Shown: one piece after another, positions 1-64,000 of the stretch
How the letters are laid out: each line of letters opens with the position of its first letter
Position numbering within the stretch: the first letter of the stretch is position 1
DNA from: a virus
Virus record (IMG/VR): IMGVR_UViG_3300044645_002754
Span: 1 to 64,000 of that record
DNA: 64,000 nt
Direction: 5' to 3' (one strand)
Translations under genes and position numbers: made by a program
Notes under the pieces: generated by a model
The model's input: the letters and a program-made list of their open reading frames with translations, nothing else
Database searches by the model: none
Told to the model about the DNA's origin: nothing

Positions 1-51
1 GACGACAGGGATCCCACGACCCTCCGCTACCTGCTCAGGGATAGGGGCTAA
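1..51 (+). CDS. 3' end of a gene starting before the window (tentative)
   Basis: The first 16 codons are open and end in TAA at 49-51. If real, this is the C-terminus of a protein that begins outside the window. The piece is too short to identify and could be chance. The stretch 52-157 holds nothing I recognise. Confidence 0.2.
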   Translation, partial: DDRDPTTLRYLLRDRG

Positions 52-157
52 CCACCCCCGACAAACTGGAAACAGCGTCCGCCTCCCCCGCCTGAGCCGG
101 TAGAAGCGTCGCCCTTCTTCCCAACCCGACCCGCGCCGTTCCGGCAGCCGTTTCGAC

Positions 158-349
158 ATGGACATCTCCATGGCTGGTTTTGCTGCGTACCAACTCATGC
201 AAGTCGAAACAGGGATCCCCCTCTACACCACCTGCGCCACGGAGCAAGAGATCCTCCGTGCCAACAACAACCTGCGTGAACGGGGCTTCAGCTTCCGTTT
301 CATCCCCGCAGGCACCTTCCACATGCCCTCCCTCCATGACCCGACCTGA
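158..349 (+). CDS. Small hypothetical protein (63 aa)
   Basis: I do not recognise this 63-residue protein. It begins with ATG at 158; an in-frame ATG at 170 is an alternative start. No membrane segment or metal-binding cluster is visible. Its end overlaps the next gene by 14 bp, the arrangement expected of a translationally coupled phage operon, and it opens a run of ten small rightward genes leading to the terminase. Function unknown. Confidence 0.5.
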   Translation: MDISMAGFAAYQLMQVETGIPLYTTCATEQEILRANNNLRERGFSFRFIPAGTFHMPSLHDPT

Positions 350-503
350 CCCCCTCCGCCTCACCGAGACCTACAGCTTCGCCCTGGCCCCAGTCGTGGG
401 CCCCTTCCTCGAAGCCCTCGGCAACCTCGCCCAAAGCCTTGCCACCGCGTCCGACAATCTCCGCATGGAGCGAGCCGCCCTGCAAAGCCCCGAGGACGAG
501 TGA
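336..503 (+). CDS. Small hypothetical protein (55 aa)
   Basis: A 55-residue protein of unknown function starting at ATG 336 inside the end of the preceding gene. The C-terminal half (around MERAAL, then an acidic tail) could form a short amphipathic helix. Its stop overlaps the GTG start of the next gene (GTGA at 500-503), which supports both reading frames. The longer frame upstream (from 180) is the shadow of the preceding gene. Confidence 0.45.
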   Translation: MTRPDPLRLTETYSFALAPVVGPFLEALGNLAQSLATASDNLRMERAALQSPEDE

Positions 504-763
504 CCCACACCCCCGATCACATCAACCCCCTCGATCTCGACGACGACGCCTTCCTCGCCAAAGCCGAGGCCATGTGCTCCACCAAGGCGGCCTTCACCAC
601 CCGCCCCGAAGCCATGGCCCTCGCCAAACGCCGCGGCTACACCGTGACCCCCTACCTCTGTCCCTGGTGCGGCCACTGGCACCACACCAGCTACGACCGA
701 GCCCGCGCCAAAGCCTTCAACCGCAGGCTCAAGCGCCTCCTCCGCGACCCCGCGGAGTGCTGA
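500..763 (+). CDS. Small zinc-binding protein (87 aa)
   Basis: An 87-residue protein with a GTG start at 500 that overlaps the previous stop. The centre carries CPWCGHWHH (about residues 54-62), a CxxC-x-H-x-HH cluster resembling a small treble-clef or zinc-ribbon site, followed by a basic C-terminus rich in Arg/Lys. The combination suggests nucleic-acid binding, but no family is recognised. It lies in the small-gene operon ahead of the terminase. Confidence 0.6.
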   Translation: MTHTPDHINPLDLDDDAFLAKAEAMCSTKAAFTTRPEAMALAKRRGYTVTPYLCPWCGHWHHTSYDRARAKAFNRRLKRLLRDPAEC

Positions 764-809
764 CAACCCCGCCCATCACCCTTATCGTTTGCCCCGCTCT
801 ATCCCATTC

Positions 810-1010
810 ATGAACGCGACAGCCACCCAACCCCACCGCTTCATGCCCGGCTGCAACCCCCTGGTCCAGCAAGCCCGGCAGGACCGCCTCGACGCGCTCT
901 ACGAGCGAGACGGGCGCCACGACCCCGCGCACCCCGCGCATCAGACCTACACCGGCCTCTGGGCCAAGTACGGCAACGAGCCCTGCACAGACGAGGCACC
1001 GCTGCCATGA
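810..1010 (+). CDS. Small hypothetical protein (66 aa)
   Basis: A 66-residue hydrophilic protein starting at ATG 810, with a TTG 21 bp upstream as an unlikely alternative. It contains a short helical region (around VQQARQDRLDALYERD) and no recognisable domain. Its stop overlaps the next start (ATGA at 1007-1010), so it is probably translated with its neighbours. Confidence 0.5.
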   Translation: MNATATQPHRFMPGCNPLVQQARQDRLDALYERDGRHDPAHPAHQTYTGLWAKYGNEPCTDEAPLP

Positions 1011-1345
1011 CCCTCGCCCCCACCAGCGACTTCCTGGGCACGCAGCCCGACCGCATCGAGCACGACTTCTGGGCGTTCCACGTTTCCAACCCTCGCGTCT
1101 ACGAAGAGCTCCGGAACCACGCCCTGGAGCTCCGCCGCCGAGGTCGCAGCCATTACGGCATCAAAGCCCTGTTCGAGGTCGTCCGCTTCCACCGCGCCCT
1201 CCAAACGCAGGACAAGTGCTCCGAGTGGAAGCTCAACAACAACTACACCGCGCTCTACGCCCGCATGCTCATGGCGAACGAGCCAGAGCTCCGCGACTTC
1301 TTCCGCACCCGAGTGCGCCGCGCCTCCTACACCCGAGTGCGATGA
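1007..1345 (+). CDS. Conserved phage protein of unknown function (112 aa)
   Basis: A 112-residue protein with the pattern FWAFHVSNPRVYEEL near residues 22-36, then RGRSHYGIKALFEVVR. I recognise this as a widespread small phage family that often lies near terminase genes. Members are helical, and their role is not known to me. The start ATG overlaps the previous stop. The Arg-rich C-terminus may reflect nucleic-acid contact. Confidence that the gene is real is high, but its function is unknown. Confidence 0.75.
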   Translation: MTLAPTSDFLGTQPDRIEHDFWAFHVSNPRVYEELRNHALELRRRGRSHYGIKALFEVVRFHRALQTQDKCSEWKLNNNYTALYARMLMANEPELRDFFRTRVRRASYTRVR

Positions 1346-1518
1346 GCCCCGACGACCTTTCTGTCGAGTACTACGTCGACTCCCACGGCCACGACTGCTA
1401 TCGCATCTGCCTCCCCAAAGGCGGCCCCTGCTCGACCGTCAGCTCTGCCCATCTGATCGATGAGCGCAAGACCCAGCTCCTGCGGTGGAACCACCTCCTC
1501 TACGAGCCCGGCCCTTGA
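1342..1518 (+). CDS. Small hypothetical protein (58 aa)
   Basis: A 58-residue protein starting at ATG 1342 and overlapping the preceding stop. Several Tyr, His and two Cys residues (around YYVDSHGHDCYRICLP) lie near the N-terminus. They could bind a metal, but the spacing matches no motif I know. It is part of the overlapping small-gene operon. Confidence 0.5.
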   Translation: MSPDDLSVEYYVDSHGHDCYRICLPKGGPCSTVSSAHLIDERKTQLLRWNHLLYEPGP

Positions 1519-1521
1519 CCC

Positions 1522-1602
1522 ATGCCTCCCGTAATCGTCTTCGGTCTGACCTGGCTGGTGGGAATGCTCGCCGCCACCATCTACCTCACCCAGCTCCGAT
1601 GA
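1522..1602 (+). CDS. 26-aa single-span membrane peptide
   Basis: A very short frame from ATG 1522 to TGA 1602. It encodes 26 residues, nearly all hydrophobic (around VFGLTWLVGMLAATIYL), so it would span a membrane once. The stop overlaps the next start (ATGA), the same coupling as its neighbours, and this is the main reason for calling it. It could be a lysis-related or superinfection-exclusion peptide, but nothing proves that it is expressed. Confidence 0.4.
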   Translation: MPPVIVFGLTWLVGMLAATIYLTQLR

Positions 1603-1718
1603 AGCGCACCCTCCTGCTCTTAGCCCTGGGCCTCGCCCTCGGCGCCGCCGCCCGCTGGGCCACCAGCCCTCTGGCACCGACGGCTTCCCCCTACGCCCCT
1701 GACGTCTGGCACGAGTAA
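1599..1718 (+). CDS. 39-aa membrane-anchored or secreted peptide
   Basis: A 39-residue peptide starting at ATG 1599. The N-terminus has a typical signal or anchor (MKRTLLLLALGLALGAAAR): positive charge, a Leu/Ala core, then a possible cleavage region. The rest is short and polar. It follows another one-span peptide gene and overlaps the next start codon (1718). Possible roles are lysis or envelope modification. Confidence 0.45.
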   Translation: MKRTLLLLALGLALGAAARWATSPLAPTASPYAPDVWHE

Positions 1719-1981
1719 TGGCCGTCAATCGGATGGGCCCGCCCTGCCCCGAGTGCGGTTGCCTGGTCAGTGACATCACTCGCACAAACCGCAGCGCCGA
1801 GGGCCACTTCTGGCGCCGCCGCGACTGCCCCAGTTGCGGACACCACTTCCAAACAGTGCAGCACGCCGAGATCGTCGCCCCCCGCGGCACGGTCAGCTGG
1901 CGCTACCGCACGGTCCAGATCAAATGGGCAAATTTCCGCAATCACTTCACCCAGTTGGTCGCGCAACCCCATGACGATTGA
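1718..1981 (+). CDS. Zinc-ribbon protein, NrdR-like N-terminus (87 aa)
   Basis: An 87-residue protein with two Cys pairs, CPECGC (about residues 9-14) and CPSCGHHF (about 37-44), separated by a basic segment. This spacing resembles the zinc ribbon at the N-terminus of NrdR-type regulators. The ATP-cone domain of NrdR is absent, so it should not be called NrdR. It probably binds nucleic acid. It starts at ATG 1718 directly on the previous stop. Confidence 0.65.
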   Translation: MAVNRMGPPCPECGCLVSDITRTNRSAEGHFWRRRDCPSCGHHFQTVQHAEIVAPRGTVSWRYRTVQIKWANFRNHFTQLVAQPHDD

Positions 1982-2210
1982 GCCGCGCTACGACCTCAAC
2001 GCGCTGGTCGCCACCTACACCCGTGCCACCCACGCTGCCGACGCGCACCCCTCCCCCGAGCACGCCGGCGTCAGCGCTGTCCTCGCCCACATCGCCGATG
2101 AAGCGCGGCGCGCCATCGCGTCCAACCTCGACCGCTACGACCACCGCTCCCTGTACGAGTTCGCCGCCGCCCTGGACTACGCCACCAAGCTCCAGCGCCC
2201 CGACCCCTAG
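1971..2210 (+). CDS. Small hypothetical protein (79 aa)
   Basis: A 79-residue, largely helical protein starting at ATG 1971, inside the last 11 bp of the preceding gene. It has no motif I recognise. It is the last of the small genes before the 81-bp gap that precedes the small terminase subunit. Confidence 0.5.
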   Translation: MTIEPRYDLNALVATYTRATHAADAHPSPEHAGVSAVLAHIADEARRAIASNLDRYDHRSLYEFAAALDYATKLQRPDP

Positions 2211-2238
2211 GCCCTTTTCCAACCTGTCCTGAACTGGT

Positions 2239-2244
2239 TACGCT
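2239..2244 (+). promoter_or_regulatory. Candidate -10 box ahead of terS
   Basis: TACGCT followed by G lies 47 bp upstream of the small terminase start, in the only sizeable gap of this region. It fits the TANNNTG boxes found in many gaps of this genome. There is no good -35 hexamer. Confidence 0.25.
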
Positions 2245-2291
2245 GTGCCCAGAGGCGGTAACTACCCGTTCCCGTCAGTAACGATCCGGCC

Positions 2292-2765
2292 ATGGTTGCG
2301 CGCAATCCCAACATCGTCGACGGCCTCCGCGAGAACGAGCGCCTCGCTGCCGACCTCCTGGCACGCGGCAAGACCTGCCGCGAGGTCGCCCGCGCCCTCG
2401 GCATCGCCGAAAAGACCCTCTACAACTGGCGCAAGCGGCCCGCCGTCCAGCGCGCCATCTACAACATGCAGCAGGAGCTGATCGACAGCTCCCAGTCGCG
2501 CAACGTCGCCCTGATGCCCGAGGCCATCGCGACCTTGACGTCGATCATGAACGACGAAAACGCCCGCGCCAGCGACCGCATCGCCGCCTCCCGCGCCCTG
2601 CTCAACGGCGCCGCCGCCTACCAAGAGCGCAAGCTCCTCGAGCGCACGGTGTCCGACCTGGAGCACCAGATCTACGGCCTGCTCCAGATCCCTGCCGAGC
2701 CCGTCCCCGAGCCCGACGGCGAGGACCTGGATCTCCTGAAATCCGCTGATCCCGAGGACGAGTGA
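2292..2765 (+). CDS. terS: Terminase small subunit
   Basis: This is the DNA-recognition subunit of the packaging motor. The 157-residue protein has an N-terminal helix-turn-helix (around CREVARALGIAEKTLYNWRK, residues 36-55), then helical oligomerisation segments and an acidic tail that may contact the large subunit. Length and layout fit the phage terminase small subunits with HTH and LysM-like helices. Its GTGA stop/start overlap with the next gene, which encodes TerL, supports the assignment. It would bind the packaging site, which is not identified. Confidence 0.85.
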   Translation: MVARNPNIVDGLRENERLAADLLARGKTCREVARALGIAEKTLYNWRKRPAVQRAIYNMQQELIDSSQSRNVALMPEAIATLTSIMNDENARASDRIAASRALLNGAAAYQERKLLERTVSDLEHQIYGLLQIPAEPVPEPDGEDLDLLKSADPEDE

Positions 2766-4243
2766 CCGCCTCCCTCGCCCAGCTCCAACGCCGCGCCGAC
2801 AAGCTCCGGCTCGAACTGGCCAAGCGCAAAGCCCGCTCCGCCAACTTCGACCCGGGCGTGCGCGTCACCAAGCTCCCCGGCGTCGAGGACTGGCCGTCGT
2901 TCGCACGACGCACCTGGATCCGCACCGGTGGCACCGTCGCCCCCTTCGACCCCTACCCCTACCAAGTCGAGCTCGTGCGCTCAATCAACGAGCACCCGAA
3001 CACGATCATCAACAAGTCCCGCCAGATGGGCGCCTCCGAGACGGTGTGCTCCTATCTGCTCTGCCGTGCCCTCACCGAGCGCGGCTTCGCTGCCGTGGTC
3101 TTCTCCAAGACCCAGCAGGACGCCTCCGAGCTCGGCCGCCGCGTCCGCGCTATGGCCAACAGCATCGAGGGCGAATCCATCCGCTACCTGACAGACAGCA
3201 ACACCCAGATCGCCATCGAAGGCCGGGGCACCCTGTACTTCCTACCTGCTTCACCGCGCGCAGCGCGGGGGATCCCCAGCTGCTCCGTCCTGTTCATGGA
3301 CGAAGGCGCCTTCCTCGACGGTGCCGCCGAGATCTACCGGGGCGCCATGCCCACCTTGTCCATGGTGGGCGAGAACGCCAAGGTGATCGTCACCTCGACG
3401 CCCGACACCGAGCTCGACTGGTTCGGCCAGCTCTGGCACCAGGGCACGCCAGCTGACTGGTACGAGTACGTCCGGCGCCGGCGCATCGAGGAGCTCAACG
3501 CCCGCCTCGCCCAGGTCAAGGACTCCTGGAACCGCGTCGCGATCCACTACAGCCAGCATCCGCTCTACGGCCACGACCCGAACTGGGCGCGCAACACCCG
3601 CGAGTCGCGCCGGATGACCCAGGCCGCATGGGACTCCGAGTACGAGCTGGCGTTCGGCGCCACCGACACCCAGGTGTTCCCCTCGGATCTGGTGCGCCGC
3701 GCCGCCCGAGGCCACTGGCGCGAGTGTGGCTCCATCGGTCGCACCTACGTGATTGGCGTGGACCCCAACGCCGGCGGCAACGACTACTTCACAGCGGTCG
3801 TCCTGGACATCACCGAAAAGCCCTACGAGGTCGTGGGCATGTACCGCGAGAACGGTCGCAGCACCGAGTACAGCTTGAAGCACGTCAAAAGCCTCATCGA
3901 GGATTACCTTCCGGAGCGGGTAATCGTGGAGAAGCAGGCAATGGGCGCCGTAATCGCAGAGGCGCTGTCCAACATCCTGCCCAACTACGCTATCGAAACT
4001 TTTAACACCAGTCGCCCCAGCAAGATCGTGGCGACGGATCGGATCCTGTTCCTGATGGAGCACGACGAGCTGATCTTCCCCGAGGGCGTAATTAGCGACG
4101 AGCTCCGCGCCTTCCAGCAAAAGGAATCCGGCAACCGCGAAGCCGCCTCCGGCGCCCACGACGACACGGTGATGGCCCTAGCTTTCGCCTGCCACCTTAT
4201 CCCAGAGGTACCCAACACCGCCGGCTTCTTCGCACACATCTGA
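2762..4243 (+). CDS. terL: Terminase large subunit
   Basis: This is the ATPase-nuclease that pumps DNA into the prohead. The 493-residue protein shows an unusual Walker A (SRQMGASET, about residue 88), Walker B (VLFMDEGAF, about 178), coupling motif VIVTSTP (about 205), and an RNase H-like nuclease core with acidic residues in VIGVDPNAGG (about 330), an internal VEK (about 387) and HDD near the C-terminus. The start is GTG at 2762, overlapping the terS stop. A minus-strand HNH gene and a repeat tract separate it from the portal gene, an unusual interruption of the terminase-portal pair. Confidence 0.95.
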   Translation: MTASLAQLQRRADKLRLELAKRKARSANFDPGVRVTKLPGVEDWPSFARRTWIRTGGTVAPFDPYPYQVELVRSINEHPNTIINKSRQMGASETVCSYLLCRALTERGFAAVVFSKTQQDASELGRRVRAMANSIEGESIRYLTDSNTQIAIEGRGTLYFLPASPRAARGIPSCSVLFMDEGAFLDGAAEIYRGAMPTLSMVGENAKVIVTSTPDTELDWFGQLWHQGTPADWYEYVRRRRIEELNARLAQVKDSWNRVAIHYSQHPLYGHDPNWARNTRESRRMTQAAWDSEYELAFGATDTQVFPSDLVRRAARGHWRECGSIGRTYVIGVDPNAGGNDYFTAVVLDITEKPYEVVGMYRENGRSTEYSLKHVKSLIEDYLPERVIVEKQAMGAVIAEALSNILPNYAIETFNTSRPSKIVATDRILFLMEHDELIFPEGVISDELRAFQQKESGNREAASGAHDDTVMALAFACHLIPEVPNTAGFFAHI

Positions 4244-4320
4244 GATGCCGAGCTACTACCGCAAGCGCCTACAAAGAGGCCGCGGTGCGGATCATCGGTA
4301 ACTTCGCGTTGCTCAACGAC

Positions 4321-4647
4321 CTAAGCGCTGACGGGTAACTCCATCGGCCCCTGCGTCCACCACCAGATCCGCTGTTCCCGCGTGCTGTCCCAAAACACCT
4401 GACTGCGGAACCAGCAAGTCCACTCCTCCGAGCCCTTGGCCCGGTTACAGCAGGCGCATGCCGCGACGAGATTCCGCTGCACCGAAGCGCCCCCGCGCCT
4501 CCGAGCACGGACATGATCCAACGTCCCAGCCGGAGCGCCGCAATACGCGCACGCCCCACCCCAGGAATCCAGGATCCCCTGTCGAAATCTCAGCTTGGCC
4601 GTGCGCTTTGAGCAAAGGAGGGATCCATCGATGTGATGGTCCAACAT
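4321..4647 (-). CDS. HNH endonuclease (probable free-standing homing type)
   Basis: A 108-residue protein encoded against the direction of the late operon. It has the HNH core: CAYCG (zinc pair), LDHVRARRRGG (catalytic His region), then NLVAACACCNRAKG (Asn and the second Cys pair). ATG 4647 is preferred over a TTG nine bases upstream. The antisense position between terL and portal suggests a mobile homing endonuclease. Alternatively it could be one of the HNH proteins that assist packaging in some phages; those usually lie next to terminase but are co-oriented with it. Confidence 0.8.
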   Translation of the reverse strand: MLDHHIDGSLLCSKRTAKLRFRQGILDSWGGACAYCGAPAGTLDHVRARRRGGASVQRNLVAACACCNRAKGSEEWTCWFRSQVFWDSTREQRIWWWTQGPMELPVSA

Positions 4648-4704
4648 GCCGCGCAAGGCTGCTATCCCAGGCTACGAACCCCCGAGCGCGGACCCTTACC
4701 CCGC

Positions 4705-4835
4705 AGACTTTGCGCCTAAAAGCTGAATTATCGGCAGAAATTCTAAATTGTTGGGCCAAAACATCAAATTGTCGCCTTGCCAATCTAAATTCTTGCTCCA
4801 AAAAGCTGAATCTTCGCCAATTCGAAAAGGTTTAG
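4705..4835 (+). repeat. AT-rich degenerate tandem repeat, about 21-bp period
   Basis: The gap before the portal gene is far more AT-rich than its surroundings. It contains about five imperfect units of 20-22 bp, each starting like CTRAATT (4722, 4744, 4766, 4786 and 4807 approximately). Some frames read as heptad-like peptides, but no frame has a convincing start. It could be a remnant of a heptad-repeat gene carried in with the HNH gene, or a bent regulatory tract. Confidence 0.5.
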
Positions 4836-4881
4836 ATTTCCCTCCATAAAATTTGAACTGAACTCCCACGCTTTCACCGTC

Positions 4882-6714
4882 GTGGCCAACGCAGCTACTG
4901 AAGAGTTCCGGAACGACGGGGCACTCGTAAACATTCTCACTGGAATGGGAGTTCCTTCGAGAGACAAGACAGTTTCTACGGCTATAGGCGCAAAGGCTTT
5001 CCTTGGAGAAGCAGAACTTGAAGCTCTCTACAGCCACGGAATCCCTCGCCGCTACGTCGACGCCATCGGCGACGAGATCCTCCGGCACCACCCCACGATC
5101 ACCCTCGGCACCGATGACGAGGCCAACGCCAACGATCTGATCGCCGGGTTCGAAGAGTTCCTGAAGGCGACGCAGTTTCACCACGCCCTGGCCGAGGTCG
5201 TCAAGCTCCAGCGTCTCTACGGTGGCGCCGGCCTGGTCCTGCTGATCGACGACGGCCTTGACCCAGCCGAGCCTGTCGAGCCTGAGCGCATCCGCGCCAT
5301 CCGTGGCTACGTGCCCCTATCCCGTCACGAGCTGATCCCCGAGGACTTCTCGATCACCGATTACTCGAAGCCCTCGCACTACCGGATCACCACCAGCCAG
5401 CGCCTGACCCCCGACCAGCAGGGCTCCTACGTCAACGTCCGCATCCACAGCAGCCGGATCGCCCGCTTCGACGGCCTGTACCTGCCCTGGAACGTCCGCG
5501 TCCGCAACACCGGCTGGGGCCAATCCGTCCTCCAGCTGATCTGGGAGGCGTACAAGCGCTACGAGTCGGCAATGGCCGGCCTGGAGTCGATGACGACGGA
5601 CGCCGACCTGTTCGTCCACAAGATCCCCGGTCTGTTCCAGCGCATCGCTTCCGGCAACGAGGGCGATCTGCGCAAACGCCTCGAAGCCAACAGCCTCAGC
5701 CGCTCCGTCTACGGCGGCATGGTCGTCGACGTGGAAGAGGACCTGCAGTTCCTCAACCGCGCCCTGAGCAACATCGCCTCCGCCACGGATCCCTTCATCA
5801 AGGACCTCCAAGCCGCCACTGGCTGGCCGGCCTCGATCCTGATGGGCGACTCCCCCGGTGGCCTCGGCAAAGAGGGTCGCTTCGAGGAGCGGGTCTGGGC
5901 CTCCCTGGTCGAGCAGTGGCAGGAGGTCTACTGCCGCACCCCGATCACCGAAGTCTTCCAGTACATCTTCCTCTCCAAGGAAGGTCCCACCCGAGGCCGT
6001 GCCCCGCGTTCCTGGACGGTCCACTTCCCCAACGTCTTCACGCAGACCGAAGCCGAGGACGCCGCCCTGCGCCTGCAAATGGCCCAGGTCGACGCCCAGT
6101 ACATCAACCTCGGTGTGCTGAACCCGCTGGAAGTGCGCGAAGCCCGTTTCGGCGGTACCGAATACACCCTGGAGACGACGCTCAACCCGGCGGTCACCGA
6201 GCAGCTGATCGCGACCACGGACGCCCAGTTCCAGAGCCAGATGATGGGCTACGAGGCGCAGGCTCAGGCCGCTCTCGTCCCGCCCGAGCAGCCCGCTGCT
6301 GAACAGGAAGACCCCGAAGAACCCGAGGACGACGCCCCGCAACCCAGCCCAACCGCCAAGACCGACGCCTTCGACCGCTACGAAGCCCAGGGCCTACGTA
6401 TCCACGTAACGCACCGCAGCGGTGACATCCGCGCTGGTTACCTCGTCGGTCCCGATGGCCAGCGCACCGATGCCAGCAGCTCGGCCCCGCTGATGATCTT
6501 CGGGCCCAATCGCACCCGGGCCTACAAGCTCTACCGAGCCCGCTTCGCCTGCGACGGCGCCCTCGTCGACGGGCCCTACGCCACCGGCTTCGCCTCAATG
6601 CGCGCCGCCCGCAGCGCCGTGGCGACTTTCTTCCCTCGGCAGACTGTGGCAGGGCTCTCCCCTGTCCCCGAGGGCGAACTCGAAGCACTTCGTGCCGGTT
6701 GGGAGGCGTACTGA
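4882..6714 (+). CDS. Portal protein (DUF1073/Phage_portal_3 type)
   Basis: The portal is the dodecameric ring at the capsid vertex through which DNA enters and leaves. The 610-residue protein matches the DUF1073 portal family in its N-terminal region (TGMGVPSRDKT, then GIPRRYVDAI) and core (NTGWGQSVLQLIWEAYKRYE; GWPASILMGDSPGGLG). About 120 C-terminal residues, after an acidic Pro/Glu-rich linker near residue 480, look like an added domain. The start is GTG 4882, and no good Shine-Dalgarno is visible. It ends overlapping the next gene (TGATGG). Confidence 0.9.
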   Translation: MANAATEEFRNDGALVNILTGMGVPSRDKTVSTAIGAKAFLGEAELEALYSHGIPRRYVDAIGDEILRHHPTITLGTDDEANANDLIAGFEEFLKATQFHHALAEVVKLQRLYGGAGLVLLIDDGLDPAEPVEPERIRAIRGYVPLSRHELIPEDFSITDYSKPSHYRITTSQRLTPDQQGSYVNVRIHSSRIARFDGLYLPWNVRVRNTGWGQSVLQLIWEAYKRYESAMAGLESMTTDADLFVHKIPGLFQRIASGNEGDLRKRLEANSLSRSVYGGMVVDVEEDLQFLNRALSNIASATDPFIKDLQAATGWPASILMGDSPGGLGKEGRFEERVWASLVEQWQEVYCRTPITEVFQYIFLSKEGPTRGRAPRSWTVHFPNVFTQTEAEDAALRLQMAQVDAQYINLGVLNPLEVREARFGGTEYTLETTLNPAVTEQLIATTDAQFQSQMMGYEAQAQAALVPPEQPAAEQEDPEEPEDDAPQPSPTAKTDAFDRYEAQGLRIHVTHRSGDIRAGYLVGPDGQRTDASSSAPLMIFGPNRTRAYKLYRARFACDGALVDGPYATGFASMRAARSAVATFFPRQTVAGLSPVPEGELEALRAGWEAY

Positions 6715-8309
6715 TGGACAGCCAAGAGCAATCCACCATCCGCACCGCGGCTTACCTGGCAGCGCAGCAGCGCAACGACCTGCGAGGGTTTGCAGCGACT
6801 GGCACTGGCAAAACCAATCGCCGCAATGTTCAGTGCTTGCCTCCCAATGTCAAATGTGGTGGGCGCTGCATCCCTCCGAACTGGGATTGCCGTCTCAAAG
6901 GGCAGGGCACCAATTCAGAACTCCGTGTTCACAGCTTTGACCCTCTGAAGGGTGCCGCCTCTGTCCAACGCGGCCTGACCGAAGTTCGTCGTGGTGTGTT
7001 GCAGGGCAATCCAGCCCGAGTTCAGCGAGGCCGTGGCGCCATCGAGCGCGGTGTCGTAAAGCTCGTGCCCGGCAACAATCTGGAGCAGAAAAAACAGTTG
7101 CGCCAAAACCTGGAAAAGCATGGTGCTGCGATTGGCGCTGTGCTCGGTGTCGCAAGCCTTGGCTACGCCTTCCGAAAAGGCATCAACAACCCCACGTTCC
7201 TGCGCACCACGTTTGGCCGAAACGTCAAAACCGCCATTGACGATGGCGTCGAGCGCGTTTTGGGCGCCGTTCCCATCCTCGGTCCTCGCCGCCAAGCAGT
7301 TCAAGCTGCGGCCTCGGGTTTCCGCGATCAAAACGCCTTCCAGATTGCGCGTTCCACCAACTGGGGACCGACTTCTCAGGTCGAGCGGCTTCGAGATCTC
7401 AACCCCGCAGGGCTGGCGGATACACCCCTGACCTCAACGCACCGCAATGCCCACAGCGCCCTTTCGAGCGCGCTCAACACCGTCAACAACAGCCCTTCCA
7501 ATAACCACGCTGAGTGGGCAGCACGACATCGCGCTGCTTTCTGGAATGCCAATGTCGGCCGGAACAAGGAAAACGTCTTCGCTGAAGCCTCAGCTCAGAG
7601 CTTTCTCCAGCGTCAGTTCAGTTTTTCGACTGCCGATGCCAAGGACACGTCCTCGATCAAAAGGGCGCTAACGAATTACTTCACCGAGGAGAAGCAGAGC
7701 CTGACCGCTCTGGCCAAACAACAGGGCTTCGGGATTGGTAAAAAGGCCCTGACCGATGACGAAATCACTGATTTCACAACGCGCCTGGCTCGGGCAGGTG
7801 GCTATGGCACTCAAATGACCGAGGACGTGCAGAAACACCTGAGCGCCGTCATGAAAAGTACGCCCAAGGGCACCACTGATCGGCTCTACAGCGCCACCGT
7901 CAAAGGCTTTGACTCCTATTACAAGGAGCTTGGAAGTATTTTCTCCAACAGTGCTGGTGCTCCCACCATCACCAAAGAGCAGCGAGCTGCTGGGCTTAGT
8001 GAGCTGATCAAAACTGCCGATACCGTTCGTGGACGCTACCTCTCCAATCAACTGGGCCTCGGCGCCCGCATCGCTGGCGAGGGGCATAGCGAACTGATCA
8101 GCAGCGCTTTCTACGCCACCCGTGTTGTCGGCACGCGGGGCAGCACCTACTCCGTAACCGACCGCCTCGCAACTCAGGCGGCCACTGAGTTGACTGGACG
8201 CCGCATCGGTCCTGCCGAAGCGTTCGAGGTGCTCCGCACCGAGTTCGGCTTCACCGGCATTCGTCGTGCTCGGGGCAGCAGCGCAGGGCGCAATCGTGGA
8301 CGTCGTTGA
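6714..8309 (+). CDS. Large structural-region protein with Cys motif (531 aa), function unknown
   Basis: A 531-residue protein between portal and MuF-like genes, the position of minor head or internal virion proteins. Near residue 43 it has a compact cysteine cluster (CLPPNVKCGGRCIPPNWDC), then a basic region rich in RG repeats and one Gly/Ala hydrophobic stretch (about residues 138-158). The remainder is polar and mostly helical. Related Cys-plus-hydrophobic layouts recur in the genes at 9218 and 10211. GC content is visibly lower than in the portal gene. The start ATG overlaps the portal stop. It may be an ejected internal protein; this is inference. Confidence 0.75.
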   Translation: MDSQEQSTIRTAAYLAAQQRNDLRGFAATGTGKTNRRNVQCLPPNVKCGGRCIPPNWDCRLKGQGTNSELRVHSFDPLKGAASVQRGLTEVRRGVLQGNPARVQRGRGAIERGVVKLVPGNNLEQKKQLRQNLEKHGAAIGAVLGVASLGYAFRKGINNPTFLRTTFGRNVKTAIDDGVERVLGAVPILGPRRQAVQAAASGFRDQNAFQIARSTNWGPTSQVERLRDLNPAGLADTPLTSTHRNAHSALSSALNTVNNSPSNNHAEWAARHRAAFWNANVGRNKENVFAEASAQSFLQRQFSFSTADAKDTSSIKRALTNYFTEEKQSLTALAKQQGFGIGKKALTDDEITDFTTRLARAGGYGTQMTEDVQKHLSAVMKSTPKGTTDRLYSATVKGFDSYYKELGSIFSNSAGAPTITKEQRAAGLSELIKTADTVRGRYLSNQLGLGARIAGEGHSELISSAFYATRVVGTRGSTYSVTDRLATQAATELTGRRIGPAEAFEVLRTEFGFTGIRRARGSSAGRNRGRR

Positions 8310-9165
8310 GCGCTACAACCAGGCCCTGCGCACAGCCGAGGACGGCACGCTGCGCCTGCTCAACCGCGTCCTCGACACCAGCTTCAACAACCTCGTCCGC
8401 CGCGCTTGCATCCACATGCGTACCGGAGCCGCTGACCCCACGCAGCGCAACCTGGCCCTTCTCCAAGAGTTCCGGCAACTGGTCCCGGCCTACCGCCCCG
8501 ACCGCGTCGACGCCTACGACCGGATCTTCCGCAACCTTGTCCAAACAGCGAGCCGCTACGGCCTGACCGTCGCCGACGAGCTCACCGGCCTGGTGCAAAC
8601 CGGCCCCCGCGTCGACGCAACCATCCCCATCGAAGCCGCCTTCGCCTCCGCCGCCCAGGCCCGGGGCTTCCTACGCAAACACGGTGAGACCTTCGCCAGC
8701 AGCGCTGCCGAGATCGTCACCCAGGGCATCGTCGAAGGCCGCGCTACCGACGCCATCGTCCACGACATGCGCTCTCGCCTCGGCGTTGTGAAATCCCGCG
8801 CCGACGTCATCGTCCGCACCGAAAGCCTGCGGGCCTACAACGACGCCTCCAACACGTACTACGCCGCCCAGGGCATCGATCTGGTGATGTACTACGCCAC
8901 GGCGGATGACCGCAGCTGCGCCTATTGCGCCCCGAGAGCGGGCCAGATCTATCGCCGCCCAGAGATCCGCGTCCCCCTGCACCCGCGCTGCCGCTGTTAC
9001 CTCGCCCCTTGGACAAACGAGGCCGACAGCCTCGACCCGGACTACGCAGCTATGCAGAAATCGCATCAGCGCGATGTAGCCCGTGCTTTGGAAGCAACGC
9101 GCATCGAGCCTGTTGCCCTGAACAAGGCCGCCGTCTTCGAGCAGATCGCGCCGGTTCCGCTCTAA
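8266..9165 (+). CDS. Minor head protein, Mu F / SPP1 gp7-like
   Basis: A 299-residue protein of the phage head morphogenesis (Mu F) family, a minor capsid component bound to the portal and needed for head assembly or DNA ejection. The C-terminal third carries the diagnostic pattern: RTESLRAYNDAS, then TADDRSCAYCAPRAGQ and PLHPRCRCYL, i.e. a CxxC plus HPxCRC metal-binding arrangement. Two GTG starts are possible, 8266 (44-bp overlap with the previous gene) and 8296. Its place after the portal is typical. Confidence 0.88.
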   Translation: MLGAAAQGAIVDVVERYNQALRTAEDGTLRLLNRVLDTSFNNLVRRACIHMRTGAADPTQRNLALLQEFRQLVPAYRPDRVDAYDRIFRNLVQTASRYGLTVADELTGLVQTGPRVDATIPIEAAFASAAQARGFLRKHGETFASSAAEIVTQGIVEGRATDAIVHDMRSRLGVVKSRADVIVRTESLRAYNDASNTYYAAQGIDLVMYYATADDRSCAYCAPRAGQIYRRPEIRVPLHPRCRCYLAPWTNEADSLDPDYAAMQKSHQRDVARALEATRIEPVALNKAAVFEQIAPVPL

Positions 9166-9175
9166 CGGCCCTCCA

Positions 9176-9181
9176 TAGCCT
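9176..9181 (+). promoter_or_regulatory. Candidate -10 box upstream of 9218 gene
   Basis: TAGCCT followed by G, preceded by CTCCA, lies 36 bp before the ATG at 9218. The same CCxCCATARCYTG pattern occurs at 34989 and 41943. No clear -35 hexamer is present. Confidence 0.35.
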
Positions 9182-9217
9182 GGCTTATACAGCCTGGGCG
9201 GACGCGCCCTGCTCGCT

Positions 9218-10207
9218 ATGCCTGCCACCAAGAAGTCCGCCGCCTACGAAAAGGGTCTGCGCGAAGGCCGCGCCGACAAGAGCAAGCCCTCCATCGAGAT
9301 CGAAATCAACCCCGAGGGCGAAGAGGAAGAGGAGATGGGCACCGAAGAGATGGACGGCGCCAAGCCTCACTCCCGCAAGCGCAGTGCCAAAGGCGCGAAG
9401 AACACCAAAGCCCCGATGGATGCCGAGTGCGGATGCATGGGCAAGGGCCGTAAGGGCAAAGCCTCCTGCGACGGCAGCTGCGGCAAGTCCATGAAGGACG
9501 GCAGCTACGCCAAAAAGATGGACTGCAACGATGCCCTGAGCCCGCAGGAGTACCTCGCGGCCTGCGATCTTGGCATCCAGCACCGCTCCCGCGCCTACAT
9601 CCGTTCTCGGCTCGACGCCGCTGAGCGCCTGGACCTCAAGTGCGGTGCCGGCTCGATCTCCGAGGGCGAAAAATGCACCAAGGGCACGGCGCAGAAAGCT
9701 CAAGCACCTCAAGGTAAAGGTGGCCGCGTCCGTGGCGCGCTTGAGAATGCAGCAATCATCGCCGGCGGTGCTGGCACTGCATTCAGCTACGGACAAGTGG
9801 CAGTCAATGCACTGCGTGGGAACTTTGCCGGGGCCTCTAAAGCCCTGCAACGCGAAGGTGCATTTGCGTCTTTAGCCGGTGCGGGTATTGCGGCAAAAGG
9901 AGCACGAACCAAAAACAAGGTGCTTCAACAAGAAGGACTGAAGACAATCGGAGCTGGAGCAACAGCTATAGGAGCCGGTCATCTGCTTGGGGGTGGCTAC
10001 ACCAAAGGACTCAGCGTCCCTAAACCATCGACCGCAGGACTTAAACGGGGAGTCTCAAATTTGGTAGGTCGCGCCGCCGCTGCCAAGAGCAACGTCACCT
10101 ATCGCACAGCCAAATCACAGTTCGAGCGGATGTACAACCGCCCCGGCCGCCGCGACTCGGTCTACGCCGCCGGCTTCTCCCCCGAGCTCGACCAACTCGC
10201 CATCTGA
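9218..10207 (+). CDS. Cys-motif, Gly/Ala-rich virion-region protein (329 aa)
   Basis: A 329-residue protein of unknown function. The N-terminus is charged with an acidic run, then comes a Cys-rich segment (CGCMGKGRKGKASCDGSCGK, about residues 68-87), a motif ALSPQEYLAACDLGI (about 106-120) seen in cyanophage-type proteins, and a CGAGSISEGEKC cluster (about 144-155). The second half is rich in Gly/Ala with hydrophobic stretches that could insert into a membrane. GC drops in this second half. Similarity in layout to the genes at 6714 and 10211 suggests a set of internal or ejected proteins. Confidence 0.75.
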   Translation: MPATKKSAAYEKGLREGRADKSKPSIEIEINPEGEEEEEMGTEEMDGAKPHSRKRSAKGAKNTKAPMDAECGCMGKGRKGKASCDGSCGKSMKDGSYAKKMDCNDALSPQEYLAACDLGIQHRSRAYIRSRLDAAERLDLKCGAGSISEGEKCTKGTAQKAQAPQGKGGRVRGALENAAIIAGGAGTAFSYGQVAVNALRGNFAGASKALQREGAFASLAGAGIAAKGARTKNKVLQQEGLKTIGAGATAIGAGHLLGGGYTKGLSVPKPSTAGLKRGVSNLVGRAAAAKSNVTYRTAKSQFERMYNRPGRRDSVYAAGFSPELDQLAI

Positions 10208-10210
10208 GCC

Positions 10211-11065
10211 ATGGCCCTGACTCCGGCCACCGTCCGCATCGACGCCTGCTGGAAGGGCTACGTCCAGGTCGGGATGAAGCGCAAGGGCAAGCGTGAGGTG
10301 CCCAACTGCGTTCCCGCCTCCTCGGGCGTAGCCAAGCCCCGCGCTCAGAAGGACACCGAGGACGACAAGAAGTACACCAAGGTCGTCACCAACCCCGAGA
10401 CCGGCCGCAAGAACAAGGTCCGCTATGGCGCCAAGGGCTACCGCATCGCTCCTGGCACTGACAAAGGCGACCGCTACTGCGCCCGCAGCTTCGGTGACAT
10501 GAAATCCGAGGGCTACGACTGCTCCGGCGCTGAGAAGAACACCCCGCTCTGCTTGTCCCGGGCGAAGTGGAAGTGCTCCGGCAAGACCAGCCGCCGCGAT
10601 GCCGATGGCCAAGCCTGCGGCCAGGGCCACATCGCCCGAGGCAAGACCTGCCACAAACGCGGCGCCTTCCCCACCGGTAAAGCCATCGCCGCTGGCCTGA
10701 CCGCCGGTGCCGTTGCAGCCTTGACCTTCAAGGGCAGTCGCAAGGCGATCCTTGGTAGCCCCGCTGCACTTCGCCGCACAGCGCAACGCGCCGTCACCGA
10801 GGCCGTCCACAAAGCCACCGCCCCCGACCCCTCGATGCGCCTGACCCCCAAGGCGTTCAACGAGGCCAAGAAAGCTCTCAAGAACACCGGCATCCCCGGT
10901 GGCATCCGCCGGCACAACCTGACCCTTGAAGCGCTCCGCCGCAAACACGAGCCCGGCTACCGCAAGCCTCGCTTCCCTGATCGGCGCGACAACTACATCC
11001 ACCAGTACGCCACGACCTACATCGATCCCGCCCGCCAACGCCCATTCGGAACACCGCTGGGCTGA
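10211..11065 (+). CDS. Cys-motif virion-region protein (284 aa)
   Basis: A 284-residue protein of unknown function, strongly basic. The N-terminus (RIDACWKGYVQVGMKRKGKR, then VPNC) resembles small Cys/Lys-rich cyanophage proteins. A repeat of Cys motifs follows (YCARSFGDMKSEGYDC; CLSRAKWKC; ACGQGHIARGKTCHKR), then a Gly/Ala hydrophobic stretch (about residues 157-177) and a basic helical tail. It probably binds DNA or other virion proteins. It starts 3 bp after the preceding stop, so the two are probably translated together. Confidence 0.75.
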   Translation: MALTPATVRIDACWKGYVQVGMKRKGKREVPNCVPASSGVAKPRAQKDTEDDKKYTKVVTNPETGRKNKVRYGAKGYRIAPGTDKGDRYCARSFGDMKSEGYDCSGAEKNTPLCLSRAKWKCSGKTSRRDADGQACGQGHIARGKTCHKRGAFPTGKAIAAGLTAGAVAALTFKGSRKAILGSPAALRRTAQRAVTEAVHKATAPDPSMRLTPKAFNEAKKALKNTGIPGGIRRHNLTLEALRRKHEPGYRKPRFPDRRDNYIHQYATTYIDPARQRPFGTPLG

Positions 11066-11075
11066 CCTCCACACA

Positions 11076-11279
11076 ATGAGCTCAGTTCCCCGAGCTCGTG
11101 TGCAGGACAGCGACGTGAAACCGGCCCGACCACCCGAGCACGCCTACACCCGCATCTGGTTCTGGAACCTCGCCGGGGCCCAAACCCTGCTCTGCCCCGT
11201 CCACGAGGCCGCTGACATCCGCCAACGCCTCCTCTCCGAGGGCGCCATCGTTTGGCACACCGAGGTCTACAACGCCTAG
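11076..11279 (+). CDS. Small hypothetical protein (67 aa)
   Basis: A 67-residue protein from ATG 11076. The second half (YTRIWFWNLAGAQTLLCPVH) is aromatic and hydrophobic but too short for a sure membrane segment. Its stop overlaps by 4 bp the stop of the convergent XRE gene. Function unknown. Confidence 0.5.
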   Translation: MSSVPRARVQDSDVKPARPPEHAYTRIWFWNLAGAQTLLCPVHEAADIRQRLLSEGAIVWHTEVYNA

Positions 11280-11491
11280 ATCCCCTCGATCAATTTGTGG
11301 AGCGAAATGCCATAAAGCTCGCTTAAAACGAACAGCTTTGTAAGTGAGATCTCAACTTCTCCCTTTTCCAAGCGGCTATAGGCAGCTTGACTGACACAAA
11401 GCGCTTCTGCAGCCTGCATCTGTGTCAGTCCAGCATGCACCCTTAAGCCTTTAATGCGACGACACATCGCCAACTGCCTGTGGATGGCCAC
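11276..11491 (-). CDS. XRE-family transcriptional regulator (71 aa)
   Basis: A 71-residue protein that is essentially one Cro/C1-type helix-turn-helix domain. The recognition region GLTQMQAAEALCVSQAAYSR is followed by LEKGEVEISLTKLFVLSELY, the classic XRE pattern. It begins with GTG at 11491 and is the only leftward gene among the head genes besides the HNH genes. The divergent gap to 11554 holds inverted repeats with CATTAC half-sites, so it probably regulates itself and the capsid-protease gene. Confidence 0.85.
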   Translation of the reverse strand: MAIHRQLAMCRRIKGLRVHAGLTQMQAAEALCVSQAAYSRLEKGEVEISLTKLFVLSELYGISLHKLIEGI

Positions 11492-11523
11492 AGAGATCTA
11501 CTCGCTCACCGTTTAAGGCTACT

Positions 11524-11597
11524 CATTACAAACAGGACCCGTAATGTGGTCCCATGGAAACATCTGTTTCTCGCTACGACTTCGCACCCATTACGGG
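11524..11597. promoter_or_regulatory. Putative operator half-sites between XRE gene and protease gene
   Basis: CATTAC (11524-11529) and GTAATG (11541-11546) form a perfect inverted repeat. CCCGTAATG (11538-11546) and CATTACGGG (11589-11597) form a second, 9-bp perfect inverted pair that spans the ATG at 11554. These are natural binding sites for the adjacent XRE protein. The link is inferred from position and symmetry only. Confidence 0.5.
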
Positions 11598-12858
11598 AAG
11601 CGAAACCACCGAGGAGGGTTACCTCCGCGTTTGGTGTCGTGCAGCGCGCACGGGCACGCAGCTCTATCGGCGTGCAGATGGATCCCAAGTCCGGGAATAT
11701 CGCCCCCCTGAGGAGGTGAGCAGCCCTGACTCGCTCTCCACGTTCGGCATGAAACCCGCAACGTGGGGTCACCCGCCCGTTCTTCTCGACGCCGCGAACA
11801 CCAAGCAGTACCAAATCGGCTACTCCGGTAGCCAAGTCCGGTACAACGACGGTTTCGTGGAGGTCGCCCTCGTCGTCACCGACCAGGACGCCATCGAAAA
11901 GATCAAGCGCAAAGACGCCACCGAGGTGTCTGCTGGCTACAAGGTCGATTTCGACCCCACCCCCGGTCTCACCCCCGAGGGCGAGGAGTACGCCGGCATC
12001 CAGCGCAACATCCGGGTGAACCACATCGCCATCGTCCCCCGCGGCCGGGCTGGCCCGGAGGTACGTCTCCTTCTGGATCGCATGGATGCGGCTGACGCCG
12101 TGGCCTTCGACTCAGATCTGGCCCGAATTCCCGGGTCGGCGCTCCAGCCCTGTACACATGAATCTCCCGTTATGGCCACCGTCAAACTTGACGGCCTGGA
12201 GATCGATCTGCCCGCAGAAGCAGCAACGGCGGTCCAGTCCTTCGCACGGGACATGGAGCGCCAACTCAAAGCTGTTACTGCCGAGCGCGACGAGCTGAAC
12301 TCCAAGCTCGACTCGCTCCAGGGCGACCTCGACTCCATCGCCTACGAAAAAGAAGCCGCCGAAGGCCGGGCCGACGCTCTCGAAGAGCGCATGGCTGAGC
12401 TGGAGAGCGGCTCTCCCCGCATCGACACCGCCGAGCTCGACCAACTCGTCGCCGCTCGTCTGTCGACCCTGCAAAAGCTGGCCCCCGCCTTCGCCGAGGA
12501 CTTCAAGTTCGACGGCATCGACGACGCCAGCCTCTACACCCAAGCCTTCGAGAACCTCACCGGCAACGCGCCGCGTGAGGACGCTGAACCCGCCTACATC
12601 CAAGGCGTGGTGGACGGCATCCTTGCCGCCCGCTCCGACGAGGACGGCGAAGAAGGCGAGGGTGAAGAGGCAGAAGCCGGCGAAGAAGCTCCCGAGGCTG
12701 AAGGCGACGAGCCCGAAACCAAGGAAGACCGCGCCGACAGCACCGCTTCCCTCCGGGACGCCCTGAAAGGCGCCGGCCGTGGCACCGCCTCCCCGGTAGA
12801 CACCTACCGCTCGCGGATGGCGGATGCCTGGAAGCGTCCCCTCACCGCCACCAAGTAA
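11554..12858 (+). CDS. Prohead protease/scaffold fusion (DUF2213-like)
   Basis: A 434-residue protein just upstream of the cement and capsid genes. The N-terminal ~170 residues match the DUF2213 type (TTEEGYLRVWCRAARTG; SAGYKVDFDPTPG; IRVNHIAIVPRGRAG), a putative capsid maturation protease. The C-terminal half is a long coiled coil (about residues 225-290) and an acidic tail with a basic end, as expected of a scaffold. The protease-scaffold combination is common in phages. An in-frame ATG at 12172 could yield a separate scaffold. Confidence 0.8.
   Translation: METSVSRYDFAPITGSETTEEGYLRVWCRAARTGTQLYRRADGSQVREYRPPEEVSSPDSLSTFGMKPATWGHPPVLLDAANTKQYQIGYSGSQVRYNDGFVEVALVVTDQDAIEKIKRKDATEVSAGYKVDFDPTPGLTPEGEEYAGIQRNIRVNHIAIVPRGRAGPEVRLLLDRMDAADAVAFDSDLARIPGSALQPCTHESPVMATVKLDGLEIDLPAEAATAVQSFARDMERQLKAVTAERDELNSKLDSLQGDLDSIAYEKEAAEGRADALEERMAELESGSPRIDTAELDQLVAARLSTLQKLAPAFAEDFKFDGIDDASLYTQAFENLTGNAPREDAEPAYIQGVVDGILAARSDEDGEEGEGEEAEAGEEAPEAEGDEPETKEDRADSTASLRDALKGAGRGTASPVDTYRSRMADAWKRPLTATK
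12172..12858 (+). other. Possible nested scaffold reading frame
   Basis: The in-frame ATG at 12172 (protein start MATVKLDGLEIDLP) lies where the protease domain ends and the scaffold-like coil begins. Internal initiation would give a 228-residue scaffold, as in lambda C/Nu3. No strong Shine-Dalgarno is visible, so this is inference from domain layout. Confidence 0.3.
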
Positions 12859-12870
12859 GGAGCACCTTCC

Positions 12871-13485
12871 ATGGCCGTTACTTTCACCGCCACCACTGTC
12901 GCGAACCCCTCCGGGGCTCAAGGCAGCTACCCCCTCTCCCTGATCAAGGGTCACGAGGGCATGCTGGCTGACCTGCAGGCTTACGTCTGCCGCAGCTACC
13001 GCAACCAATCCGGCGCCGCCCTCCCCTACGGCGTTCTGGTTGCCACCGACAACACCCCCACCAGCAACGACCCCCTGGCCGTTGAGATCGCGACCGGCAC
13101 CACCCTGATCCAGGGCATGGCCGTCAGCTCTCAGGTCCTCGAGGGCGCCAGCCTCGGCTCCAGCTACACCCCGGTACCCACCCCGGTGTACAGCGACGGC
13201 CGCTACGGCTACCCCGACAAAGAGACCGTAAACGTGGTCTCCAAAGGTGTTGTGTGGGTGTACTCCACCGCCGCCATCGCCCTCGGTGATGCCGTGCGTT
13301 TCTTCAAAGCTGACCACAGCGGCACCGTCGCCGGCGCCTTCCTGGGTCGCTTCACCAAAACCGCCGTTGCCAACAAGACCGTCGAGATCACCGCAGGTGC
13401 TCGCTGGCTGTCTGAAACCTCGGCTGCCGGCCTGGTCCTGCTGGAGATTGACATCCCCGGCATGACCTACTCCGCCGACGCTTGA
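12871..13485 (+). CDS. Capsid decoration / structural cement protein
   Basis: A 204-residue, beta-rich protein between scaffold and major capsid genes, the usual position of head decoration proteins. Segments such as ALPYGVLVATDN and GVVWVYSTAAIALGDAVRFF resemble phage structural cement proteins in which Gly-Val strands build a beta-sandwich. It starts at ATG 12871 with AAGGAG 6-11 bp upstream, a strong ribosome site consistent with high expression. The family assignment is moderate. Confidence 0.65.
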   Translation: MAVTFTATTVANPSGAQGSYPLSLIKGHEGMLADLQAYVCRSYRNQSGAALPYGVLVATDNTPTSNDPLAVEIATGTTLIQGMAVSSQVLEGASLGSSYTPVPTPVYSDGRYGYPDKETVNVVSKGVVWVYSTAAIALGDAVRFFKADHSGTVAGAFLGRFTKTAVANKTVEITAGARWLSETSAAGLVLLEIDIPGMTYSADA

Positions 13486-13502
13486 TCACGGAGCTTCCTG
13501 CC

Positions 13503-14420
13503 ATGACCACTGAAATCCGTAACGACGAGGTCGGCGTTTTCCTCGCTCGCGAGCTGGAAACCATCCTTGCTCGCACCTTCGAGGTCGAGTACGCCGACAT
13601 CAAGTACAGCCAGCTGATCCCCCTCTCCTCCGAGGTCGGGAACGGTGCTGACTCCTTCACCTATCGCGTCTTCGACAAGCAAGGCTCGATGAAGGTGATT
13701 GGTGACAAAGCCCAAGATCTGCCCCGCGCTGACGTGCTCCGCAAGGAAGTCACCCTGCCGGTTCGCAGCATCGGTGGCTCCTTCGCCTACACCATCCAGG
13801 AAACCCGTGCCGCCGCCATGGTGCCCGGCATGAACCTGGAGCAGCGCCGTGCCAACGCCGTGCGCCGCGCCTACGAGGAGAAGGTGCAAGAGATCGCCTA
13901 CTTCGGCGACTCCGCCTCCGGCATGAAGGGCTTCTTCAACAACGATCAGGTCGACAAGACCGTGCCGAACAAGTGGTTCGACACGGCTGGCGTGACCACC
14001 GACGAAATGCTGGAGCTCCTGAACGAAGCGCCCACCCGCCTCGTGCAGAACTCCAACATGAAGGAGATGCCCAACACGATGCTGGTGCCCTACAACGTGT
14101 ACCGCATCATCTCCACCACCCCCCGTTCGACCACCTCGGACACCACGGTGATGGAGTTCTTCCTGCGCACCAACCCGATGATCAGCTCCATCGAGCCGAT
14201 CAACGAGCTGGAAGCCAGCAAGTCCAGCGGCGCCCTCTCCAAGGACCGCGTGGTGGTGTACGACCGCAGCCCCGACAAGCTGCAGCTGCACATCCCCCAG
14301 CCCCTGGAGTTCCTGCCTCCCCTCCGCCAAGCCCTCGAGTTCAGCGTGGCTGCCCACGCCCGAATCGGTGGCCTCGCGCTCTACTACCCCAAGAGCGCCA
14401 TGGTGCTTGAAAAGGCGTAA
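13503..14420 (+). CDS. Major capsid protein (DUF2184-like)
   Basis: The shell protein of the head. The 305-residue sequence fits the DUF2184 type of HK97-fold capsid proteins: an N-terminal segment with FLARELETILARTFEVEYAD, IGGSFAYTIQETRAAAM, AYFGDSASGMKGFFN and a C-terminal YYPKSAMVLEKA. A GGAG sits about 8 bp before ATG 13503; a TTG 21 bp upstream is less likely. A hairpin terminator overlaps the stop codon, so this probably ends an abundant transcript. Confidence 0.88.
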   Translation: MTTEIRNDEVGVFLARELETILARTFEVEYADIKYSQLIPLSSEVGNGADSFTYRVFDKQGSMKVIGDKAQDLPRADVLRKEVTLPVRSIGGSFAYTIQETRAAAMVPGMNLEQRRANAVRRAYEEKVQEIAYFGDSASGMKGFFNNDQVDKTVPNKWFDTAGVTTDEMLELLNEAPTRLVQNSNMKEMPNTMLVPYNVYRIISTTPRSTTSDTTVMEFFLRTNPMISSIEPINELEASKSSGALSKDRVVVYDRSPDKLQLHIPQPLEFLPPLRQALEFSVAAHARIGGLALYYPKSAMVLEKA

Positions 14421-14435
14421 TCTTTGCGCCTTTTC
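14409..14435 (+). terminator. Hairpin terminator overlapping capsid stop codon
   Basis: GAAAAGGCG (14409-14417) pairs perfectly with CGCCTTTTC (14427-14435) around a 9-base loop. Because A and T runs flank the stem, it could act in both directions. A second perfect stem, CCATCCC/GGGATGG, follows at 14435-14457. Confidence 0.6.
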
Positions 14436-14477
14436 CATCCCAGACAGAATGGGATGGCACATCATCTTCACCCAGTC

Positions 14478-14891
14478 ATGATCATCGTTTACCGCCCCGA
14501 GCTCGAAAACCCCCCGATGGACAAGGAGTGTTCCATCGGCTTCTCGTTCGTCGGTGGCGGCGGTCTCTCCGATCACATCCAGGTCAACTCAGGCGTCACC
14601 CGTGACTTCCCCGAGCACATCTGGAACCAGATCAAGGACTACGACGTGGTCAAAAACCTCCTCTCCCTCGGCGCCCTGCGCATCGAGACCGAGGAGCCGA
14701 CGGAAACCAAAGCTGCTCCACGCGAAGCCAGCGACTCCATCGCCGACATGCCCATCACCCAGGCCATGAGCCTGATTGAGGACAGCTTCGACCTGGAGCA
14801 GCTCCGTCGGTGGGACGCCAAAGAGTCCCGCATCCGGGTGAAGAACGCGATTGCCAAGCGCATCAGCGCCATCACTGAAGGCAACGGCTAA
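14478..14891 (+). CDS. Hypothetical head protein (137 aa)
   Basis: A 137-residue protein between capsid and connector genes. The N-terminal part (CSIGFSFVGGGGLSDHIQVNSGVTRDFP) looks beta-rich and the C-terminal part is helical. Position suggests a head-completion or capsid-associated protein. I recognise no family. ATG 14478 is the start; its stop overlaps the next start (TAATGG at 14889-14894). Confidence 0.6.
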   Translation: MIIVYRPELENPPMDKECSIGFSFVGGGGLSDHIQVNSGVTRDFPEHIWNQIKDYDVVKNLLSLGALRIETEEPTETKAAPREASDSIADMPITQAMSLIEDSFDLEQLRRWDAKESRIRVKNAIAKRISAITEGNG

Positions 14892-15199
14892 TGGCTGTCC
14901 CCTCCGCCAACGCATTTCTCCTCCGCTTCCCCGAGTTCGGCGAGCAATCGCTCTCGGTGATCGAAGGCGCGTTGGCCGAGGCCGGTCGCACCACTCCTGC
15001 GACCACCTGGGGCACCACCCACACCGAGGCCGTCAGCTACCTGGCCGCCCACCTCTTGGCTTCACGCACCATCCAAATCGGCCTCCAAGTCGGCACTGCA
15101 TCCGGCTCCCCCAGCGGGAGCCTGATCGAGTCGACCCTCTACGGCCAGGAGTACCAAAGGCTCCAAAACAGCCTTCCCCTCAGCGGTTTCGCCTGGTGA
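14891..15199 (+). CDS. Head-tail connector (DUF4054-like)
   Basis: A 102-residue protein with the signature order of DUF4054 adaptors: an N-terminal FPEF segment (LLRFPEFGEQSLSVIEGAL), a middle helix with YLAAHLLA, and a C-terminal SLIESTLYGQEYQRLQ ending before a hydrophobic tail. Such proteins form the ring that joins the portal to the neck. It starts at ATG 14891 on the previous stop. Confidence 0.78.
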   Translation: MAVPSANAFLLRFPEFGEQSLSVIEGALAEAGRTTPATTWGTTHTEAVSYLAAHLLASRTIQIGLQVGTASGSPSGSLIESTLYGQEYQRLQNSLPLSGFAW

Positions 15200-15202
15200 G
15201 CC

Positions 15203-15601
15203 ATGGCCATCCCGGCATCCACCCTCGCCAACTACGCCCCCTGGGGTAACGCCCAGCTGGCCTTCGAAGTTGGCACGGGGTTTGCCACGACGGATCCCGC
15301 CACCGGCAACGCCATCCAGACCACCGAGACCCTGGAGTACCTCGCCGCCTTCACCCTCCAAGCCCCCAGCTGGAAGCCCGAAAGCGGAGTCGACTCCACC
15401 ACCTACTCCTGCCGAGGCCGTCTACTGAGCCCCGCGATCCTCGATCCCCGCATCACCAACGGCTCCCAAGCCGACTGTGTGATCAACGGCTACCGAGGGC
15501 GCTTCGAGCTCATCTTCGACCTGGCGATGGACAGCGCCCACCGGCGTGACCTGCGCCAATCCATCGAAGGCACCTTCCGCGTTGTGGGGGGACCGACCTA
15601 A
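15203..15601 (+). CDS. Putative neck / head-closure protein (132 aa)
   Basis: A 132-residue, beta-rich protein located between the adaptor and the gp10-like gene, where head-closure (stopper) proteins lie. The segment GYRGRFELIFDLAMDSAHRRDLRQ and the preceding beta strands give no definite family match. The call rests on position. It starts 3 bp after the previous stop and ends on the next start. Confidence 0.5.
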   Translation: MAIPASTLANYAPWGNAQLAFEVGTGFATTDPATGNAIQTTETLEYLAAFTLQAPSWKPESGVDSTTYSCRGRLLSPAILDPRITNGSQADCVINGYRGRFELIFDLAMDSAHRRDLRQSIEGTFRVVGGPT

Positions 15602-15975
15602 TGGCCCGCCCCCAACCGCAACTCAGCCAAGCCCTCGAACTTGCCACCGCCCAAGCGGTCCGCGAGCTCGGCACCTGGCTCGACGCCCGCTTCTCCGAGG
15701 AGATCTCCTCCGTGAAATGGGAGTACCCCACCCCGCCCCAAGTGCGGGACATCGTGGACACCGGCCGTCTCCGCGCCAGCCAGACGCGCACCGTCAACTC
15801 CGACGGTTCCGTCACCTTCACCTGGCCGGTCGACTACGCCCAACAAGTCCACGAGGGCGGCGTATCCACCACCGGCATGCGCTTCCCGGGCCGCCCCTGG
15901 ACCAAAGCCCCCCTTGAGGGAGCCGCCTCCAAGTTCGGCCAACTGCTGCGCTCTGCCTTGGAGAAGCAGCAATGA
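15601..15975 (+). CDS. HK97 gp10-like neck/tail-completion protein
   Basis: A 124-residue protein with features of the HK97 gp10 family: N-terminal helix, TGRLRASQT (about residues 58-66), then a strand-rich part ending YAQQVHEGG and a final basic helix. These proteins join head to tail. Start ATG 15601; its stop overlaps the next start by 4 bp. Confidence 0.7.
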   Translation: MARPQPQLSQALELATAQAVRELGTWLDARFSEEISSVKWEYPTPPQVRDIVDTGRLRASQTRTVNSDGSVTFTWPVDYAQQVHEGGVSTTGMRFPGRPWTKAPLEGAASKFGQLLRSALEKQQ

Positions 15976-16445
15976 CGATCTCGACCCACTGCCCCCCGGT
16001 TACTGCTCTTCGGAGCACCCTTGAGCGCCACATCCTCGATCTCTTCGAGGACGACGGCTCCACCCTCAAGGCGTACACCGCCTGGCCTGGGTACTACACG
16101 CTCCCCGATACCAGCCGCGTCCCTGCGGTCTACGTCGCCGGCGCCACGATGGTCCCCTCCAACTGGGCGATCACCGGCATCGAGTGCGTCATCGAGGACG
16201 TTCCCGAGATCACCAGCCCCGGCTCGATGAGCGGAGTCCTGTCCTTCGAGACCTGGACGGTCCGCTTCACGAACTACGGCACCAAGGAAGGCACCCGAAT
16301 GCCGGTCTCGCTGCTGGACATCAGCCGCCGTCTGGCCCGCGCCTTCCCACGGGACCAAGTCACGTACATGGCCCGGACCGAGGTCACCTTCGAGGCCCTC
16401 ACGGCCCGCATCCGCGGAGCCGTTCTGAACCCCCCGATCCCTTAA
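15972..16445 (+). CDS. Putative tail terminator protein (157 aa)
   Basis: A 157-residue protein directly before the major tail protein, the standard place for the tail terminator that caps the tube. N-terminal helix LRSTLERHILDLFEDDG and the beta region LSFETWTVRFTNYG fit the terminator fold in outline. There is no strict motif, so the call is positional. Confidence 0.6.
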   Translation: MTISTHCPPVTALRSTLERHILDLFEDDGSTLKAYTAWPGYYTLPDTSRVPAVYVAGATMVPSNWAITGIECVIEDVPEITSPGSMSGVLSFETWTVRFTNYGTKEGTRMPVSLLDISRRLARAFPRDQVTYMARTEVTFEALTARIRGAVLNPPIP

Positions 16446-16457
16446 GGAGTCACCACA

Positions 16458-17468
16458 ATGGCCGACTACGCCATCGGGCTGTCGTTCCACAAGGCTCACC
16501 GGACCATCGTCCGTGCCGTGGACCTGACACCCCCCTGCCGCTACTTCGCTTCCCGCGACGCCGCCGGCATGATCACCCTGCCCACCCTCGACGCCGGCTC
16601 CAGCTACGTCGAACTGCAGGGCATCACCCAGACCAGCTTCCAGATCAACGACAACAACCAGGAGTTCCGTCTCCTCGGTGACGACGGTTGGATGGACAGC
16701 GTCATCACCGGTTCCTCCGTGCAGGCATCGGTGACCGCCTACTTCCTGAAGGACGCCGAAATCCCCGCCGGCCAAAACTGCCCCACCTTCCGCGGCAACT
16801 ACGACGAGGGCTTCAACCTCATCCAGAAAGCCCGCTACAACAAGGACTTCGAGATCTACATCGAATTCCTGAAGGAACTGGGCCAGGCCAACGGCTCCTC
16901 CGGTAACTACATCTACGACTTCACCGGCTTCAACGCGGTGATCCAGAACTACCAGGAGTCCATGAACGCCGAAGGTCTCACCGAGATCACCTTCGACCTC
17001 ATGTCCCGCGCCCGCCCCGTCTTCGGCCGCTACGACGGTGGCTCCACCCCGATCAGCTTCGGCGGCGTCCAGTCCAGCCTCTTGTTCACCGCACCCTCCA
17101 GCGGCACCCGCCGCTACGCCGTGGTCCCTGCCGACAACGCTTCGGCTGTGGTGGTGGGCAACGACCTGACCGTGACCTACACCTCCGACGGCACTGCCGC
17201 CCTGACCCAACTGGCCCTCGGCCAGACCGATGGCAGCGGCTTCCGCCTGGAAGTGGCCTCCACCGGTGCCAAGGTCGACGCTGCTGTCACCCTGGCCAGC
17301 AACGTGGTGACCATCAACCCGAGCGCGAACCTCTCGGCCGCCACCATCTACCGCCTGCGTGTCGCCGACGGCGCCATCACCCAGGCTGTGGACGCCAACG
17401 GCAACGCTTCTGCCTCTGGCATCAAGCGTCCGCTGCAGGGCTTCACCACCACCTTCCGCACCGCCTGA
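16458..17468 (+). CDS. Major tail tube protein with C-terminal Ig-like domain
   Basis: A 336-residue tube protein. Residues ~1-200 form the tube domain (SSYVELQGITQTSFQINDNN; SVITGSSVQASVTAYFLKD; LTEITFDLMSRA). Residues ~215-325 form an added Ig-like domain of the bacterial-surface type (TNPSANLSAATIYRLRV-like strands around residues 275-300), likely displayed outside the tail. A good AAGGAG lies 7-12 bp before ATG 16458. A strong terminator follows, consistent with a highly expressed structural gene. Confidence 0.82.
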   Translation: MADYAIGLSFHKAHRTIVRAVDLTPPCRYFASRDAAGMITLPTLDAGSSYVELQGITQTSFQINDNNQEFRLLGDDGWMDSVITGSSVQASVTAYFLKDAEIPAGQNCPTFRGNYDEGFNLIQKARYNKDFEIYIEFLKELGQANGSSGNYIYDFTGFNAVIQNYQESMNAEGLTEITFDLMSRARPVFGRYDGGSTPISFGGVQSSLLFTAPSSGTRRYAVVPADNASAVVVGNDLTVTYTSDGTAALTQLALGQTDGSGFRLEVASTGAKVDAAVTLASNVVTINPSANLSAATIYRLRVADGAITQAVDANGNASASGIKRPLQGFTTTFRTA

Positions 17469-17492
17469 TCCCGAGCGCGGTTCTTTACCTCC

Positions 17493-17517
17493 AGGCCCCG
17501 AACTCCGGGGCCTTTTT
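17493..17517 (+). terminator. Rho-independent terminator after tail tube gene
   Basis: AGGCCCCG pairs perfectly with CGGGGCCT around a 5-base loop, and the stem runs into five Ts (17513-17517). It lies 25 bp after the tube gene stop. Confidence 0.9.
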
Positions 17518-17526
17518 CATGCCGTC

Positions 17527-17760
17527 ATGCACCACGATCTCCTTCTCAACCCGATCAACACGGTCTACGCAGTGAACTGCCGGGTAGAGGGCTCCACGCT
17601 CCACTGTGGTGCCCTGTACCTGGAGCCCCTGATCCCCTCACAGCATATACGCCTAGCGTATAACGACGCTAGTCTGGACGTAGAACTTCCCCTTGAGCTG
17701 CTCAACCTCCCGGACGCAACACGAGCCTGGGAAGTAGACCTCCCCCTCTGCGATGAGTAA
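17527..17760 (+). CDS. Small hypothetical protein (77 aa)
   Basis: A 77-residue protein of unknown function, starting at ATG 17527 just after the terminator. It contains the perfect DNA inverted repeat TATACGC/GCGTATA at 17646-17662. Its stop abuts the stop of the convergent HNH gene. It could be a tail-associated chaperone, but no motif supports this. Confidence 0.45.
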   Translation: MHHDLLLNPINTVYAVNCRVEGSTLHCGALYLEPLIPSQHIRLAYNDASLDVELPLELLNLPDATRAWEVDLPLCDE

Positions 17761-18303
17761 TTAAGGGCGGCTCCCTCCTCTCAGCAGCTGCGACACACGC
17801 ACGCTTGACACCCCGAAGTGCTGGGCTAGCACCCGAGTTGTGGCCTGGGTCTCGGCGTATAAGCGTCTCAGCTCATCAACCTGAAAATCATTAAGCACAG
17901 CTCGTGGGTGCTGCTCGCCTCGACAAGTTCGTCCATGCTTTTGCCTGTCGTCGGCATTCTCTTGAGCGGTGCCGTAGACGAGGTTCTCAAGCCTGTTGTT
18001 GTCGACATCTCCGTCTAGGTGACGGGTGACAAGGCCGCAGGGCCTTTGGCCATAAAACGTTGCTGTGACAAGCTTGTGGACAGCGACATAGCATCTCGTA
18101 CCTTCTCGGCAAAGGATCACGCCCCAGTAGCCCGTTGTCATCTTGATGGGCTTCAAGATGACACCTTTTCGGCATCGTGTGACAGAGCTGAACCCCTGAA
18201 CGTATGTGCTGACACGATCTTCAGACTTGATTCGCCCGTGAGAGGAAGCCTGGTAGAGGTCTCCCCACTCCGGGATAGGCTTCCAGATTTCCACACAGCA
18301 CAT
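17761..18303 (-). CDS. NUMOD4-HNH homing endonuclease
   Basis: A 180-residue antisense gene. N-terminal NUMOD4 (EIWKPIPEWGDLYQASSHGR), then an HNH core (VHKLVTATFYG; TRHLDGDVDNNRLENLVYG; AQENADDRQKHGR) and a C-terminal HTH (TRVLAQHFGVSSVRVSQLL) that would read DNA sequence. This order is typical of free-standing phage homing endonucleases. It sits between tail tube and tail chaperone genes; its expected target is the allelic site in related phages without it. Confidence 0.92.
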   Translation of the reverse strand: MCCVEIWKPIPEWGDLYQASSHGRIKSEDRVSTYVQGFSSVTRCRKGVILKPIKMTTGYWGVILCREGTRCYVAVHKLVTATFYGQRPCGLVTRHLDGDVDNNRLENLVYGTAQENADDRQKHGRTCRGEQHPRAVLNDFQVDELRRLYAETQATTRVLAQHFGVSSVRVSQLLRGGSRP

Positions 18304-18344
18304 CCCTACAGCGCCAACTCTATACGCTGAGCGGATATCGGCGG

Positions 18345-18350
18345 TACAAT
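18345..18350 (+). promoter_or_regulatory. Candidate -10 box (TACAAT) for tail-chaperone transcript
   Basis: TACAAT, one base from the bacterial consensus and followed by TG, lies 21 bp before ATG 18372. It would restart transcription after the terminator at 17493 and the antisense HNH gene. A TATACGC element is found at 18321-18327. Confidence 0.45.
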
Positions 18351-18371
18351 TGGTTCAGCACACCCGCCGCT

Positions 18372-18920
18372 ATGTCGAAATACGCCAGCCTTCTCTTCTC
18401 CCCTGAGAAGTACCACGAGATCGGCCCCTTCCGCTTCCCGATCTACAACGATCTTGTGCCTGGCGAAGCAAAGGGTATCGAGGAAATCTCACGGAAGCAG
18501 TCCAAATCCACCTTCCGTTCGATCAAACTCGCACAACGCATCGCAAAAGACAAAGGAATTAGCACCAAAGAAGCCGTCGACCTCCTCAGCCAGGCCGGCG
18601 AAGAAGCCAATCAAGACCTCCTCTACGACTACGCCAGCGACCTCGAAGAGCTCCAGAAAGACACCATCGGAGCTGTCGCCCAGCAGGTCGCCTTCGTGAC
18701 CCTGTTCATGCGCTACCGCGGAGAAGCCAAGCTCCCAGGCGCCGACGACTGGTCCAAGCTCCCCGATTGGAGCGAGGACGACACCGAAGCCATGCCAACC
18801 AAAGTCATGGAAGACGTGTTCTCCCTGATTCTCTGGGAGCGCGATGGCTGGCCGGAGCCTGACGCGGGAAACGATTCGGAGGCCGAACCCGAGTTCAGCC
18901 CACCCCGGAAGAAGTCCTAG
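18372..18920 (+). CDS. Tail assembly chaperone (gpG-like)
   Basis: A 182-residue protein directly upstream of the tape measure gene region. This is where siphophages encode the G and GT chaperones that coat the tape measure during tail assembly. The protein is helical and acidic near the C-terminus, like gpG. A slippery heptamer at 18866-18872 would divert a fraction of ribosomes into the -1 frame, making a 326-residue fusion. The sequence itself has no family motif I can name; the call rests on position and the frameshift signal. Confidence 0.75.
   Translation: MSKYASLLFSPEKYHEIGPFRFPIYNDLVPGEAKGIEEISRKQSKSTFRSIKLAQRIAKDKGISTKEAVDLLSQAGEEANQDLLYDYASDLEELQKDTIGAVAQQVAFVTLFMRYRGEAKLPGADDWSKLPDWSEDDTEAMPTKVMEDVFSLILWERDGWPEPDAGNDSEAEPEFSPPRKKS
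18866..18885 (+). promoter_or_regulatory. Probable -1 programmed ribosomal frameshift site
   Basis: In the chaperone frame the codons read gcG-GGA-AAC, a canonical X-XXY-YYZ heptamer (GGGAAAC, 18866-18872) close to lambda's GGGAAAG. The -1 frame is open from 18863 to 19351. A short stem TTCGG/CCGAA follows immediately (18873-18885 region). Confidence 0.75.
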
Positions 18921-19351
18921 CCGAGGCCGAGGCGCACCTCCGCTCCCCGATCACCAACTGGGATGCGATCTACGTGCGCCTCCGCACTTCCGCCCTCGGA
19001 GCAGACTTCCCTGCGGAGCGTTTCCTACGCACCCCAATTAGCACGGTGCGCTGGGTCTTGCGCGAGCTCGACGATCAGGAAAAAGCCCAGGCGAACATCA
19101 ACGCAATCACCTCAGCGCGCCTGACCAACCTCGTGCTGCAGGTTGCTCACGGCTTCTCCAACTCCAAGCGCGCCGCACCCAAATCAAAGCCCGAGGACTT
19201 CCTTCCCTTCCCCAACTGGAGACCCTCCAACCAAGAGGCCGACGGCCCCGATCAGCCAACCAAATTCATCCTCAGCGAGCTGCTCCGCAACCGCCAAATC
19301 CCAATGCACGTCTTCGTCGCCCTCATCACCCCCTCCGAGAGCCGGCCGTAG
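18872..19351 (+). CDS. Tail assembly chaperone, frameshifted T-like extension
   Basis: This 159-codon extension lies in the -1 frame relative to the chaperone gene and has no good start of its own. With slippage at GGGAAAC the product is 167 + 159 = 326 residues. The extension has VRWVLRELDDQEKAQANINA and a long helical stretch, then a Pro-rich part and FILSELLRNRQIPMHVFVAL, consistent with a T domain that recruits the tail tube subunit. It ends 27 bp before the tape measure start. Confidence 0.75.
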   Translation, partial: RFGGRTRVQPTPEEVLAEAEAHLRSPITNWDAIYVRLRTSALGADFPAERFLRTPISTVRWVLRELDDQEKAQANINAITSARLTNLVLQVAHGFSNSKRAAPKSKPEDFLPFPNWRPSNQEADGPDQPTKFILSELLRNRQIPMHVFVALITPSESRP

Positions 19352-19378
19352 CATACGGATAACGAATAGCGCTGGTTG

Positions 19379-22300
19379 GTGGCAGATTTTCGCCTGCGGG
19401 TCACAGCGGAAACGCAGGACGCGGAGCGCAAACTGCGTGCCGTAGACAAGACAGCGGCCGAAGCCACCAAGAACCGCAACATCAAGGTTGATGTCTCCAG
19501 CTTCCAGGACATCAACAAACGCTTCAAAGACATCAACGCGAGTGTCAAAGAAGCTGGCAACAACATCCAGACCTTCTACCGCTTCAGCAAAAACATCCCC
19601 GGAATCGGCGAGCGCGTCCGCGAGGTCGAGGGTCTCGCCAAGGGCACGGCAAACCTTGCCCGCTCCGCCCCCGAGTCCGCCGCTGCTCTGCGCGAGAACG
19701 CCAAAGCCGGGGCCATCCTCTCCAACTCGTTCGAGGCCGCCGGCGGTGCTGCCGGTCGCCTGATCAACAACCTGGCCAAGGCCGGCTTCGCCCTCTTCGC
19801 CGTCAAGGAAGCGGTCGGCCTTGTCCAAGCAGCCTTCGGTGGCTTCTTCAACGAGACCATCGGCCGCGAGATCAAGCTCCGCGAGACGATCCTCAAGACC
19901 CAGACCACCCTCGCCTCTACCAACAAGGTCTTCCGCAACGGCACGGAGATCACCGACCCGTACCAAAAGATCGTTGCCCTGACCGGCGAGGTCGCCAAGC
20001 GCATCGACAGCATCCGAGAGCGCTCCATCGCCCTGGCCGGCGTCACCTCCAACGAGGTGATCGAAGTCTTCGGCATCGTTGCCTCCCAGATCGGTCAAAT
20101 CGGTGGGGGCCTGAAAGACGCCGAAGACCTGGCAATCAACTTCGCCGCCGCCCTCGGCACCTTCGGCATCCCCCTGTACCAGGCGCGCCAAGAGATCGGC
20201 TCGATCCTCCGGGGTGACATCACCACCGACTCCTACCTGGCCAAAGCGCTGGGTATCACCAACCAGGACGTCGCCAACGCCAAGACCCAGGCCGGCGGTG
20301 TTATCAAATTCCTCGAGGAGCGCCTCGCCGCCTCAGTGGCCGGCCAGCGGATCGCCGCTCAAGGCTTCTCCGGTGTCGTCTCCAACATCCGCGACCTTGG
20401 CGAACTGATCAGCCAGAAGTTCGGCGCCGGTCTGCTCAACCCCATGCTCGGGGGCCTGACCAAAGTCTTCGACTTCCTCTTCAAGATCCGCGAAGAGGTC
20501 TTCGCCATCAGCGAGGGCCTTGGCCGCGGACTGGGCTCCCTGCTGAGCACCAACCTCAGCGCTATCAGCGGTGGCTCGGCCCTGTTTGGACAAATAGGCG
20601 CCGGTGCCGAAGGATTCGCCGCCCAGCTCACCGAGAGCGTCAAAAAAGCCTTCGCTTCCCTCCAGGCCAGCGCCAACACGGTCATCGCGCCGCTGCGCAA
20701 TCTGTTCGAAGAGATCGCCAAGTCCATCGGTTTGGTGGGCGCTGGCCTGGCCCGTCTTGCCCAGGGCTTCCTCTCGATCCAAATCGAGAACTTCAAAGCC
20801 CTCGTCCAGATCTTCTCCAACCTCAGCGAGGCCGTCACCGCGTTCTCCGCAGTTCTGGGGCAAGTCCTCCGCGCCTACGGCCAGCTCCTGCAGGTTCCCT
20901 TCGTCCAGTACCTCAGCCAGATCTCTGCGCAGTTCCAACTGCTTGAAAAGATCGGCGTGATGTCCGTGATCAAGCTCGGCTTTGCGGCCGGCGCGTTGAT
21001 CGCGGCCTGGACGCCGATTGTCACCTTCGTCCAGGGCCTCGTCGCCCGGATCGCCACGTTGCTCGGTGGCCTGGTCATCGCCGTCGGTGCTGCGTTCACC
21101 CGTCTGGGGGCTGTCGTCGCTGCCTTCGCGGCCACGCTCACCGCCACCTACCCCGCTGCTGAAGCCCTGAAACAGCAGCTGCTGGGCCTGGCCACTTCAC
21201 TGACAGCAGCCGGCACTGCCGCAGATAAGGCCGGTGTCTCTGTGACCCGTTTCGGCGGAGCCACGACCGCAGCAGCCCGCGCTGCCGGCACCGCAATCCT
21301 GAGCTTCGTCAAGTTCAACCTGATCCTGCTGGCGATCCAAATCGCCGTCACCGTCCTGGTGGACCTCTTCGGCCGCTTCCAGCGCGCCCAAGAGGAAGCC
21401 ACCCGCTCCGAGCGCGCCGCCGAAGCCCTCCGCCGCCTCCAAACCAAGTACAAAGACGTCGGTGACGCCGCGGACAGCGCCACCAAATCAGCCCGCGACT
21501 TCGAGCAAGCCCTCGTCGATGCCGAGTACGGCAAGAACCTCGACGCCCTCGAAAAAGTCCGCGAAAAGATCAACCAGATCCGCTACGAGCTCAAGCCCGG
21601 CATCCAGAGCTGGCGCGAGTTCTGGGATGCGCTCTCCGGCTCCGAGGTCGGGCGCTTCGAGGAGCGCTCTCGCCAAATGCTCCAGGGCCTCCAGGCCGAA
21701 GAGCAGAAGATCAAGGGACAACTCAGCGCCGTCGACCGCGAGCGCGACAAGCGAAGCATCAACGAAAAGATCACCCTCGAGGCCGAGAAACGGGTCAACC
21801 TCGAAAAAGAGATCGGGGACCTACGCAAGCAGCAGGACGACCAGCTCTTCCAGCTGCGCCAGCAACGCGCCCAAAAGGAAGTCGACATCTTCCGCGCCGC
21901 TGGTGAGCTCCGCATCTTCCAGATGGAGCAGGCGAACAAGAAGCTCATCGAGGGCGAAGAAGGCGCCTCCGCTGCAGCGCTCGACGCCCTGAACAACTAC
22001 CTGTCCATCCGCGAGCGAGGCGAGCTGGACATCGAATCCGGCAAGAAACAGCTGGTGATCGAGGCCGCCAACCTGGAGCGCCAGATCTCGGACTACCGGC
22101 TCGAGAACGAGAAGAAGATCGCTGAGATCCGCAAGCGCGCCGGTGATTACGAGAAGAACGTCTCGGATTACCGCCGTCAGCTGGCTGGCCAGAGCCCCGT
22201 CGGTGGTGCAACGGGCCTGACCCAGGGCAACACCGGAACCAGCTCCAGCGGTCCCCACTTCCACGTCTCCGGCGCTGGCAGCGAGGCCGAAGCCCGCGCC

Positions 22301-24451
22301 ATCTTTGCCCCTGACGTCAATCGCCAACTGACGCTGACCGATAGACCCGGCAGCGCACGCAGCGGTGGTCGCACGCATCAGGGCTACGACCTCGCAGGAC
22401 CCGCCGGAACCCCGCTGAACCTGGCCCAGGGCTACACCCTGCAGAACTTCACCCGCGACCCCAAAGGACTCGGCGGCAACTACGCCACCATCGCTGGGCC
22501 CAAGGGCCAGAGCTACAAGGTCATGCACCTGGCTGACCCGGGCTCGGCCTACAAAGGCCCGGGCAGTGCCGTGGCAGCACCCCAAGCTCCGTCCTTCGCG
22601 GACGTCGCTGCGCCTGCCGTGGAGAAGTACGCCTCCGCGGTCCGCTCCCTGTCCTCCGCCATGGAGCGCCTCCGCGCACTCCAAGAGGCCCTCACCAACG
22701 CCAAGACTGCCGCTGCCTTCGAGGAAATCGCCAAGGCGGCCTTCCCCAAGATCAACGTCGAGCAGTACAAGGATCAGCTCGTCGAAGCCCAGACCGCTCT
22801 CGCAGCCCTGGCAGCCACCTCAGGCCAGGCTTACGACCCCGAGGCCCTCAAGCTCTCCGTCGACGAGATCGCCAAGCGCAAGATCCAAGAGCGCGAAATC
22901 GCCGAGATCCTCACCAAGGCCGAAGCACAGCGCAAAGCCGGCAAGCTCTCCGAGGCCGAATTCAACAAACTCAAGGACTCCCTCAAAGCCAAACAGGCCG
23001 ACTACCTCAAGCAGCTCGAAGCCGAGCGCAAGCTCCGCCAGCAGGTCCTGGAGATCACGCGCCAGCAACAGGCCGTCGAGGATCTCCGCGCCTCCACCCA
23101 GAAGGTGGGCTTCGACCTCCAACGCGCCCGTGTCCAAGGGACAGCCGCGATGGGCGAAGCCTTCGCTGGTGACGACCCCATGCTGCGTCGCCGCGCCGAG
23201 GCCGAAGCAGCCATCGCCCAAAAGCGCATCGAGCTCGAGGAGAAGTACGGCAAAAACAGCGCGCAAGCGCAGGAAGAACTGCGCAAATTCGCTGAAGCCA
23301 CCCGCGCTGCCGCCGGAAAGCTCGCCGCCATCGACAAGGAAGTCGCCAACTTCCAGAAGGCCATGGCCCTGATCCGCGAGAGCGCCCGCACGATCACCGA
23401 TGGCTTCAAGGGCTTCACCAAGACCGTCCTGACCGGCGGCGACATCCAAGAAGCCATGGTCACGATGCTCGAAGGCATCACCGACAAGTTCTTGAACATG
23501 GCCCTCGACGCCGCGTTCAAGCCCCTCGAAGACCTACTGGCCCAGAACTTCAAAGACTTCTTCGGCGTCGAGGACCCCACCCAGGCCCTCCAAGCCGAAA
23601 ACAACGCTGCGCTCTCGGCCAACACCGCTGCACTGAACAGCGTTGCTGCTGCACTTGGCGGCACCGGCGCTGCGGGCCCAGTACCCATCCCCGTCGAGCC
23701 CTACAAACCCGGCGCCCCAGCAGGCGGTGACAACCCCGAGGCCGCAGCCAACGGCGCCGCTGCTCAATCCGCCCAACAGGCCGCCGAAGCCACCAACCAA
23801 CAAGCCGAAGCCAACAAGAAAGCAGCCGAGAGCGCCAAGGGTGCTGGCCAAGGCATGGCGGGCCTCACCAACGTCATTGGCGGCCTGGCCGGCATCGCTG
23901 CTGGGGCCGGTGCCATCGCCGGCGGCGTCGGAATGATGGGCAAAGGCGGCACCTACAACACCCTGATGGGCCTGGCCGGCATCTTCGGTGGCATCGGTGG
24001 CATCGCCGGTGGCTTCACCGGATTCTTCCGCGCCTCCGGCGGCCCGGTCTCCGCCAACCGCCCCTACATCGTGGGCGAACAGGGCCCCGAGCTCTTCTCC
24101 CCAGCTGGGAACGGCACGATCACCTCCAACCAGGACCTGTTCTCCGCCAACCGCGGTGCCATGGGCGGTGCCTCAGCCGGTGGTTCCGATCCCTTCTCCC
24201 AGAACCGCTCCGCCATCTCCTACAGCCAGGCGGCCATGGAGCGCCGCACCGAGACCGAGCGCGCCCAACGCGCCGTCTCCAACCCCAGCCCCATCGACAT
24301 CCGCTACGAGGCCAGCGTCATCAACAACGTCGAATACGTCACCACCGACCAATTCCGCAGCGGCCTCAACCAAGCCGCCGAGCGTGGCCGCGCCCTTGCC
24401 TACAACGGCATCCAGAACAGCACCAAAGTCCGTAGCCGCCTCGGAGTCTGA
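19379..24451 (+). CDS. Tape measure protein with permuted M23 peptidase-like domain
   Basis: The 1690-residue protein sets tail length (roughly 250 nm by the usual 0.15 nm per residue). The N-terminal third is coiled coil; hydrophobic spans lie around residues 540-590 and 640-665; long charged coiled coils follow. Residues about 950-1055 form a LytM/M23-like zinc peptidase whose motifs are in rotated order: GPHFH (H960, H962), then HQGYD (H1000, D1004), then MHL (H1050). The C-terminus has the common GGPVSANRPYIVGEQGPELF motif. GTG 19379 is preferred over TTG 19376; neither has a strong ribosome site. Confidence 0.93.
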   Translation: MADFRLRVTAETQDAERKLRAVDKTAAEATKNRNIKVDVSSFQDINKRFKDINASVKEAGNNIQTFYRFSKNIPGIGERVREVEGLAKGTANLARSAPESAAALRENAKAGAILSNSFEAAGGAAGRLINNLAKAGFALFAVKEAVGLVQAAFGGFFNETIGREIKLRETILKTQTTLASTNKVFRNGTEITDPYQKIVALTGEVAKRIDSIRERSIALAGVTSNEVIEVFGIVASQIGQIGGGLKDAEDLAINFAAALGTFGIPLYQARQEIGSILRGDITTDSYLAKALGITNQDVANAKTQAGGVIKFLEERLAASVAGQRIAAQGFSGVVSNIRDLGELISQKFGAGLLNPMLGGLTKVFDFLFKIREEVFAISEGLGRGLGSLLSTNLSAISGGSALFGQIGAGAEGFAAQLTESVKKAFASLQASANTVIAPLRNLFEEIAKSIGLVGAGLARLAQGFLSIQIENFKALVQIFSNLSEAVTAFSAVLGQVLRAYGQLLQVPFVQYLSQISAQFQLLEKIGVMSVIKLGFAAGALIAAWTPIVTFVQGLVARIATLLGGLVIAVGAAFTRLGAVVAAFAATLTATYPAAEALKQQLLGLATSLTAAGTAADKAGVSVTRFGGATTAAARAAGTAILSFVKFNLILLAIQIAVTVLVDLFGRFQRAQEEATRSERAAEALRRLQTKYKDVGDAADSATKSARDFEQALVDAEYGKNLDALEKVREKINQIRYELKPGIQSWREFWDALSGSEVGRFEERSRQMLQGLQAEEQKIKGQLSAVDRERDKRSINEKITLEAEKRVNLEKEIGDLRKQQDDQLFQLRQQRAQKEVDIFRAAGELRIFQMEQANKKLIEGEEGASAAALDALNNYLSIRERGELDIESGKKQLVIEAANLERQISDYRLENEKKIAEIRKRAGDYEKNVSDYRRQLAGQSPVGGATGLTQGNTGTSSSGPHFHVSGAGSEAEARAIFAPDVNRQLTLTDRPGSARSGGRTHQGYDLAGPAGTPLNLAQGYTLQNFTRDPKGLGGNYATIAGPKGQSYKVMHLADPGSAYKGPGSAVAAPQAPSFADVAAPAVEKYASAVRSLSSAMERLRALQEALTNAKTAAAFEEIAKAAFPKINVEQYKDQLVEAQTALAALAATSGQAYDPEALKLSVDEIAKRKIQEREIAEILTKAEAQRKAGKLSEAEFNKLKDSLKAKQADYLKQLEAERKLRQQVLEITRQQQAVEDLRASTQKVGFDLQRARVQGTAAMGEAFAGDDPMLRRRAEAEAAIAQKRIELEEKYGKNSAQAQEELRKFAEATRAAAGKLAAIDKEVANFQKAMALIRESARTITDGFKGFTKTVLTGGDIQEAMVTMLEGITDKFLNMALDAAFKPLEDLLAQNFKDFFGVEDPTQALQAENNAALSANTAALNSVAAALGGTGAAGPVPIPVEPYKPGAPAGGDNPEAAANGAAAQSAQQAAEATNQQAEANKKAAESAKGAGQGMAGLTNVIGGLAGIAAGAGAIAGGVGMMGKGGTYNTLMGLAGIFGGIGGIAGGFTGFFRASGGPVSANRPYIVGEQGPELFSPAGNGTITSNQDLFSANRGAMGGASAGGSDPFSQNRSAISYSQAAMERRTETERAQRAVSNPSPIDIRYEASVINNVEYVTTDQFRSGLNQAAERGRALAYNGIQNSTKVRSRLGV

Positions 24452-24924
24452 TGGCCAACCTCGCCCTCGCCAACTACATCCGCTTCAAGACCAAAGCCGG
24501 GGCCTACACCAGCTACGCCTTCGCCAACTTCCACATCCAAGAAACCCGCACCTACAACAACGTCGACTACACCTTCGTGCCCTTCGCCCTGAGCGGCATG
24601 ACCAGCAGCCGCGGTGGCGACCGCCCCGAGTCCGCCCTCGTCACCCCCTGCACCCAACTCTCGATGCAACTCCTCACCGAGGCCGTCGAATCCAAGTGGC
24701 TGCTGGAGATCAAAACCGTGCTGCTCGACAGCGATACATTTCAAGAGACCGCATTGATTTCGACAGAAATGTGGTCAGTCACGCGCCTTGATCACGACCT
24801 TCAAAAGATCAACGTTCGTCTGACCTCTCCCTTAGACGCGGTGAAAGGGACCGTCCCCCGTCGCTACCTCCACACCCGACTGGTCGGGGCCGTTCCCGGC
24901 ACGGGCAACATCACCGTTTCATGA
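24451..24924 (+). CDS. Distal-tail region protein (157 aa)
   Basis: A 157-residue protein between tape measure and the NlpC/P60-like gene, where siphophages encode lambda M/L-type tip proteins. Its beta-rich sequence (YTSYAFANFHIQETRTYNNV; WLLEIKTVLLDSDTF) fits a tip-tube hub such as DUF1833-type proteins in general character. The family call is uncertain. Start ATG overlaps the tape measure stop. Confidence 0.6.
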   Translation: MANLALANYIRFKTKAGAYTSYAFANFHIQETRTYNNVDYTFVPFALSGMTSSRGGDRPESALVTPCTQLSMQLLTEAVESKWLLEIKTVLLDSDTFQETALISTEMWSVTRLDHDLQKINVRLTSPLDAVKGTVPRRYLHTRLVGAVPGTGNITVS

Positions 24925-25316
24925 ACCAGACAGCCACCATCCCCACCTGGAGAAGGTTCATCGGCCTCCCCCACGCCCTCGCCGCTGACCCCCACCAAGG
25001 AGAAGCAGCGGACTGTCTGCTCGTCGCTTTTTCCGTCCTCACCGAGGCCGGCCGCCCTCACCCCGAACCCAACCCGCACTGGTTCGAACTCGCCCGCGCC
25101 AGCCGCTGGAGCGAACTGCAAACGATCTGGTCGGACCTGACCGAACCCCTCTCCGGCCCCGAGCCCTACGCCGTCACCCTGATCAAAAACGGTCCCGCCG
25201 GCCTGGGCGTCGGCGTGGTCGTCGACGACGGCCTGCTGATCACCCACCACCGGCGCGGGGTCAGCTGGGTTCCGCTCTCAGCCCTCAAGCCCCTGAGCTT
25301 CGCGAGGTTCAAGTGA
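24921..25316 (+). CDS. NlpC/P60-like tail tip hydrolase
   Basis: A 131-residue protein resembling small NlpC/P60 cysteine peptidases of phage tail tips (lambda K-like). A Cys in GEAADCLLVAFSVL (about residue 31) fits the catalytic Cys at the start of a helix, and ITHHRRGVSWVPLS (about residues 110-123) would supply the His. It may cut host peptidoglycan during entry. The gene overlaps both neighbours by 4 and 1 bp. Confidence 0.7.
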   Translation: MNQTATIPTWRRFIGLPHALAADPHQGEAADCLLVAFSVLTEAGRPHPEPNPHWFELARASRWSELQTIWSDLTEPLSGPEPYAVTLIKNGPAGLGVGVVVDDGLLITHHRRGVSWVPLSALKPLSFARFK

Positions 25317-28300
25317 TGCCTGAAGGTCCACCGCTCCTTCCCTCAGACAAGTACCTCGCCCAGATGCTCGGCCTCACCGAGGACGAGTACCGCTACTTCA
25401 TGGCGGAGGTCCGGGCCAACGCCAGAGAACAACCCGCTCCTGCGGTGGAGGCCGGCCTCGAAACCCTGGTCACCATTGCTCTGGTGGCCACGCTGATCTC
25501 CATCGGCCTGACCATCGCCGCCAGCTTCTTCAAGCCCAAGCCAGCCGAACCCCCGCGCCTCGCCTCGCGCAACCTCCAAGGCGACACGGTCAACAACATC
25601 CGCCGCTACGCCCCGCGCTACGGCTTCGACGCCCAGCAGGACATCATCCAGCTCGGCGACACGATCCCCCTTGTCTACGCAAGGCGCCAACTGATCAATG
25701 GCACCTACTACGGCGGCATCCGCGTCAACCTGACCCTGCTCTGGTCCCAGCTCTGGAGCCTCGGTGGCAGCCAGCTCCTGCGTGCCATCTTCCTGCTGGC
25801 CGAGGGCGAGGTCGAAAGCATCGACACCAACGGCTTCGCCATCGGCAACAACTCCATTGGCAGCTACGACCTCGCCAACAACGCTGCCAACCAGTCCGGC
25901 TCCCGGATCACGATCTACTTCCGCCCCAACGGCGGCCGCATCCAATCCACCGACCGCATCGCCGGCCGCAGCGCCCTGGCCGACCCCGCCAACGCTGTCA
26001 ACTCCGGCGGCCTGGACGTCTACCAGCTGCGCTCCATCAACGGCGACTACGAATCCGACTTCTCCTACGCCACCAAACCCAGCACCCAGACGACGTTTGG
26101 CCTGTACAGCCCCATCGGCAATAACCTCGGGCTGCGCATCAACCCCCAAGTCCGCCCCAAAGTCCAAGCCCAGCTCAAAAAGAAGAACGATCAAGGCGAC
26201 GCCCTGGTCGTCTGCGTCCTCGACATCACGGCCGACACCCTGCGCCAAAAGCAGAACGCCTTCTTCTCCAGCCGCAGTGGCCTGATCTCCGGTTCCGTCT
26301 CAACGATTGGCGCCACCTGCACCTACCGTCTCGACGCGAGCTCGGACGCCAGCACAACCTTCAGCGCATCCGCGGGCGGCGAAACCCACGACGAGAAATG
26401 CGCTGACGTCGCCGCCACCGTTTCCGGCCGCCAGCGCACCTGGGACGACGCCATCACCGTCGGTGACATGTACCGGATCGGATCGGCCCTCGCGATCTGC
26501 ACTGCCCGCAACCCCTCCGACGACGTCTTCAACAGCGACGCCGACTTCCTGCCCCTCGGGGGCGGCACCAGCATCGAAGCCACCTTCACAGTGGTCCGCG
26601 CCGGCCAATCCGACTTCACCACAACCGCCGACATCACCGCCGACGGCAAATCCGGAGTCGCCCGCAAGACGGCCACCAACGGCAGCCACCTCTTCCGCGT
26701 CGCCCTCGGTGACGTCTCCACGATGCGAGCCTGCCGCATCCTCGAGATCGGCATCCGCTCCGGCCTCGGGGTCCGCATCAGCGGCCTCTGCAACTTCCGC
26801 GACACCCTCACCTACACCGAGACCGACGGCAAAGCCTGTTACAACAAACAGGGCAGCACCATCAGCAGCGGCAACGTCCTCCAGGTCCAGCAGTACGCCA
26901 GCGGCTCGATGTCCTCCTCGGAGGAGCGCTACAGCTTCTTCCGCCTCTACTACCGCGAGTCCGGCACCAGCAACGAATTCACGATGCTCCCCCAGTGCTT
27001 CGGGGTCCGCAGCATCACCCAGCAGAGCGTCTTCAACTACCTGCGCATCCAAATGCCGCAGAACAAGCGCTGGGAATTCCGCTTCGAACCCCTGAGCGGC
27101 TGGGAAATCCGCAACAACATCGCTGTCGGCAACCTCGAAGTCCTCGACAGCCGCATCTCCACTGTCCGCACTGTCGACGACGGCAACGGCGTCTACATCA
27201 GCTTCAACGGCGAACAAGTCATCCGCTCCATCGAAACCTTCAAGCTCACCTGCGTCGAGCGCACCACCTCGATGGGTATGTCCTTCGCGGACGAAAACAG
27301 CTACGTCGATGCCTGGGGCAAACTCGCCGAGACCTTCATCTACGAAGAAGTCGTCAGCAGCGCAGGCAGCAACGCCGAGCACGAGATCGTCTACGTCAAC
27401 GAGATCGCCGAAAACCCCGTCGTCCCCACCTACGACAACCTGGCCATCGTCGGCATCAACGCCCGCTCCTCCGTGGAGTGGCAGAACTTCAGCCAGTTCT
27501 CTGCCTACGTCACCGGTGGCCTCAAGGTCCGCCGCCTCACCGAGAACGACACCCTCGGCTGCTCCCACCTCTTCCCCGACATCCTGCGGGACCTGCTCCT
27601 CTCCACCCGCTACGGCTCAGGCGACTCGATCACTGAGGACCAAATTGACACCGACGCCTTCCGCTACGCCGCCCAGTGGTGCGAGCAGCGCGGCTACTAC
27701 TTCGACGGCGCCTTGGTCGGCCGCCAAAACCTGAGGGTCTGGGCCGCCGACGTCGCCGCCTACAGCCTCCTCGAATTCACGATCAAGGACGGCAAGTTCT
27801 CCCTGAGCCCCGCGCTGCGCTTCCCCTCCGAGGGCGCTGTCCCAATCAGGGCCCTGTTCACCGCGGGCAACATCGTCGAGAACACCTTCCGCCTGGAGTA
27901 CATGGACGAGGCGGACCGCCTCCCCATCCAAGCCTCCATCAAATGGAGGGAAGAACGCGCCAGCAACGACCCCACCAACCCCGGCCTCTTCCCCACCGAG
28001 CGCGAATTCCTGATCCGCGAAGCCTCAGGCTCCGCTACCGACACCATCGAGTCCTACGACCTCTCGGACTCTGTCACCAACAAGGCCCAGGCCATCGACT
28101 TCGGCAAGTACGTCCTGCGCATGCGCCGGGTGATCACGCACTCGGTCAAATTCCAGACCACCCCCGATGGCATCACCGCCGGCCTGGCCCCGGGTGATTT
28201 CATCCGCGTGGCGATGGACGTCACCCACTACGACGAGTTCAACAACGGCATCGTCACCTCGGATGGCGTGCTGGTGAGCACCACACCCCTGGCCGACGGT

Positions 28301-28570
28301 CCTCACGACGTGATCGCCTGGAGCCGGGGCTCAACCCCGCCCCAAGACACCCAGCTCATCGTCAACAACGGCTTTGCTAGCCCCAAAAACATCATCTTTG
28401 CCGTCAAGCGGATCGACCGCCAGGTCCGTACCTACAAAGTGGAATCGATCAGCCTCACCGAGAACGGCGCCATCGACATCGAAGCCGTCCACTTCCCGAC
28501 CGAAGCAAACGGCACTCTTAGCCTGACTAAGGACTGGGACGACCCCGCGGCCTGGGTCATAAGCGAATGA
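25316..28570 (+). CDS. Tail tip / central fibre protein, J-like
   Basis: A 1084-residue protein following the NlpC/P60 gene, matching the lambda K-I-J order. N-terminal region has one hydrophobic span (VTIALVATLISIGLTIAASF, about residues 45-64), then GDTIPLVYARRQLINGTYYG as in phage tip attachment proteins. Middle and C-terminal parts are beta-rich. It probably forms the hub that carries fibres and senses the receptor. ATG 25316 is chosen; GTG 25313 is adjacent. Confidence 0.85.
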   Translation: MPEGPPLLPSDKYLAQMLGLTEDEYRYFMAEVRANAREQPAPAVEAGLETLVTIALVATLISIGLTIAASFFKPKPAEPPRLASRNLQGDTVNNIRRYAPRYGFDAQQDIIQLGDTIPLVYARRQLINGTYYGGIRVNLTLLWSQLWSLGGSQLLRAIFLLAEGEVESIDTNGFAIGNNSIGSYDLANNAANQSGSRITIYFRPNGGRIQSTDRIAGRSALADPANAVNSGGLDVYQLRSINGDYESDFSYATKPSTQTTFGLYSPIGNNLGLRINPQVRPKVQAQLKKKNDQGDALVVCVLDITADTLRQKQNAFFSSRSGLISGSVSTIGATCTYRLDASSDASTTFSASAGGETHDEKCADVAATVSGRQRTWDDAITVGDMYRIGSALAICTARNPSDDVFNSDADFLPLGGGTSIEATFTVVRAGQSDFTTTADITADGKSGVARKTATNGSHLFRVALGDVSTMRACRILEIGIRSGLGVRISGLCNFRDTLTYTETDGKACYNKQGSTISSGNVLQVQQYASGSMSSSEERYSFFRLYYRESGTSNEFTMLPQCFGVRSITQQSVFNYLRIQMPQNKRWEFRFEPLSGWEIRNNIAVGNLEVLDSRISTVRTVDDGNGVYISFNGEQVIRSIETFKLTCVERTTSMGMSFADENSYVDAWGKLAETFIYEEVVSSAGSNAEHEIVYVNEIAENPVVPTYDNLAIVGINARSSVEWQNFSQFSAYVTGGLKVRRLTENDTLGCSHLFPDILRDLLLSTRYGSGDSITEDQIDTDAFRYAAQWCEQRGYYFDGALVGRQNLRVWAADVAAYSLLEFTIKDGKFSLSPALRFPSEGAVPIRALFTAGNIVENTFRLEYMDEADRLPIQASIKWREERASNDPTNPGLFPTEREFLIREASGSATDTIESYDLSDSVTNKAQAIDFGKYVLRMRRVITHSVKFQTTPDGITAGLAPGDFIRVAMDVTHYDEFNNGIVTSDGVLVSTTPLADGPHDVIAWSRGSTPPQDTQLIVNNGFASPKNIIFAVKRIDRQVRTYKVESISLTENGAIDIEAVHFPTEANGTLSLTKDWDDPAAWVISE

Positions 28571-28959
28571 CCGTAGCTTTCCCCGCACTGCGCCCAAGCA
28601 ACCGCACCTACCAAGCGGGCCAATTCCCGGTGTCTGTGGTCACGGCCCAAAGCGGAGTCACCGTCCGCCGGCTCTACGCCAACAAGCGCAGCCGCTCCAG
28701 CCTCGATCTCGACTTCAGCAACATCAGCGATAGCGACGCCGCGGCGATCTTGGCCTGCTACGAACAGGCCCGTGGCACCTTCGACGACCTCACCCTTCCC
28801 GAAGAAGTCACCGCAGGAGCACAAAACGACCTCGCAGTCCTCTTGCGCGAGACCGGCTCCGGCCTGCGCTGGTATTTCAGCGAAGCCCCCAGCATCGAGA
28901 GCGCATTCAACGGCCGCAGTTCCGTGCGAGTGCGTCTCGAAGCCACTCGTAATCTGTAA
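28567..28959 (+). CDS. Tail-tip associated protein (130 aa)
   Basis: A 130-residue protein following the J-like gene and overlapping its stop. The pattern AFPALRPSNRTYQAGQFPV near the N-terminus and YFSEAPSIESAFNGRSSVRV near the end are seen in phage tail proteins of marine phages. The fold seems beta-rich. Exact role unknown. Confidence 0.6.
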   Translation: MTVAFPALRPSNRTYQAGQFPVSVVTAQSGVTVRRLYANKRSRSSLDLDFSNISDSDAAAILACYEQARGTFDDLTLPEEVTAGAQNDLAVLLRETGSGLRWYFSEAPSIESAFNGRSSVRVRLEATRNL

Positions 28960-28976
28960 TCACAAGGTCAACGGCA

Positions 28977-29372
28977 ATGGCAGTCCTTACCGCTTCCTAT
29001 GCAGAGCTGCGTTGGAACGGGCAGCGCGTAGCCAAAGTCCGTGACCTCAGCCTGGACATCACCAAAGACGCCCTCGAAACCACCAGCCTCGGGGACCAAG
29101 ACCGCACCTATGTCGAGGGTGTGCGCGGCACCTCCGGCAGCGGCACCGTGCTCTACGACAACCAGGACGGTGGCACCGTCAACCTGCTGAACACCATCTT
29201 CACCACCAAGACCAACCTCGACGCCCTGACCCTGTCGCTCAACACCACGCAAGGCATCCAATTCGAGGCCCCCGTTGTCCTGACAAGCGTCGGCGCCCAG
29301 ATCTCGACGGGCGAAGTGATCAGCTGCAGCATCCAGTTCCAACTGAGCGGCACCGTTAGCGGGAGGTTCTAA
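28977..29372 (+). CDS. Tail tube-like protein (second copy type)
   Basis: A 131-residue protein resembling small phage tail tube domains (TP901-1 type): VRDLSLDITKDALETTSLGD, then GSGTVLYDN, and a C-terminal EVISCSIQFQLSGTVSG. The genome already encodes a larger tube protein at 16458, so this may build a tip ring instead of the main tube. It starts at ATG 28977; its stop overlaps the next start. Confidence 0.65.
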   Translation: MAVLTASYAELRWNGQRVAKVRDLSLDITKDALETTSLGDQDRTYVEGVRGTSGSGTVLYDNQDGGTVNLLNTIFTTKTNLDALTLSLNTTQGIQFEAPVVLTSVGAQISTGEVISCSIQFQLSGTVSGRF

Positions 29373-30478
29373 TGCCCCTACTTGGACAAGGTGGCAGCCT
29401 CAAGCTCCGGCGCGGCTGGCCTGACGCAAGTGTGCTGAGCCCCAGCGGCGTCAACATCACCAACCGCAGCATCCTGCTGCGCAACCAAGCATTCTGGACC
29501 GGCGACGCCATCCGCATCGTCTGCGAGCCCGGCATCCCCTTCGACACCAACAACGACACCTACGCCGACTGCCCCGATGGCCACGGTGTCTACTACGGCA
29601 GCAACTGGGCTCTCGGTCCCAACCGCACCCACCTGACGAGCCCGACCTCGGCTTTCTACGCCGCCGGCAACCCGCAGTTCTACGCCCGCACCGCCTCCAC
29701 CGGTTTCACCCAGGCCCTGAGCGTCTACATGCACCGCGACCAACTGGATCGCGTCAGCTTCTACAGCACCGAGGCCGCTGCCATCAACGGCGCCATGGCG
29801 GATCGCCTCGTCTTTAAGGACGTGGATTTCGGCGCCATGATCGTCGCCGCCGACGGCAGCCCGGACTACCAAAACGCCCTGCTGGACTGCGCCGGCGACA
29901 TCGGTGACTATCGCTTCTCCGACATTGAGGAGGAAGTCAGCCTGACCTCGATCTGCGACATGGCCCCAAGCTTCGCCCAGGCATACCCAGGCTCCGAGGA
30001 CTACGACAACGCCGAGGTCCTACCCGCCAACAGCGCCGAAGGCCGCCCCTGGAAAATCCAAGCCTGGCTGCGCGACTGGACCCTGAACCTCAGCGGTCCC
30101 GAGGTCGACACCACAGCCGTCGGCGAAAAGTTCGGCGACGCCGTCAAAGCCATCGTCACCGGCGGAGGCAGCCTGGACTTCATCATCGAGCGCACCTACC
30201 GCAGCGGCTACGAAGACCCCACCGGCCTGATGCGCCTGCTTCTCCTCGTACAGAACGGCTGCAAGGCAGAAGCAAAGTTTTACTTGGTTGAGAACAGAAC
30301 TGGCACTGCAGCGAACAACACTTGCACTCCAGAGCAACGCCTTGCAGGAGATCTCTACTACCAGTGCGACATTCTGATCACCTCCTCGGCCATCAACACG
30401 AGGGCGGAAGACATGATCGCCGGCTCCGCTGACTTCGTCACAACAGGCCCAATCGCCCTCAAGATGGGCGCTGCATAG
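29372..30478 (+). CDS. Tail protein of unknown role (368 aa)
   Basis: A 368-residue protein with many aromatic and acidic residues, found between the tube-like and fibre genes. Segments such as FWTGDAIRIVCEPGIPF and LLDCAGDIGDYRFSDIEEEV point to a folded beta protein, probably part of the tip or base of the fibre. It is followed by a short promoter-like gap. GC falls near the 3' end (30270-30330). No family assigned. Confidence 0.6.
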   Translation: MPLLGQGGSLKLRRGWPDASVLSPSGVNITNRSILLRNQAFWTGDAIRIVCEPGIPFDTNNDTYADCPDGHGVYYGSNWALGPNRTHLTSPTSAFYAAGNPQFYARTASTGFTQALSVYMHRDQLDRVSFYSTEAAAINGAMADRLVFKDVDFGAMIVAADGSPDYQNALLDCAGDIGDYRFSDIEEEVSLTSICDMAPSFAQAYPGSEDYDNAEVLPANSAEGRPWKIQAWLRDWTLNLSGPEVDTTAVGEKFGDAVKAIVTGGGSLDFIIERTYRSGYEDPTGLMRLLLLVQNGCKAEAKFYLVENRTGTAANNTCTPEQRLAGDLYYQCDILITSSAINTRAEDMIAGSADFVTTGPIALKMGAA

Positions 30479-30484
30479 CGGCGA

Positions 30485-30504
30485 TAGATTGCGCTTAGCG
30501 TATA
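30485..30504 (+). promoter_or_regulatory. Promoter-like gap before the large fibre gene
   Basis: TAGATT followed by G (30485-30490, preceded by GGCGA) lies 26 bp before GTG 30517. A second possible box TATAAG follows at 30501 inside the palindrome-like GCTTAGCGTATAAGC. The GCGTATA heptamer is shared with sites at 17646-18327. Confidence 0.35.
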
Positions 30505-30516
30505 AGCCGATCTCGC

Positions 30517-33500
30517 GTGGCCCAACTGACGAAGGCTGGTGCCTCGGGTGCCCTTGATGACATCAATGCGACGCAGTCCCAGTTCCGCGGACAAATGGGC
30601 GTCGTGGTTGACGCTCTCAAGCAAGTCATCGGCAACGCAAATATCGATGCAGCATCTGCAAGCGCCAGTTTTCTCAACTACCGCTACGTCCTTTACGTCA
30701 ACCCAATAACAGGCTCAGACGATTACGCCAGCGGCAACTACAACGCAAATACATCACCCCCAATCGTCAACCAGCAGCTGACCTGCGGTTACACAGCCCT
30801 ACGCCCGTTCAAAACCCTCAACCGAGCCCTCGCCGAGGCCGCCCGCCTCTCCATCCAGCTCGGCAGCAGCAACGACGATTACGACCGCGTTGTTGTCCAC
30901 TGCTCGGTCGGTGAGCACATCATCGACAACGCTGTCGCAGACACGGTGGTCGCCGCCTGGAGCGACGGCACCCCGAGCGCGGCCCAGCTCCGCTCCTTCA
31001 ACAAGTCCAGCAAGGCTGGCCTGATCCTGCCCCGCGGCGTCTCGATCATCGGCGAGGACCTGCGCAAGACCGTCATCCGCCCGGCCTTCGTCCCCGCCTC
31101 CAACGGCAACGCCTCAACCGGGCGCAGCGCCATCTTCCGGATCACGGGCGGATCGTTCTTCTTCAACTTCACCTTCAAGGACAACCTCAGCACAGCCAGC
31201 AGCCACCACCTGCTGAGCTGCTTCGAGTTCTGCAACGCGACCGACCTCCAGGAGTACTACGACAAGATCGAGACCGCCTTTGGCCTGAACACAACGGCCT
31301 CGGAGATCCGCCCCGGCGAGACCGAGATCGTGGCCCCTGCCCCTGCCGGCACCCCCACCAACGCCACCGACACGACCGTCGGCTCGTCGCCCTACGTCTT
31401 CAACTGCTCGGTCCGCTCCGACTACGGCCTCTGCGGCATCTACGCCGACGGCAACGAAGTCACCGGCCTCCAATCCCTGGTCTGCGCCCAGTTCACCAAC
31501 GTCTCCCTCCAAAAAGACCTGAGCGCCTGGGAGCTGTACTCCGGTGGCAACTGGGTCTCGATCTCGACCTACAGCGAATACATCAACGCGGACATCAACA
31601 ACATCCGCCTGAAGGTCTCCGGCAACTTCGACCCCCAGACCGGCACCTACGCCACTGACTACCGCAGCTTTGCCTTCAAGGCCATCCGAGGCGCCTTCAT
31701 CCAGGAGGTCTCGAACTTCGTCATCGGCGATGCCGTCCACCACTGGAGCTCCAGCGGCGGCGAGATCTCGATGAACAACAGCAACAGCTCGTTCGGCCAC
31801 TACGCGCTGTTGTCCGACAACTTCCGTGGCTGTGGCACCGGCTCCGGCTCCCTCCCCCAGGACAGCGGCTTCGCCACCCGCGCCGTGCGTCGCCCCCTCC
31901 AAATCAAGACCGACGGCACCAACCTTCGCCAGATCACCCTGGGCACCCTGTCGAGCAACGCTTACGTCTCTGCGAGCGGCTACATCGAGCTCAGCTCGAA
32001 CATCGACATCGCCGCCCTGCTGACCTCCGAGGGCTACAGCCTCAAGGAAGACCATTACATCTGGATCGAGAACCTGAACCGCGAGGTCGGCCCTGGCTAC
32101 ATCCCCGGCAACATCCCCGGCTCCACGGCGGTCAACGTCCGCGCTCAGCTCGCCGCCACGCCGTTCAACAGCGCGACACCCAACCGCATCTACGTCAAGG
32201 CCAACGGCAACAACAACATCTCCACGATCACCAACACCGAGCTCGCGGGCAACCGCGTCTTCCTGCGCCGCATCGTCGACACCCGCTCCGCCGAAGAACG
32301 CGAATACGCCCTGATCATCAGCAACAGCAACCTCACCAGCAGCCGCCGGCCAGTCGGAAACTTCGTTTTCCGCGTCGACGGCGCTGGTTCAGTGGCCAAC
32401 CAGCTCGACCCCACCAACGGTGCCAACGAGGTCTTCATCATCAGCGACGTCGAGACCACCACAGTCAGCGCCCCCATCGCCAGCACCAACTACTACAAGG
32501 TGACGCTGCGCCCAGGTGATTCTGCCTCCAGCTTCACCGCAAACACCTACTACCGCCCAGCTGACCCGGTCGTCCAAAACAACCGAGTACGCAAGCGCAA
32601 ATCCAGCGGATCCGACGCCTCATTTGACAGCAGCAACTGGGTCGACGCAGCCGTCCTGCTCCCCGACGCCCGCGGCATCGAACTCAGCCGGGGAAACATC
32701 GCTCCCCAAATCATCCTCGACAAGGACGTCAGCAACGACCCCACCAGCACCACGCTTGGGATCACCTTCGCCACTGACTCCGATTACCTGGCCCAACTGC
32801 GCAGCAGCGCCGACTTCATTGCGATCGGCCTGCTGATGTCCAAGCTGGGCTACAGCAACACGGACACGGGATACGAGCAGGCCAGCATGGCCTCCAAGAT
32901 CCTCGAACCGCAAACCAGCTCGTCTACCCGGGACTGGAACCCAGCGGATGCAGCCTCGCCCGCTCCGAACGGCAAGCTCACCGCCAAAGCAGCCTGGCCC
33001 ACGGCCTTCAACCGCCCGAGCCTGGTCCGTGCCTTCGGCCAAGCCTTCGAGTGGGTGGGCTACGGCAACTACACCAAAGCCATCCCCCGCTACCAATTCA
33101 CGACGCTCAGCGACCAGTTGCGCATCGACGCGCTGAGCATGAGCGTCCGCGGTGGCCGGGTCTACAACACCGGTTTCACCGAGGACGGCCTGCTTGTCCA
33201 AGGTGACCAGATCCGCGACCTTTCTACCGGCCGTGATCTCTCGACCGACTCCGTCGGCCTGGGTGGGCTGAACGGCGACCAGTTCATCCCCACGTATTTC
33301 AACAGCAACATCACCATCGGTGGCACCCTCAACGTCCAAGGGGCCACGACGCTCGGCGGCAGCCTTGCCGTAACCGGTCAAGTCACCCAGATGACCTTTG
33401 CCTCAGGTGTTCTGCCTGACGCAAGCACAACCCAGAGAGGCATCATCGAGATCGCCACCGCAGACGAGGTCAAAGCCTTCGTCTCGGACACCCTCGCGGT

Positions 33501-34419
33501 TACCCCCGCCACCTTGATCCAGGCTCTGGGCGACGCCATCAAGAGCGTGGTCAATCTGCGCCTGAGCCTTTCCAGCAGCAGTGCTGTACCGAGCGCGAAC
33601 CAAGCAAACTCGACCTCGCTCTACGTCCATCCCTACAACGGCAACGAGCTCGCGCTCTACAACAGCAGCCTGCAGCGTTGGTACGTGCTCAAGTTCAGCG
33701 GCGTCCAAACCTTCAGTCTGAGCCCAGCCAACACCCCCAACCAGAACTACGACGTCTACCTGTACAACTCAGGAACGATCCTCAACCCTGTGCTGGCCAT
33801 TGACTTCGCAGCCTGGAGTGGGGACACCACGCCTCCGGCCCGTACCACGCAAGACGGGGTTATCTGCAAGAACAACAACGCGGAGCGTCGTCTCGTCGGT
33901 GTGCTGCGCACCACTTCTGCGGGTACAAGCACCATCGATCTCGGTGGGACCATCGCTGCGGCCAACAGCGCCAGTTTCCCCCGCATCTATCTCTCGAACC
34001 TGTACAACACGTATGACGCAAGGGCCGTCTACTTCTTCGGCTCCAGCTGGAACGTGACGCAGTGGCCCGCTTGGAGCGTGGTCCCGACCTCGGTCTACGC
34101 CACCAACCCACGCATCAGCTGGGTGCAGGCAAGCGACACTCTCGCAACGGCGTTCCTGGACATCTACAACAATCCGGGAGCCGCTGGGAACGCAGCAGGC
34201 GCAGTTTGTTATGTCGCTCCAGGCATTGATAGCACTTCGGGCCCCCCTGATGACGCCTTCTACGGCGAAGTGCAGTCCGACAACAGCACTGCAGGTTCCC
34301 AGTGGATGCGCGCACTATCAGCGGGCAAACACGACCTCTACTACTTGTACAAGCAAAGCGGTGCGTCCGTGATCAACGAGCACCCTGCTCACGGAATGAT
34401 CGTCTCTGTCAAGGTGTAA
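30517..34419 (+). CDS. Large tail fibre / structural protein (1300 aa)
   Basis: A 1300-residue protein. Its N-terminus (GALDDINATQSQFRGQMGVV; YRYVLYVNPITGSDDYASGN) is of the kind seen in large cyanophage structural fibres, followed by a long beta-helix-like region rich in Asn, Ser and Gly. Near residue 930-960 there is a repeat fibre segment (NSNITIGGTLNVQGATTLGG) that precedes a C-terminal domain of ~330 residues. It probably binds the host surface. Start GTG 30517 with no other good candidate. Confidence 0.8.
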   Translation: MAQLTKAGASGALDDINATQSQFRGQMGVVVDALKQVIGNANIDAASASASFLNYRYVLYVNPITGSDDYASGNYNANTSPPIVNQQLTCGYTALRPFKTLNRALAEAARLSIQLGSSNDDYDRVVVHCSVGEHIIDNAVADTVVAAWSDGTPSAAQLRSFNKSSKAGLILPRGVSIIGEDLRKTVIRPAFVPASNGNASTGRSAIFRITGGSFFFNFTFKDNLSTASSHHLLSCFEFCNATDLQEYYDKIETAFGLNTTASEIRPGETEIVAPAPAGTPTNATDTTVGSSPYVFNCSVRSDYGLCGIYADGNEVTGLQSLVCAQFTNVSLQKDLSAWELYSGGNWVSISTYSEYINADINNIRLKVSGNFDPQTGTYATDYRSFAFKAIRGAFIQEVSNFVIGDAVHHWSSSGGEISMNNSNSSFGHYALLSDNFRGCGTGSGSLPQDSGFATRAVRRPLQIKTDGTNLRQITLGTLSSNAYVSASGYIELSSNIDIAALLTSEGYSLKEDHYIWIENLNREVGPGYIPGNIPGSTAVNVRAQLAATPFNSATPNRIYVKANGNNNISTITNTELAGNRVFLRRIVDTRSAEEREYALIISNSNLTSSRRPVGNFVFRVDGAGSVANQLDPTNGANEVFIISDVETTTVSAPIASTNYYKVTLRPGDSASSFTANTYYRPADPVVQNNRVRKRKSSGSDASFDSSNWVDAAVLLPDARGIELSRGNIAPQIILDKDVSNDPTSTTLGITFATDSDYLAQLRSSADFIAIGLLMSKLGYSNTDTGYEQASMASKILEPQTSSSTRDWNPADAASPAPNGKLTAKAAWPTAFNRPSLVRAFGQAFEWVGYGNYTKAIPRYQFTTLSDQLRIDALSMSVRGGRVYNTGFTEDGLLVQGDQIRDLSTGRDLSTDSVGLGGLNGDQFIPTYFNSNITIGGTLNVQGATTLGGSLAVTGQVTQMTFASGVLPDASTTQRGIIEIATADEVKAFVSDTLAVTPATLIQALGDAIKSVVNLRLSLSSSSAVPSANQANSTSLYVHPYNGNELALYNSSLQRWYVLKFSGVQTFSLSPANTPNQNYDVYLYNSGTILNPVLAIDFAAWSGDTTPPARTTQDGVICKNNNAERRLVGVLRTTSAGTSTIDLGGTIAAANSASFPRIYLSNLYNTYDARAVYFFGSSWNVTQWPAWSVVPTSVYATNPRISWVQASDTLATAFLDIYNNPGAAGNAAGAVCYVAPGIDSTSGPPDDAFYGEVQSDNSTAGSQWMRALSAGKHDLYYLYKQSGASVINEHPAHGMIVSVKV

Positions 34420-34421
34420 CC

Positions 34422-34619
34422 ATGGCCAAAGCCAAGCTCAAAATCACCACCGCCCAATGGGCAGGGCCTGACCAGTCACTGGTCCGCCTGACCTTCAGCG
34501 ATGGCACCACCTTCGCCACCTACCCCGAGGACGGCAGCCCTGACATCTACGCCGACGTCCTTCTGCGTGAATGGCTCGCCGCCGGCAACGAAATAGCGCC
34601 TGCACCCGAGGCTCCATAG
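34422..34619 (+). CDS. Small fibre-associated protein (65 aa)
   Basis: A 65-residue protein just after the large fibre. It reads as a small beta domain ending in EWLAAGNEIAPAPEAP, which resembles the ends of the proteins at 40339 and 41675 (an AEGN or AQGG turn followed by a Pro/Glu tail). All three follow a fibre gene, so they may be fibre chaperones or caps. Function is inferred from position. Confidence 0.6.
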   Translation: MAKAKLKITTAQWAGPDQSLVRLTFSDGTTFATYPEDGSPDIYADVLLREWLAAGNEIAPAPEAP

Positions 34620-34623
34620 CCTT

Positions 34624-34649
34624 GAAGTAGCCCGGAATCGGGCCTCTTC
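34624..34649 (+). terminator. Hairpin, possible weak terminator
   Basis: GAAG and GCCCG pair with CGGGC and CTTC around a GAAT tetraloop, giving roughly ten pairs with one small internal bulge. No run of Ts follows, so termination would be weak. It sits in the gap between two fibre-associated genes. Confidence 0.35.
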
Positions 34650-34662
34650 GCCTGCATAGGCC

Positions 34663-34971
34663 ATGTCACTTCAGATCCGCCTCAAGAACAGCGGCGTCCA
34701 GGGCAAAGAGCCCCTCGCCGCCGACCTCGCGTACTCCGAGCTCGCCATCAACTGGAACGCGGCGGAGCCCTTCCTCGCGATCAAGGACAGCAACAACGTA
34801 ATCCGCCGCATCGCCGGGGTTCGCATCGGGAACACTGCTCCAGCGACCCCGAGCCCGGGCGAATTCTGGATCGACACGAGCACGACGGTTTACAGCAGCC
34901 CTGTCTTCCGCGCCTACGTCGACAACACCATCGGGTGGCTAACGCTCAACACCGACGACGGCACGTTCTGA
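34663..34971 (+). CDS. Tail fibre N-terminal-type domain protein (102 aa)
   Basis: A 102-residue protein with the pattern LQIRLKNSGVQGKEPLAADL, then YSELAINWN, which is the small domain found at the base of many phage receptor-binding proteins (major tropism determinant N-terminal type). GEFWIDTST follows. Similar copies begin the fibres at 35031, 43636 and the small protein at 45154. It may be a stand-alone adapter on which fibres assemble. Confidence 0.7.
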   Translation: MSLQIRLKNSGVQGKEPLAADLAYSELAINWNAAEPFLAIKDSNNVIRRIAGVRIGNTAPATPSPGEFWIDTSTTVYSSPVFRAYVDNTIGWLTLNTDDGTF

Positions 34972-34988
34972 GCGCTTTCCCCCCTCCA

Positions 34989-34994
34989 TAACTT
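34989..34994 (+). promoter_or_regulatory. Candidate -10 box before fibre 35031
   Basis: TAACTT followed by G, preceded by CCTCCA, lies 36 bp before the TTG start at 35031. TTCTGA lies 17 bp upstream as a possible weak -35 element, the best spacing of this group. Confidence 0.4.
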
Positions 34995-35030
34995 GGGATG
35001 TAACGCTCATCCCCTCGGGGAGTTAAGAGC

Positions 35031-37400
35031 TTGGCCCTCCAGCATCTCCGCACTGCGACGGCGAACAAGCGTCCGGTTGCCTCCTCCATGGCAGTCGGCC
35101 AACTCGCCATCAACTACGAGGCGTCAAGTCCTGGCGTTTACTTCAAAGATTCCGCAGGCGCGCTGGTCAAAGCCGGCCCCCTGCACATCGGCGCAACCGC
35201 CCCCAACGTCAGCCCTGCAGCAGGCGGCGCCACAGGCAACACACTCGGTGAGTTCTGGCTCGACACCGCCACAGCTGGCCAGTACATCCTGAAGATCTGG
35301 GACGGGACTGCCTGGCGTTCCATCACCGTCAACAGCTCCCAGATTGCTGACGGCAGCATCGTCAACGCCGACATCAACGCGAGTGCGGCCATCGCGCACT
35401 CCAAGCTGGCGTCGATGACCTCCGCGCAGGTCCTGCTCGGCAACGCCAGCAACGTCCCGACCTCGACCACGGTCTCTGGCGACGTCACCATCTCCAACAC
35501 CGGCGTCACCGCGATCAGCTCCGGTGTGATCGTCAACGCCGACATCAACGCAAGCGCAGCGATTGCGCACTCGAAGCTCGCGAGCCTGACCGCCGGCAAC
35601 GTCCTGCTTGGCAACGCCAGCAACGTCCCCACTTCCACTGCGCTCAGCGGAGACGTCACAGTCACGAGCGCGGGCGTCACCGCGATTAAGTCCTCGGTTG
35701 CCCTGGGCGGCTCCCCCACGACCACCACCCAGACCGCAGGCACCAACAACACGACGATTGCAACCACAGCCTTCGTCTCCACCGCAGTCGACGCGGCCCG
35801 CCAGGGCCTGACGGTCAAACAAGCCTGCCGAGCAGCCACCACCGCAAACATCACGCTCTCGGCAACCCAAACCATCGATGGCGTCGCCGTCGTGGCTGGT
35901 GAGCGGGTCCTGGTGAAAAACCAGACCACCGGCTCCCAAAACGGCATTTACGTCGTTGCTGCAGGCGCCTGGACCCGCGCCACCGATTTCGACGCGGACT
36001 CCGACGTCGTCGACGGAGCCTTCACCTTCATCGAAGAAGGCACGAGCAACGCAGACAGCGGTTGGGTCCTCACCACGGACGCCCCCATTGTTGTGGGCAC
36101 CACGGCGCTGGCCTTCGCCCAGTTCTCCGGCGCAGGTCAGATCACCGCCGGAGCCGGCCTCACCAAGAGTGGCAACACCCTTGATGTCGGCACCGCGAGC
36201 ACGTCGCGCATCGTGGTCAACGCGGACAACATCGACCTCGCCACAACCGGCGTCGGTGCAGGGACCTACCGCTCCGTCACGGTCGACACTTACGGCCGGG
36301 TGACCGCCGGCACCACTCCCACCACCTTCGCCGGCTACGGGATCTCGGACACGAGCGCGAACCTTGCCGCAGCCATTACCGACGAAACCGGCACCGGCGC
36401 CCTGGTCTTCGCCGGGTCCCCAGCGCTCACCGGCACACCGACTGCACCGACCGCGGTCGCTGACACCAACACCACTCAGGTGGCGACCACCGCCTACGTG
36501 ATCGGCCAAGCGTCGAGCACGACGCCGGTCATAAACGGCACAGCGGCAGTGGGGACCTCCCTGAAATACGCCCGCGCCGATCACGTCCACGCCTCAGACA
36601 CCACAAAGGCGAACCTGGCGAGCCCGACGTTCACCGGTACGCCTGCTGCACCGACAGCCGTCGCAGATACGAACACGACGCAGGTCGCCACCACGGCCTA
36701 TGTCGTCGGACAAGCCGCCAGCGCCAACCCCCTGGTCAACGGCACCGTGGCAGTTGGCACCTCGCTCCGATACGCCCGCCAAGACCACGTCCACCCCACG
36801 GACACCACGAGGGCGGCAGTCGCAAGCCCCACCTTCACAGGCACCCCGGCTGCACCGACCGCCGCTGCAGACACCAACACCACCCAACTGGCCACGACCG
36901 CATACGTCGTCGGCCAAGCCGGCAGTGCCACGCCCCTAATTAACGGCACTGCCGCGGTGGGTACGTCCCTGCGCTACTCGCGTCAGGACCACGTCCATCC
37001 CACGGACACCACGAGGGCGCCGCTCGCGAGCCCAACCTTCACAGGAACGGTAACTCTGCCTGCGGTCTCATACACCGGGAACGTGAGTTCCACCGCAACC
37101 GGCTTCTTCGACCTGCCGGTGGGTACCACGGCCCAACGCCCTGGCAGCCCGAACTCGGGGATGATCCGCTTCAACACGGACATCGTCCAGTTCGAGGGAT
37201 ACAACGGCACCGCCTGGTCTGCCGTGGGAGGTGGGGCCCGTGGCGGAGGCTCCGACCAAGTGTTCTTCGAGAACGACACAACCGTCAGCTCGAACTACAC
37301 CATCACGACCAACAAAAACGCCGTCTCGGCGGGCCCCGTAGTTGTGGCAGCCGGGGTCACGGTCACAATCCCAAGTGGAAGCTCTTGGGTCATTGTTTAG
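35031..37400 (+). CDS. Tail fibre protein with tandem repeats (789 aa)
   Basis: A 789-residue fibre. The N-terminus (ALQHLRTATANKRPVASSMA, then VGQLAINYE) is an attachment domain. Two copies of a NADINASAAIAHSKLAS block follow, then a ~150-residue domain shared with the fibre at 43636 (VLVKNQTTGSQNGIYVV). Three tandem 68-residue repeats (36417-37028) lead to a C-terminal cap. The start is TTG 35031 with GGGGAG about 10 bp upstream. It probably forms a trimeric receptor-binding fibre. Confidence 0.85.
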   Translation: MALQHLRTATANKRPVASSMAVGQLAINYEASSPGVYFKDSAGALVKAGPLHIGATAPNVSPAAGGATGNTLGEFWLDTATAGQYILKIWDGTAWRSITVNSSQIADGSIVNADINASAAIAHSKLASMTSAQVLLGNASNVPTSTTVSGDVTISNTGVTAISSGVIVNADINASAAIAHSKLASLTAGNVLLGNASNVPTSTALSGDVTVTSAGVTAIKSSVALGGSPTTTTQTAGTNNTTIATTAFVSTAVDAARQGLTVKQACRAATTANITLSATQTIDGVAVVAGERVLVKNQTTGSQNGIYVVAAGAWTRATDFDADSDVVDGAFTFIEEGTSNADSGWVLTTDAPIVVGTTALAFAQFSGAGQITAGAGLTKSGNTLDVGTASTSRIVVNADNIDLATTGVGAGTYRSVTVDTYGRVTAGTTPTTFAGYGISDTSANLAAAITDETGTGALVFAGSPALTGTPTAPTAVADTNTTQVATTAYVIGQASSTTPVINGTAAVGTSLKYARADHVHASDTTKANLASPTFTGTPAAPTAVADTNTTQVATTAYVVGQAASANPLVNGTVAVGTSLRYARQDHVHPTDTTRAAVASPTFTGTPAAPTAAADTNTTQLATTAYVVGQAGSATPLINGTAAVGTSLRYSRQDHVHPTDTTRAPLASPTFTGTVTLPAVSYTGNVSSTATGFFDLPVGTTAQRPGSPNSGMIRFNTDIVQFEGYNGTAWSAVGGGARGGGSDQVFFENDTTVSSNYTITTNKNAVSAGPVVVAAGVTVTIPSGSSWVIV
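36417..37028 (+). repeat. Three tandem 204-bp coding repeats
   Basis: Units begin at 36417, 36621 and 36825, with a partial fourth from 37029. Each encodes 68 residues with the landmarks SPTFTGTPAAPT, TTQVATTAYV and DHVHPTDTTRA. The protein copies are nearly identical while the DNA differs at many third positions, which suggests selection on the protein and some age. Confidence 0.85.
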
Positions 37401-37412
37401 GAGTACTACACC

Positions 37413-38729
37413 ATGCCTATCACTCTCAACGGAAACGGATCAATCAGCGGCCTCGACAGCGTCGTTAGTAACAGCACAGTCACAGCACTTGGATTTATTC
37501 CCTCCGGCTCTACTGCAGTCAGCGATGGTATTTTTCTTCCTGGCGCCAACAGCTTGGGCCTCGCAACCGCAAGCACCCAGCGAGTCCACATTGACTCCTC
37601 AGGCCGTGTAGGGATTGGCAAAACTCCCGATGCAACAGCATTTCCAGTTGTAGGCGGTTTGCAATTAGCAGGAGGCGCCAATCTTTTTTCCTGGGGAAAC
37701 TTTGGCGGCACATATTTAACAGCAAATGCTTTTTATAATGGCTCAAATTGGATTTATCAAGCAAATAATGCATCTAGTGTGTATATTGCTGCAGATGGTA
37801 ATCACGTGTGGTTAAGAGCCTCAAGTGGGACTGCTGGCAATACTGCAACACTTTTAGAAAGCGCCCGTATCGACACCTCGGGTCGCCTTTTAGTTGGCAC
37901 GTCTACTGCGCGTGACTTTTTTGGAGGTACTGACACACCAGCACTGCAAGTAGAAGGCATCGGAAACGCTGGCAGAGAATTGTCAGTAACTTCTTCAACT
38001 GCTAGTGGCAGTGGTGGGGTTGTATTGCTTGCCAAACAAAGAAGTGGCGCCGTTGGCGGTCAGACGATTGTCCAGTCTGGCGATCAACTCGGTTACTTGG
38101 GTTTCCAGGGCAGCGATGGCGCCAAAATGCTTGCCGGTGCAGCAATAGAGGCAACCGTTGATGGCACGCCTGGAGTTAATGATCTCCCGACGAGATTAGT
38201 GTTCTCCACTACCGCCGACGGAGCGAGCAGCCCGACGGAGAGGATGAGGATTACTTCCACCGGCCAGATGCGTCTTGCTGGGGCGGGCATCACATTTAAC
38301 GGTGACACGGCAACAGCTAACGAGCTGGATGATTACGAAGAAGGTACTTGGACACCGGTGCTTAGCTTTGGAGGAGGAAGTGTTGGCATTTCGTATACTA
38401 CAGCGCCCGTTGGTTATTACACCAGAATAGGACGATTGGTATATGCTCAGCTTGGCTTTAGATTAAGCAATAAAGGAAGCTCAACTGGCGACGTTGCGGT
38501 CAGTGGACTGCCTTTCACCATCAGTGGTGTCGGTTCATTCCTGCACGCAACAGCAGCAGTAAATGCACATTTTCTTACGGCATCTGGAGTAATTGTCCAT
38601 GCGTTAGCCGCTGGTGGCACTTCTATTAATTACAGAAAAGTAAACGACAGCAACGCTGATACGTCGCTAAGAGACTCTGATTTTACCAACACTGTTGGTT
38701 TTTATCACAGTCTGGTGTATTTCACATAG
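37413..38729 (+). CDS. Tail fibre protein, low-GC insert (438 aa)
   Basis: A 438-residue fibre with clearly lower GC than its neighbours. It begins MPITLNGNGSISGLDSV, followed by beta repeats with RVHIDSSGRVGIGKTPDATA and SARIDTSGRLLVGTSTARD, and a C-terminal DDYEEGTWTPVLSFGG domain common in phage side-fibre or appendage tips. Repeats of this sort fold as trimeric beta structures. Different base composition points to recent transfer of this receptor-binding gene. GGAG lies about 9 bp upstream. Confidence 0.82.
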   Translation: MPITLNGNGSISGLDSVVSNSTVTALGFIPSGSTAVSDGIFLPGANSLGLATASTQRVHIDSSGRVGIGKTPDATAFPVVGGLQLAGGANLFSWGNFGGTYLTANAFYNGSNWIYQANNASSVYIAADGNHVWLRASSGTAGNTATLLESARIDTSGRLLVGTSTARDFFGGTDTPALQVEGIGNAGRELSVTSSTASGSGGVVLLAKQRSGAVGGQTIVQSGDQLGYLGFQGSDGAKMLAGAAIEATVDGTPGVNDLPTRLVFSTTADGASSPTERMRITSTGQMRLAGAGITFNGDTATANELDDYEEGTWTPVLSFGGGSVGISYTTAPVGYYTRIGRLVYAQLGFRLSNKGSSTGDVAVSGLPFTISGVGSFLHATAAVNAHFLTASGVIVHALAAGGTSINYRKVNDSNADTSLRDSDFTNTVGFYHSLVYFT

Positions 38730-38790
38730 TTCTAGCCCGCAATGGCTCAAAACTAAACCCTAAACCTGTCGAATCCGGAGGATTCCCCTA

Positions 38791-39045
38791 ATGGCATTTA
38801 CCGAACGTAAAGAGCACAAACTTGAAATCATCCCCCCGTTCTCCATCATCCAGTGCCGTGAAGCAAGCATTGTGGAGAAAGATGGTGTTGAAGTCGGTCG
38901 TACTTATCACCGCCACTGTCGCACCCCAGGAGAAGACGTGAGCCAAGACTGCGCCGAACTGCAAGCTGTGGCAACTGCGCTGTGGACCCCGGATGTAATC
39001 GCAGCCTATGCGGCTTATCAAGCATCACTGAATCAGCCTGGGTAG
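38791..39045 (+). CDS. Small fibre-region protein (84 aa)
   Basis: An 84-residue protein following the low-GC fibre. It has a perfect GGAGG about 9 bp before ATG 38791, an unusually strong ribosome site for this genome. The sequence (FSIIQCREASIVEKDGVEVG, then HRHCRTPGEDVS) fits small fibre-associated proteins common in cyanophages. Role unknown. Confidence 0.65.
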   Translation: MAFTERKEHKLEIIPPFSIIQCREASIVEKDGVEVGRTYHRHCRTPGEDVSQDCAELQAVATALWTPDVIAAYAAYQASLNQPG

Positions 39046-39112
39046 TCCTAGTCACTAATTCTATGACCTACATCATTTCTCAGAACTATCCCGCCGCCCT
39101 GGAGGCAACCCC

Positions 39113-40336
39113 ATGACCATCCGCCTCAACTCCAGCACCAGCGGTTACACCGAGCTCGATGCCCCCGCCATCGGCGGCAACAACACCCTGCGCCTGCCCG
39201 GTGACAACGGCACCAGCGGCTACCTGATGCAGACCGACGGCAGCGGCAACCTGTCCTGGTGCGACCCCTCGAGCCTGCTCAGCCCCTACCGCAACCGCGT
39301 TATCAATGGCGACATGCGGATCGATCAGAGAAACGCTGGGGCGGCGGTCTCAATTTCGAATAACACGCTATGGCCTGTTGATCGATTTCCTGTTTCAAGT
39401 GTGTGCGATGGTGTTATTTCTGGTCAGCGTAGTTCTGTTGCGCCCGCAGGCTTTACAAACTCACTTCTGATCACTGTGACTACAGCTGACGCAACTATAG
39501 GTGCTACTCAGTATAATATGATTCGGCAGGTTATTGAGGGCTTTAACGTTGCAGACCTGGGCTGGGGTTCAGCCGACGCACAAACGGTAACCTTGTCGTT
39601 TTGGGTCCGTTCTAGCGTTACAGGAACATTCGGCGGAGCCGTACAAAATGCTAGCGAAAACAGGGCCTATGCTTTCACATACTCAATAGCAGTCGCCAAT
39701 ACCTGGGAGAAAAAGACGATCACAATTCCTGGAGACACTACAGGCACCTGGGCCAAAGATAACACACAGGGAATGATAATTAACTGGAGCCTCGGTGTTG
39801 GCACCACTTATTCCTCAACGGCCAACTCTTGGGCCGCTCAATCAAGCTTTAGCGCAACCGGAAGCACCGCGCTGCTTAACACGTTGAACGCCACCTTCTA
39901 CATCACCGGCGTCCAACTTGAAGCCGGCACCGTCGCCACCCCGTTTGAGCGAAGAAGCTATGGTCATGAGTTGAGTTTGTGTCAGAGATATTGCTTCAGA
40001 TTTGGAGCAATAGTTGGAGCCTCCGGAGGCCATGTTTACCCGAGATTTCCACTGGGATTTGCCGTCTCGGCTACAGAGGCGTACATTATCTTCGAGCACC
40101 CAGTACCAATGAGATCCCAAGCAAGATCTCTGGTCACAACTGCTCCAAATGGGATTGAGATCATAACCGGAGGTTATGTCGACACTTCTTTCACTACATC
40201 ATTAGGATCGGATACCAATACAGACACAACAACATTTATTGCCTTTGGCAGCATTAGCACTACAGCTTCTTCAGTATTTGTAGCGCGGTTCTACAATTCT
40301 GCCTCAGCAAACTTTCTGGTCTCTGCGGAGCTTTAA
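39113..40336 (+). CDS. Tail fibre, duplicated cassette copy 1 (407 aa)
   Basis: A 407-residue fibre. The first ~70 residues (TIRLNSSTSGYTELDAPAIG, then GYLMQTDGSGNLSW) are high-GC and act as an anchor; from RNRVINGDMRIDQRNAGAAV onward it is low-GC and homologous to the gene at 40587. The central domain (SFWVRSSVTGTFGG; FYITGVQLEAGTVATPFERR) is a carbohydrate-binding-like beta-sandwich found on many phage fibres. GGAGG is 8-12 bp upstream of ATG 39113. The C-termini of the two copies differ, as expected for receptor-contacting tips. Confidence 0.82.
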   Translation: MTIRLNSSTSGYTELDAPAIGGNNTLRLPGDNGTSGYLMQTDGSGNLSWCDPSSLLSPYRNRVINGDMRIDQRNAGAAVSISNNTLWPVDRFPVSSVCDGVISGQRSSVAPAGFTNSLLITVTTADATIGATQYNMIRQVIEGFNVADLGWGSADAQTVTLSFWVRSSVTGTFGGAVQNASENRAYAFTYSIAVANTWEKKTITIPGDTTGTWAKDNTQGMIINWSLGVGTTYSSTANSWAAQSSFSATGSTALLNTLNATFYITGVQLEAGTVATPFERRSYGHELSLCQRYCFRFGAIVGASGGHVYPRFPLGFAVSATEAYIIFEHPVPMRSQARSLVTTAPNGIEIITGGYVDTSFTTSLGSDTNTDTTTFIAFGSISTTASSVFVARFYNSASANFLVSAEL

Positions 40337-40338
40337 TC

Positions 40339-40590
40339 ATGACCACTTTAGATTGGAAAACGATCCTCCATTCTGATGGATCTATCGCTTACTGGCGAAG
40401 ACTTTCAGATGGTCGCCAAGAATCCGTCACGCCCGATCACCCCGAGTTTCTCGCTTGGCTCGCCGAGGGCAACACCCCCGAGCCTGCACCCGAGCCCACT
40501 CCTCCACCGGAGCTCACCCCTGAACAAAAACTGGCCGCCTCGGGCCTCAGCGTCGAGGACCTCCGCCAACTCCTCGGACTGGACCCATGA
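40339..40590 (+). CDS. Fibre-associated small protein, copy 1 (83 aa)
   Basis: An 83-residue protein made of an N-terminal small domain, a Pro/Glu linker (PEPAPEPTPPPELTPEQ) and a C-terminal helix (KLAASGLSVEDLRQLLGL). The gene at 41675 has the same plan, and both follow homologous fibres, so it may act as a fibre assembly chaperone. Its stop overlaps the next start (ATGA). Confidence 0.7.
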   Translation: MTTLDWKTILHSDGSIAYWRRLSDGRQESVTPDHPEFLAWLAEGNTPEPAPEPTPPPELTPEQKLAASGLSVEDLRQLLGLDP

Positions 40591-41672
40591 GCAGCATCAA
40601 CGTCATCAACATCAAGCACCCGAGTGCGTCCAGCAACGCCATCACGCTGGCCGCCGACGGCTCCGCCTTCATTAACACCGGCGTCCTCGCCTCCCGCAAC
40701 CGCATCATCAACGGAGATATGCGGATCGACCAGCGCAACGCTGGGGCGAGTGTGACGATCAACGACGGTGTAATCTACACATTAGACCGTTGGGCCGCTA
40801 ACGATAATAGTGACGGGTCATTTACAGTTCAGAGATCCACCGTTGCTCCTGCTGGTTTCACAAACTCACTGCTTTGTACGGTTGCATCTGCAGACACTTC
40901 GCTTGCAAGCAATCAGTTCGCTTACATCTCTCAAATCATAGAAGGCTTCAACACTGGTGATTTGAACTTCGGCAGTGCCAATGCCAGAACCGTAACGCTT
41001 TCGTTCTGGGTTCGGTCAAGTCTGACTGGCACGTTTGGAGGATCGCTTCGTAATGGAGTTGCTGACAGAAGTTACCCGTTCACCTATTCCATTGCAGCAG
41101 CTAACACCTGGGAATACAAAACAATCACCATTGCTGGTGACACGACCGGAACGTGGGCAACTGACAACAGCGCCGGAATTGGGGTGTTCTTTGGCTTGGG
41201 GGTCGGCTCCGCTACTAGCGGGGCAGCTGGTGCATGGACTGCTGCAAACTGTGTGTCCGCCACAGGTGCTACTAGTGTTATCGGCACCAACAGCGCCACC
41301 TTCTACATCACCGGCGTTCAGCTTGAGGCCGGCAGTATTGCAACACCTTTTGAGCGTAGAAGCTACGGGCTGGAGCTTCAGCTCTGTCAGCGCTACTTTG
41401 AAATACAGGATCTAGGTGCTGTAACTACAGCATATGTCAGCGGTGGTTACAACTACCACGTTGGCATGGTGCGCTGGAAAGTAACCAAAAGAGTGGCCCC
41501 TACCACGAATACCCCTGCCGTTGGCAACTATCAACCAGGGGGCGGATCTGGCACAGCGTCCGTAAGCAGCGCGACGGTTGACGGCGGCCTTCTCCTTTCC
41601 GGAAGCACTAATATGACATTCCCGAACCAATGGCTAGGCGGCACAATTCTCACCATTTCAGCGGAGCTTTGA
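40587..41672 (+). CDS. Tail fibre, duplicated cassette copy 2 (361 aa)
   Basis: A 361-residue paralogue of the fibre at 39113. Shared landmarks are RNRIINGDMRIDQRNAGASV, SFWVRSSLTGTFGG and FYITGVQLEAGSIATPFERR. The N-terminal anchor and the last ~90 residues differ. As in copy 1, a high-GC anchor joins a lower-GC body, a sign of modular exchange. The C-terminus ends SAEL, as does copy 1. Confidence 0.82.
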   Translation: MSSINVINIKHPSASSNAITLAADGSAFINTGVLASRNRIINGDMRIDQRNAGASVTINDGVIYTLDRWAANDNSDGSFTVQRSTVAPAGFTNSLLCTVASADTSLASNQFAYISQIIEGFNTGDLNFGSANARTVTLSFWVRSSLTGTFGGSLRNGVADRSYPFTYSIAAANTWEYKTITIAGDTTGTWATDNSAGIGVFFGLGVGSATSGAAGAWTAANCVSATGATSVIGTNSATFYITGVQLEAGSIATPFERRSYGLELQLCQRYFEIQDLGAVTTAYVSGGYNYHVGMVRWKVTKRVAPTTNTPAVGNYQPGGGSGTASVSSATVDGGLLLSGSTNMTFPNQWLGGTILTISAEL

Positions 41673-41674
41673 AA

Positions 41675-41932
41675 ATGAACGCCATCAGTTACAGGTTGAT
41701 GCCTAAATGGATGAATGTCATCCAGCGGATTGATGAAAACGGAGAGTGCTTTTCAATCCCCTTCGACCCCGCCAACACCGACTTCCAGGCGTACCTGGAG
41801 TGGGTTGCGCAAGGCGGTGTACCCGAGCCTGCCCCCGAGCCCGATCCCGTCCCCGAGCTGACGCCCGCCGAAAAACTCGCCTCCAGCGGCCTAACAGTCG
41901 CCGAACTCAAAGACCTCCTCGGCCTCACCTAA
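41675..41932 (+). CDS. Fibre-associated small protein, copy 2 (85 aa)
   Basis: An 85-residue paralogue of the gene at 40339: N-terminal domain, linker PEPAPEPDPVPELTPAEK, helix LASSGLTVAELKDLLGLT. ATG 41675 is used; the frame upstream belongs to no product. The duplicated pair (fibre plus small protein) argues that the two proteins work together. Confidence 0.72.
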   Translation: MNAISYRLMPKWMNVIQRIDENGECFSIPFDPANTDFQAYLEWVAQGGVPEPAPEPDPVPELTPAEKLASSGLTVAELKDLLGLT

Positions 41933-41942
41933 CCCCCATCCA

Positions 41943-41948
41943 TAACCT
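41943..41948 (+). promoter_or_regulatory. Candidate -10 box before 41969 gene
   Basis: TAACCT followed by G and preceded by CATCCA, 20 bp before the GTG at 41969. It is almost identical in context to the boxes at 9176 and 34989. Confidence 0.35.
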
Positions 41949-41968
41949 GAAACAACTGCCCCTCAGGT

Positions 41969-42112
41969 GTGGCCGTCAAGAGCAAATCCGGCATCTCCGC
42001 TACCCGCCGCACCTTCCAACCCGGCCCACCCAAAACAACCGCCCAAGGCCAGGGCCAGCACTCGCGCCCTGAACGCCGAGGACGCAAAAAGCTCCGCGGC
42101 CAAGGCCGCTAA
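41969..42112 (+). CDS. Small basic protein (47 aa)
   Basis: A 47-residue protein from GTG 41969 to TAA 42112, extremely rich in Arg, Lys, Gly and Gln (ending RRGRKKLRGQGR). Short basic proteins of this kind are common in cyanophage structural regions. It might bind DNA or neutralise charge in the virion. It is called on codon pattern and its fit between two promoter-like gaps. Confidence 0.5.
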   Translation: MAVKSKSGISATRRTFQPGPPKTTAQGQGQHSRPERRGRKKLRGQGR

Positions 42113-42122
42113 TCACCCTCGA

Positions 42123-42128
42123 TAGCCT
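42123..42128 (+). promoter_or_regulatory. Candidate -10 box before 42153 gene
   Basis: TAGCCT followed by G, preceded by CCTCGA, 24 bp before GTG 42153. It matches the recurrent intergenic box CSATARNYTG. Confidence 0.35.
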
Positions 42129-42152
42129 GACTGAGTAGCAACCACTCAGGTC

Positions 42153-42398
42153 GTGGTCGAGGTCTTTGCCGCCGTCATCGGTTCCGCCATCACCGTCGGA
42201 GCCATGGGCATCGGTGCCAACACCAGACGAACCACCGAAGGCCGCGACGCCGTCATCAAACTGACCGCCGCCGTCGAGAACGTCGCCGTCCGCCTCGAAG
42301 AACTCCACGTCGACATCCGCGCTGACCGCAAAGAGACCTACCAACGTCTCAACGGCCTCGAACAGCGCGTCGCCAAGCTCGAGGCCATCTCCCCGTGA
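42153..42398 (+). CDS. Small membrane/coiled-coil protein, holin-region (81 aa)
   Basis: An 81-residue protein with one N-terminal membrane span (VFAAVIGSAITVGAMGIGA) and a C-terminal coiled coil (VENVAVRLEELHVDIRADRK onward). This plan is shared with some holins and with membrane-bound tail or lysis accessory proteins. The next gene also encodes a membrane protein and the lysin gene lies 3 kb downstream on the other strand. A lysis role is a reasonable guess only. Confidence 0.6.
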   Translation: MVEVFAAVIGSAITVGAMGIGANTRRTTEGRDAVIKLTAAVENVAVRLEELHVDIRADRKETYQRLNGLEQRVAKLEAISP

Positions 42399-42658
42399 GT
42401 AACCCCGCCGTCGTCGCCCTTGTCCTCAGGCTGCTCGTCGGCTGTTACAGCTACATGCTGCTCATGGCCAGCGCCAACGTCCTGAGCTGCGAACTCCGCC
42501 GCCCCGGCCAATGCGGCAACCAGTGGACCCAAGCCTTCACCGTCGCCGGCGGCGCCGCCTCCACCCTCTGGGCCTACATCACCGACTCCCCCGCGCAAGC
42601 GCGCACCCCCTCTGACCGAGGGCGGTCCCGCAATCCCTTCGGAGGACCCACCTCATGA
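42395..42658 (+). CDS. Membrane protein, holin candidate (87 aa)
   Basis: An 87-residue protein with two hydrophobic segments (VVALVLRLLVGCYSYMLLMA, and FTVAGGAASTLWAYI) and a charged C-terminus rich in Arg and Ser. Two spans plus a basic tail fit class II holins. It overlaps both neighbours by 4 bp, forming a three-gene set (42153-42921). Confidence 0.6.
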   Translation: MSNPAVVALVLRLLVGCYSYMLLMASANVLSCELRRPGQCGNQWTQAFTVAGGAASTLWAYITDSPAQARTPSDRGRSRNPFGGPTS

Positions 42659-42921
42659 AATCCTTCCTCATCCGCATCGCCAAAGCGCTGCTCAAAGCCG
42701 CCCTCGATGAGGGCCTCCGCCGCGCCCTCCCCACCGTGTACAAGCAGCTCGACGCCGAAGTGCCCCTGCTCCTGTACAACAACGCTCCCCCGAGCTCGGT
42801 CCAAGGTGCAGTCGCCAGCGCCATCTCCAACGCCACCGGCCATCGCGCCTCCCCTACCGAAATCGAGGCTGTAATCGGTCTCTACGACCCCATCAAAGCG
42901 GCCATCAACCGCCTTCGCTGA
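42655..42921 (+). CDS. Hypothetical protein of the holin-region set (88 aa)
   Basis: An 88-residue helical protein with a basic N-terminus (KSFLIRIAKALLKAALDEGL) that could be amphipathic. It is translated with the two membrane proteins upstream (ATGA overlap). Function unknown; an antiholin or lysis regulator is possible from position. Confidence 0.5.
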   Translation: MKSFLIRIAKALLKAALDEGLRRALPTVYKQLDAEVPLLLYNNAPPSSVQGAVASAISNATGHRASPTEIEAVIGLYDPIKAAINRLR

Positions 42922-42927
42922 CGCCGA

Positions 42928-42933
42928 TACACT
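42928..42933 (+). promoter_or_regulatory. Candidate -10 box before 42953 gene
   Basis: TACACT followed by G, preceded by GCCGA, 19 bp before ATG 42953. A CAGGAGG ribosome site follows at about 42938-42944. Confidence 0.35.
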
Positions 42934-42952
42934 GCCTCAGGAGGTCACAGTC

Positions 42953-43294
42953 ATGATCCAGCCTGGGGTCTACAACATCAAACTCCAGCGCCGCGCTGAC
43001 TACAGCGTCCTCCTGGAATTCAAGGACGCCAACAAAGCCGTCATCGACCTGACTGGCTGGACCGTCGCTGCCCAAGTTTGGGACCAAGGCCGCTCCACGA
43101 AATACGCCGACTTCTCCGTCGACTACGTCAACCGGCCCCAAGGCCGAGTACGACTTCGCCTGGCCTACAGCGCCACCTCCACCTTCCCCAACGAGAGCGC
43201 CTACGACGTCCTGCTGCTCAACCCTGCCGGCGAGCGCGAGTACTACCTCGAAGGCACAATCCTTGCAGCTGAAGGCTACACATCTGTGTCATGA
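42953..43294 (+). CDS. Baseplate/fibre-adapter-like protein (113 aa)
   Basis: A 113-residue protein with the pattern YNIKLQRRADYSVLLEFKD, then LTGWTVAAQVWDQGRSTKYA, found in many phage tail modules and resembling the N-terminal domain of BppU-type baseplate proteins. It has a strong GGAGG site 8-12 bp before ATG. It probably attaches fibres to the tail tip. Confidence 0.68.
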   Translation: MIQPGVYNIKLQRRADYSVLLEFKDANKAVIDLTGWTVAAQVWDQGRSTKYADFSVDYVNRPQGRVRLRLAYSATSTFPNESAYDVLLLNPAGEREYYLEGTILAAEGYTSVS

Positions 43295-43578
43295 CCTTCA
43301 TAAACGTCACCACAACTCAAGCAGAGATCACGATCACCGAAGAAAACGGTGCGATCACTGCGATCACGACACCCGCGAGCCCGGGGGTCATCACTGCCTA
43401 CACCGAAGGCCCCCAAGGCGCTCCCGGCGCTGCCATCGCCTCCATCGGCCAAATCCCTGACGTCGACACGAGCGCGGTGACCGACGGCTCGGTCCTTGTC
43501 TACGACAGCTCCAGCTCCAAGTTCAAAGCAAACAACGTCTGGACGACCTCAACACTTTCGGATGGTGGCAACTTTTAG
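43291..43578 (+). CDS. Small fibre-module protein (95 aa)
   Basis: A 95-residue protein rich in Thr and Ile, with a short collagen-like piece (GPQGAPGAA) and a SVLVYDSSSSKFKANNVW segment that is common just before fibre repeat domains. It overlaps the previous stop. It may form the stalk between adapter and fibre. Confidence 0.6.
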   Translation: MTFINVTTTQAEITITEENGAITAITTPASPGVITAYTEGPQGAPGAAIASIGQIPDVDTSAVTDGSVLVYDSSSSKFKANNVWTTSTLSDGGNF

Positions 43579-43605
43579 TCGCCCTACGTCTCCAAACAGC
43601 GGCGA

Positions 43606-43611
43606 TAACTT
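43606..43611 (+). promoter_or_regulatory. Candidate -10 box before 43636 fibre
   Basis: TAACTT preceded by GCGGCGA, 24 bp before ATG 43636. The same GCGGCGATA lead-in occurs before the fibre at 30517. Confidence 0.35.
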
Positions 43612-43635
43612 AGGGCAATGCTCTTCCGCCGGTAG

Positions 43636-45105
43636 ATGGCCAACACTCTGAGGATCAAGCGCCGCGCCAGCGGCTCTCCCGGCGCCCCTACCTCGCTCGC
43701 CAACGCCGAGCTCGCTTACAACGAGGTCGATGACGTCCTCTACTACGGCAAGGGCACCGGCGGCGCCGGCGGAACAGCAACCACCATCCCTGCAATCGCC
43801 GGCGCAGGTGCCTACCTCACGCTGAGCACGGCTCAGACAGTCAGCGGAAACAAGACCTTCACCGGGGACGTAATCGTCCCCACCCAGCTAACTGCCGACA
43901 GCAGCACCAAGGCAGCCAGCACCGCCTTCGTGAAGGCGCAGAACTACCTCACCGGCAACCAAACAATCACCTTCACCGGTGACGCCACGGGCTCGGGTAC
44001 GACCTCGGTTGCTCTGACCCTGGCGAACAGCGGTGTCACCGCCGGCACCTACACCAAGATCACCTTCAACGCGAAGGGCCTGGCCACCTCCGGCACCACC
44101 CTGGCTGCCAGCGACATCCCAACGCTGACCGCCGCCAAGATCAGCGACTTCGACACCCAGGTCCGCACCAACCGCCTGGATCAGCTGACCGCGCCCACCG
44201 CGGATGTCACGCTCAACAGCCGCAAGATCACCAACCTGGCGGACCCCACCGGGGCCCAAGACGCCGCCACCAAGGCATACGTCGACGCCACCAAGCAGGG
44301 CCTCGACGTCAAGGACTCCTGCCGCGCCGCCACCACAGCCAACATCACGCTGAACGGCACCCAGACCGTCGACGGCATCGCACTGAGCGCCGGCGACCGT
44401 GTCCTGGTGAAGAACCAGACCACCGCCTCCGAGAACGGCCTCTACACCGTTGTCTCCGGTGGCGCCTGGACCCGCACCACTGACGCCGATACCTCGGCAA
44501 AGGTGACCTCAGGCATGTTCACCTTCGTCGAGGCCGGCACCACCAACGCCGACTCCGGCTGGGTCCTGACCACCGACGGCACAATCACCCTCGGCACCAC
44601 CGCCCTCGCCTTCACCCAGTTCTCGGGTGCCGGCCAAATCACCGCCGGCGCAGGTCTGACCAAGACCGGCAACACCCTCGACGTCGTCACTGCGAGCGCG
44701 ACCCGCATCGTCGTCAACGCCGACTCGATTGACCTGGCTACAACCGGCATAACCGCCGGCACCTACATCTCGACCACGGTCGATGCGTACGGCCGCATCA
44801 CCGCCGGCACCAACCCCACAACCCTGTCTGGCTACGGCATCGTCGATGCCCAGCCTCTCGACGCCACGCTGACCGCCCTGGCCGGCGTCACCACGAGCGC
44901 GAACCAGCTCATCTACGCCACTGGCTCCGACGCCTTCACCACCACGAGCCTGACCGCCTTCGGCCGCAGCATCCTCGACGACGCCGACGCCACCGCAGGG
45001 CGCACCACCCTGGGCCTCGGCACCATCGCCACACAAAACGCCAACAACGTGGCCATCACCGGTGGGACGATCGACAACATCGACCTCGACGGCGGCGTCT
45101 TCTAA
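43636..45105 (+). CDS. Tail fibre protein (489 aa)
   Basis: A 489-residue fibre. N-terminal base domain LRIKRRASGSPGAPTSLANA, then AELAYNEVDDVLYYG; middle domain (LVKNQTTASENGLYTVVSGG; AFTQFSGAGQITAGAGLTKT) homologous to the fibre at 35031; C-terminal repeats with RTTLGLGTIATQNANNV. The shared middle part between the two fibres is likely a product of internal duplication or recombination. Confidence 0.82.
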   Translation: MANTLRIKRRASGSPGAPTSLANAELAYNEVDDVLYYGKGTGGAGGTATTIPAIAGAGAYLTLSTAQTVSGNKTFTGDVIVPTQLTADSSTKAASTAFVKAQNYLTGNQTITFTGDATGSGTTSVALTLANSGVTAGTYTKITFNAKGLATSGTTLAASDIPTLTAAKISDFDTQVRTNRLDQLTAPTADVTLNSRKITNLADPTGAQDAATKAYVDATKQGLDVKDSCRAATTANITLNGTQTVDGIALSAGDRVLVKNQTTASENGLYTVVSGGAWTRTTDADTSAKVTSGMFTFVEAGTTNADSGWVLTTDGTITLGTTALAFTQFSGAGQITAGAGLTKTGNTLDVVTASATRIVVNADSIDLATTGITAGTYISTTVDAYGRITAGTNPTTLSGYGIVDAQPLDATLTALAGVTTSANQLIYATGSDAFTTTSLTAFGRSILDDADATAGRTTLGLGTIATQNANNVAITGGTIDNIDLDGGVF

Positions 45106-45153
45106 AGCGCTCCGCCGTCTGTCCAGCCTCCCTAGGCACCCGAGGACGGCCAC

Positions 45154-45336
45154 ATGGCAAACACGATCAAGCTCAAGCGCTCCGCTGTGCAAAACAAAGT
45201 CCCCACCACCGGGGACCTCCAGCTCGGCGAGCTCGCCATCAACACCTACGACGGCCGGCTCTACGTCAAAAAAGACACCGGCGTCGCCTCCGTCGTCCAG
45301 ATCGGCTACGACCTAATCGACGACGGCACCTACTGA
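45154..45336 (+). CDS. Stand-alone fibre base domain (60 aa)
   Basis: A 60-residue protein consisting only of the small base domain seen in the fibres (IKLKRSAVQNKVPTTGDLQL, then GELAINTYDGRLYVKK). It closes the rightward structural module and its last 7 bp overlap a convergent small gene. GAGGA is found 8-12 bp before ATG 45154. Confidence 0.7.
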   Translation: MANTIKLKRSAVQNKVPTTGDLQLGELAINTYDGRLYVKKDTGVASVVQIGYDLIDDGTY

Positions 45337-45476
45337 GCCCCAAACCCCGGCGGACCCGGGTCCCGCCCAGTCGTGAGCACCTTCACCGCCCTCGCATAGA
45401 ACGGGCTATCGGTCTTCCCTGCCTTCTCCAGGGCCTCCTTGACCTTCGCCCAGTTCTCCCGAGTGCGGTCGTCCAT
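45330..45476 (-). CDS. Small hypothetical protein downstream of lysin (48 aa)
   Basis: A 48-residue frame on the minus strand, from ATG 45476 to TAG 45330. The N-terminus reads MDDRTRENWAKVKEALEKAG, a charged helix, and the end is Gly/Pro-rich. It overlaps the lysin stop by one base (TGATG), typical translational coupling, so it is probably made with the lysin. Function unknown. Confidence 0.55.
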   Translation of the reverse strand: MDDRTRENWAKVKEALEKAGKTDSPFYARAVKVLTTGRDPGPPGFGAQ

Positions 45477-46621
45477 CAGTAGATCCACTCCGCCGCGGGC
45501 CTAACCCCGGCCCCGGGCACAAAGCCCCCACCCCCGCGGGTGTCCAAATGGATGAACCCCCGAGGACGGCCGTCGCCCAGCCCTCCGGTCCAGCGCACCC
45601 GGATCCACTGGTAGAAGCTCTCCAGGCTCCGGTCGACCGGATAGATGTCGAACGCCTCCCCCGTGGTGTGCTTCGAGCCCGGCACCCCGCCCACTTGGGA
45701 ATTGATCGGCTCCGGCCTGTAGAAGCTCGTCACCCCGAGGGGCCGCCCCCACGCCAAGCGCACCTTTTCAAACTCCGCAGCAGTCCGCAGCAACTTGCTG
45801 CGCACAGAAGCGCTCTGCCCCGGAACGCGGCGCCGATCCCACTGCAGCACCTCCCCCACCGTCAGGTGCGGGGTCACCAAGCAATCAAAGTCCCCCCAAT
45901 CCACCGAGGACGGCATGGCTTCGCCGCCCCGCTGCGCCTTGGACCAGTGCGACTCAAACAGGTACCAAGTACCCGCGCCCCCGGCCAACTCAACCTTGGC
46001 GTGCCCGTCGGCCGGCACCTCCGTGTATGCAGCAACTGCATAGTCCTTGCCCTTGACCACCGCCACCTTCTCCTTGTCCCCGAGCTCACTTGCCTGAACG
46101 GGCTTTTTCTTGAGCCAGGTGTCCTGCCGCGCCTCGATCTCGAACAGGATCGGCTTGGGCGCCGCCTTCACCACCTCCGGCTCCGCACCCGAGTTCGGGG
46201 CCTTCTCGTCCATCAGCCGGATCAGCTTCTCCGCGTAGGCCGGGTCCGTGGCGTAGCCCTGCTTCACGAGCTCCTTAGCCGCCGCCTCCCGCGTCGCCGC
46301 CCTGTTGACGCCCTCGTAGCCCTCCCAGTCCTTGTACCAGCGCGTCACGAGGTACTGGACACAGGCCCCGAGGTCGGGGAAGTCCATGAACTCGGCGTCG
46401 ACATGCACCCGAGCTCCGTTGATGAACTCAGTCGTCGGCTTGACCGTGCCCTTGCCCTTGATGCCGAAGTAGTTGTTCCGCCCGCTGGTGTGCTCAAACC
46501 AGCCGCTCTCCAGCGCCGCCTGCGCAGCCACAAGCTCGGGGAACTTCGCCCCCGCTGCCTTGGCCGCCGCCAGGACCCCATCCCAGCTCGCGGGGTAGGC
46601 GGTCTTCTTGCTGCTGGCCAT
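45476..46621 (-). CDS. Endolysin-like protein: glucosaminidase plus M15/DUF882-like peptidase
   Basis: A 381-residue protein on the minus strand. Residues ~10-125 fit the GH73/FlgJ-type glucosaminidase (AAQAALESGWFEHTSGRNNY with the catalytic Glu, then GIKGKG). A middle linker (about 160-225) is SH3-like. The C-terminal ~150 residues fit D-Ala-D-Ala type peptidases of the M15 group (VTSFYRPEPIN; SKHTTGEAFDI; GFIHLD), supplying the His/Asp/His zinc ligands. It would cut both glycan and peptide bonds of the cell wall at lysis. ATG 46621 is preferred to TTG 46627. Confidence 0.85.
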   Translation of the reverse strand: MASSKKTAYPASWDGVLAAAKAAGAKFPELVAAQAALESGWFEHTSGRNNYFGIKGKGTVKPTTEFINGARVHVDAEFMDFPDLGACVQYLVTRWYKDWEGYEGVNRAATREAAAKELVKQGYATDPAYAEKLIRLMDEKAPNSGAEPEVVKAAPKPILFEIEARQDTWLKKKPVQASELGDKEKVAVVKGKDYAVAAYTEVPADGHAKVELAGGAGTWYLFESHWSKAQRGGEAMPSSVDWGDFDCLVTPHLTVGEVLQWDRRRVPGQSASVRSKLLRTAAEFEKVRLAWGRPLGVTSFYRPEPINSQVGGVPGSKHTTGEAFDIYPVDRSLESFYQWIRVRWTGGLGDGRPRGFIHLDTRGGGGFVPGAGVRPAAEWIY

Positions 46622-46644
46622 GCGCAACGTGCGTATGAACCAGG

Positions 46645-46666
46645 CTATCGGTCCACTATCGGTCCA
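46645..46666. repeat. attP left arm: tandem 11-bp integrase-type sites
   Basis: CTATCGGTCCA occurs twice in perfect tandem (46645-46655 and 46656-46666). The core GGTCCAC recurs on the other side of the tRNA-like sequence (46879-46899), so these are likely arm-type binding sites of the integrase. Confidence 0.65.
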
Positions 46667-46728
46667 CTCTGTGATGCCAGATCATCAAGGTCTCAGCCAC
46701 CGCAACGCTTTCTGGAGACCCCTTAACT

Positions 46729-46772
46729 CTTTGGGGTAGTGGGGGTCGTGGGTTCAAATCCCGCCGCTCCGA
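46729..46772 (+). other. attP: attP core: 3' half of a tRNA-Pro(GGG) sequence
   Basis: The sequence reads as tRNA positions 30 to 73: anticodon loop with U33 and GGG, stem partner AGTGG, variable GGGTC, T-arm GTGGG-TTCAAAT-CCCGC, and acceptor strand CGCTCCG plus discriminator A. No 5' half of a tRNA precedes it, so this is not a tRNA gene. Such 3' halves are the usual crossover sites of tyrosine integrases, and the integrase gene lies 130 bp away. Confidence 0.8.
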
Positions 46773-46803
46773 TTCAGTAAAACCGGCACTTTCCAGTCGC
46801 CAC

Positions 46804-46832
46804 GCCGCTTCTCCCCCGAGAGCGGCTTTTTT
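46804..46832 (+). terminator. Rho-independent terminator next to attP core
   Basis: GCCGCT pairs with AGCGGC around an 11-base C-rich loop, followed by six Ts (46827-46832). It lies downstream of the tRNA 3' half, so after integration it could replace the terminator of the host tRNA gene. Confidence 0.8.
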
Positions 46833-46861
46833 ATTTGGTCGCTCCAGGGCCCAAATAGACC

Positions 46862-46867
46862 TAGCCT
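46862..46867 (+). promoter_or_regulatory. Candidate -10 box before integrase
   Basis: TAGCCT followed by G lies 34 bp before GTG 46902. The right arm sites sit between it and the gene, so integrase bound there could repress its own transcription. Confidence 0.35.
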
Positions 46868-46878
46868 GACGGCGAAAA

Positions 46879-46899
46879 CGGTCCACCTTTCGGTCCACC
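46879..46899. repeat. attP right arm: two integrase-type sites
   Basis: CGGTCCACC occurs at 46879-46887 and 46891-46899, a 12-bp period, just upstream of the integrase start. They share GGTCCAC with the left-arm repeats at 46645-46666. Confidence 0.6.
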
Positions 46900-46901
46900 C
46901 G

Positions 46902-47960
46902 GTGCCCCTCGAAGCCGCCCTCGGGGAACTCAACGCCCGCCTCAAAGCCGGCGGCCACCGCTGCACCATCGAGCAGCGCAAAGCCTCGCTTGTGCTCCGG
47001 GCCACCCTGGTGGACCGCTCCGATCCGGCCCTCAAGCGCCGCCAACGGATCAGCCTCGGCCTGCCCGCCGTCCTCGCCGCCCTCGGTGAAGCGGAGGACA
47101 AGGCCCACCTCCTCTCCCGGCAACTGCGCACCGGCACCTTCTGCTGGGAAGCCTGGGACACCCCCGAAGGCCCCGCCGCCATCACCGTCGCGGAGTTCCG
47201 CACGGCCGCCCAGCGACTCCACGCCAGCAAGTACCGCAAGGAACCCGAGCGCGGTGCCAGCGCCTGGTCCAAGAAATGGGCCCCCGCCCTGCGCAAGCTC
47301 CCGCCCTCGGGCGCCATCACCGAAGTCTCCCTGCTCCGGGTCATCCGCTCCATGCCCGCCGGCAGCGCCTCCCGCCGCGACCAGGGCAACCTCCTGACCC
47401 AAGTGGCCAAGTCCCTGGGCCTAGAGACCAGCGCCCTCCTCGAAGCCTGCCGCGGCTACGGCGTCGACAAGCTCACCGAGCGCGACATCCCCACCGACGA
47501 GGCCATCGAGGCCGCGTTCAAGCAAATCCGCCAGCCGCACTGGCGCTGGACCTTCGGGATGTGCGCTGCCTATGGCCTTCGTCCCCACGAGTGCGCTGAG
47601 CTCACCTGGCTCGAGGACGACTGGATCGAGGTCCACGACAAGACCAAAACAGGCGCCCGTCGTGTCACCCCGTGCCCGAGCGCCTGGATCAAGCTCTTCG
47701 AGCTACGGGACCTCCCGCGCCCCACGCAAAGCGCCCGCACCCTGACCAAGGTCTTCAACGACGCCCTGGACCGGGCCCAGGTGAGCATCAAGCCCTACAA
47801 CCTCCGCCACGCCTACGCCCTGCGCCTGCTGTCCAAAGGCGTCTCCGCCGACCTCGGTGCCCGCCTGATGGGCCACAGCCTCCAGGTCCACCAGTCCACC
47901 TACCAGCGCTGGATCGAGGGCGACCGCATCCAGAAGGCCATGCAGGGCATTTCGCTTTAG
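46902..47960 (+). CDS. int: Tyrosine integrase
   Basis: A 352-residue site-specific recombinase. The catalytic domain shows the first Arg in AAYGLRPHECAEL (about residue 227), Lys in KTGARRV (about 249), second Arg in NLRHAY (about 306), the conserved His in LMGHSLQ (about 328) and the nucleophilic Tyr in STYQRW (about 337). The His of the usual HxxR box is Tyr here (YNLR), a tolerated variation. The N-terminal half should hold arm and core binding domains. Start GTG 46902 lies two bases after the arm repeats. Closest partner is attP at 46729. Confidence 0.92.
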   Translation: MPLEAALGELNARLKAGGHRCTIEQRKASLVLRATLVDRSDPALKRRQRISLGLPAVLAALGEAEDKAHLLSRQLRTGTFCWEAWDTPEGPAAITVAEFRTAAQRLHASKYRKEPERGASAWSKKWAPALRKLPPSGAITEVSLLRVIRSMPAGSASRRDQGNLLTQVAKSLGLETSALLEACRGYGVDKLTERDIPTDEAIEAAFKQIRQPHWRWTFGMCAAYGLRPHECAELTWLEDDWIEVHDKTKTGARRVTPCPSAWIKLFELRDLPRPTQSARTLTKVFNDALDRAQVSIKPYNLRHAYALRLLSKGVSADLGARLMGHSLQVHQSTYQRWIEGDRIQKAMQGISL

Positions 47961-47997
47961 GTTGGGCTAGCATCTATCCAGATCCGGTTAGACCTTC

Positions 47998-48273
47998 GTG
48001 GACGAGATCCTCAACCGCCTCGATGCCCTTGAGCGGACCCTCGTGGCCCTAATCGAAAGCAAGCAGACCCCAGCCAGCAACGACTGGGTCGACTCCAAAG
48101 AGTTCTGCCGCCTGGTTGGGCTGCGCGACACCAAAGCCCTGGTGTACCAGATGTCCAAGGGCATCATCCACGGCCCCGCCATCAAGAACATCGGCACCGC
48201 CAAGCGCCCGCGTTACCGCTTCCATCGCGTCAAAGCCGTCAACCAGTTCCTGAATAGGACAGTCAGCGCCTAA
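47998..48273 (+). CDS. Putative excisionase / HTH protein (91 aa)
   Basis: A 91-residue protein beginning GTG 47998, 37 bp after the integrase. N-terminal coiled helix, then SKEFCRLVGLRDTKALVYQM, and a basic end with RYRFHRVKAVNQFL. The pattern (VDSKEFCRLVGL... YRFHRVKAV) fits MerR-like/Xis small DNA-binding proteins that choose excision over integration. A TAGCAT box lies 25 bp upstream. It converges with the polymerase operon and overlaps its last gene by 11 bp. Confidence 0.6.
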   Translation: MDEILNRLDALERTLVALIESKQTPASNDWVDSKEFCRLVGLRDTKALVYQMSKGIIHGPAIKNIGTAKRPRYRFHRVKAVNQFLNRTVSA

Positions 48274-48481
48274 CGCTTTTCCAGTACCGATCCTCTGCCT
48301 TGGCCTCCCAGGCCCGGTGTTGAGCGAGCCGCGCCGAAGCCCGAGCCCGTTTCTTGCTCAGGTTCCAGTCACTGAAGAACTCCGCATCAGCAACAAGTCG
48401 CTGCAACAGCCCATTTGGCAGCTTGCGGACCACCTTCTCCAAGCGACGCAACAACACGGCTCTGACTTCGAGCTCGGTCAA
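48263..48481 (-). CDS. Small hypothetical protein downstream of polA (72 aa)
   Basis: A 72-residue basic helical protein starting at TTG 48481, which overlaps the preceding stop (TTGA). It ends RAWEAKAEDRYWKSVRR. It is the last gene of the leftward polymerase operon. Function unknown. Confidence 0.5.
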   Translation of the reverse strand: MTELEVRAVLLRRLEKVVRKLPNGLLQRLVADAEFFSDWNLSKKRARASARLAQHRAWEAKAEDRYWKSVRR

Positions 48482-48714
48482 CCGCCCACCGAGAACAACA
48501 GCTCGACGTACCGCCGTCCATCAATCTCCATCCCACGCCCATCTCCGACCACGAGCCCATCGAAGTGGTCCTCGAGCCTGGTGGTCAGCACATCCATCAC
48601 CGCCATAGCTTCGACGACCGCGTCAACGCTCGGCGCCGCATCGATTGCCTCGGCGATGTCCTCCATCAACACGCAGTAGAAGGAGCGATCCCGGGGCACA
48701 AATTGTGGGGCCAT
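48478..48714 (-). CDS. Hypothetical protein downstream of polA (78 aa)
   Basis: A 78-residue acidic protein starting at ATG 48714 (a 7-codon longer form is possible). It contains SVDAVVEAMAVMDVLTTRLE, an amphipathic helix, and ends in a beta-like ELLFSVGG. It lies 36 bp after the polymerase stop and may be cotranscribed. Function unknown. Confidence 0.5.
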   Translation of the reverse strand: MAPQFVPRDRSFYCVLMEDIAEAIDAAPSVDAVVEAMAVMDVLTTRLEDHFDGLVVGDGRGMEIDGRRYVELLFSVGG

Positions 48715-48750
48715 GGATGTAGCGCCACTACCCAAGGCTACGGATGACCG

Positions 48751-50700
48751 TTATTTGGCATCCGCCCAAGTCTTGCCAGAGGACACCTCAGCAACGATGG
48801 GCACATGGGTGCAGACCTCTGACCCCGCCGACTCCATCGACTCCTTTAGCACCGTTCCCCAGTGCTCAGCGCGATCCTCACGCACCTCGAGGACGATTTC
48901 ATCGTGGACCATGGCGATCAATTTGGCCTCACCAGCCGGCGCCTGAACAACGTGGCGCCACAGCTTGTCAATCGCGATCTTGGCGATGTCACCTGCGGTG
49001 CCCTGCACCTGCGTGTTGATCCGCGTCGTGTACTTGTCGTTGAAGCCAACCAACATCCGCCGGCGCCCAATCGCGGTGTTCACCGCCTTCGTGGTCTTGG
49101 TGCCTTCGCTCTGCTGCCAGGCATAGAGCGTGGGGTACGCAGCTCTGAAGCCCTCGACGATCTGCCGCGCCTCGTCGAGTTCCATGTCGAGCCCGTACTG
49201 CGCGACTGCCTGCTTCTGCAACGTCGCCGGCCCCGCGCCATACAGCAACCCGAAATTGGCCACCTTCGCTGAGGTCCTGGCCTCCTTGGTGACGTCCTCG
49301 AGGGCGACACCGGTCATCAAAGCGGCGGTCTCGGTGTGCAGGTCACGCCCCGCCCTATACGCCTCTCGCATCTTCTCCTCCCCCGAGAGCTCAGCCGCCA
49401 CTCGCAGCTCCACCTGGGAGAAGTCAGCCACAACGAGCACATAGCCGGCCTCGGCAACGAACTTGCTGCGAAAATCCTTGCCCCGATTGACCTGCTGAAG
49501 GTTGGGAGACGCTGCGCTGAGCCTCCCCGTCTCAGTCCCCATTTGCCTGTAATTGCAATGGATCCGGCCATCCGGCCCCACGGACTCCAGGAGCTTTTCA
49601 ATGTTCGAAACCTTGGTGACCGCTGTCTTCCAGTTCAGGTATTGATCGATCAGCTCATAGTCCTTGCGCAGGAACGCCAACAGGTTCTGATCCAGGCTCG
49701 GGGCGCCCTTCTCATCCGGGGGTAGCAGGATGCCCGCCTGCTCAAAGCGCTCGGCCATCTGCTTCGGCGAGCGCGGGTTGAAGCCCTTGTAGACCTTGGT
49801 TCCCAGCCGCTTCGAACCGGAATCCTTCTCCCTGGTGTTGACGCTGCCATCAGGATCACGCGGCAGCCACGAGTGCGGATCATCCGGCAGGTTCGCCCGG
49901 ATCTCCTTGTCGAGGTGCTCCAGAAACAGGGTTTTCAGAGCCTCAGCCTCCTGGGTCAGCGACAGCCGCAGGTCCTCTGCCCCAGGCTTGTCGAAGCCAA
50001 ACCCGTGCCACTGCATCGTTGCGATGGGCCGGAGCACCCGCATCTCCAGCAGAAACAGATCCCAGAGCGTGAAGTTCGCCCGAATCCGCTGACTCCTGAG
50101 GCTCTCCGCCAACTCATCCGCCAGGAACGGCAAGCAGATCACGTCACGCGCCGCGTACTCGACCATCTCGCTGGTGATCTCGCCGGACCAATCCGCCTTC
50201 TGCAGCTCCTTGGCCAAGGGCAGCTTGAGCACCCGGTCCACCAATGAGCCGAGGTCGTTCTTGGCCCCGGTCCCGTTATTGATGATCTTCGCGGCAATCA
50301 TGGTGTCAAACAGCACACCACCGAGGACGATGTTCTCTCCTCGCAAGAAATTCAGATCAAACGCAGCGTTCTGCAAGACCTTTCGGTTAGGCCCTTCCAA
50401 TAAATCTCTGAGCTCACGTAACCCAGGTGAATCCCACGGCACACTCCTCTCGCCCTCGGCGCGCCAACCGTCGAGGTCAACAATCAGTGCAAAATCTTTA
50501 GTCCCAACCTGAATTAGCCGCACCTGATTCGTCAGCGGATCAAGGCCGGTCGTTTCCGTGTCAACGCCAAGAAACCCGTCTACAGCTGCGATCTCAGCGA
50601 TACGACGTTGTAATAGGCCCACCTGATGGGGACCCTGAACAAAGTCGAAATCCAGACGTGTCAGGGCATCAACCCTTTCCTGTGTTTTTAGGGATGGCAT
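48751..50700 (-). CDS. polA: DNA polymerase I, family A (phage replicase)
   Basis: A 649-residue replicative polymerase. The 3'-5' proofreading domain has GVDTETTGLDP (about residue 45) and later exonuclease residues; polymerase motif A is VVADFSQVELRVAAEL (about 423), motif B RTSAKVANFGLLYGAGP (about 481) and motif C MVHDEIVLEV (about 613). No 5'-3' exonuclease domain is present, as usual for phage enzymes. The NFG Phe corresponds to E. coli F762, which normally discriminates against dideoxynucleotides. It lies in a leftward operon with the helicase-primase. Confidence 0.95.
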   Translation of the reverse strand: MPSLKTQERVDALTRLDFDFVQGPHQVGLLQRRIAEIAAVDGFLGVDTETTGLDPLTNQVRLIQVGTKDFALIVDLDGWRAEGERSVPWDSPGLRELRDLLEGPNRKVLQNAAFDLNFLRGENIVLGGVLFDTMIAAKIINNGTGAKNDLGSLVDRVLKLPLAKELQKADWSGEITSEMVEYAARDVICLPFLADELAESLRSQRIRANFTLWDLFLLEMRVLRPIATMQWHGFGFDKPGAEDLRLSLTQEAEALKTLFLEHLDKEIRANLPDDPHSWLPRDPDGSVNTREKDSGSKRLGTKVYKGFNPRSPKQMAERFEQAGILLPPDEKGAPSLDQNLLAFLRKDYELIDQYLNWKTAVTKVSNIEKLLESVGPDGRIHCNYRQMGTETGRLSAASPNLQQVNRGKDFRSKFVAEAGYVLVVADFSQVELRVAAELSGEEKMREAYRAGRDLHTETAALMTGVALEDVTKEARTSAKVANFGLLYGAGPATLQKQAVAQYGLDMELDEARQIVEGFRAAYPTLYAWQQSEGTKTTKAVNTAIGRRRMLVGFNDKYTTRINTQVQGTAGDIAKIAIDKLWRHVVQAPAGEAKLIAMVHDEIVLEVREDRAEHWGTVLKESMESAGSEVCTHVPIVAEVSSGKTWADAK

Positions 50701-50723
50701 TGTGGTGTAACGGCGTTTTGTGG

Positions 50724-50951
50724 ATGGACCACCTCTCGCTGAAGTTCGCGGAGCAATCCGCGCTGCGCATGGTGGACAGCTGCACCGACCTCGAGCAGCT
50801 CAAGCCGCTGACTCGCAGCTTGGTCAAAGGACATTTCGAAGCCAAAGCCCTGATCTGCCTGCTGCTGGAGCAACAGATCGAAGCCCTCGGCCGAGATCGG
50901 TGTGAAGGGTGCCCATCCGTTTTCGGAACTGATCAGGCGCCAGCAAGCTGA
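50724..50951 (+). CDS. Hypothetical protein divergent from polA (75 aa)
   Basis: A 75-residue protein from ATG 50724, transcribed away from the polymerase gene only 23 bp off. The helical sequence (ALRMVDSCTDLEQLKPLTRS, then VKGHFEAKALICLLLEQQIE) is of a small cyanophage or cyanobacterial type I cannot name. The first 42 bases upstream hold two other possible starts (50658, 50694). It overlaps the end of the convergent KilA-N gene by 19 bp. Confidence 0.55.
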   Translation: MDHLSLKFAEQSALRMVDSCTDLEQLKPLTRSLVKGHFEAKALICLLLEQQIEALGRDRCEGCPSVFGTDQAPAS

Positions 50952-51697
50952 GCCTTGAAACGCTGGAGCGTCTCGACCAGCCAGGAACGGCGATAGCTCT
51001 TCACTTGGCGAGGAGCACCATCAACAAACTGCTGGCGAGTCGGGGGCTCTTCACCAAAGTCCTCGCGGTAGGCGTTCGCCACCAGGATCCCGGCGGAGCG
51101 GTACTTGGTCCGGGGCAGCACCTCTTGGAACACCTCCATCCAGGCATCGCTCAGGGTCAGCTCGTCTTCCCCAGCCAGCGCGGGCACTGAACCCGAGCTC
51201 GCGGACAGCACGTTGCTGCGCACGATGTCCTTGAACAGCAGCTCGTCGCGCTGATCCATCCCGCCGAGCTTCTCGAACAGAGCCACGCTCCGCTCCACGA
51301 GGGCGACAACTTCAGCAGCACCGAGCCTGGGCGTCGATGTTTTCTGAGGTTGAGCAGCACCCTGGAAGCCCTCAATGAACCAGCCGTCCATCCAGACCGC
51401 GAACGGCGCCGAAATCCACCGGGCCAGATCCACGGCGACTTGGGGATGGACCCAGGTACCGCCGCCATGGCCCTGACGCGAAACGATCAGGTCAAACACC
51501 GGAATTTCCGTTGTTTGGGACAGGGCGTCCAAATACTGCTGGCACCGATCCGACTCCCGGTAGTCAGACCAGCGCTTCTCATTGGCCCGGCACATGGCCG
51601 TGGCGTTGACGAAGCCGTCGGTGGTCCGGCGGCTGATCGGGGTCCCGTTCCAGGAACGCGACACCAGCTTGTTGCTATCCATCGAGAAGAAAGACAT
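50933..51697 (-). CDS. KilA-N domain protein (antirepressor-like)
   Basis: A 254-residue protein with an N-terminal KilA-N domain: GFVNATAMCRANEKRWSDYR, then GGGTWVHPQVAVDLARWISA. The C-terminal ~110 residues (RYRSAGILVANAYREDFGEE-like region) form a second domain. Such proteins act as phage antirepressors or DNA-binding regulators. ATG 51697 is used; the Pro-rich 31-residue extension upstream looks non-conserved. A TAGGCT box lies ~117 bp upstream on the same strand. Confidence 0.8.
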   Translation of the reverse strand: MSFFSMDSNKLVSRSWNGTPISRRTTDGFVNATAMCRANEKRWSDYRESDRCQQYLDALSQTTEIPVFDLIVSRQGHGGGTWVHPQVAVDLARWISAPFAVWMDGWFIEGFQGAAQPQKTSTPRLGAAEVVALVERSVALFEKLGGMDQRDELLFKDIVRSNVLSASSGSVPALAGEDELTLSDAWMEVFQEVLPRTKYRSAGILVANAYREDFGEEPPTRQQFVDGAPRQVKSYRRSWLVETLQRFKAQLAGA

Positions 51698-51813
51698 GTA
51701 GGTTGTGCGGAGCCCTGCTCCGGATGTGGTTGTCGGAGCGGCGCGGCCACCAGCGGTGAACGGTGGTGACGCAGGGGGAGGAGGTTGCACTCCTCCCTTT
51801 GCCGTATCTGGTC

Positions 51814-51819
51814 AGCCTA
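51814..51819 (-). promoter_or_regulatory. Candidate -10 box for KilA-N gene
   Basis: On the minus strand, TAGGCT followed by GAC, the same nine bases as at 56214. It overlaps an inverted repeat, CTAGCCC / GGGCTAG (about 51817-51865). Confidence 0.35.
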
Positions 51820-51874
51820 GCCCCGATTCAGGAACTGCAAGCAGTCATCCACACCAGGGCTAGGGGCATGAGGC

Positions 51875-54685
51875 TCAGCCGGCCCTAAACCCAGCGTCGA
51901 GGTCGTCCCAGTCGACGACGGCCTCGGGCCTGGGCTCCTGTGCCCACACAGGCGGAGCCACCGGCTGACCACCGGATTCAGGGTGACTGATCACGGCCTC
52001 GGCCTCGGCACCGACGTCCTCCGAGCCAACTTCAGGGACGCCCTCGGGGCCCCTTATACCGAGTGTGGGCGTGTCATTTGCCCATTGCTCCTTGGAATCG
52101 CCCTCGGGGACTGGCGTTTGACCAATGGACAACCTGTCCTGTTCTGGATGTTGTCCATTGCTTTTCTGAACTGGTTGGCTCGGCTCAGAGCAATGGACAC
52201 CGTACTCGGCAGAAACTGCTGTGTCCATTGCTTTTTCCTGTTCCTGCAATGGGTTTGAAGGACGAATCGACAAAAGTCCCCTCGTAGTAGGCAACGCACG
52301 CGCGCGTGAGGGAGGGAGTGTGTACGTCTGTACTGGTTTGTCGGCTCCATCCACAACCGTCTTCTTCCCGAGGACGAGGACGCCATCGTCAACCCATCGA
52401 TCAAGCCAACGCTTCACGGTCCGACTCGCCGGAGCCCGGCGCCCCTGACCCCCCATCTCCTCGACCAGCGACTCCCACACCTCCTTCGCCGTCAGACGGT
52501 CCACGAGAGCGTCACCGTCCTCACCCCGCGCCTTGAGGACTTGGTCCTTCACGATCCGCAGCGCCATGGTGTGGGGCTCCGGATCACCCTGGCCCTGGTC
52601 CTCCCGCCGCTCGGTCGGGGTGTAGTCCCACACCGAGTACGCGAAGTCGTGGTCCCGCTCCACCACCAGCAAGTCGCCCTGGCGCCCGAGCCTGGACTTC
52701 TTGATCTGGATCATCCGGCAGCTGGACGGAACCCGCCCCCGCTCGCGCAGCGCCTCACGCTCATCCTCCGAGAGCGTCCGCAGGTGCCACTGCTCATCCA
52801 CCGCAGCGATCAGGTAGCGCGTGCCCCTGGCATCGCCATTGGCGTTGTCGTGGTGAATCCAGATGATCGATGTCGCCGGGAACCCTGAGTCGTCCGGATC
52901 GCCGTTCTTCTCCGCGTAGTAATAGAAGGGGCTGGCGAACGCCTTGTCCTTCTCCTCGACCTGCATCTTGGTGCTGCAGGAGCCGATCGAGTCGACGACC
53001 ACCAGCGCCGGCTTGTAGGCCCGGATCCACTCCGCAAACTCGTGCGTGTGGTTGATCTGGAAGCCGCGCTTCACGATGAACCACTTGTCGAGGGCGGGGT
53101 TGATGCCGTTGTCCTCGCAGTCCCGCAGCAGCTTGGCCGGGTTCTGATCGTTCTGAATCCAGAGCACCGGGCCCTGCTTCACCGGCAGCTCAATGCCGCG
53201 GATCCGCATCGTTTCGCCGCGCCCGACGACCTTGGCCAGGCCCATGCAGGCCGACGTTTTCCCGAGGCCGCCGGCCGCGTGCAGCATCACCTGGGTGGGC
53301 CGCATCAACAGGTTCGGCACCAGGAACTGCATCTGCTCCACGTCCTGCCACCACTCCTTCTTCTGGTTGTTGCGGCGGCTGTCCTCGTAGTACCGGTACT
53401 CATCCATGGCAGCCAGGCACTGCTGGCCCGTCAGCCTCCGGCCGGTCTCAGCCGCCAAGCCCGCCATCCGCCCGAGCCTGATCGCCGGGTTGAGCTCCTC
53501 ATCGTGGATCTTGATCAGCGCCTCGTGAAACTGGCGCTCATCCATCACCAGCCGCGGGGCCTCCTTTGTGATTTGCGCCCGCGCATCCTCTGGGTAGTTG
53601 AAGCCGAGCTTGGTAGTGATCTCCGCGACGTACCGCTCCAGGTCCGGGCCCTGGGGCCGCTCGGCATACAGGTCATTGACCGTGACCTTGTGAACGAAGT
53701 CGAGAACGTCACCGCCAACCCCGCACGCCTTGCAATCCCAGCAGCCCGACTCTGCCGAGTACTGGAAGCTGGTCCCTGACTGCCCGCCATGCCATGGGCA
53801 CCCGGACATCATCTGGGGCTTGTTGCCCCCGCGCTCCTTCCACCCGTACTTGTCGAACACCGGATGGTTGAACACCAGATCATCCAACCGAGGCCGCAGC
53901 AGCCGCTGCACCTCCTCCTTGAAGAACCAGCCACGGATCTGCCGTGACGGAATCGCCGTCTCCCCGAGCTCGGCATCCAATGCCTTCTGGTCGGCATCGC
54001 TCAGCCACTGCACCGGTTTGCGGTGGTCCCGCAGAACATCGAGCACCCAAGCCGGTGCCGGAGCGACCTTCGCCTCGTTGTAGTTCAGCCAGCGATACGG
54101 CTTACCTGTGTCGGGGTGGGGCGAGCCCGGCACCACGCTCTGGCACTGGTTGAAGCGCAGCACCACCTCCTCGTACTGGGGCGCTTCGCTCGCCTCGGCC
54201 TTCCCGGCCTGACGTTCGACATCGCTGTGTCCCAGGTGCCAACTGCCGTCAGCACGCAGGATCAGCGTCTTGACATGCCGAAGCTCAGGGACAATCGACT
54301 GAGGCACCCGGTACAGCAGCTGCCGCCGCCCCGGCTTCCCCGATGTCCACGACATCGTGCGCTCCTCACCGAGCGCGTCGTAGTCGTCGCCTGCGGCATC
54401 CTTGTACCGACCGTCCGCCTCCGGCCCATCAATATCCAGGGCAATCAGGCCCCCCGAGAACTCCCCGGTGACCACACCGAGGCCGGCGTAGGCCCTGTTC
54501 GTCTTATAGGCATCGATGCAAAGCTCCCGGGTCAGGGGCTTGGTGCTCCACTCCTTGACGAAAGTTGCTTTCCCTGCCACGGGGACAAAAGTCCACCACT
54601 CGGGGAAAACGCCCTCCCGCAGGAGATCGATGGCACGCTTCCCCTTGTCCGGGAACGCACCGCTTGCGGCTGGTACAGCTGTCAT
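51875..54685 (-). CDS. Primase-polymerase / helicase (multidomain replication protein)
   Basis: A 936-residue replication protein on the minus strand. Residues ~1-230: bifunctional primase-polymerase-like domain (GLGVVTGEFSGGLIALDIDG carries the DxD-type acidic residues; WHLGHSDVERQAG). Residues ~300-350: a zinc motif (CPWHGG ... CWDCKACGVGG). Residues ~470-720: RecA-like motor with Walker A (GGLGKTSA) and Walker B (ALVVVDSIGS). C-terminal ~200 residues include a winged-helix-like part and a disordered acidic tail. It would load, prime and unwind DNA for the polymerase. ATG 54685 is chosen because the preceding 83 codons look non-coding. Confidence 0.85.
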   Translation of the reverse strand: MTAVPAASGAFPDKGKRAIDLLREGVFPEWWTFVPVAGKATFVKEWSTKPLTRELCIDAYKTNRAYAGLGVVTGEFSGGLIALDIDGPEADGRYKDAAGDDYDALGEERTMSWTSGKPGRRQLLYRVPQSIVPELRHVKTLILRADGSWHLGHSDVERQAGKAEASEAPQYEEVVLRFNQCQSVVPGSPHPDTGKPYRWLNYNEAKVAPAPAWVLDVLRDHRKPVQWLSDADQKALDAELGETAIPSRQIRGWFFKEEVQRLLRPRLDDLVFNHPVFDKYGWKERGGNKPQMMSGCPWHGGQSGTSFQYSAESGCWDCKACGVGGDVLDFVHKVTVNDLYAERPQGPDLERYVAEITTKLGFNYPEDARAQITKEAPRLVMDERQFHEALIKIHDEELNPAIRLGRMAGLAAETGRRLTGQQCLAAMDEYRYYEDSRRNNQKKEWWQDVEQMQFLVPNLLMRPTQVMLHAAGGLGKTSACMGLAKVVGRGETMRIRGIELPVKQGPVLWIQNDQNPAKLLRDCEDNGINPALDKWFIVKRGFQINHTHEFAEWIRAYKPALVVVDSIGSCSTKMQVEEKDKAFASPFYYYAEKNGDPDDSGFPATSIIWIHHDNANGDARGTRYLIAAVDEQWHLRTLSEDEREALRERGRVPSSCRMIQIKKSRLGRQGDLLVVERDHDFAYSVWDYTPTERREDQGQGDPEPHTMALRIVKDQVLKARGEDGDALVDRLTAKEVWESLVEEMGGQGRRAPASRTVKRWLDRWVDDGVLVLGKKTVVDGADKPVQTYTLPPSRARALPTTRGLLSIRPSNPLQEQEKAMDTAVSAEYGVHCSEPSQPVQKSNGQHPEQDRLSIGQTPVPEGDSKEQWANDTPTLGIRGPEGVPEVGSEDVGAEAEAVISHPESGGQPVAPPVWAQEPRPEAVVDWDDLDAGFRAG

Positions 54686-54726
54686 GTAAGTTTTGGACGC
54701 TTGAGACTTGTCCTTCAGGACGCCAG

Positions 54727-54759
54727 AGCCCCCGCCCCTGACCAGGCCGGGGGCTTTTT
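54727..54759 (+). terminator. Terminator in the divergent control region
   Basis: AGCCCCCG pairs with CGGGGGCT around a 13-base loop and runs into five Ts on the plus strand. It is oriented to stop rightward transcripts, although the gene on its left reads leftward, so it may block antisense read-through across the replication operon. Confidence 0.75.
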
Positions 54760-54863
54760 GCTGGTCGGCGCCCATCCAGGACAAGCCACCGTACCGGCGC
54801 AACCTGAATCGGACAAGCTGCAAATCCTGCGGATTTTGTGGAAAGGATGCCGACTTCGGCCGC

Positions 54864-54888
54864 AACCTTTTAAGGTTGGGTTGAACCC
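54864..54888. promoter_or_regulatory. Adjacent palindromes between divergent operons
   Basis: AACCTTTTAAGGTT (54864-54877) is a perfect 14-bp palindrome, and GGGTTGAACCC (54878-54888) an odd perfect palindrome, directly joined. They lie between the leftward replication operon and the rightward early operon, the typical place for an operator of a lysis-lysogeny regulator. Confidence 0.6.
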
Positions 54889-54933
54889 TTAAAGCCTTCA
54901 GGCGCAGAACTGGTGCCCAACCACACCGTTTCA

Positions 54934-55647
54934 ATGGCTCAGCCTCGACTGGAACGGGAAGTCGATCCCCTCACCCAGTTCGAGGGAGGCGTCCAGACCT
55001 TCGCCCTGCTGTTCACCCGCTGGATGGACACCAACGGCTGGTCACACCCAACGATGGTGACCCTGGCCAAAGCTTGCCTCGGCGGAACCGGCTGGCTCCA
55101 CAGCAGCCAGATCAGCGGCCTCCGCCACGGGCGCCTCCTCAGCCCCGGCCCCCGGACCTTCATCGCTGTCGAGCGGCTCAACTTCTATATCCACCGCTAC
55201 GCCACCACGAAAAAACTGCTCCCGGGCACCCCGGGCAGCAACCTCTACGCCAAGGCGTTCGCCATCACCGAGAACGACAAACCGCCCGAGCTCGGCTGGT
55301 GGGTCGAAGTCTTCTGCGGCCAACGCATCCCCCAGGACATCGACCTCCGTCAGACCTTCTTCACTGACGACCAAGCCACCAAGATCTCCAGCAGCTGGGG
55401 CGGGATGATCCGGAAGCTGATGATCCAGAAGGACATGGACATCATCGTTGAACTGGACCGGGTGCTCCGCGAGAGCTACCCCGCCAAGGATGCTGAACGT
55501 CTAAGCCGCGTCGCCAGCGTCATCCAGAACCGTGAGACCTGGAGCGCCCAGGAACTGGTGAACGAGCTCCCCGCCATCAGCAACCTCACCGCGAGCCTGG
55601 GCGGCCCCAAAACCGAGAGCGACCTGCTCCGCGCCCTCAAAGACTGA
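54934..55647 (+). CDS. Early protein with HTH-like N-terminus (237 aa)
   Basis: A 237-residue protein, first gene of the rightward early operon, just downstream of the palindromic operators. The N-terminal ~85 residues (HPTMVTLAKACLGGTGWLHS, then QISGLRHGRLLSPGPRTFIA) resemble a helix-turn-helix domain of cyanobacterial proteins; the rest is helical and has no name. As first gene after the operators it could be the repressor or early regulator. ATG 54934 preferred to 54913. Confidence 0.65.
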   Translation: MAQPRLEREVDPLTQFEGGVQTFALLFTRWMDTNGWSHPTMVTLAKACLGGTGWLHSSQISGLRHGRLLSPGPRTFIAVERLNFYIHRYATTKKLLPGTPGSNLYAKAFAITENDKPPELGWWVEVFCGQRIPQDIDLRQTFFTDDQATKISSSWGGMIRKLMIQKDMDIIVELDRVLRESYPAKDAERLSRVASVIQNRETWSAQELVNELPAISNLTASLGGPKTESDLLRALKD

Positions 55648-55687
55648 ATCCGCGCACCGCGCCACCATCTGTGGTGTCAACGGCTCC

Positions 55688-55714
55688 TTGCACACCATAT
55701 GGGGCGGCTAGATT
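55688..55714 (+). promoter_or_regulatory. Promoter-like sequence before 55735 gene
   Basis: TTGCAC (55688-55693) and TAGATT (55709-55714, followed by G) are 15 bp apart, short of the 17 expected, and lie 20 bp before GTG 55735. Confidence 0.35.
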
Positions 55715-55734
55715 GAGGGGACTGCTTCTAGTTC

Positions 55735-56202
55735 GTGGACGTCACCTCCTTATTCGCCCCGGCACACGCTTCCCGACCGCTGCAGGCGATCAACTGGGAG
55801 TACAAACACCTTTTTGACATCGAATTCATCGGTGAATCGGACCAGGAGTTCGTCCGCCTCATCTATGAAGACGACGAAAGCGGGGAAATGCACACCCTGC
55901 TGTGTGGCCGCCAGCATTACCGCCATCTGGGCCCATACATCGCTGACTTCCGCGCCTGGAAATCAGACCCCTACGCCCACGAAAACACTGTCATCCCAAT
56001 CGCTCTGAGCCCCTGCGGTCGCGCTGTGTTCAGCCTCGCCGGCGCTGAGCACGACCACCCAGAGCTGGCCAGGCGCAACGTCAACGTCAAACTCCACCCC
56101 GAGGCCGCTCACCAAATCCGGAAAGCGGCCAAAGCCCGCGGCATGACTGGGGCCGAGCTCGTACTGACAGCCCTCCTCAAATCTGCATCCAAATTCGGTT
56201 GA
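55735..56202 (+). CDS. Hypothetical protein with RHH-like C-terminus (155 aa)
   Basis: A 155-residue protein from GTG 55735. The C-terminal ~45 residues (VKLHPEAAHQIRKAAKARGM, then TGAELVLTALLKSA) resemble a ribbon-helix-helix domain, which binds DNA as a dimer. The N-terminal ~100 residues are beta-rich and unknown. It may be a small regulator in the early operon. Confidence 0.55.
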   Translation: MDVTSLFAPAHASRPLQAINWEYKHLFDIEFIGESDQEFVRLIYEDDESGEMHTLLCGRQHYRHLGPYIADFRAWKSDPYAHENTVIPIALSPCGRAVFSLAGAEHDHPELARRNVNVKLHPEAAHQIRKAAKARGMTGAELVLTALLKSASKFG

Positions 56203-56213
56203 CATCACGGGCT

Positions 56214-56219
56214 TAGGCT
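56214..56219 (+). promoter_or_regulatory. Candidate -10 box before 56241 gene
   Basis: TAGGCT followed by GAC, 21 bp before GTG 56241; identical to the minus-strand box at 51814. TTGACA at 56199 is only 9 bp away, too close to be its -35. Confidence 0.3.
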
Positions 56220-56240
56220 GACTTCAGTCGACCCTTCCGA

Positions 56241-56435
56241 GTGAGCACCAAGCACCGTCTTTACGGCGAGCTCAAGCGCAAACGGCATCTGTATCTCACG
56301 GACACCGCACACACTCATCTGGTCGACCTGGCACACAGCTCTGGCTCTTCCCCCTCCGAGGTCTGCGAGCAGATCATTCGGAACCACGCCACCGCCGCCG
56401 CCATCCCAGTCACCTCGGCATCTGACGCCCCATGA
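56241..56435 (+). CDS. Small RHH-like protein (64 aa)
   Basis: A 64-residue protein with a short strand followed by two helices (RHLYLTDTAHTHLVDLAHSS, then SPSEVCEQIIRNHA), the outline of a ribbon-helix-helix DNA-binding domain. It starts GTG 56241 and overlaps the next ATG by 4 bp. It may regulate the operon or partner the next gene. Confidence 0.5.
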   Translation: MSTKHRLYGELKRKRHLYLTDTAHTHLVDLAHSSGSSPSEVCEQIIRNHATAAAIPVTSASDAP

Positions 56436-56971
56436 CATCCGCATTCCTTTCCCTCGACCTTGTCGAAGAGATCTCCAAGGAGTCTTCGAGCAACGGTCGC
56501 TACCTGAACCCCGCCAAACTCACCGGCGAAAAGCGTCTCCGCTTCTTCGGTGAAGGCATCACGGGTTACAGCGCCTGGACCATCGACAAGAAACCAATCC
56601 GCTGGGAAGCCAAGCCCGCCGAACTCCCCCCGAACCTGGCTCCCGACCTGAGCGGCAAAGTCACGCTCAAGCGCTTCCTGGCCGGCGTGGTCTACGACTA
56701 CGAGGCCGGTGACTTCAAGATCCTGGAGATCACCCAGCGCACCCTGATGGACCAACTGTTCAAGTTCATCAAGGACGAGGACTACGGCGACCCCACCGGC
56801 TACGACATCAAGATCAACAAGACCGGTGAAGGCAAAGAGACCGAGTACTCCCTCGTCGCTGCCCCGCCGAAGTCCGTCACCAAGGACATGGCCACCGCTT
56901 TCGAGAACCTGACCTGCAACTTGAAAGCCTTGTTCGATGGCGACGACCCTTGGGCTGAAGCTGCTGCCTGA
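56432..56971 (+). CDS. Putative single-stranded DNA-binding-type phage protein (179 aa)
   Basis: A 179-residue protein whose first part (GRYLNPAKLTGEKRLRFFGE, then GITGYSAWTIDKKPIRWEAK) belongs to a phage family commonly found among replication genes and thought to bind single-stranded DNA. The acidic tail (LFDGDDPWAEAAA) resembles those of ssDNA-binding proteins. A terminator follows at 56991. The role is inferred from tail, family memory and location. Confidence 0.6.
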   Translation: MTSAFLSLDLVEEISKESSSNGRYLNPAKLTGEKRLRFFGEGITGYSAWTIDKKPIRWEAKPAELPPNLAPDLSGKVTLKRFLAGVVYDYEAGDFKILEITQRTLMDQLFKFIKDEDYGDPTGYDIKINKTGEGKETEYSLVAAPPKSVTKDMATAFENLTCNLKALFDGDDPWAEAAA

Positions 56972-56990
56972 GTTCACCAGTTCCTGAACG

Positions 56991-57014
56991 GGGCGGGCCG
57001 TAACCCGCCCTTTT
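56991..57014 (+). terminator. Rho-independent terminator
   Basis: GGGCGGG pairs perfectly with CCCGCCC around CCGTAA, followed by four Ts (57011-57014). It ends the transcript of the 54934-56971 operon. Confidence 0.88.
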
Positions 57015-57017
57015 CGA

Positions 57018-57023
57018 TACTGT
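57018..57023 (+). promoter_or_regulatory. Candidate -10 box before XRE gene 57043
   Basis: TACTGT followed by TG, preceded by TTCGA, 19 bp before ATG 57043 and directly after the terminator, as expected for a new transcript. Confidence 0.35.
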
Positions 57024-57042
57024 TGGCAAAACCTTTGTGCCC

Positions 57043-57297
57043 ATGTCCGCGAACCAGCCGCCTCTCCTGCACGTCTACGCACGAAATGTCGAGCACTGTG
57101 CGTTCAAGCGCGGTTGGTCGACGCCTCGACTGGCCACAGAACTCGGCGTCTCGCTGAACACGCTCAACCGCATCCGCTTCGGCCGCAGCCGCTACCTCGA
57201 CCCCGAGGTCTTCACAGCGCTGCTGGAGCTGTTCGGTTGTGAACCCAACGACCTCCTGCTCCCCCAGCCCGGCATTGACTACGCCATCACTGACTGA
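57043..57297 (+). CDS. XRE/Cro-like DNA-binding protein (84 aa)
   Basis: An 84-residue protein dominated by a helix-turn-helix: STPRLATELGVSLNTLNRIR, then FGRSRYLDPEVFTALLELFG. It resembles small Cro/C1-type regulators. It begins a new transcript after a terminator. Together with the palindromes at 54864 it could serve in the lysis-lysogeny switch. ATG 57043 is used; GTG 57037 is also possible. Confidence 0.72.
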   Translation: MSANQPPLLHVYARNVEHCAFKRGWSTPRLATELGVSLNTLNRIRFGRSRYLDPEVFTALLELFGCEPNDLLLPQPGIDYAITD

Positions 57298-57982
57298 ACG
57301 TCTCCGGGCTCTCCCCCGCTACGAGCCTGTCCGCTCCCACGAGGGCGACGAGCGTCTCTACGCCACCCCCGTCGGCTCCTGCCCCTCGGTCACCACGATC
57401 CTCTCCGGCTCCCGCGACAACTCCGGCCTCGAAGCCTGGCGCGAATCCGTCGGCCACGAGCGCGCTGACTTCATCAGTTCCCTGGCCTGCTTCCGGGGCA
57501 ACAACCACCACCTAGCAATCGAGCGGTACCTCACCGACGGCACCGAGCCCGGCTTCGACTTCCTCCAGACCCCCTACTGGAAGAGCACCAAGTCCTTCCT
57601 CACCACCGTCGACGCACCGCTCCTCCTTGAGGGCGCGATCTGGCACCCCGACGGCTTCGCCGGCACGCTCGACTGCCTCGCCTACCTCGCCGAAGACGGT
57701 CTCCAACCGACATTGCTCGACTGGAAAACGGCTGACACCCCCCGCAAGCCCGACAAGATTTACGAGTACTCGCTGCAATGCGCCGCGTACACCGCCGCAG
57801 CGAACTACGTCTACGGCCACCTGGGCCTGCACATCACCCAGGCCAAGATCGTCATCGCCATCGCGGACTCCCCTCCGCAGATCGAGACCCTCGACGCCCG
57901 GGCCCTCGAACAGCTCTACAAACACTTCCTCGCCCGGCTGAAGCGCTTCACCTTCAGCCGAGCCCGGAGGTCAAAACGATGA
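57239..57982 (+). CDS. PD-(D/E)XK exonuclease (RecB/Cas4-like)
   Basis: A protein of up to 247 residues of the PD-(D/E)XK nuclease superfamily, similar to phage exonucleases used in recombination and replication. The active site reads FAGTLDCLA (Asp, about residue 143), then LLDWKTAD (D-x-K, about 159-166), and a preceding HPDG. The conserved part begins near residue 28 (RYEPVRSHEGDERLYATPVG). The only usual start before it is GTG 57239, overlapping the XRE gene by 59 bp; a rarer CTG nearer the core cannot be excluded. Confidence 0.78.
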   Translation: MNPTTSCSPSPALTTPSLTERLRALPRYEPVRSHEGDERLYATPVGSCPSVTTILSGSRDNSGLEAWRESVGHERADFISSLACFRGNNHHLAIERYLTDGTEPGFDFLQTPYWKSTKSFLTTVDAPLLLEGAIWHPDGFAGTLDCLAYLAEDGLQPTLLDWKTADTPRKPDKIYEYSLQCAAYTAAANYVYGHLGLHITQAKIVIAIADSPPQIETLDARALEQLYKHFLARLKRFTFSRARRSKR

Positions 57983-58374
57983 AGCGCGAACAAAACAAGG
58001 TCGAGGAATACCTGAGTTCCGCCATCGCCGGCTCGCTCATCGGCCAAATCGCCAGCCGCCGCGAGCTCAGCTTCTACACGCTGCTGGGCCCCAGTTTTGA
58101 CGGCGACTCCCCCGAACTCCGCGCCCTCAGCGACGAACTCACCGAGCTCGGCATCAACCCCGACCTCCTCGCCAACCACGCCCTCTCCAGCCTGGTCGCC
58201 CTCTTCGTCGAAGAGAGCAACGCCAACTTGATCGTCTGCCAATACACCTCGCTCCTCTGGTCAATCCTCGGCGACCCCAAAAACGGGGGCAAACCCCCCG
58301 AGATCTACCGCAAAGCCGGCGTCGCAATGCACCTCGCCCTCCTCGGAATCCTCGACCCCTCCTTCCCCGAGTAA
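57979..58374 (+). CDS. Hypothetical early protein (131 aa)
   Basis: A 131-residue helical protein from ATG 57979 overlapping the exonuclease stop. It has moderate hydrophobic helices (HALSSLVALFVEES; AGVAMHLALLGILD) but probably no membrane span. Function unknown; its place suggests recombination or nucleotide metabolism. Confidence 0.55.
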   Translation: MKREQNKVEEYLSSAIAGSLIGQIASRRELSFYTLLGPSFDGDSPELRALSDELTELGINPDLLANHALSSLVALFVEESNANLIVCQYTSLLWSILGDPKNGGKPPEIYRKAGVAMHLALLGILDPSFPE

Positions 58375-58381
58375 CCCAGTC

Positions 58382-58957
58382 ATGCGCACCCCACCCCGTC
58401 TGATCGGCCTCTACAGCCCGGCCCCCCGCTCCGGCAAAACCACCATCGCCCGCTACCTGATCGACGCGGGCTACGAAACCATCTCCTTCGCCCACCCCAT
58501 CAAGCGCATGGCCACGGTCCTGCTGATGGAACTCGGCCACGACCTCGACACCATCAACCGCCTCCTCGAGTACGGCAAAGGCGACACCATCCCCGGCATC
58601 AAAACCAACCTCCGCCACATCCTCCAAACCCTCGGCACGGAGTGGGGCCGCGACTGCATCCACCCCGAGCTCTGGCTGATGTGCTGGGAGCACGCCGCCA
58701 CCCGCCAACTCAACAACGGCTTCAACGTCGTCTGCGACGACATCCGCTACCCCAACGAAGCCGCCCTGATCCGCCGTCTCGGCGGCGAAATCTGGTGCGT
58801 CACCCGCCCCCACACCGAGCGCGGCACCAGCCACTCCTCCGAGGGCTCCCTCGACAACTACCCCCTCTTCGACCGCCGCATCCTCAACGACGGCACCTTG
58901 CTCAACCTCTACGAGCGCATCCAACAAATCCTGACCCCCCAATCCATCGCCGTCTAA
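58382..58957 (+). CDS. Deoxynucleoside monophosphate kinase
   Basis: A 191-residue kinase that would phosphorylate dNMPs for DNA synthesis. N-terminal P-loop GLYSPAPRSGKTTIARYL (about residues 9-26), then SFAHPIKRMA, the segment LRHILQTLGTEWGRDCIHPE found in phage dNMP kinases (T4 gp1 type), and VVCDDIRYPNEAALI (Walker-B-like acidic pair). It starts 8 bp after the previous stop. With ThyX downstream it makes the deoxynucleotide supply module. Confidence 0.88.
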   Translation: MRTPPRLIGLYSPAPRSGKTTIARYLIDAGYETISFAHPIKRMATVLLMELGHDLDTINRLLEYGKGDTIPGIKTNLRHILQTLGTEWGRDCIHPELWLMCWEHAATRQLNNGFNVVCDDIRYPNEAALIRRLGGEIWCVTRPHTERGTSHSSEGSLDNYPLFDRRILNDGTLLNLYERIQQILTPQSIAV

Positions 58958-58959
58958 CC

Positions 58960-59211
58960 ATGCCCCCCATCCCCACCAAATCCGTAACCCTGGCCCCCGA
59001 GCCCGGCGACATCCGCACCTACCCCTGGCGCTTCCAACTCGGCGAGCTCGTCTACATCAAAGGCTGGCCCCTCGACGAAGTCCTCACCGTCATCGGCGGC
59101 GAACTCTGGCTCGGCTTCCCCCACCTCCGCCTGTACCACCGGGACGGCACCACCTGGCGTGTCCCCCAGCTGCACTGTTCCTCCAAACCGATCAGCTTCC
59201 GCAAGCCCTGA
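58960..59211 (+). CDS. Hypothetical early protein (83 aa)
   Basis: An 83-residue protein between dNMP kinase and ThyX, with a compact beta pattern (FQLGELVYIKGWPLDEVLTV, then RDGTTWRVPQLHCSSKPI). It resembles a small SH3-like or Tudor-like domain in outline. ATG 58960 lies 3 bp past the previous stop. Function unknown. Confidence 0.55.
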   Translation: MPPIPTKSVTLAPEPGDIRTYPWRFQLGELVYIKGWPLDEVLTVIGGELWLGFPHLRLYHRDGTTWRVPQLHCSSKPISFRKP

Positions 59212-59214
59212 CGC

Positions 59215-59838
59215 ATGCCCGCCGAGTTCGTCCACTGCACCCCCGACGCCGAGCGCCTCATTGTCAAGATGGCCCGCGTCAGCAACCCCGACAACGCCGA
59301 CAACTGGGACACCGGACCCAAGCTGCTGCGCTACCTCATCGCGCACCGCCACTGGTCCCCCTTCGAGATGGCCTCGCTCTGCCTCCGCCTCGAAACCGAG
59401 CGCGACATCGCGGCCCAACTCCTGCGCCACCGCAGCTTCTCCTTCCAGGAGTACTCAACCCGCTACGCCCGCACCACCCTGGCCGAGTGCCCGCCCCAGC
59501 GTCTCCAAGACACCACCAACCGTCAAAACAGCCTGGACACCATCCCCTTCGCGATGAAGTCCTACTGGGACCTTCGTCTCGGCCGCGTCATCGGTGACGC
59601 CTTCCTCCTCTACGAAGACATGCTCACCGAGGGCGTCGCCAAAGAAACCGCCCGCCGCATCCTGCCGCTCTGCACCCCCACCACGCTGTACATGCACGGC
59701 ACGCTGCGCAGCTGGATCCACTACATCGACGTCCGTTGCGACCCCGGCACCCAACTCGAACACCGCGAGCTCGCCACAGAGTGCAAAGCAATTTTTACTA
59801 CCCAATTCCCCACCATCGCTGAAGCGGCTTGGCCATAG
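59215..59838 (+). CDS. thyX: Flavin-dependent thymidylate synthase
   Basis: A 207-residue enzyme converting dUMP to dTMP with FAD and methylene-tetrahydrofolate. The signature RHRxxSxxxxSxR is present as RHRSFSFQEYSTR (about residues 72-84). SPFEMASLCLRLETERDIAA and the substrate-binding C-terminus (LRSWIHYIDVRCDPGTQLEH) match the family. It is common in cyanophages. It ends the overlapping early operon; its stop is followed after 7 bp by RNA element A. Confidence 0.95.
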   Translation: MPAEFVHCTPDAERLIVKMARVSNPDNADNWDTGPKLLRYLIAHRHWSPFEMASLCLRLETERDIAAQLLRHRSFSFQEYSTRYARTTLAECPPQRLQDTTNRQNSLDTIPFAMKSYWDLRLGRVIGDAFLLYEDMLTEGVAKETARRILPLCTPTTLYMHGTLRSWIHYIDVRCDPGTQLEHRELATECKAIFTTQFPTIAEAAWP

Positions 59839-59845
59839 CACCAAG

Positions 59846-59969
59846 CTCTGGGCCTCCTTTTTAGGTGTAAGTCCCTGGTTTTGCGGCACCCTGCATCGCC
59901 TTGCAGCGCGGCGCACGGCCCCGCACAGCGGTGCGCCGCAAAGCACAGCTCCCCGCACCGAGTCGGGGA
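59846..59969 (+). ncRNA. RNA element A (5' leader of 59999 gene)
   Basis: The gap after thyX contains, in order: a weak outer stem, an inner hairpin CCT-TTTT-AGG (59856-59865), the conserved run TGTAAGTCCC (59866-59875), a GC-rich stem (9-bp GCGGCGCAC / GTGCGCCGC near 59900-59935), CCGCAAAGC, and a 6-bp hairpin TCCCCG-CACCGAGT-CGGGGA (59950-59969). It ends 29 bp before ATG 59999. Element B repeats most of these parts with different stems. Confidence 0.6.
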
Positions 59970-59998
59970 CCCCAACCCCTACGAGGAACTCACCATCA

Positions 59999-60667
59999 AT
60001 GGCTTTTCTCCGCTATTCAGTAGAGCTAACAGGCACAGCACCTTTGCTCTGCTCTAACAATTGCACAATCGATCAACTCGGCACTCCAGCTGACATCCTT
60101 GGCTGGTACCACAAGATCCCGCAGAAGAAGCGAGAGCTCCGCGTAGAGCGTTCAATGCGCAACTTTCATTGGCTTTTCAGCGGCTACTGGAAACACGAAG
60201 GTGCGGTCCAGCACCCTTCAGAGACAGATGGCTGCGATGTTTTCGAGAACTACGCTGATCCGATTCTTCCCGCTCCCAACTTGCAGCGCTGTTTGCGTGA
60301 TGCTGCAACGGCGTGGAAGCTTGGTAAAGACGTCTCACGCTCCACAATCGTGGAGAACGACTCCCCAATTACATACAACGGCCCGCGAGAAGCCCGCGCC
60401 ATGCTCAAAGATGGGCGTTTCTACAGTTGCCGCCCTAATGGCAGAGGGAACATGGCTATCCGCGTCATGTTCCCTGAATGGAGCGTCCGCTTCCGCGTGC
60501 TGATTAACGACGAAATCATGGGAGAACGGGATTTTGTCAAGATTCTTGATCGCGCAGGAGTAGCTGAAGGCTTGGGAGCCTGGCGCCCTGGCAGCCCTAA
60601 GGGCGGGCGTTTCGGCCGCTTTTCTGTTACTGATTTCACCCCGCTCTCATTTGAGGAGGCCGAGTGA
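59999..60667 (+). CDS. Conserved phage protein of unknown function (222 aa)
   Basis: A 222-residue protein, start ATG 59999 with GAGGA about 12 bp upstream; the longer open frame is non-coding. It carries the pattern ILPAPNLQRCLRDAATAWKL, VFPEWSVRFRV-like (MFPEWSVRFRVLINDE) and VAEGLGAWRPGSPKGGRFGR, which I recall from many unrelated phages as a family without a proven function, often beside recombination genes. Codon use is less GC-rich than the neighbouring early operon. It is the first gene after RNA element A. Confidence 0.75.
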   Translation: MAFLRYSVELTGTAPLLCSNNCTIDQLGTPADILGWYHKIPQKKRELRVERSMRNFHWLFSGYWKHEGAVQHPSETDGCDVFENYADPILPAPNLQRCLRDAATAWKLGKDVSRSTIVENDSPITYNGPREARAMLKDGRFYSCRPNGRGNMAIRVMFPEWSVRFRVLINDEIMGERDFVKILDRAGVAEGLGAWRPGSPKGGRFGRFSVTDFTPLSFEEAE

Positions 60668-61173
60668 TGGAAACTCATAACGCCACAATTGACTACATCA
60701 ACCTGCGCAAAGGAGACCGCATCGAGGCCGACGTCGTTTGGAACTTCTACGCTTTGCTCAAACCCGAGGTTTATCAGAACTGGATCGACGAGCACGGCAA
60801 CGAAGATCTAGCCAAAGCGGCACACATGCCCCAAACTCTCGTCCGAGTTCGCGACTGGATCGACGCACGCCGTAACGCACTGGACCTTCCCCCTCTCGTT
60901 ATCAACACTAAAAACACCGGGCTCAATGTTCTCAACGACGAAGAGGCCAGTCGTTACCTCTCCGACCGTGCTTTCGCCGGTCTGCGCCAGCACGCCAAGA
61001 ACACCGGCAGACTGATCGCAGCGGTTGACGAGACACAGCTCAGCTCTGCCGCGTTGCGTGAACACGAAAGCCGATTGCGTACACATAGCTTCGTTCTTGC
61101 TTCCACCCATGGGGCCCAGACGATGCTTCGCAAGCTGCGCCGGGAGGGCAGAGAGGCTCCCAAGCTGAAGTAA
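60667..61173 (+). CDS. Hypothetical protein of the RNA-element module (168 aa)
   Basis: A 168-residue protein starting ATG 60667 on the previous stop (TGATG). It is helical, with INLRKGDRIEADVVWNFYAL and a basic C-terminal end (TMLRKLRREGREAPKLK) that may bind nucleic acid. Base composition matches its upstream partner. Element B begins one base after its stop. Function unknown. Confidence 0.65.
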   Translation: METHNATIDYINLRKGDRIEADVVWNFYALLKPEVYQNWIDEHGNEDLAKAAHMPQTLVRVRDWIDARRNALDLPPLVINTKNTGLNVLNDEEASRYLSDRAFAGLRQHAKNTGRLIAAVDETQLSSAALREHESRLRTHSFVLASTHGAQTMLRKLRREGREAPKLK

Positions 61174-61174
61174 T

Positions 61175-61286
61175 CCCTGGGCTTCCTTCCGAGGTGTAAG
61201 TCCCAGGGCCGCCGCATTGCTCCGCGTCGCATCGCACCGCGCCACTTCGCCCCGCAAAGCCTAGGCCCCCACACCGAGTTGAGGGC
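61175..61286 (+). ncRNA. RNA element B (between 61173 and 61434 genes)
   Basis: A near-copy of element A: outer stem CCCTGGG/CCCAGGG (61175-61181 with 61202-61208, perfect), inner hairpin CCT-TCCG-AGG (61185-61194), TGTAAGTCCC (61195-61204), a GC-rich middle, CCGCAAAGC, then a hairpin GCCCCCA-CACCGAGT-TGAGGGC (61265-61286, one mismatch). The loop is identical and the stems differ, as selection on structure would produce. No gene begins right after it, unlike A and C. Confidence 0.6.
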
Positions 61287-61393
61287 ACCAACCCAACACA
61301 GAGTCCCGGCTCTCTGGTGGGTTGACCTACCACCGCCGCCGTGCATCGCATCGCTCACCTCCGCAACCCACCGCCGTGCTCCGCAGCGCAACG

Positions 61394-61415
61394 ACCTCTG
61401 CACCGAGTCAGAGGT
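61394..61415 (+). ncRNA. RNA element C: hairpin with CACCGAGT loop
   Basis: ACCTCTG-CACCGAGT-CAGAGGT, a perfect 7-bp stem with the same 8-base loop as A and B, ending 18 bp before ATG 61434. It lacks the TGTAAGTCC half but follows a GC-rich stretch (61346-61393) that echoes the middle of A and B (GCATCGC, CCGCAG). Confidence 0.6.
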
Positions 61416-61433
61416 ACTACACAAGAACAACAA

Positions 61434-61781
61434 ATGACTCAACCCTTACGCATCACAATCGAGTCAACCGCCGATGGATATCTGCGGTGGGAGATGGTTT
61501 GCGGTCCGGACGGAAAGCTCCATTTCGCAGGCACGTCGCCGCTGCTCGAAAGATGTTTTGAGGATTTGATCAGAGCCCAATGGACCCTCGCCGACCACCT
61601 CACAGCTGACCCGGACCCCGAGCCCGACTGGCTGCCTGACCCACCCGCGCACCAGACGCCCATCCCCGAGGTCCATCCGACCGCTGGCGCTGCGCTCCCC
61701 GTGCAACAGGACATCCCAGCCGGCGGCCATCTAACTAAACCTTCCGAACTTTTTTACCCTCACCCATCCAGTTCTGGTTGA
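61434..61781 (+). CDS. Hypothetical protein preceded by RNA element C (115 aa)
   Basis: A 115-residue protein from ATG 61434. The first ~55 residues look like a small beta-alpha domain (LRITIESTADGYLRWEMVCG); the rest is Pro/Asp-rich and likely disordered. It precedes the sigma factor gene by 10 bp, so both are probably on one transcript governed by element C. Function unknown. Confidence 0.6.
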   Translation: MTQPLRITIESTADGYLRWEMVCGPDGKLHFAGTSPLLERCFEDLIRAQWTLADHLTADPDPEPDWLPDPPAHQTPIPEVHPTAGAALPVQQDIPAGGHLTKPSELFYPHPSSSG

Positions 61782-61791
61782 CAATGCCCGC

Positions 61792-62667
61792 ATGTCTCAA
61801 TCAGAAGTACACAGCTATCTGACCGAGATCGGTCGCCACCCGGTCCTCTCGAAAGAGGCCCAGCTGCGGCATTGCCAGCGCATCTACGCCTGGGTCCACC
61901 ACGAGGCCGGCCGCGACGCAGCCCCCGACCGCATCCGCCGCTCCGGCTCCCGCTCCATGGAGGTGATGATCCGCACCAACCTCCGCCTGGTCGTCTCCAT
62001 CGCCAAGCGCTACCAGGGTCGGGGCCTGGACCTCGCCGACCTCATCCAAGAAGGCAACCTGGGCCTGATCCGCGGCCTCGAGCTCTACGACCCGACCCGC
62101 GGCTACGCCGTCTCCACCTACGCCTACTGGTGGATCCGCCAAGCCATCACCCGGGCCCTCCACACCCACGCCCGCTCGATCCGCCTGCCAATCAACACCC
62201 ACGAACTGCTCGCCCGCATCCAGCGCTTCACCACCGAGCACACCAGCCTCTACGGCACCGCCCCCACCGTGCTCCAAATCGCCGAATACACCGACACCAG
62301 CCCTGAGCGCATCGCCCAAGTCCTCCAAACCCACACGCTGACCGCCTGCTCCTCCCTCGACGCCATCACCACCGAGGGCGGCACCACAATCATCGACCTC
62401 ATCCCCTCCCCCACCGAATCCAACGAAAGCGAACCGGACGAAGTCCTCGCCCTCGACGCCAACAAAGAAGCCGTCCAAGCAGCCCTCGCGGCCCTGAACC
62501 CCACCGAATTCCGGATCATCCAAGCCTCCTTCTTCCAGGGCCGCACGCTCAAAGACATCGCCACCGAGTTCGGTTTCAGCCGCTGCCGCGCCGGCCAAAT
62601 CCAAAAAACCGCCATCCGCAAACTCCGCATCACCCTGTCCCTCGCTGGCCACGCCCCCACCCCATGA
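61792..62667 (+). CDS. RNA polymerase sigma factor, RpoD-like group
   Basis: A 291-residue sigma-70 family protein. Region 1.2: SYLTEIGRHPVLSKEAQLRH. Region 2: VVSIAKRYQGRGLDLADLIQ, EGNLGLIRGLELYDPTRGYA and STYAYWWIRQAITRAL, the -10 recognition and core-binding part typical of primary/group-2 cyanobacterial factors. Region 3 and region 4 (LKDIATEFGFSRCRAGQIQK) are present; region 1.1 is missing. Unlike T4 gp55 it keeps region 4, so it should bind -35 elements. A phage-carried factor of this type may switch host polymerase to phage promoters. Start ATG 61792. Confidence 0.92.
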   Translation: MSQSEVHSYLTEIGRHPVLSKEAQLRHCQRIYAWVHHEAGRDAAPDRIRRSGSRSMEVMIRTNLRLVVSIAKRYQGRGLDLADLIQEGNLGLIRGLELYDPTRGYAVSTYAYWWIRQAITRALHTHARSIRLPINTHELLARIQRFTTEHTSLYGTAPTVLQIAEYTDTSPERIAQVLQTHTLTACSSLDAITTEGGTTIIDLIPSPTESNESEPDEVLALDANKEAVQAALAALNPTEFRIIQASFFQGRTLKDIATEFGFSRCRAGQIQKTAIRKLRITLSLAGHAPTP

Positions 62668-62849
62668 GCCCCTCCCCCATCGTTCCCCTGCGCTGGTACG
62701 AACTCTGGATGCTCCGCTTCCTCTCCCGCAGCCCCCGCATCCAACGCATCACGATTTGGCAGGCCAGCCTCGAGCCCGTCGCCCCGGCCCAACCCGACCT
62801 CGTGGAGCAGCTCGAATCCCTGTACGAGGGCCCCCCAGCCCAGCGGTAG
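62664..62849 (+). CDS. Small hypothetical protein (61 aa)
   Basis: A 61-residue protein overlapping the sigma stop by 4 bp (ATGA). It is rich in Arg, Trp and Pro with a basic helix (WYELWMLRFLSRSPRIQRIT). Coupled translation with the sigma factor suggests a partner such as an anti- or co-sigma protein, but no motif supports this. Confidence 0.5.
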   Translation: MSPSPIVPLRWYELWMLRFLSRSPRIQRITIWQASLEPVAPAQPDLVEQLESLYEGPPAQR

Positions 62850-62852
62850 AGT
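62847..62852 (+). promoter_or_regulatory. Candidate -10 box before 62878 gene
   Basis: TAGAGT followed by TG lies 25 bp before GTG 62878, overlapping the previous stop. It fits the TANNNTG group. Confidence 0.3.
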
Positions 62853-62877
62853 TGCGGTAACTCCCCTAGAACGTCAA

Positions 62878-63255
62878 GTGCCCGCCAAGAAGCCTGTCCC
62901 CAGAGCCGAATTCTTCGCCATCTGCGAGGACCATTACCGGCGGGACGGCTTCGTGAAGTGGGCTGCAGTCGCGGAACAACTCGGCGTGACCCGCCAAGCA
63001 GTAGCCGTGCGCCTTGAGAAGGCAGTACGGAATGGCCACCTGTCGGAAGATGACTACAAGCGCTGGGCTGGAACCAAGGCCAGAGAGGTGTTCTCCACCG
63101 AGCGCGAGGCCGAACGCCAGGAGAAGAAAAGACGCACAATCGCGACCTTATTAACCCCAGAGAACCACGACTGGGTAACCAACGAATGCGCACGACGCCA
63201 CATTCGGTCGGGCGATTTAATAAACGAACTTATTAACGGAGCCCGAATCAAATAG
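62878..63255 (+). CDS. DNA-binding protein, HTH plus RHH-like ends (125 aa)
   Basis: A 125-residue protein from GTG 62878. The N-terminal half has a helix-turn-helix (KWAAVAEQLGVTRQAVAVRL), the middle is charged, and the end (TIATLLTPENHDWVTNECAR, then RSGDLINELINGARIK) resembles ribbon-helix-helix. The last ~20 codons are AT-rich. It precedes the right-end promoter repeats, and may act there. Confidence 0.65.
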   Translation: MPAKKPVPRAEFFAICEDHYRRDGFVKWAAVAEQLGVTRQAVAVRLEKAVRNGHLSEDDYKRWAGTKAREVFSTEREAERQEKKRRTIATLLTPENHDWVTNECARRHIRSGDLINELINGARIK

Positions 63256-63365
63256 GCGAATACCAACACATACATATTAAATTTTTACTGGCCCGGCGAT
63301 GTGCAATCACTCGCCCCCATGTCTCACGGCAAGACTCAGTGAGACCCAGGGTTTTCCGCAGGGGG

Positions 63366-63394
63366 TTGACGGGTGCGCCGAGTTGCCGTAGGAT
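63366..63394 (+). promoter_or_regulatory. Right-end promoter P1
   Basis: TTGACG, 17-bp spacer, TAGGAT: a near-consensus sigma-70 promoter preceded by a G run. No open frame follows closely, so the product, if any, is non-coding. Confidence 0.65.
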
Positions 63395-63464
63395 GCTCTC
63401 ACGCGCGCACGCGCCGCGCGTTCTATCTCTGCCCGAGCATCCCCACGGGCTCGCTCTGCAGGGG

Positions 63465-63494
63465 TTGACGGATCGCCCGATTACCCCTTACCTT
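63465..63494 (+). promoter_or_regulatory. Right-end promoter repeat P2
   Basis: GGGG then TTGACG, 18-bp spacer, TACCTT. About 29 bp are shared with P3 with a single difference, and the first half is shared with P1. The distance from P1 is 99 bp. Confidence 0.5.
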
Positions 63495-63592
63495 GGTTTC
63501 AACGGATCGAAAGCACCCGCGGCCGTCGCGCCCGGTTCTCCGCTCTCGCTCCCAGGCCACCGGCTCGCCCGGCAGCCGCCAAACCCAGGGGG

Positions 63593-63622
63593 TTGACGGA
63601 TCGCCCGATTAACCCTTACCAT
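63593..63622 (+). promoter_or_regulatory. Right-end promoter repeat P3
   Basis: GGGG then TTGACG, 18-bp spacer, TACCAT. Nearly identical to P2 and 128 bp downstream of it. An AGGAAG-like ribosome site and a two-codon frame (ATG CAC TGA at 63651) follow. Confidence 0.5.
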
Positions 63623-64000
63623 TCAGAGGCAACCGATTCAGGAAGCGAACATGCACTGACCCATAGCGCAACCGAACAAGCGCGGCCGGCCTGGCGGATC
63701 CCAGGAGCGATAGCTGTGGCAGCGTCCGGACTGACTGGGCGCTAGCTGTGGGCAACGGCTTTCATGCCGGCCTCACGTACGACCTGCTCGGATCACACCG
63801 AGCACGACGACCGGCACCGACATACCCAAACGCCATAACGACGGGCGATAGCGGGTGAGGTGCTCAGTAGCCGATGGTTGGGGTGCTCATGGCGAACGCG
63901 GAACCTCCTGCAGAGGGGTGCTGCCACCGGTGTTTGTTTAGGGAGCGCTCCTGCAGGGCTCCCGGCGTCCTCCTAACCGAGGGCGTGGTGCGCCGGCCCC

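Follow-up and report, generated by a model that had tools for sequence, protein, structure and literature searches.

RAMP proteins bound to guide RNAs with periodic unpaired bases are a familiar feature of Class 1 CRISPR-Cas systems. A further RAMP-based system, termed VIPR (Viral Interference Programmable Repeat), was described in a preprint of April 2026 and combines the RAMP protein Vipr with a vap gene and guide RNAs known as vrRNAs (PMC13142463, doi 10.64898/2026.04.26.720920). According to the main text of that preprint, a vrRNA consists of 9-16 pentamers, each composed of a constant scaffold triplet, worded as GGY "or a related consensus", and a two-base guide (NN), and it ends in a structured tail; the system reads double-stranded DNA, skipping one target base per unit, and represses competing phages. 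Class 1 CRISPR-Cas, with its Cas7 backbone on crRNA, likewise joins a RAMP protein to a guide RNA whose unpaired bases recur periodically (PMC13142463). Our main point of comparison among the described systems is the type II VIPR of Escherichia phage SUSP1 (PDB 36pp).

The locus described here occupies 59.85-61.42 kb of the window, by which we mean the whole stretch of 64,000 nucleotides analysed (positions 1 to 64,000 of the 70,802-bp viral record IMGVR_UViG_3300044645_002754). It is very probably a VIPR locus, made up of vipr, a second gene placed as vap is, and three vrRNAs. With SUSP1 VIPR it shares a Vipr homologue, a two-gene cassette with one vrRNA upstream (A) and the others downstream (B and C), arrays of 9-16 pentamers closed by a structured tail, and a target in a competing mobile element that is read with a 1-base skip at the wobble base. 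It differs from SUSP1 in having a YGC rather than a GGY scaffold, a simple hairpin with loop CACCGAGU as its tail, a 5' hairpin on vrRNAs A and B, a second gene that is not detectably homologous, and a target in a sibling phage rather than in a satellite. Unlike Class 1 CRISPR-Cas, the locus has no CRISPR repeats, spacers or other cas genes that we could see beside it, and its guide letters are spread through the repeat.

Judged by its sequence, ORF1 (59999-60667, plus strand, 222 aa), which lies between copies A and B, is the Vipr RAMP protein, a member of the guide-RNA-binding RAMP family. It matches PHROG 4652 (phrog_4652) with an E value of 4.8e-20 and SUSP1 Vipr (PDB 36pp) with 2.3e-11 as a single sequence and 1.6e-82 with a family profile, and an HMM of other Viprs, built without the window protein, finds it at E 1.7e-24. 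The glycine-rich C-terminus is conserved. Identity to a felixounavirus relative is only about 30%, and the protein carries an insert of ~20 residues relative to its relatives. Structure predictions of ORF1 and ORF2 were too poor for use (pLDDT 35 and 45), so that an RRM core, G-loop and thumb could not be made out in the ORF1 model. Among viral contigs, close relatives of vipr and ORF2 occur in near-identical phages only, with near-identical copies of the locus in three other contigs. More distant loci with a PHROG 4652 gene, in LESphi2, a felixounavirus, Trine, LittleE and MakoManhole, have the same layout of vipr, a small second gene and intergenic arrays, these being of GGYNN type.

The second gene of the cassette, ORF2 (60667-61173, plus strand, 168 aa), begins within the vipr stop (TGATG) and is a candidate vap (VIPR accessory protein) by position and size. 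No phage relative of it was found, and its similarity to other vap-position proteins was not significant (hhalign E 0.061, hmmsearch E 2.1). Upstream of vrRNA A lies thyX, encoding thymidylate synthase (59215-59838, plus strand; phrog_85, E 8e-67), while vrRNA C is followed directly by ORF3 (61434-61781, plus strand) and then by a sigma factor gene (61792-62667). The sequence-only reading of this DNA had called the surrounding genes unrecognised; this does not hold for thyX, vipr and the sigma factor gene, and the neighbours are therefore not all unrecognised. Both vipr and ORF2 are lower in G+C and unusual in their codon use. The segment that starts where the collinear block stops, ahead of thyX, and runs into ORF3 (59212-61523) has no nucleotide match in the sibling phage discussed below, and together these features look as if the cassette had been imported. 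Further downstream, a long stretch without clear genes holds repeated GGGTTGACGG..-type segments (63374-63384, 63463-63493 and 63592-63622), two of which are GGGTTGACGGATCGCCCGATTA-CCCTTACC, and these look like phage promoters.

The main feature of the locus, overlooked in the sequence-only reading, is the period-5 array located between the upstream part and the tail hairpin, which copy C has as well. The lead came from a different phage, IMGVR_UViG_3300025674_000488 (L015), in which a PHROG 4652 gene that shares its end motif with ORF1 adjoins a 5' hairpin, and GGNNN units of period 5 come after this hairpin. In the window, the stretch before each CACCGAGT hairpin has period 5 as well (NGCNN). 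Each of these arrays consists of 10-12 five-base units of the form YGC+NN, the counts of 12 (A, 59882-59941), 10 (B, 61208-61257) and 12 (C, 61332-61391, all on the plus strand) lying within the 9-16 tandem pentamers, each a constant triplet with variable NN, of VIPR. When GC at period 5 was scored over 11 units on both strands of the whole 70.8-kb phage genome, array A scored 11/11, the best of the genome, and arrays B and C tied for second with 9 of 11 units in phase, so that the three arrays hold ranks 1-3; the maximum in 100 first-order random genomes was 8, below the weakest of the three. Across the 34 units, the scaffold triplet has C or T at position 1 in 29 and G in 2, G at position 2 in 28 and C at position 3 in all 34, which corresponds to YGC and not to a strict GGY, with irregular units such as CAC, ACC and CCC among them. 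Guide A reads GG CC AT CT AG GG AC CC AC GG GC (11 units), guide B GC AT TC GT AT AC GC TT CC, and guide C GC CG AT AT TC TC AA AC CG TC AG (11 units, 22 letters). All three arrays close with the unit CGCAA before the tail, and a GGCAA unit is found near the end of the LESphi2 and L015 arrays too.

As in published vrRNAs, the arrays end in a structured 3' tail, a CACCGAGT hairpin following each of the three. The tails of A (59950-59969), B (61265-61286, with one stem mismatch) and C (61394-61415), all on the plus strand, are plain hairpins with a constant 8-base loop at 59956-59963, 61272-61279 and 61401-61408, respectively, which bears out the earlier observation of three hairpins with a common loop. 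The loop sequence occurs eight times in the window against 2.5 expected, and a stem of 6-7 pairs surrounds only these three copies, the others having at most 4 pairs; in the whole 70,802-bp record, no stemmed exact copy exists beyond A, B and C. The proposal that the stems are changed but paired, as in a repeated RNA family, was likewise upheld: five of the seven pairs are changed on both sides and 90.5% of cells pair, and such covariation was equalled by 2/500 shuffles while slid controls were all far lower, these values resting on three sequences from one genome. The tail-hairpin RNAs lie outside all Rfam classes, since neither the gathering score nor a relaxed limit of E 1 gave a match, and the idea of a riboswitch or ribozyme was dropped for want of such a match. 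We also considered the last stem of the Cas9 tracrRNA, which CACCGAGT presumably resembles; this candidate was abandoned, since neither Cas9 nor a CRISPR repeat was seen around it.

Copies A and B have, in addition, a 5' hairpin before the array (59848-59877 and 61176-61207, both plus strand), and the common upstream part noticed earlier in these two copies is indeed present (CTGGGC-N-TCCT-N4-AGGTGTAAGTCCC), the full shared hairpin reading CTGGGC-N-TCCT-N4-AGG-TGTAAGT-CCC. Its pairs are invariant and it therefore shows no covariation. The motif recurs before the array of L015 (3179-3208, minus strand; GGGC-N-TCCT-N4-AGGTGTAAGTCCC); apart from this phage and its near-identical relatives, a scan of viral contigs gave no other array-linked copy. 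L015 is similar to the present locus in this hairpin and in its period-5 arrays beside a PHROG 4652 gene, whereas its arrays are of the GGY type and its tail is a different hairpin that lacks CACCGAGT. When the shared 5' part and the loop were searched for together as exact sequence, near-identical phages and one chance match alone were returned, and a search for CCGCAAAGC plus loop otherwise gave chance matches. An invariant TGTAAGT bulge is common to the vrRNAs of these two otherwise different phages, and the 5' hairpin perhaps plays a role in 5' end protection or processing.

Separate observations concern the ends and annotation of vrRNAs in other phages. In mycobacteriophage and Gordonia phage VIPR loci, a minimal-tRNA-like element follows the arrays, at ~3699-3740 and 3830-3890 in LittleE (L057), at 2985-3025 in MakoManhole (L058) and after 3186 in Trine (L056). 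By inspection and a single fold, it comprises an acceptor-like stem and a T-arm (GGTTCGAnTCC) and lacks both the D and the anticodon arm. Rfam gave no match to it, the main text of the VIPR preprint makes no mention of tRNA (PMC13142463), and the element may be a processing signal for RNase P/Z. In Trine, the annotated N-terminus of gp40 (3079-3882) translates a vrRNA array, and in LittleE the annotated gene gp35 (2057-2446) lies over two arrays; because of this overlap, both annotations are probably wrong in part.

Guides were decoded by the published rule, in which two guide letters are followed by one skipped target base (NNx patterns), and eight units of each guide were searched exactly in 2.9 million viral contigs. 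Matches to 16 letters of one guide were found at 46 loci, and only one of these, L061, carries full guide C: ten units match at 20/20 letters, and the irregular eleventh unit (ACCGC) brings the match to 22/22. L061 is also the only clearly related locus of the 46, with 25 ORFs that have homologues here, compared to none for 44 of the loci. It is collinear with the window phage, with 66-89% nucleotide identity in aligned blocks, and in its 29,460-bp contig, possibly a fragment, neither a Vipr nor a comparable array was found. The full match depends on the 1-base skip alone, as skips of 0, 2 and 3 bases gave at most 14/20 for guide C in L061, and 2000 shuffled guides reached at most 17/20. The site is located in the L061 homologue of ORF3, and all skipped bases are codon wobble positions. 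The main text of the preprint reports the same for natural VIPR targets (PMC13142463). Guide C accordingly has a 1-base-skip target in a competing element, as published for VIPR.

For the remaining guides, the matches were taken as chance. Guide A had one 16-letter match among viral contigs, in an unrelated phage where the flanking units do not extend it, and none for 10 units among genome contigs; guide B had 15 viral matches, unrelated to this phage, and 16 genome matches, none of them cyanobacterial. The sigma factor is 35-38% identical to those of Synechococcus phages and gut phages and the first-listed phage match of the DNA polymerase is a Pseudanabaena phage (28.6%), which hints at a cyanobacterial host without proving it.

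The phage's own ORF3 contains the site homologous to the guide C target (61545-61577, plus strand), where the peptide is LLERCFEDLIRA compared to LLERVFEDIIRA in L061. Only 17/22 guide letters fit this site and four units fail, two of them at arginines encoded as AGA instead of CGC, changes that leave the amino acid unaltered. Since the guides skip wobble bases, escape needs changes at first or second codon positions, and the own ORF3 uses such changes. AGA accounts for 3.1% of arginine codons in the window phage. Within ORF3, codon adaptation reaches its minimum over the ten codons that start at the target site, a value shared with the stretch one codon further on, and this places the site among the lowest 1.9% genome-wide. 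However, unusual codon use also marks vipr, ORF2 and the whole of ORF3, and a recoded site is for this reason suggestive only: self-targeting may be avoided via an altered, partly synonymous ORF3 allele. It is possible, and we propose it tentatively, that the locus represents a VIPR variant with a YGC scaffold in which self and non-self are told apart by a changed own target allele, including the two CGC to AGA changes.

By analogy with the published system, the vrRNAs would be processed and coated by Vipr subunits, with the YGC triplets acting as scaffold. The NN pairs would base-pair with double-stranded DNA and leave out one target base in every unit, and the complex, once bound, would block transcription of the competing phage's gene. 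It is also conceivable that the guides act on the competitor's mRNA rather than its DNA, given that guide C reads as the complement of the sibling ORF3 coding strand and hence of its mRNA as well. This appears unlikely, as published VIPR binds double-stranded DNA and, in the main text of the preprint, has natural targets on both strands (PMC13142463); the one target resolved here is that of guide C. A formerly active locus that has decayed and lost its function would account for the mismatch in tail B, the irregular scaffold units and the Vipr insert, yet we consider decay improbable to a similar degree, because both cassette genes have intact open reading frames, guide C fits its target at 22/22 despite the irregular units, and the locus persists nearly unchanged in the three other contigs.

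The least probable alternative, and a very doubtful one, is that which had suggested itself from the hairpins: that these are cis-acting leaders, which would control how vipr and ORF3 are translated or act as binding sites for a ligand, protein or metabolite. Two hairpins do stop 29 and 18 bp short of a start codon and the tail stems covary; self-regulation by Vipr on its own leader is also possible as a side function. However, copy B has no gene close behind it, a pentamer array ends in each hairpin, one array encodes the gapped sibling-phage match, and no Rfam class fits. The proximity to start codons follows from the vrRNAs lying between the cassette genes, and a leader or binding role for the hairpins finds no support, as they are the ends of VIPR guide RNAs.

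As parts of a VIPR locus, these hairpins and arrays provide an independent natural test of the gapped guide code, which was first reported in 2026. The phage is a distant one and its scaffold is changed, yet the full-length target that the code predicts is present in a sibling phage. The altered ORF3 allele suggests a way for a VIPR phage to spare itself, a matter of which the main text of the preprint makes no mention. In comparison with that main text, the YGC scaffold is set apart from GGY, although a YGC variant may already be included in the supplement. The fixed triplet can evidently go from GGY to YGC without loss of the code, a point of relevance to the way in which Vipr reads RNA.
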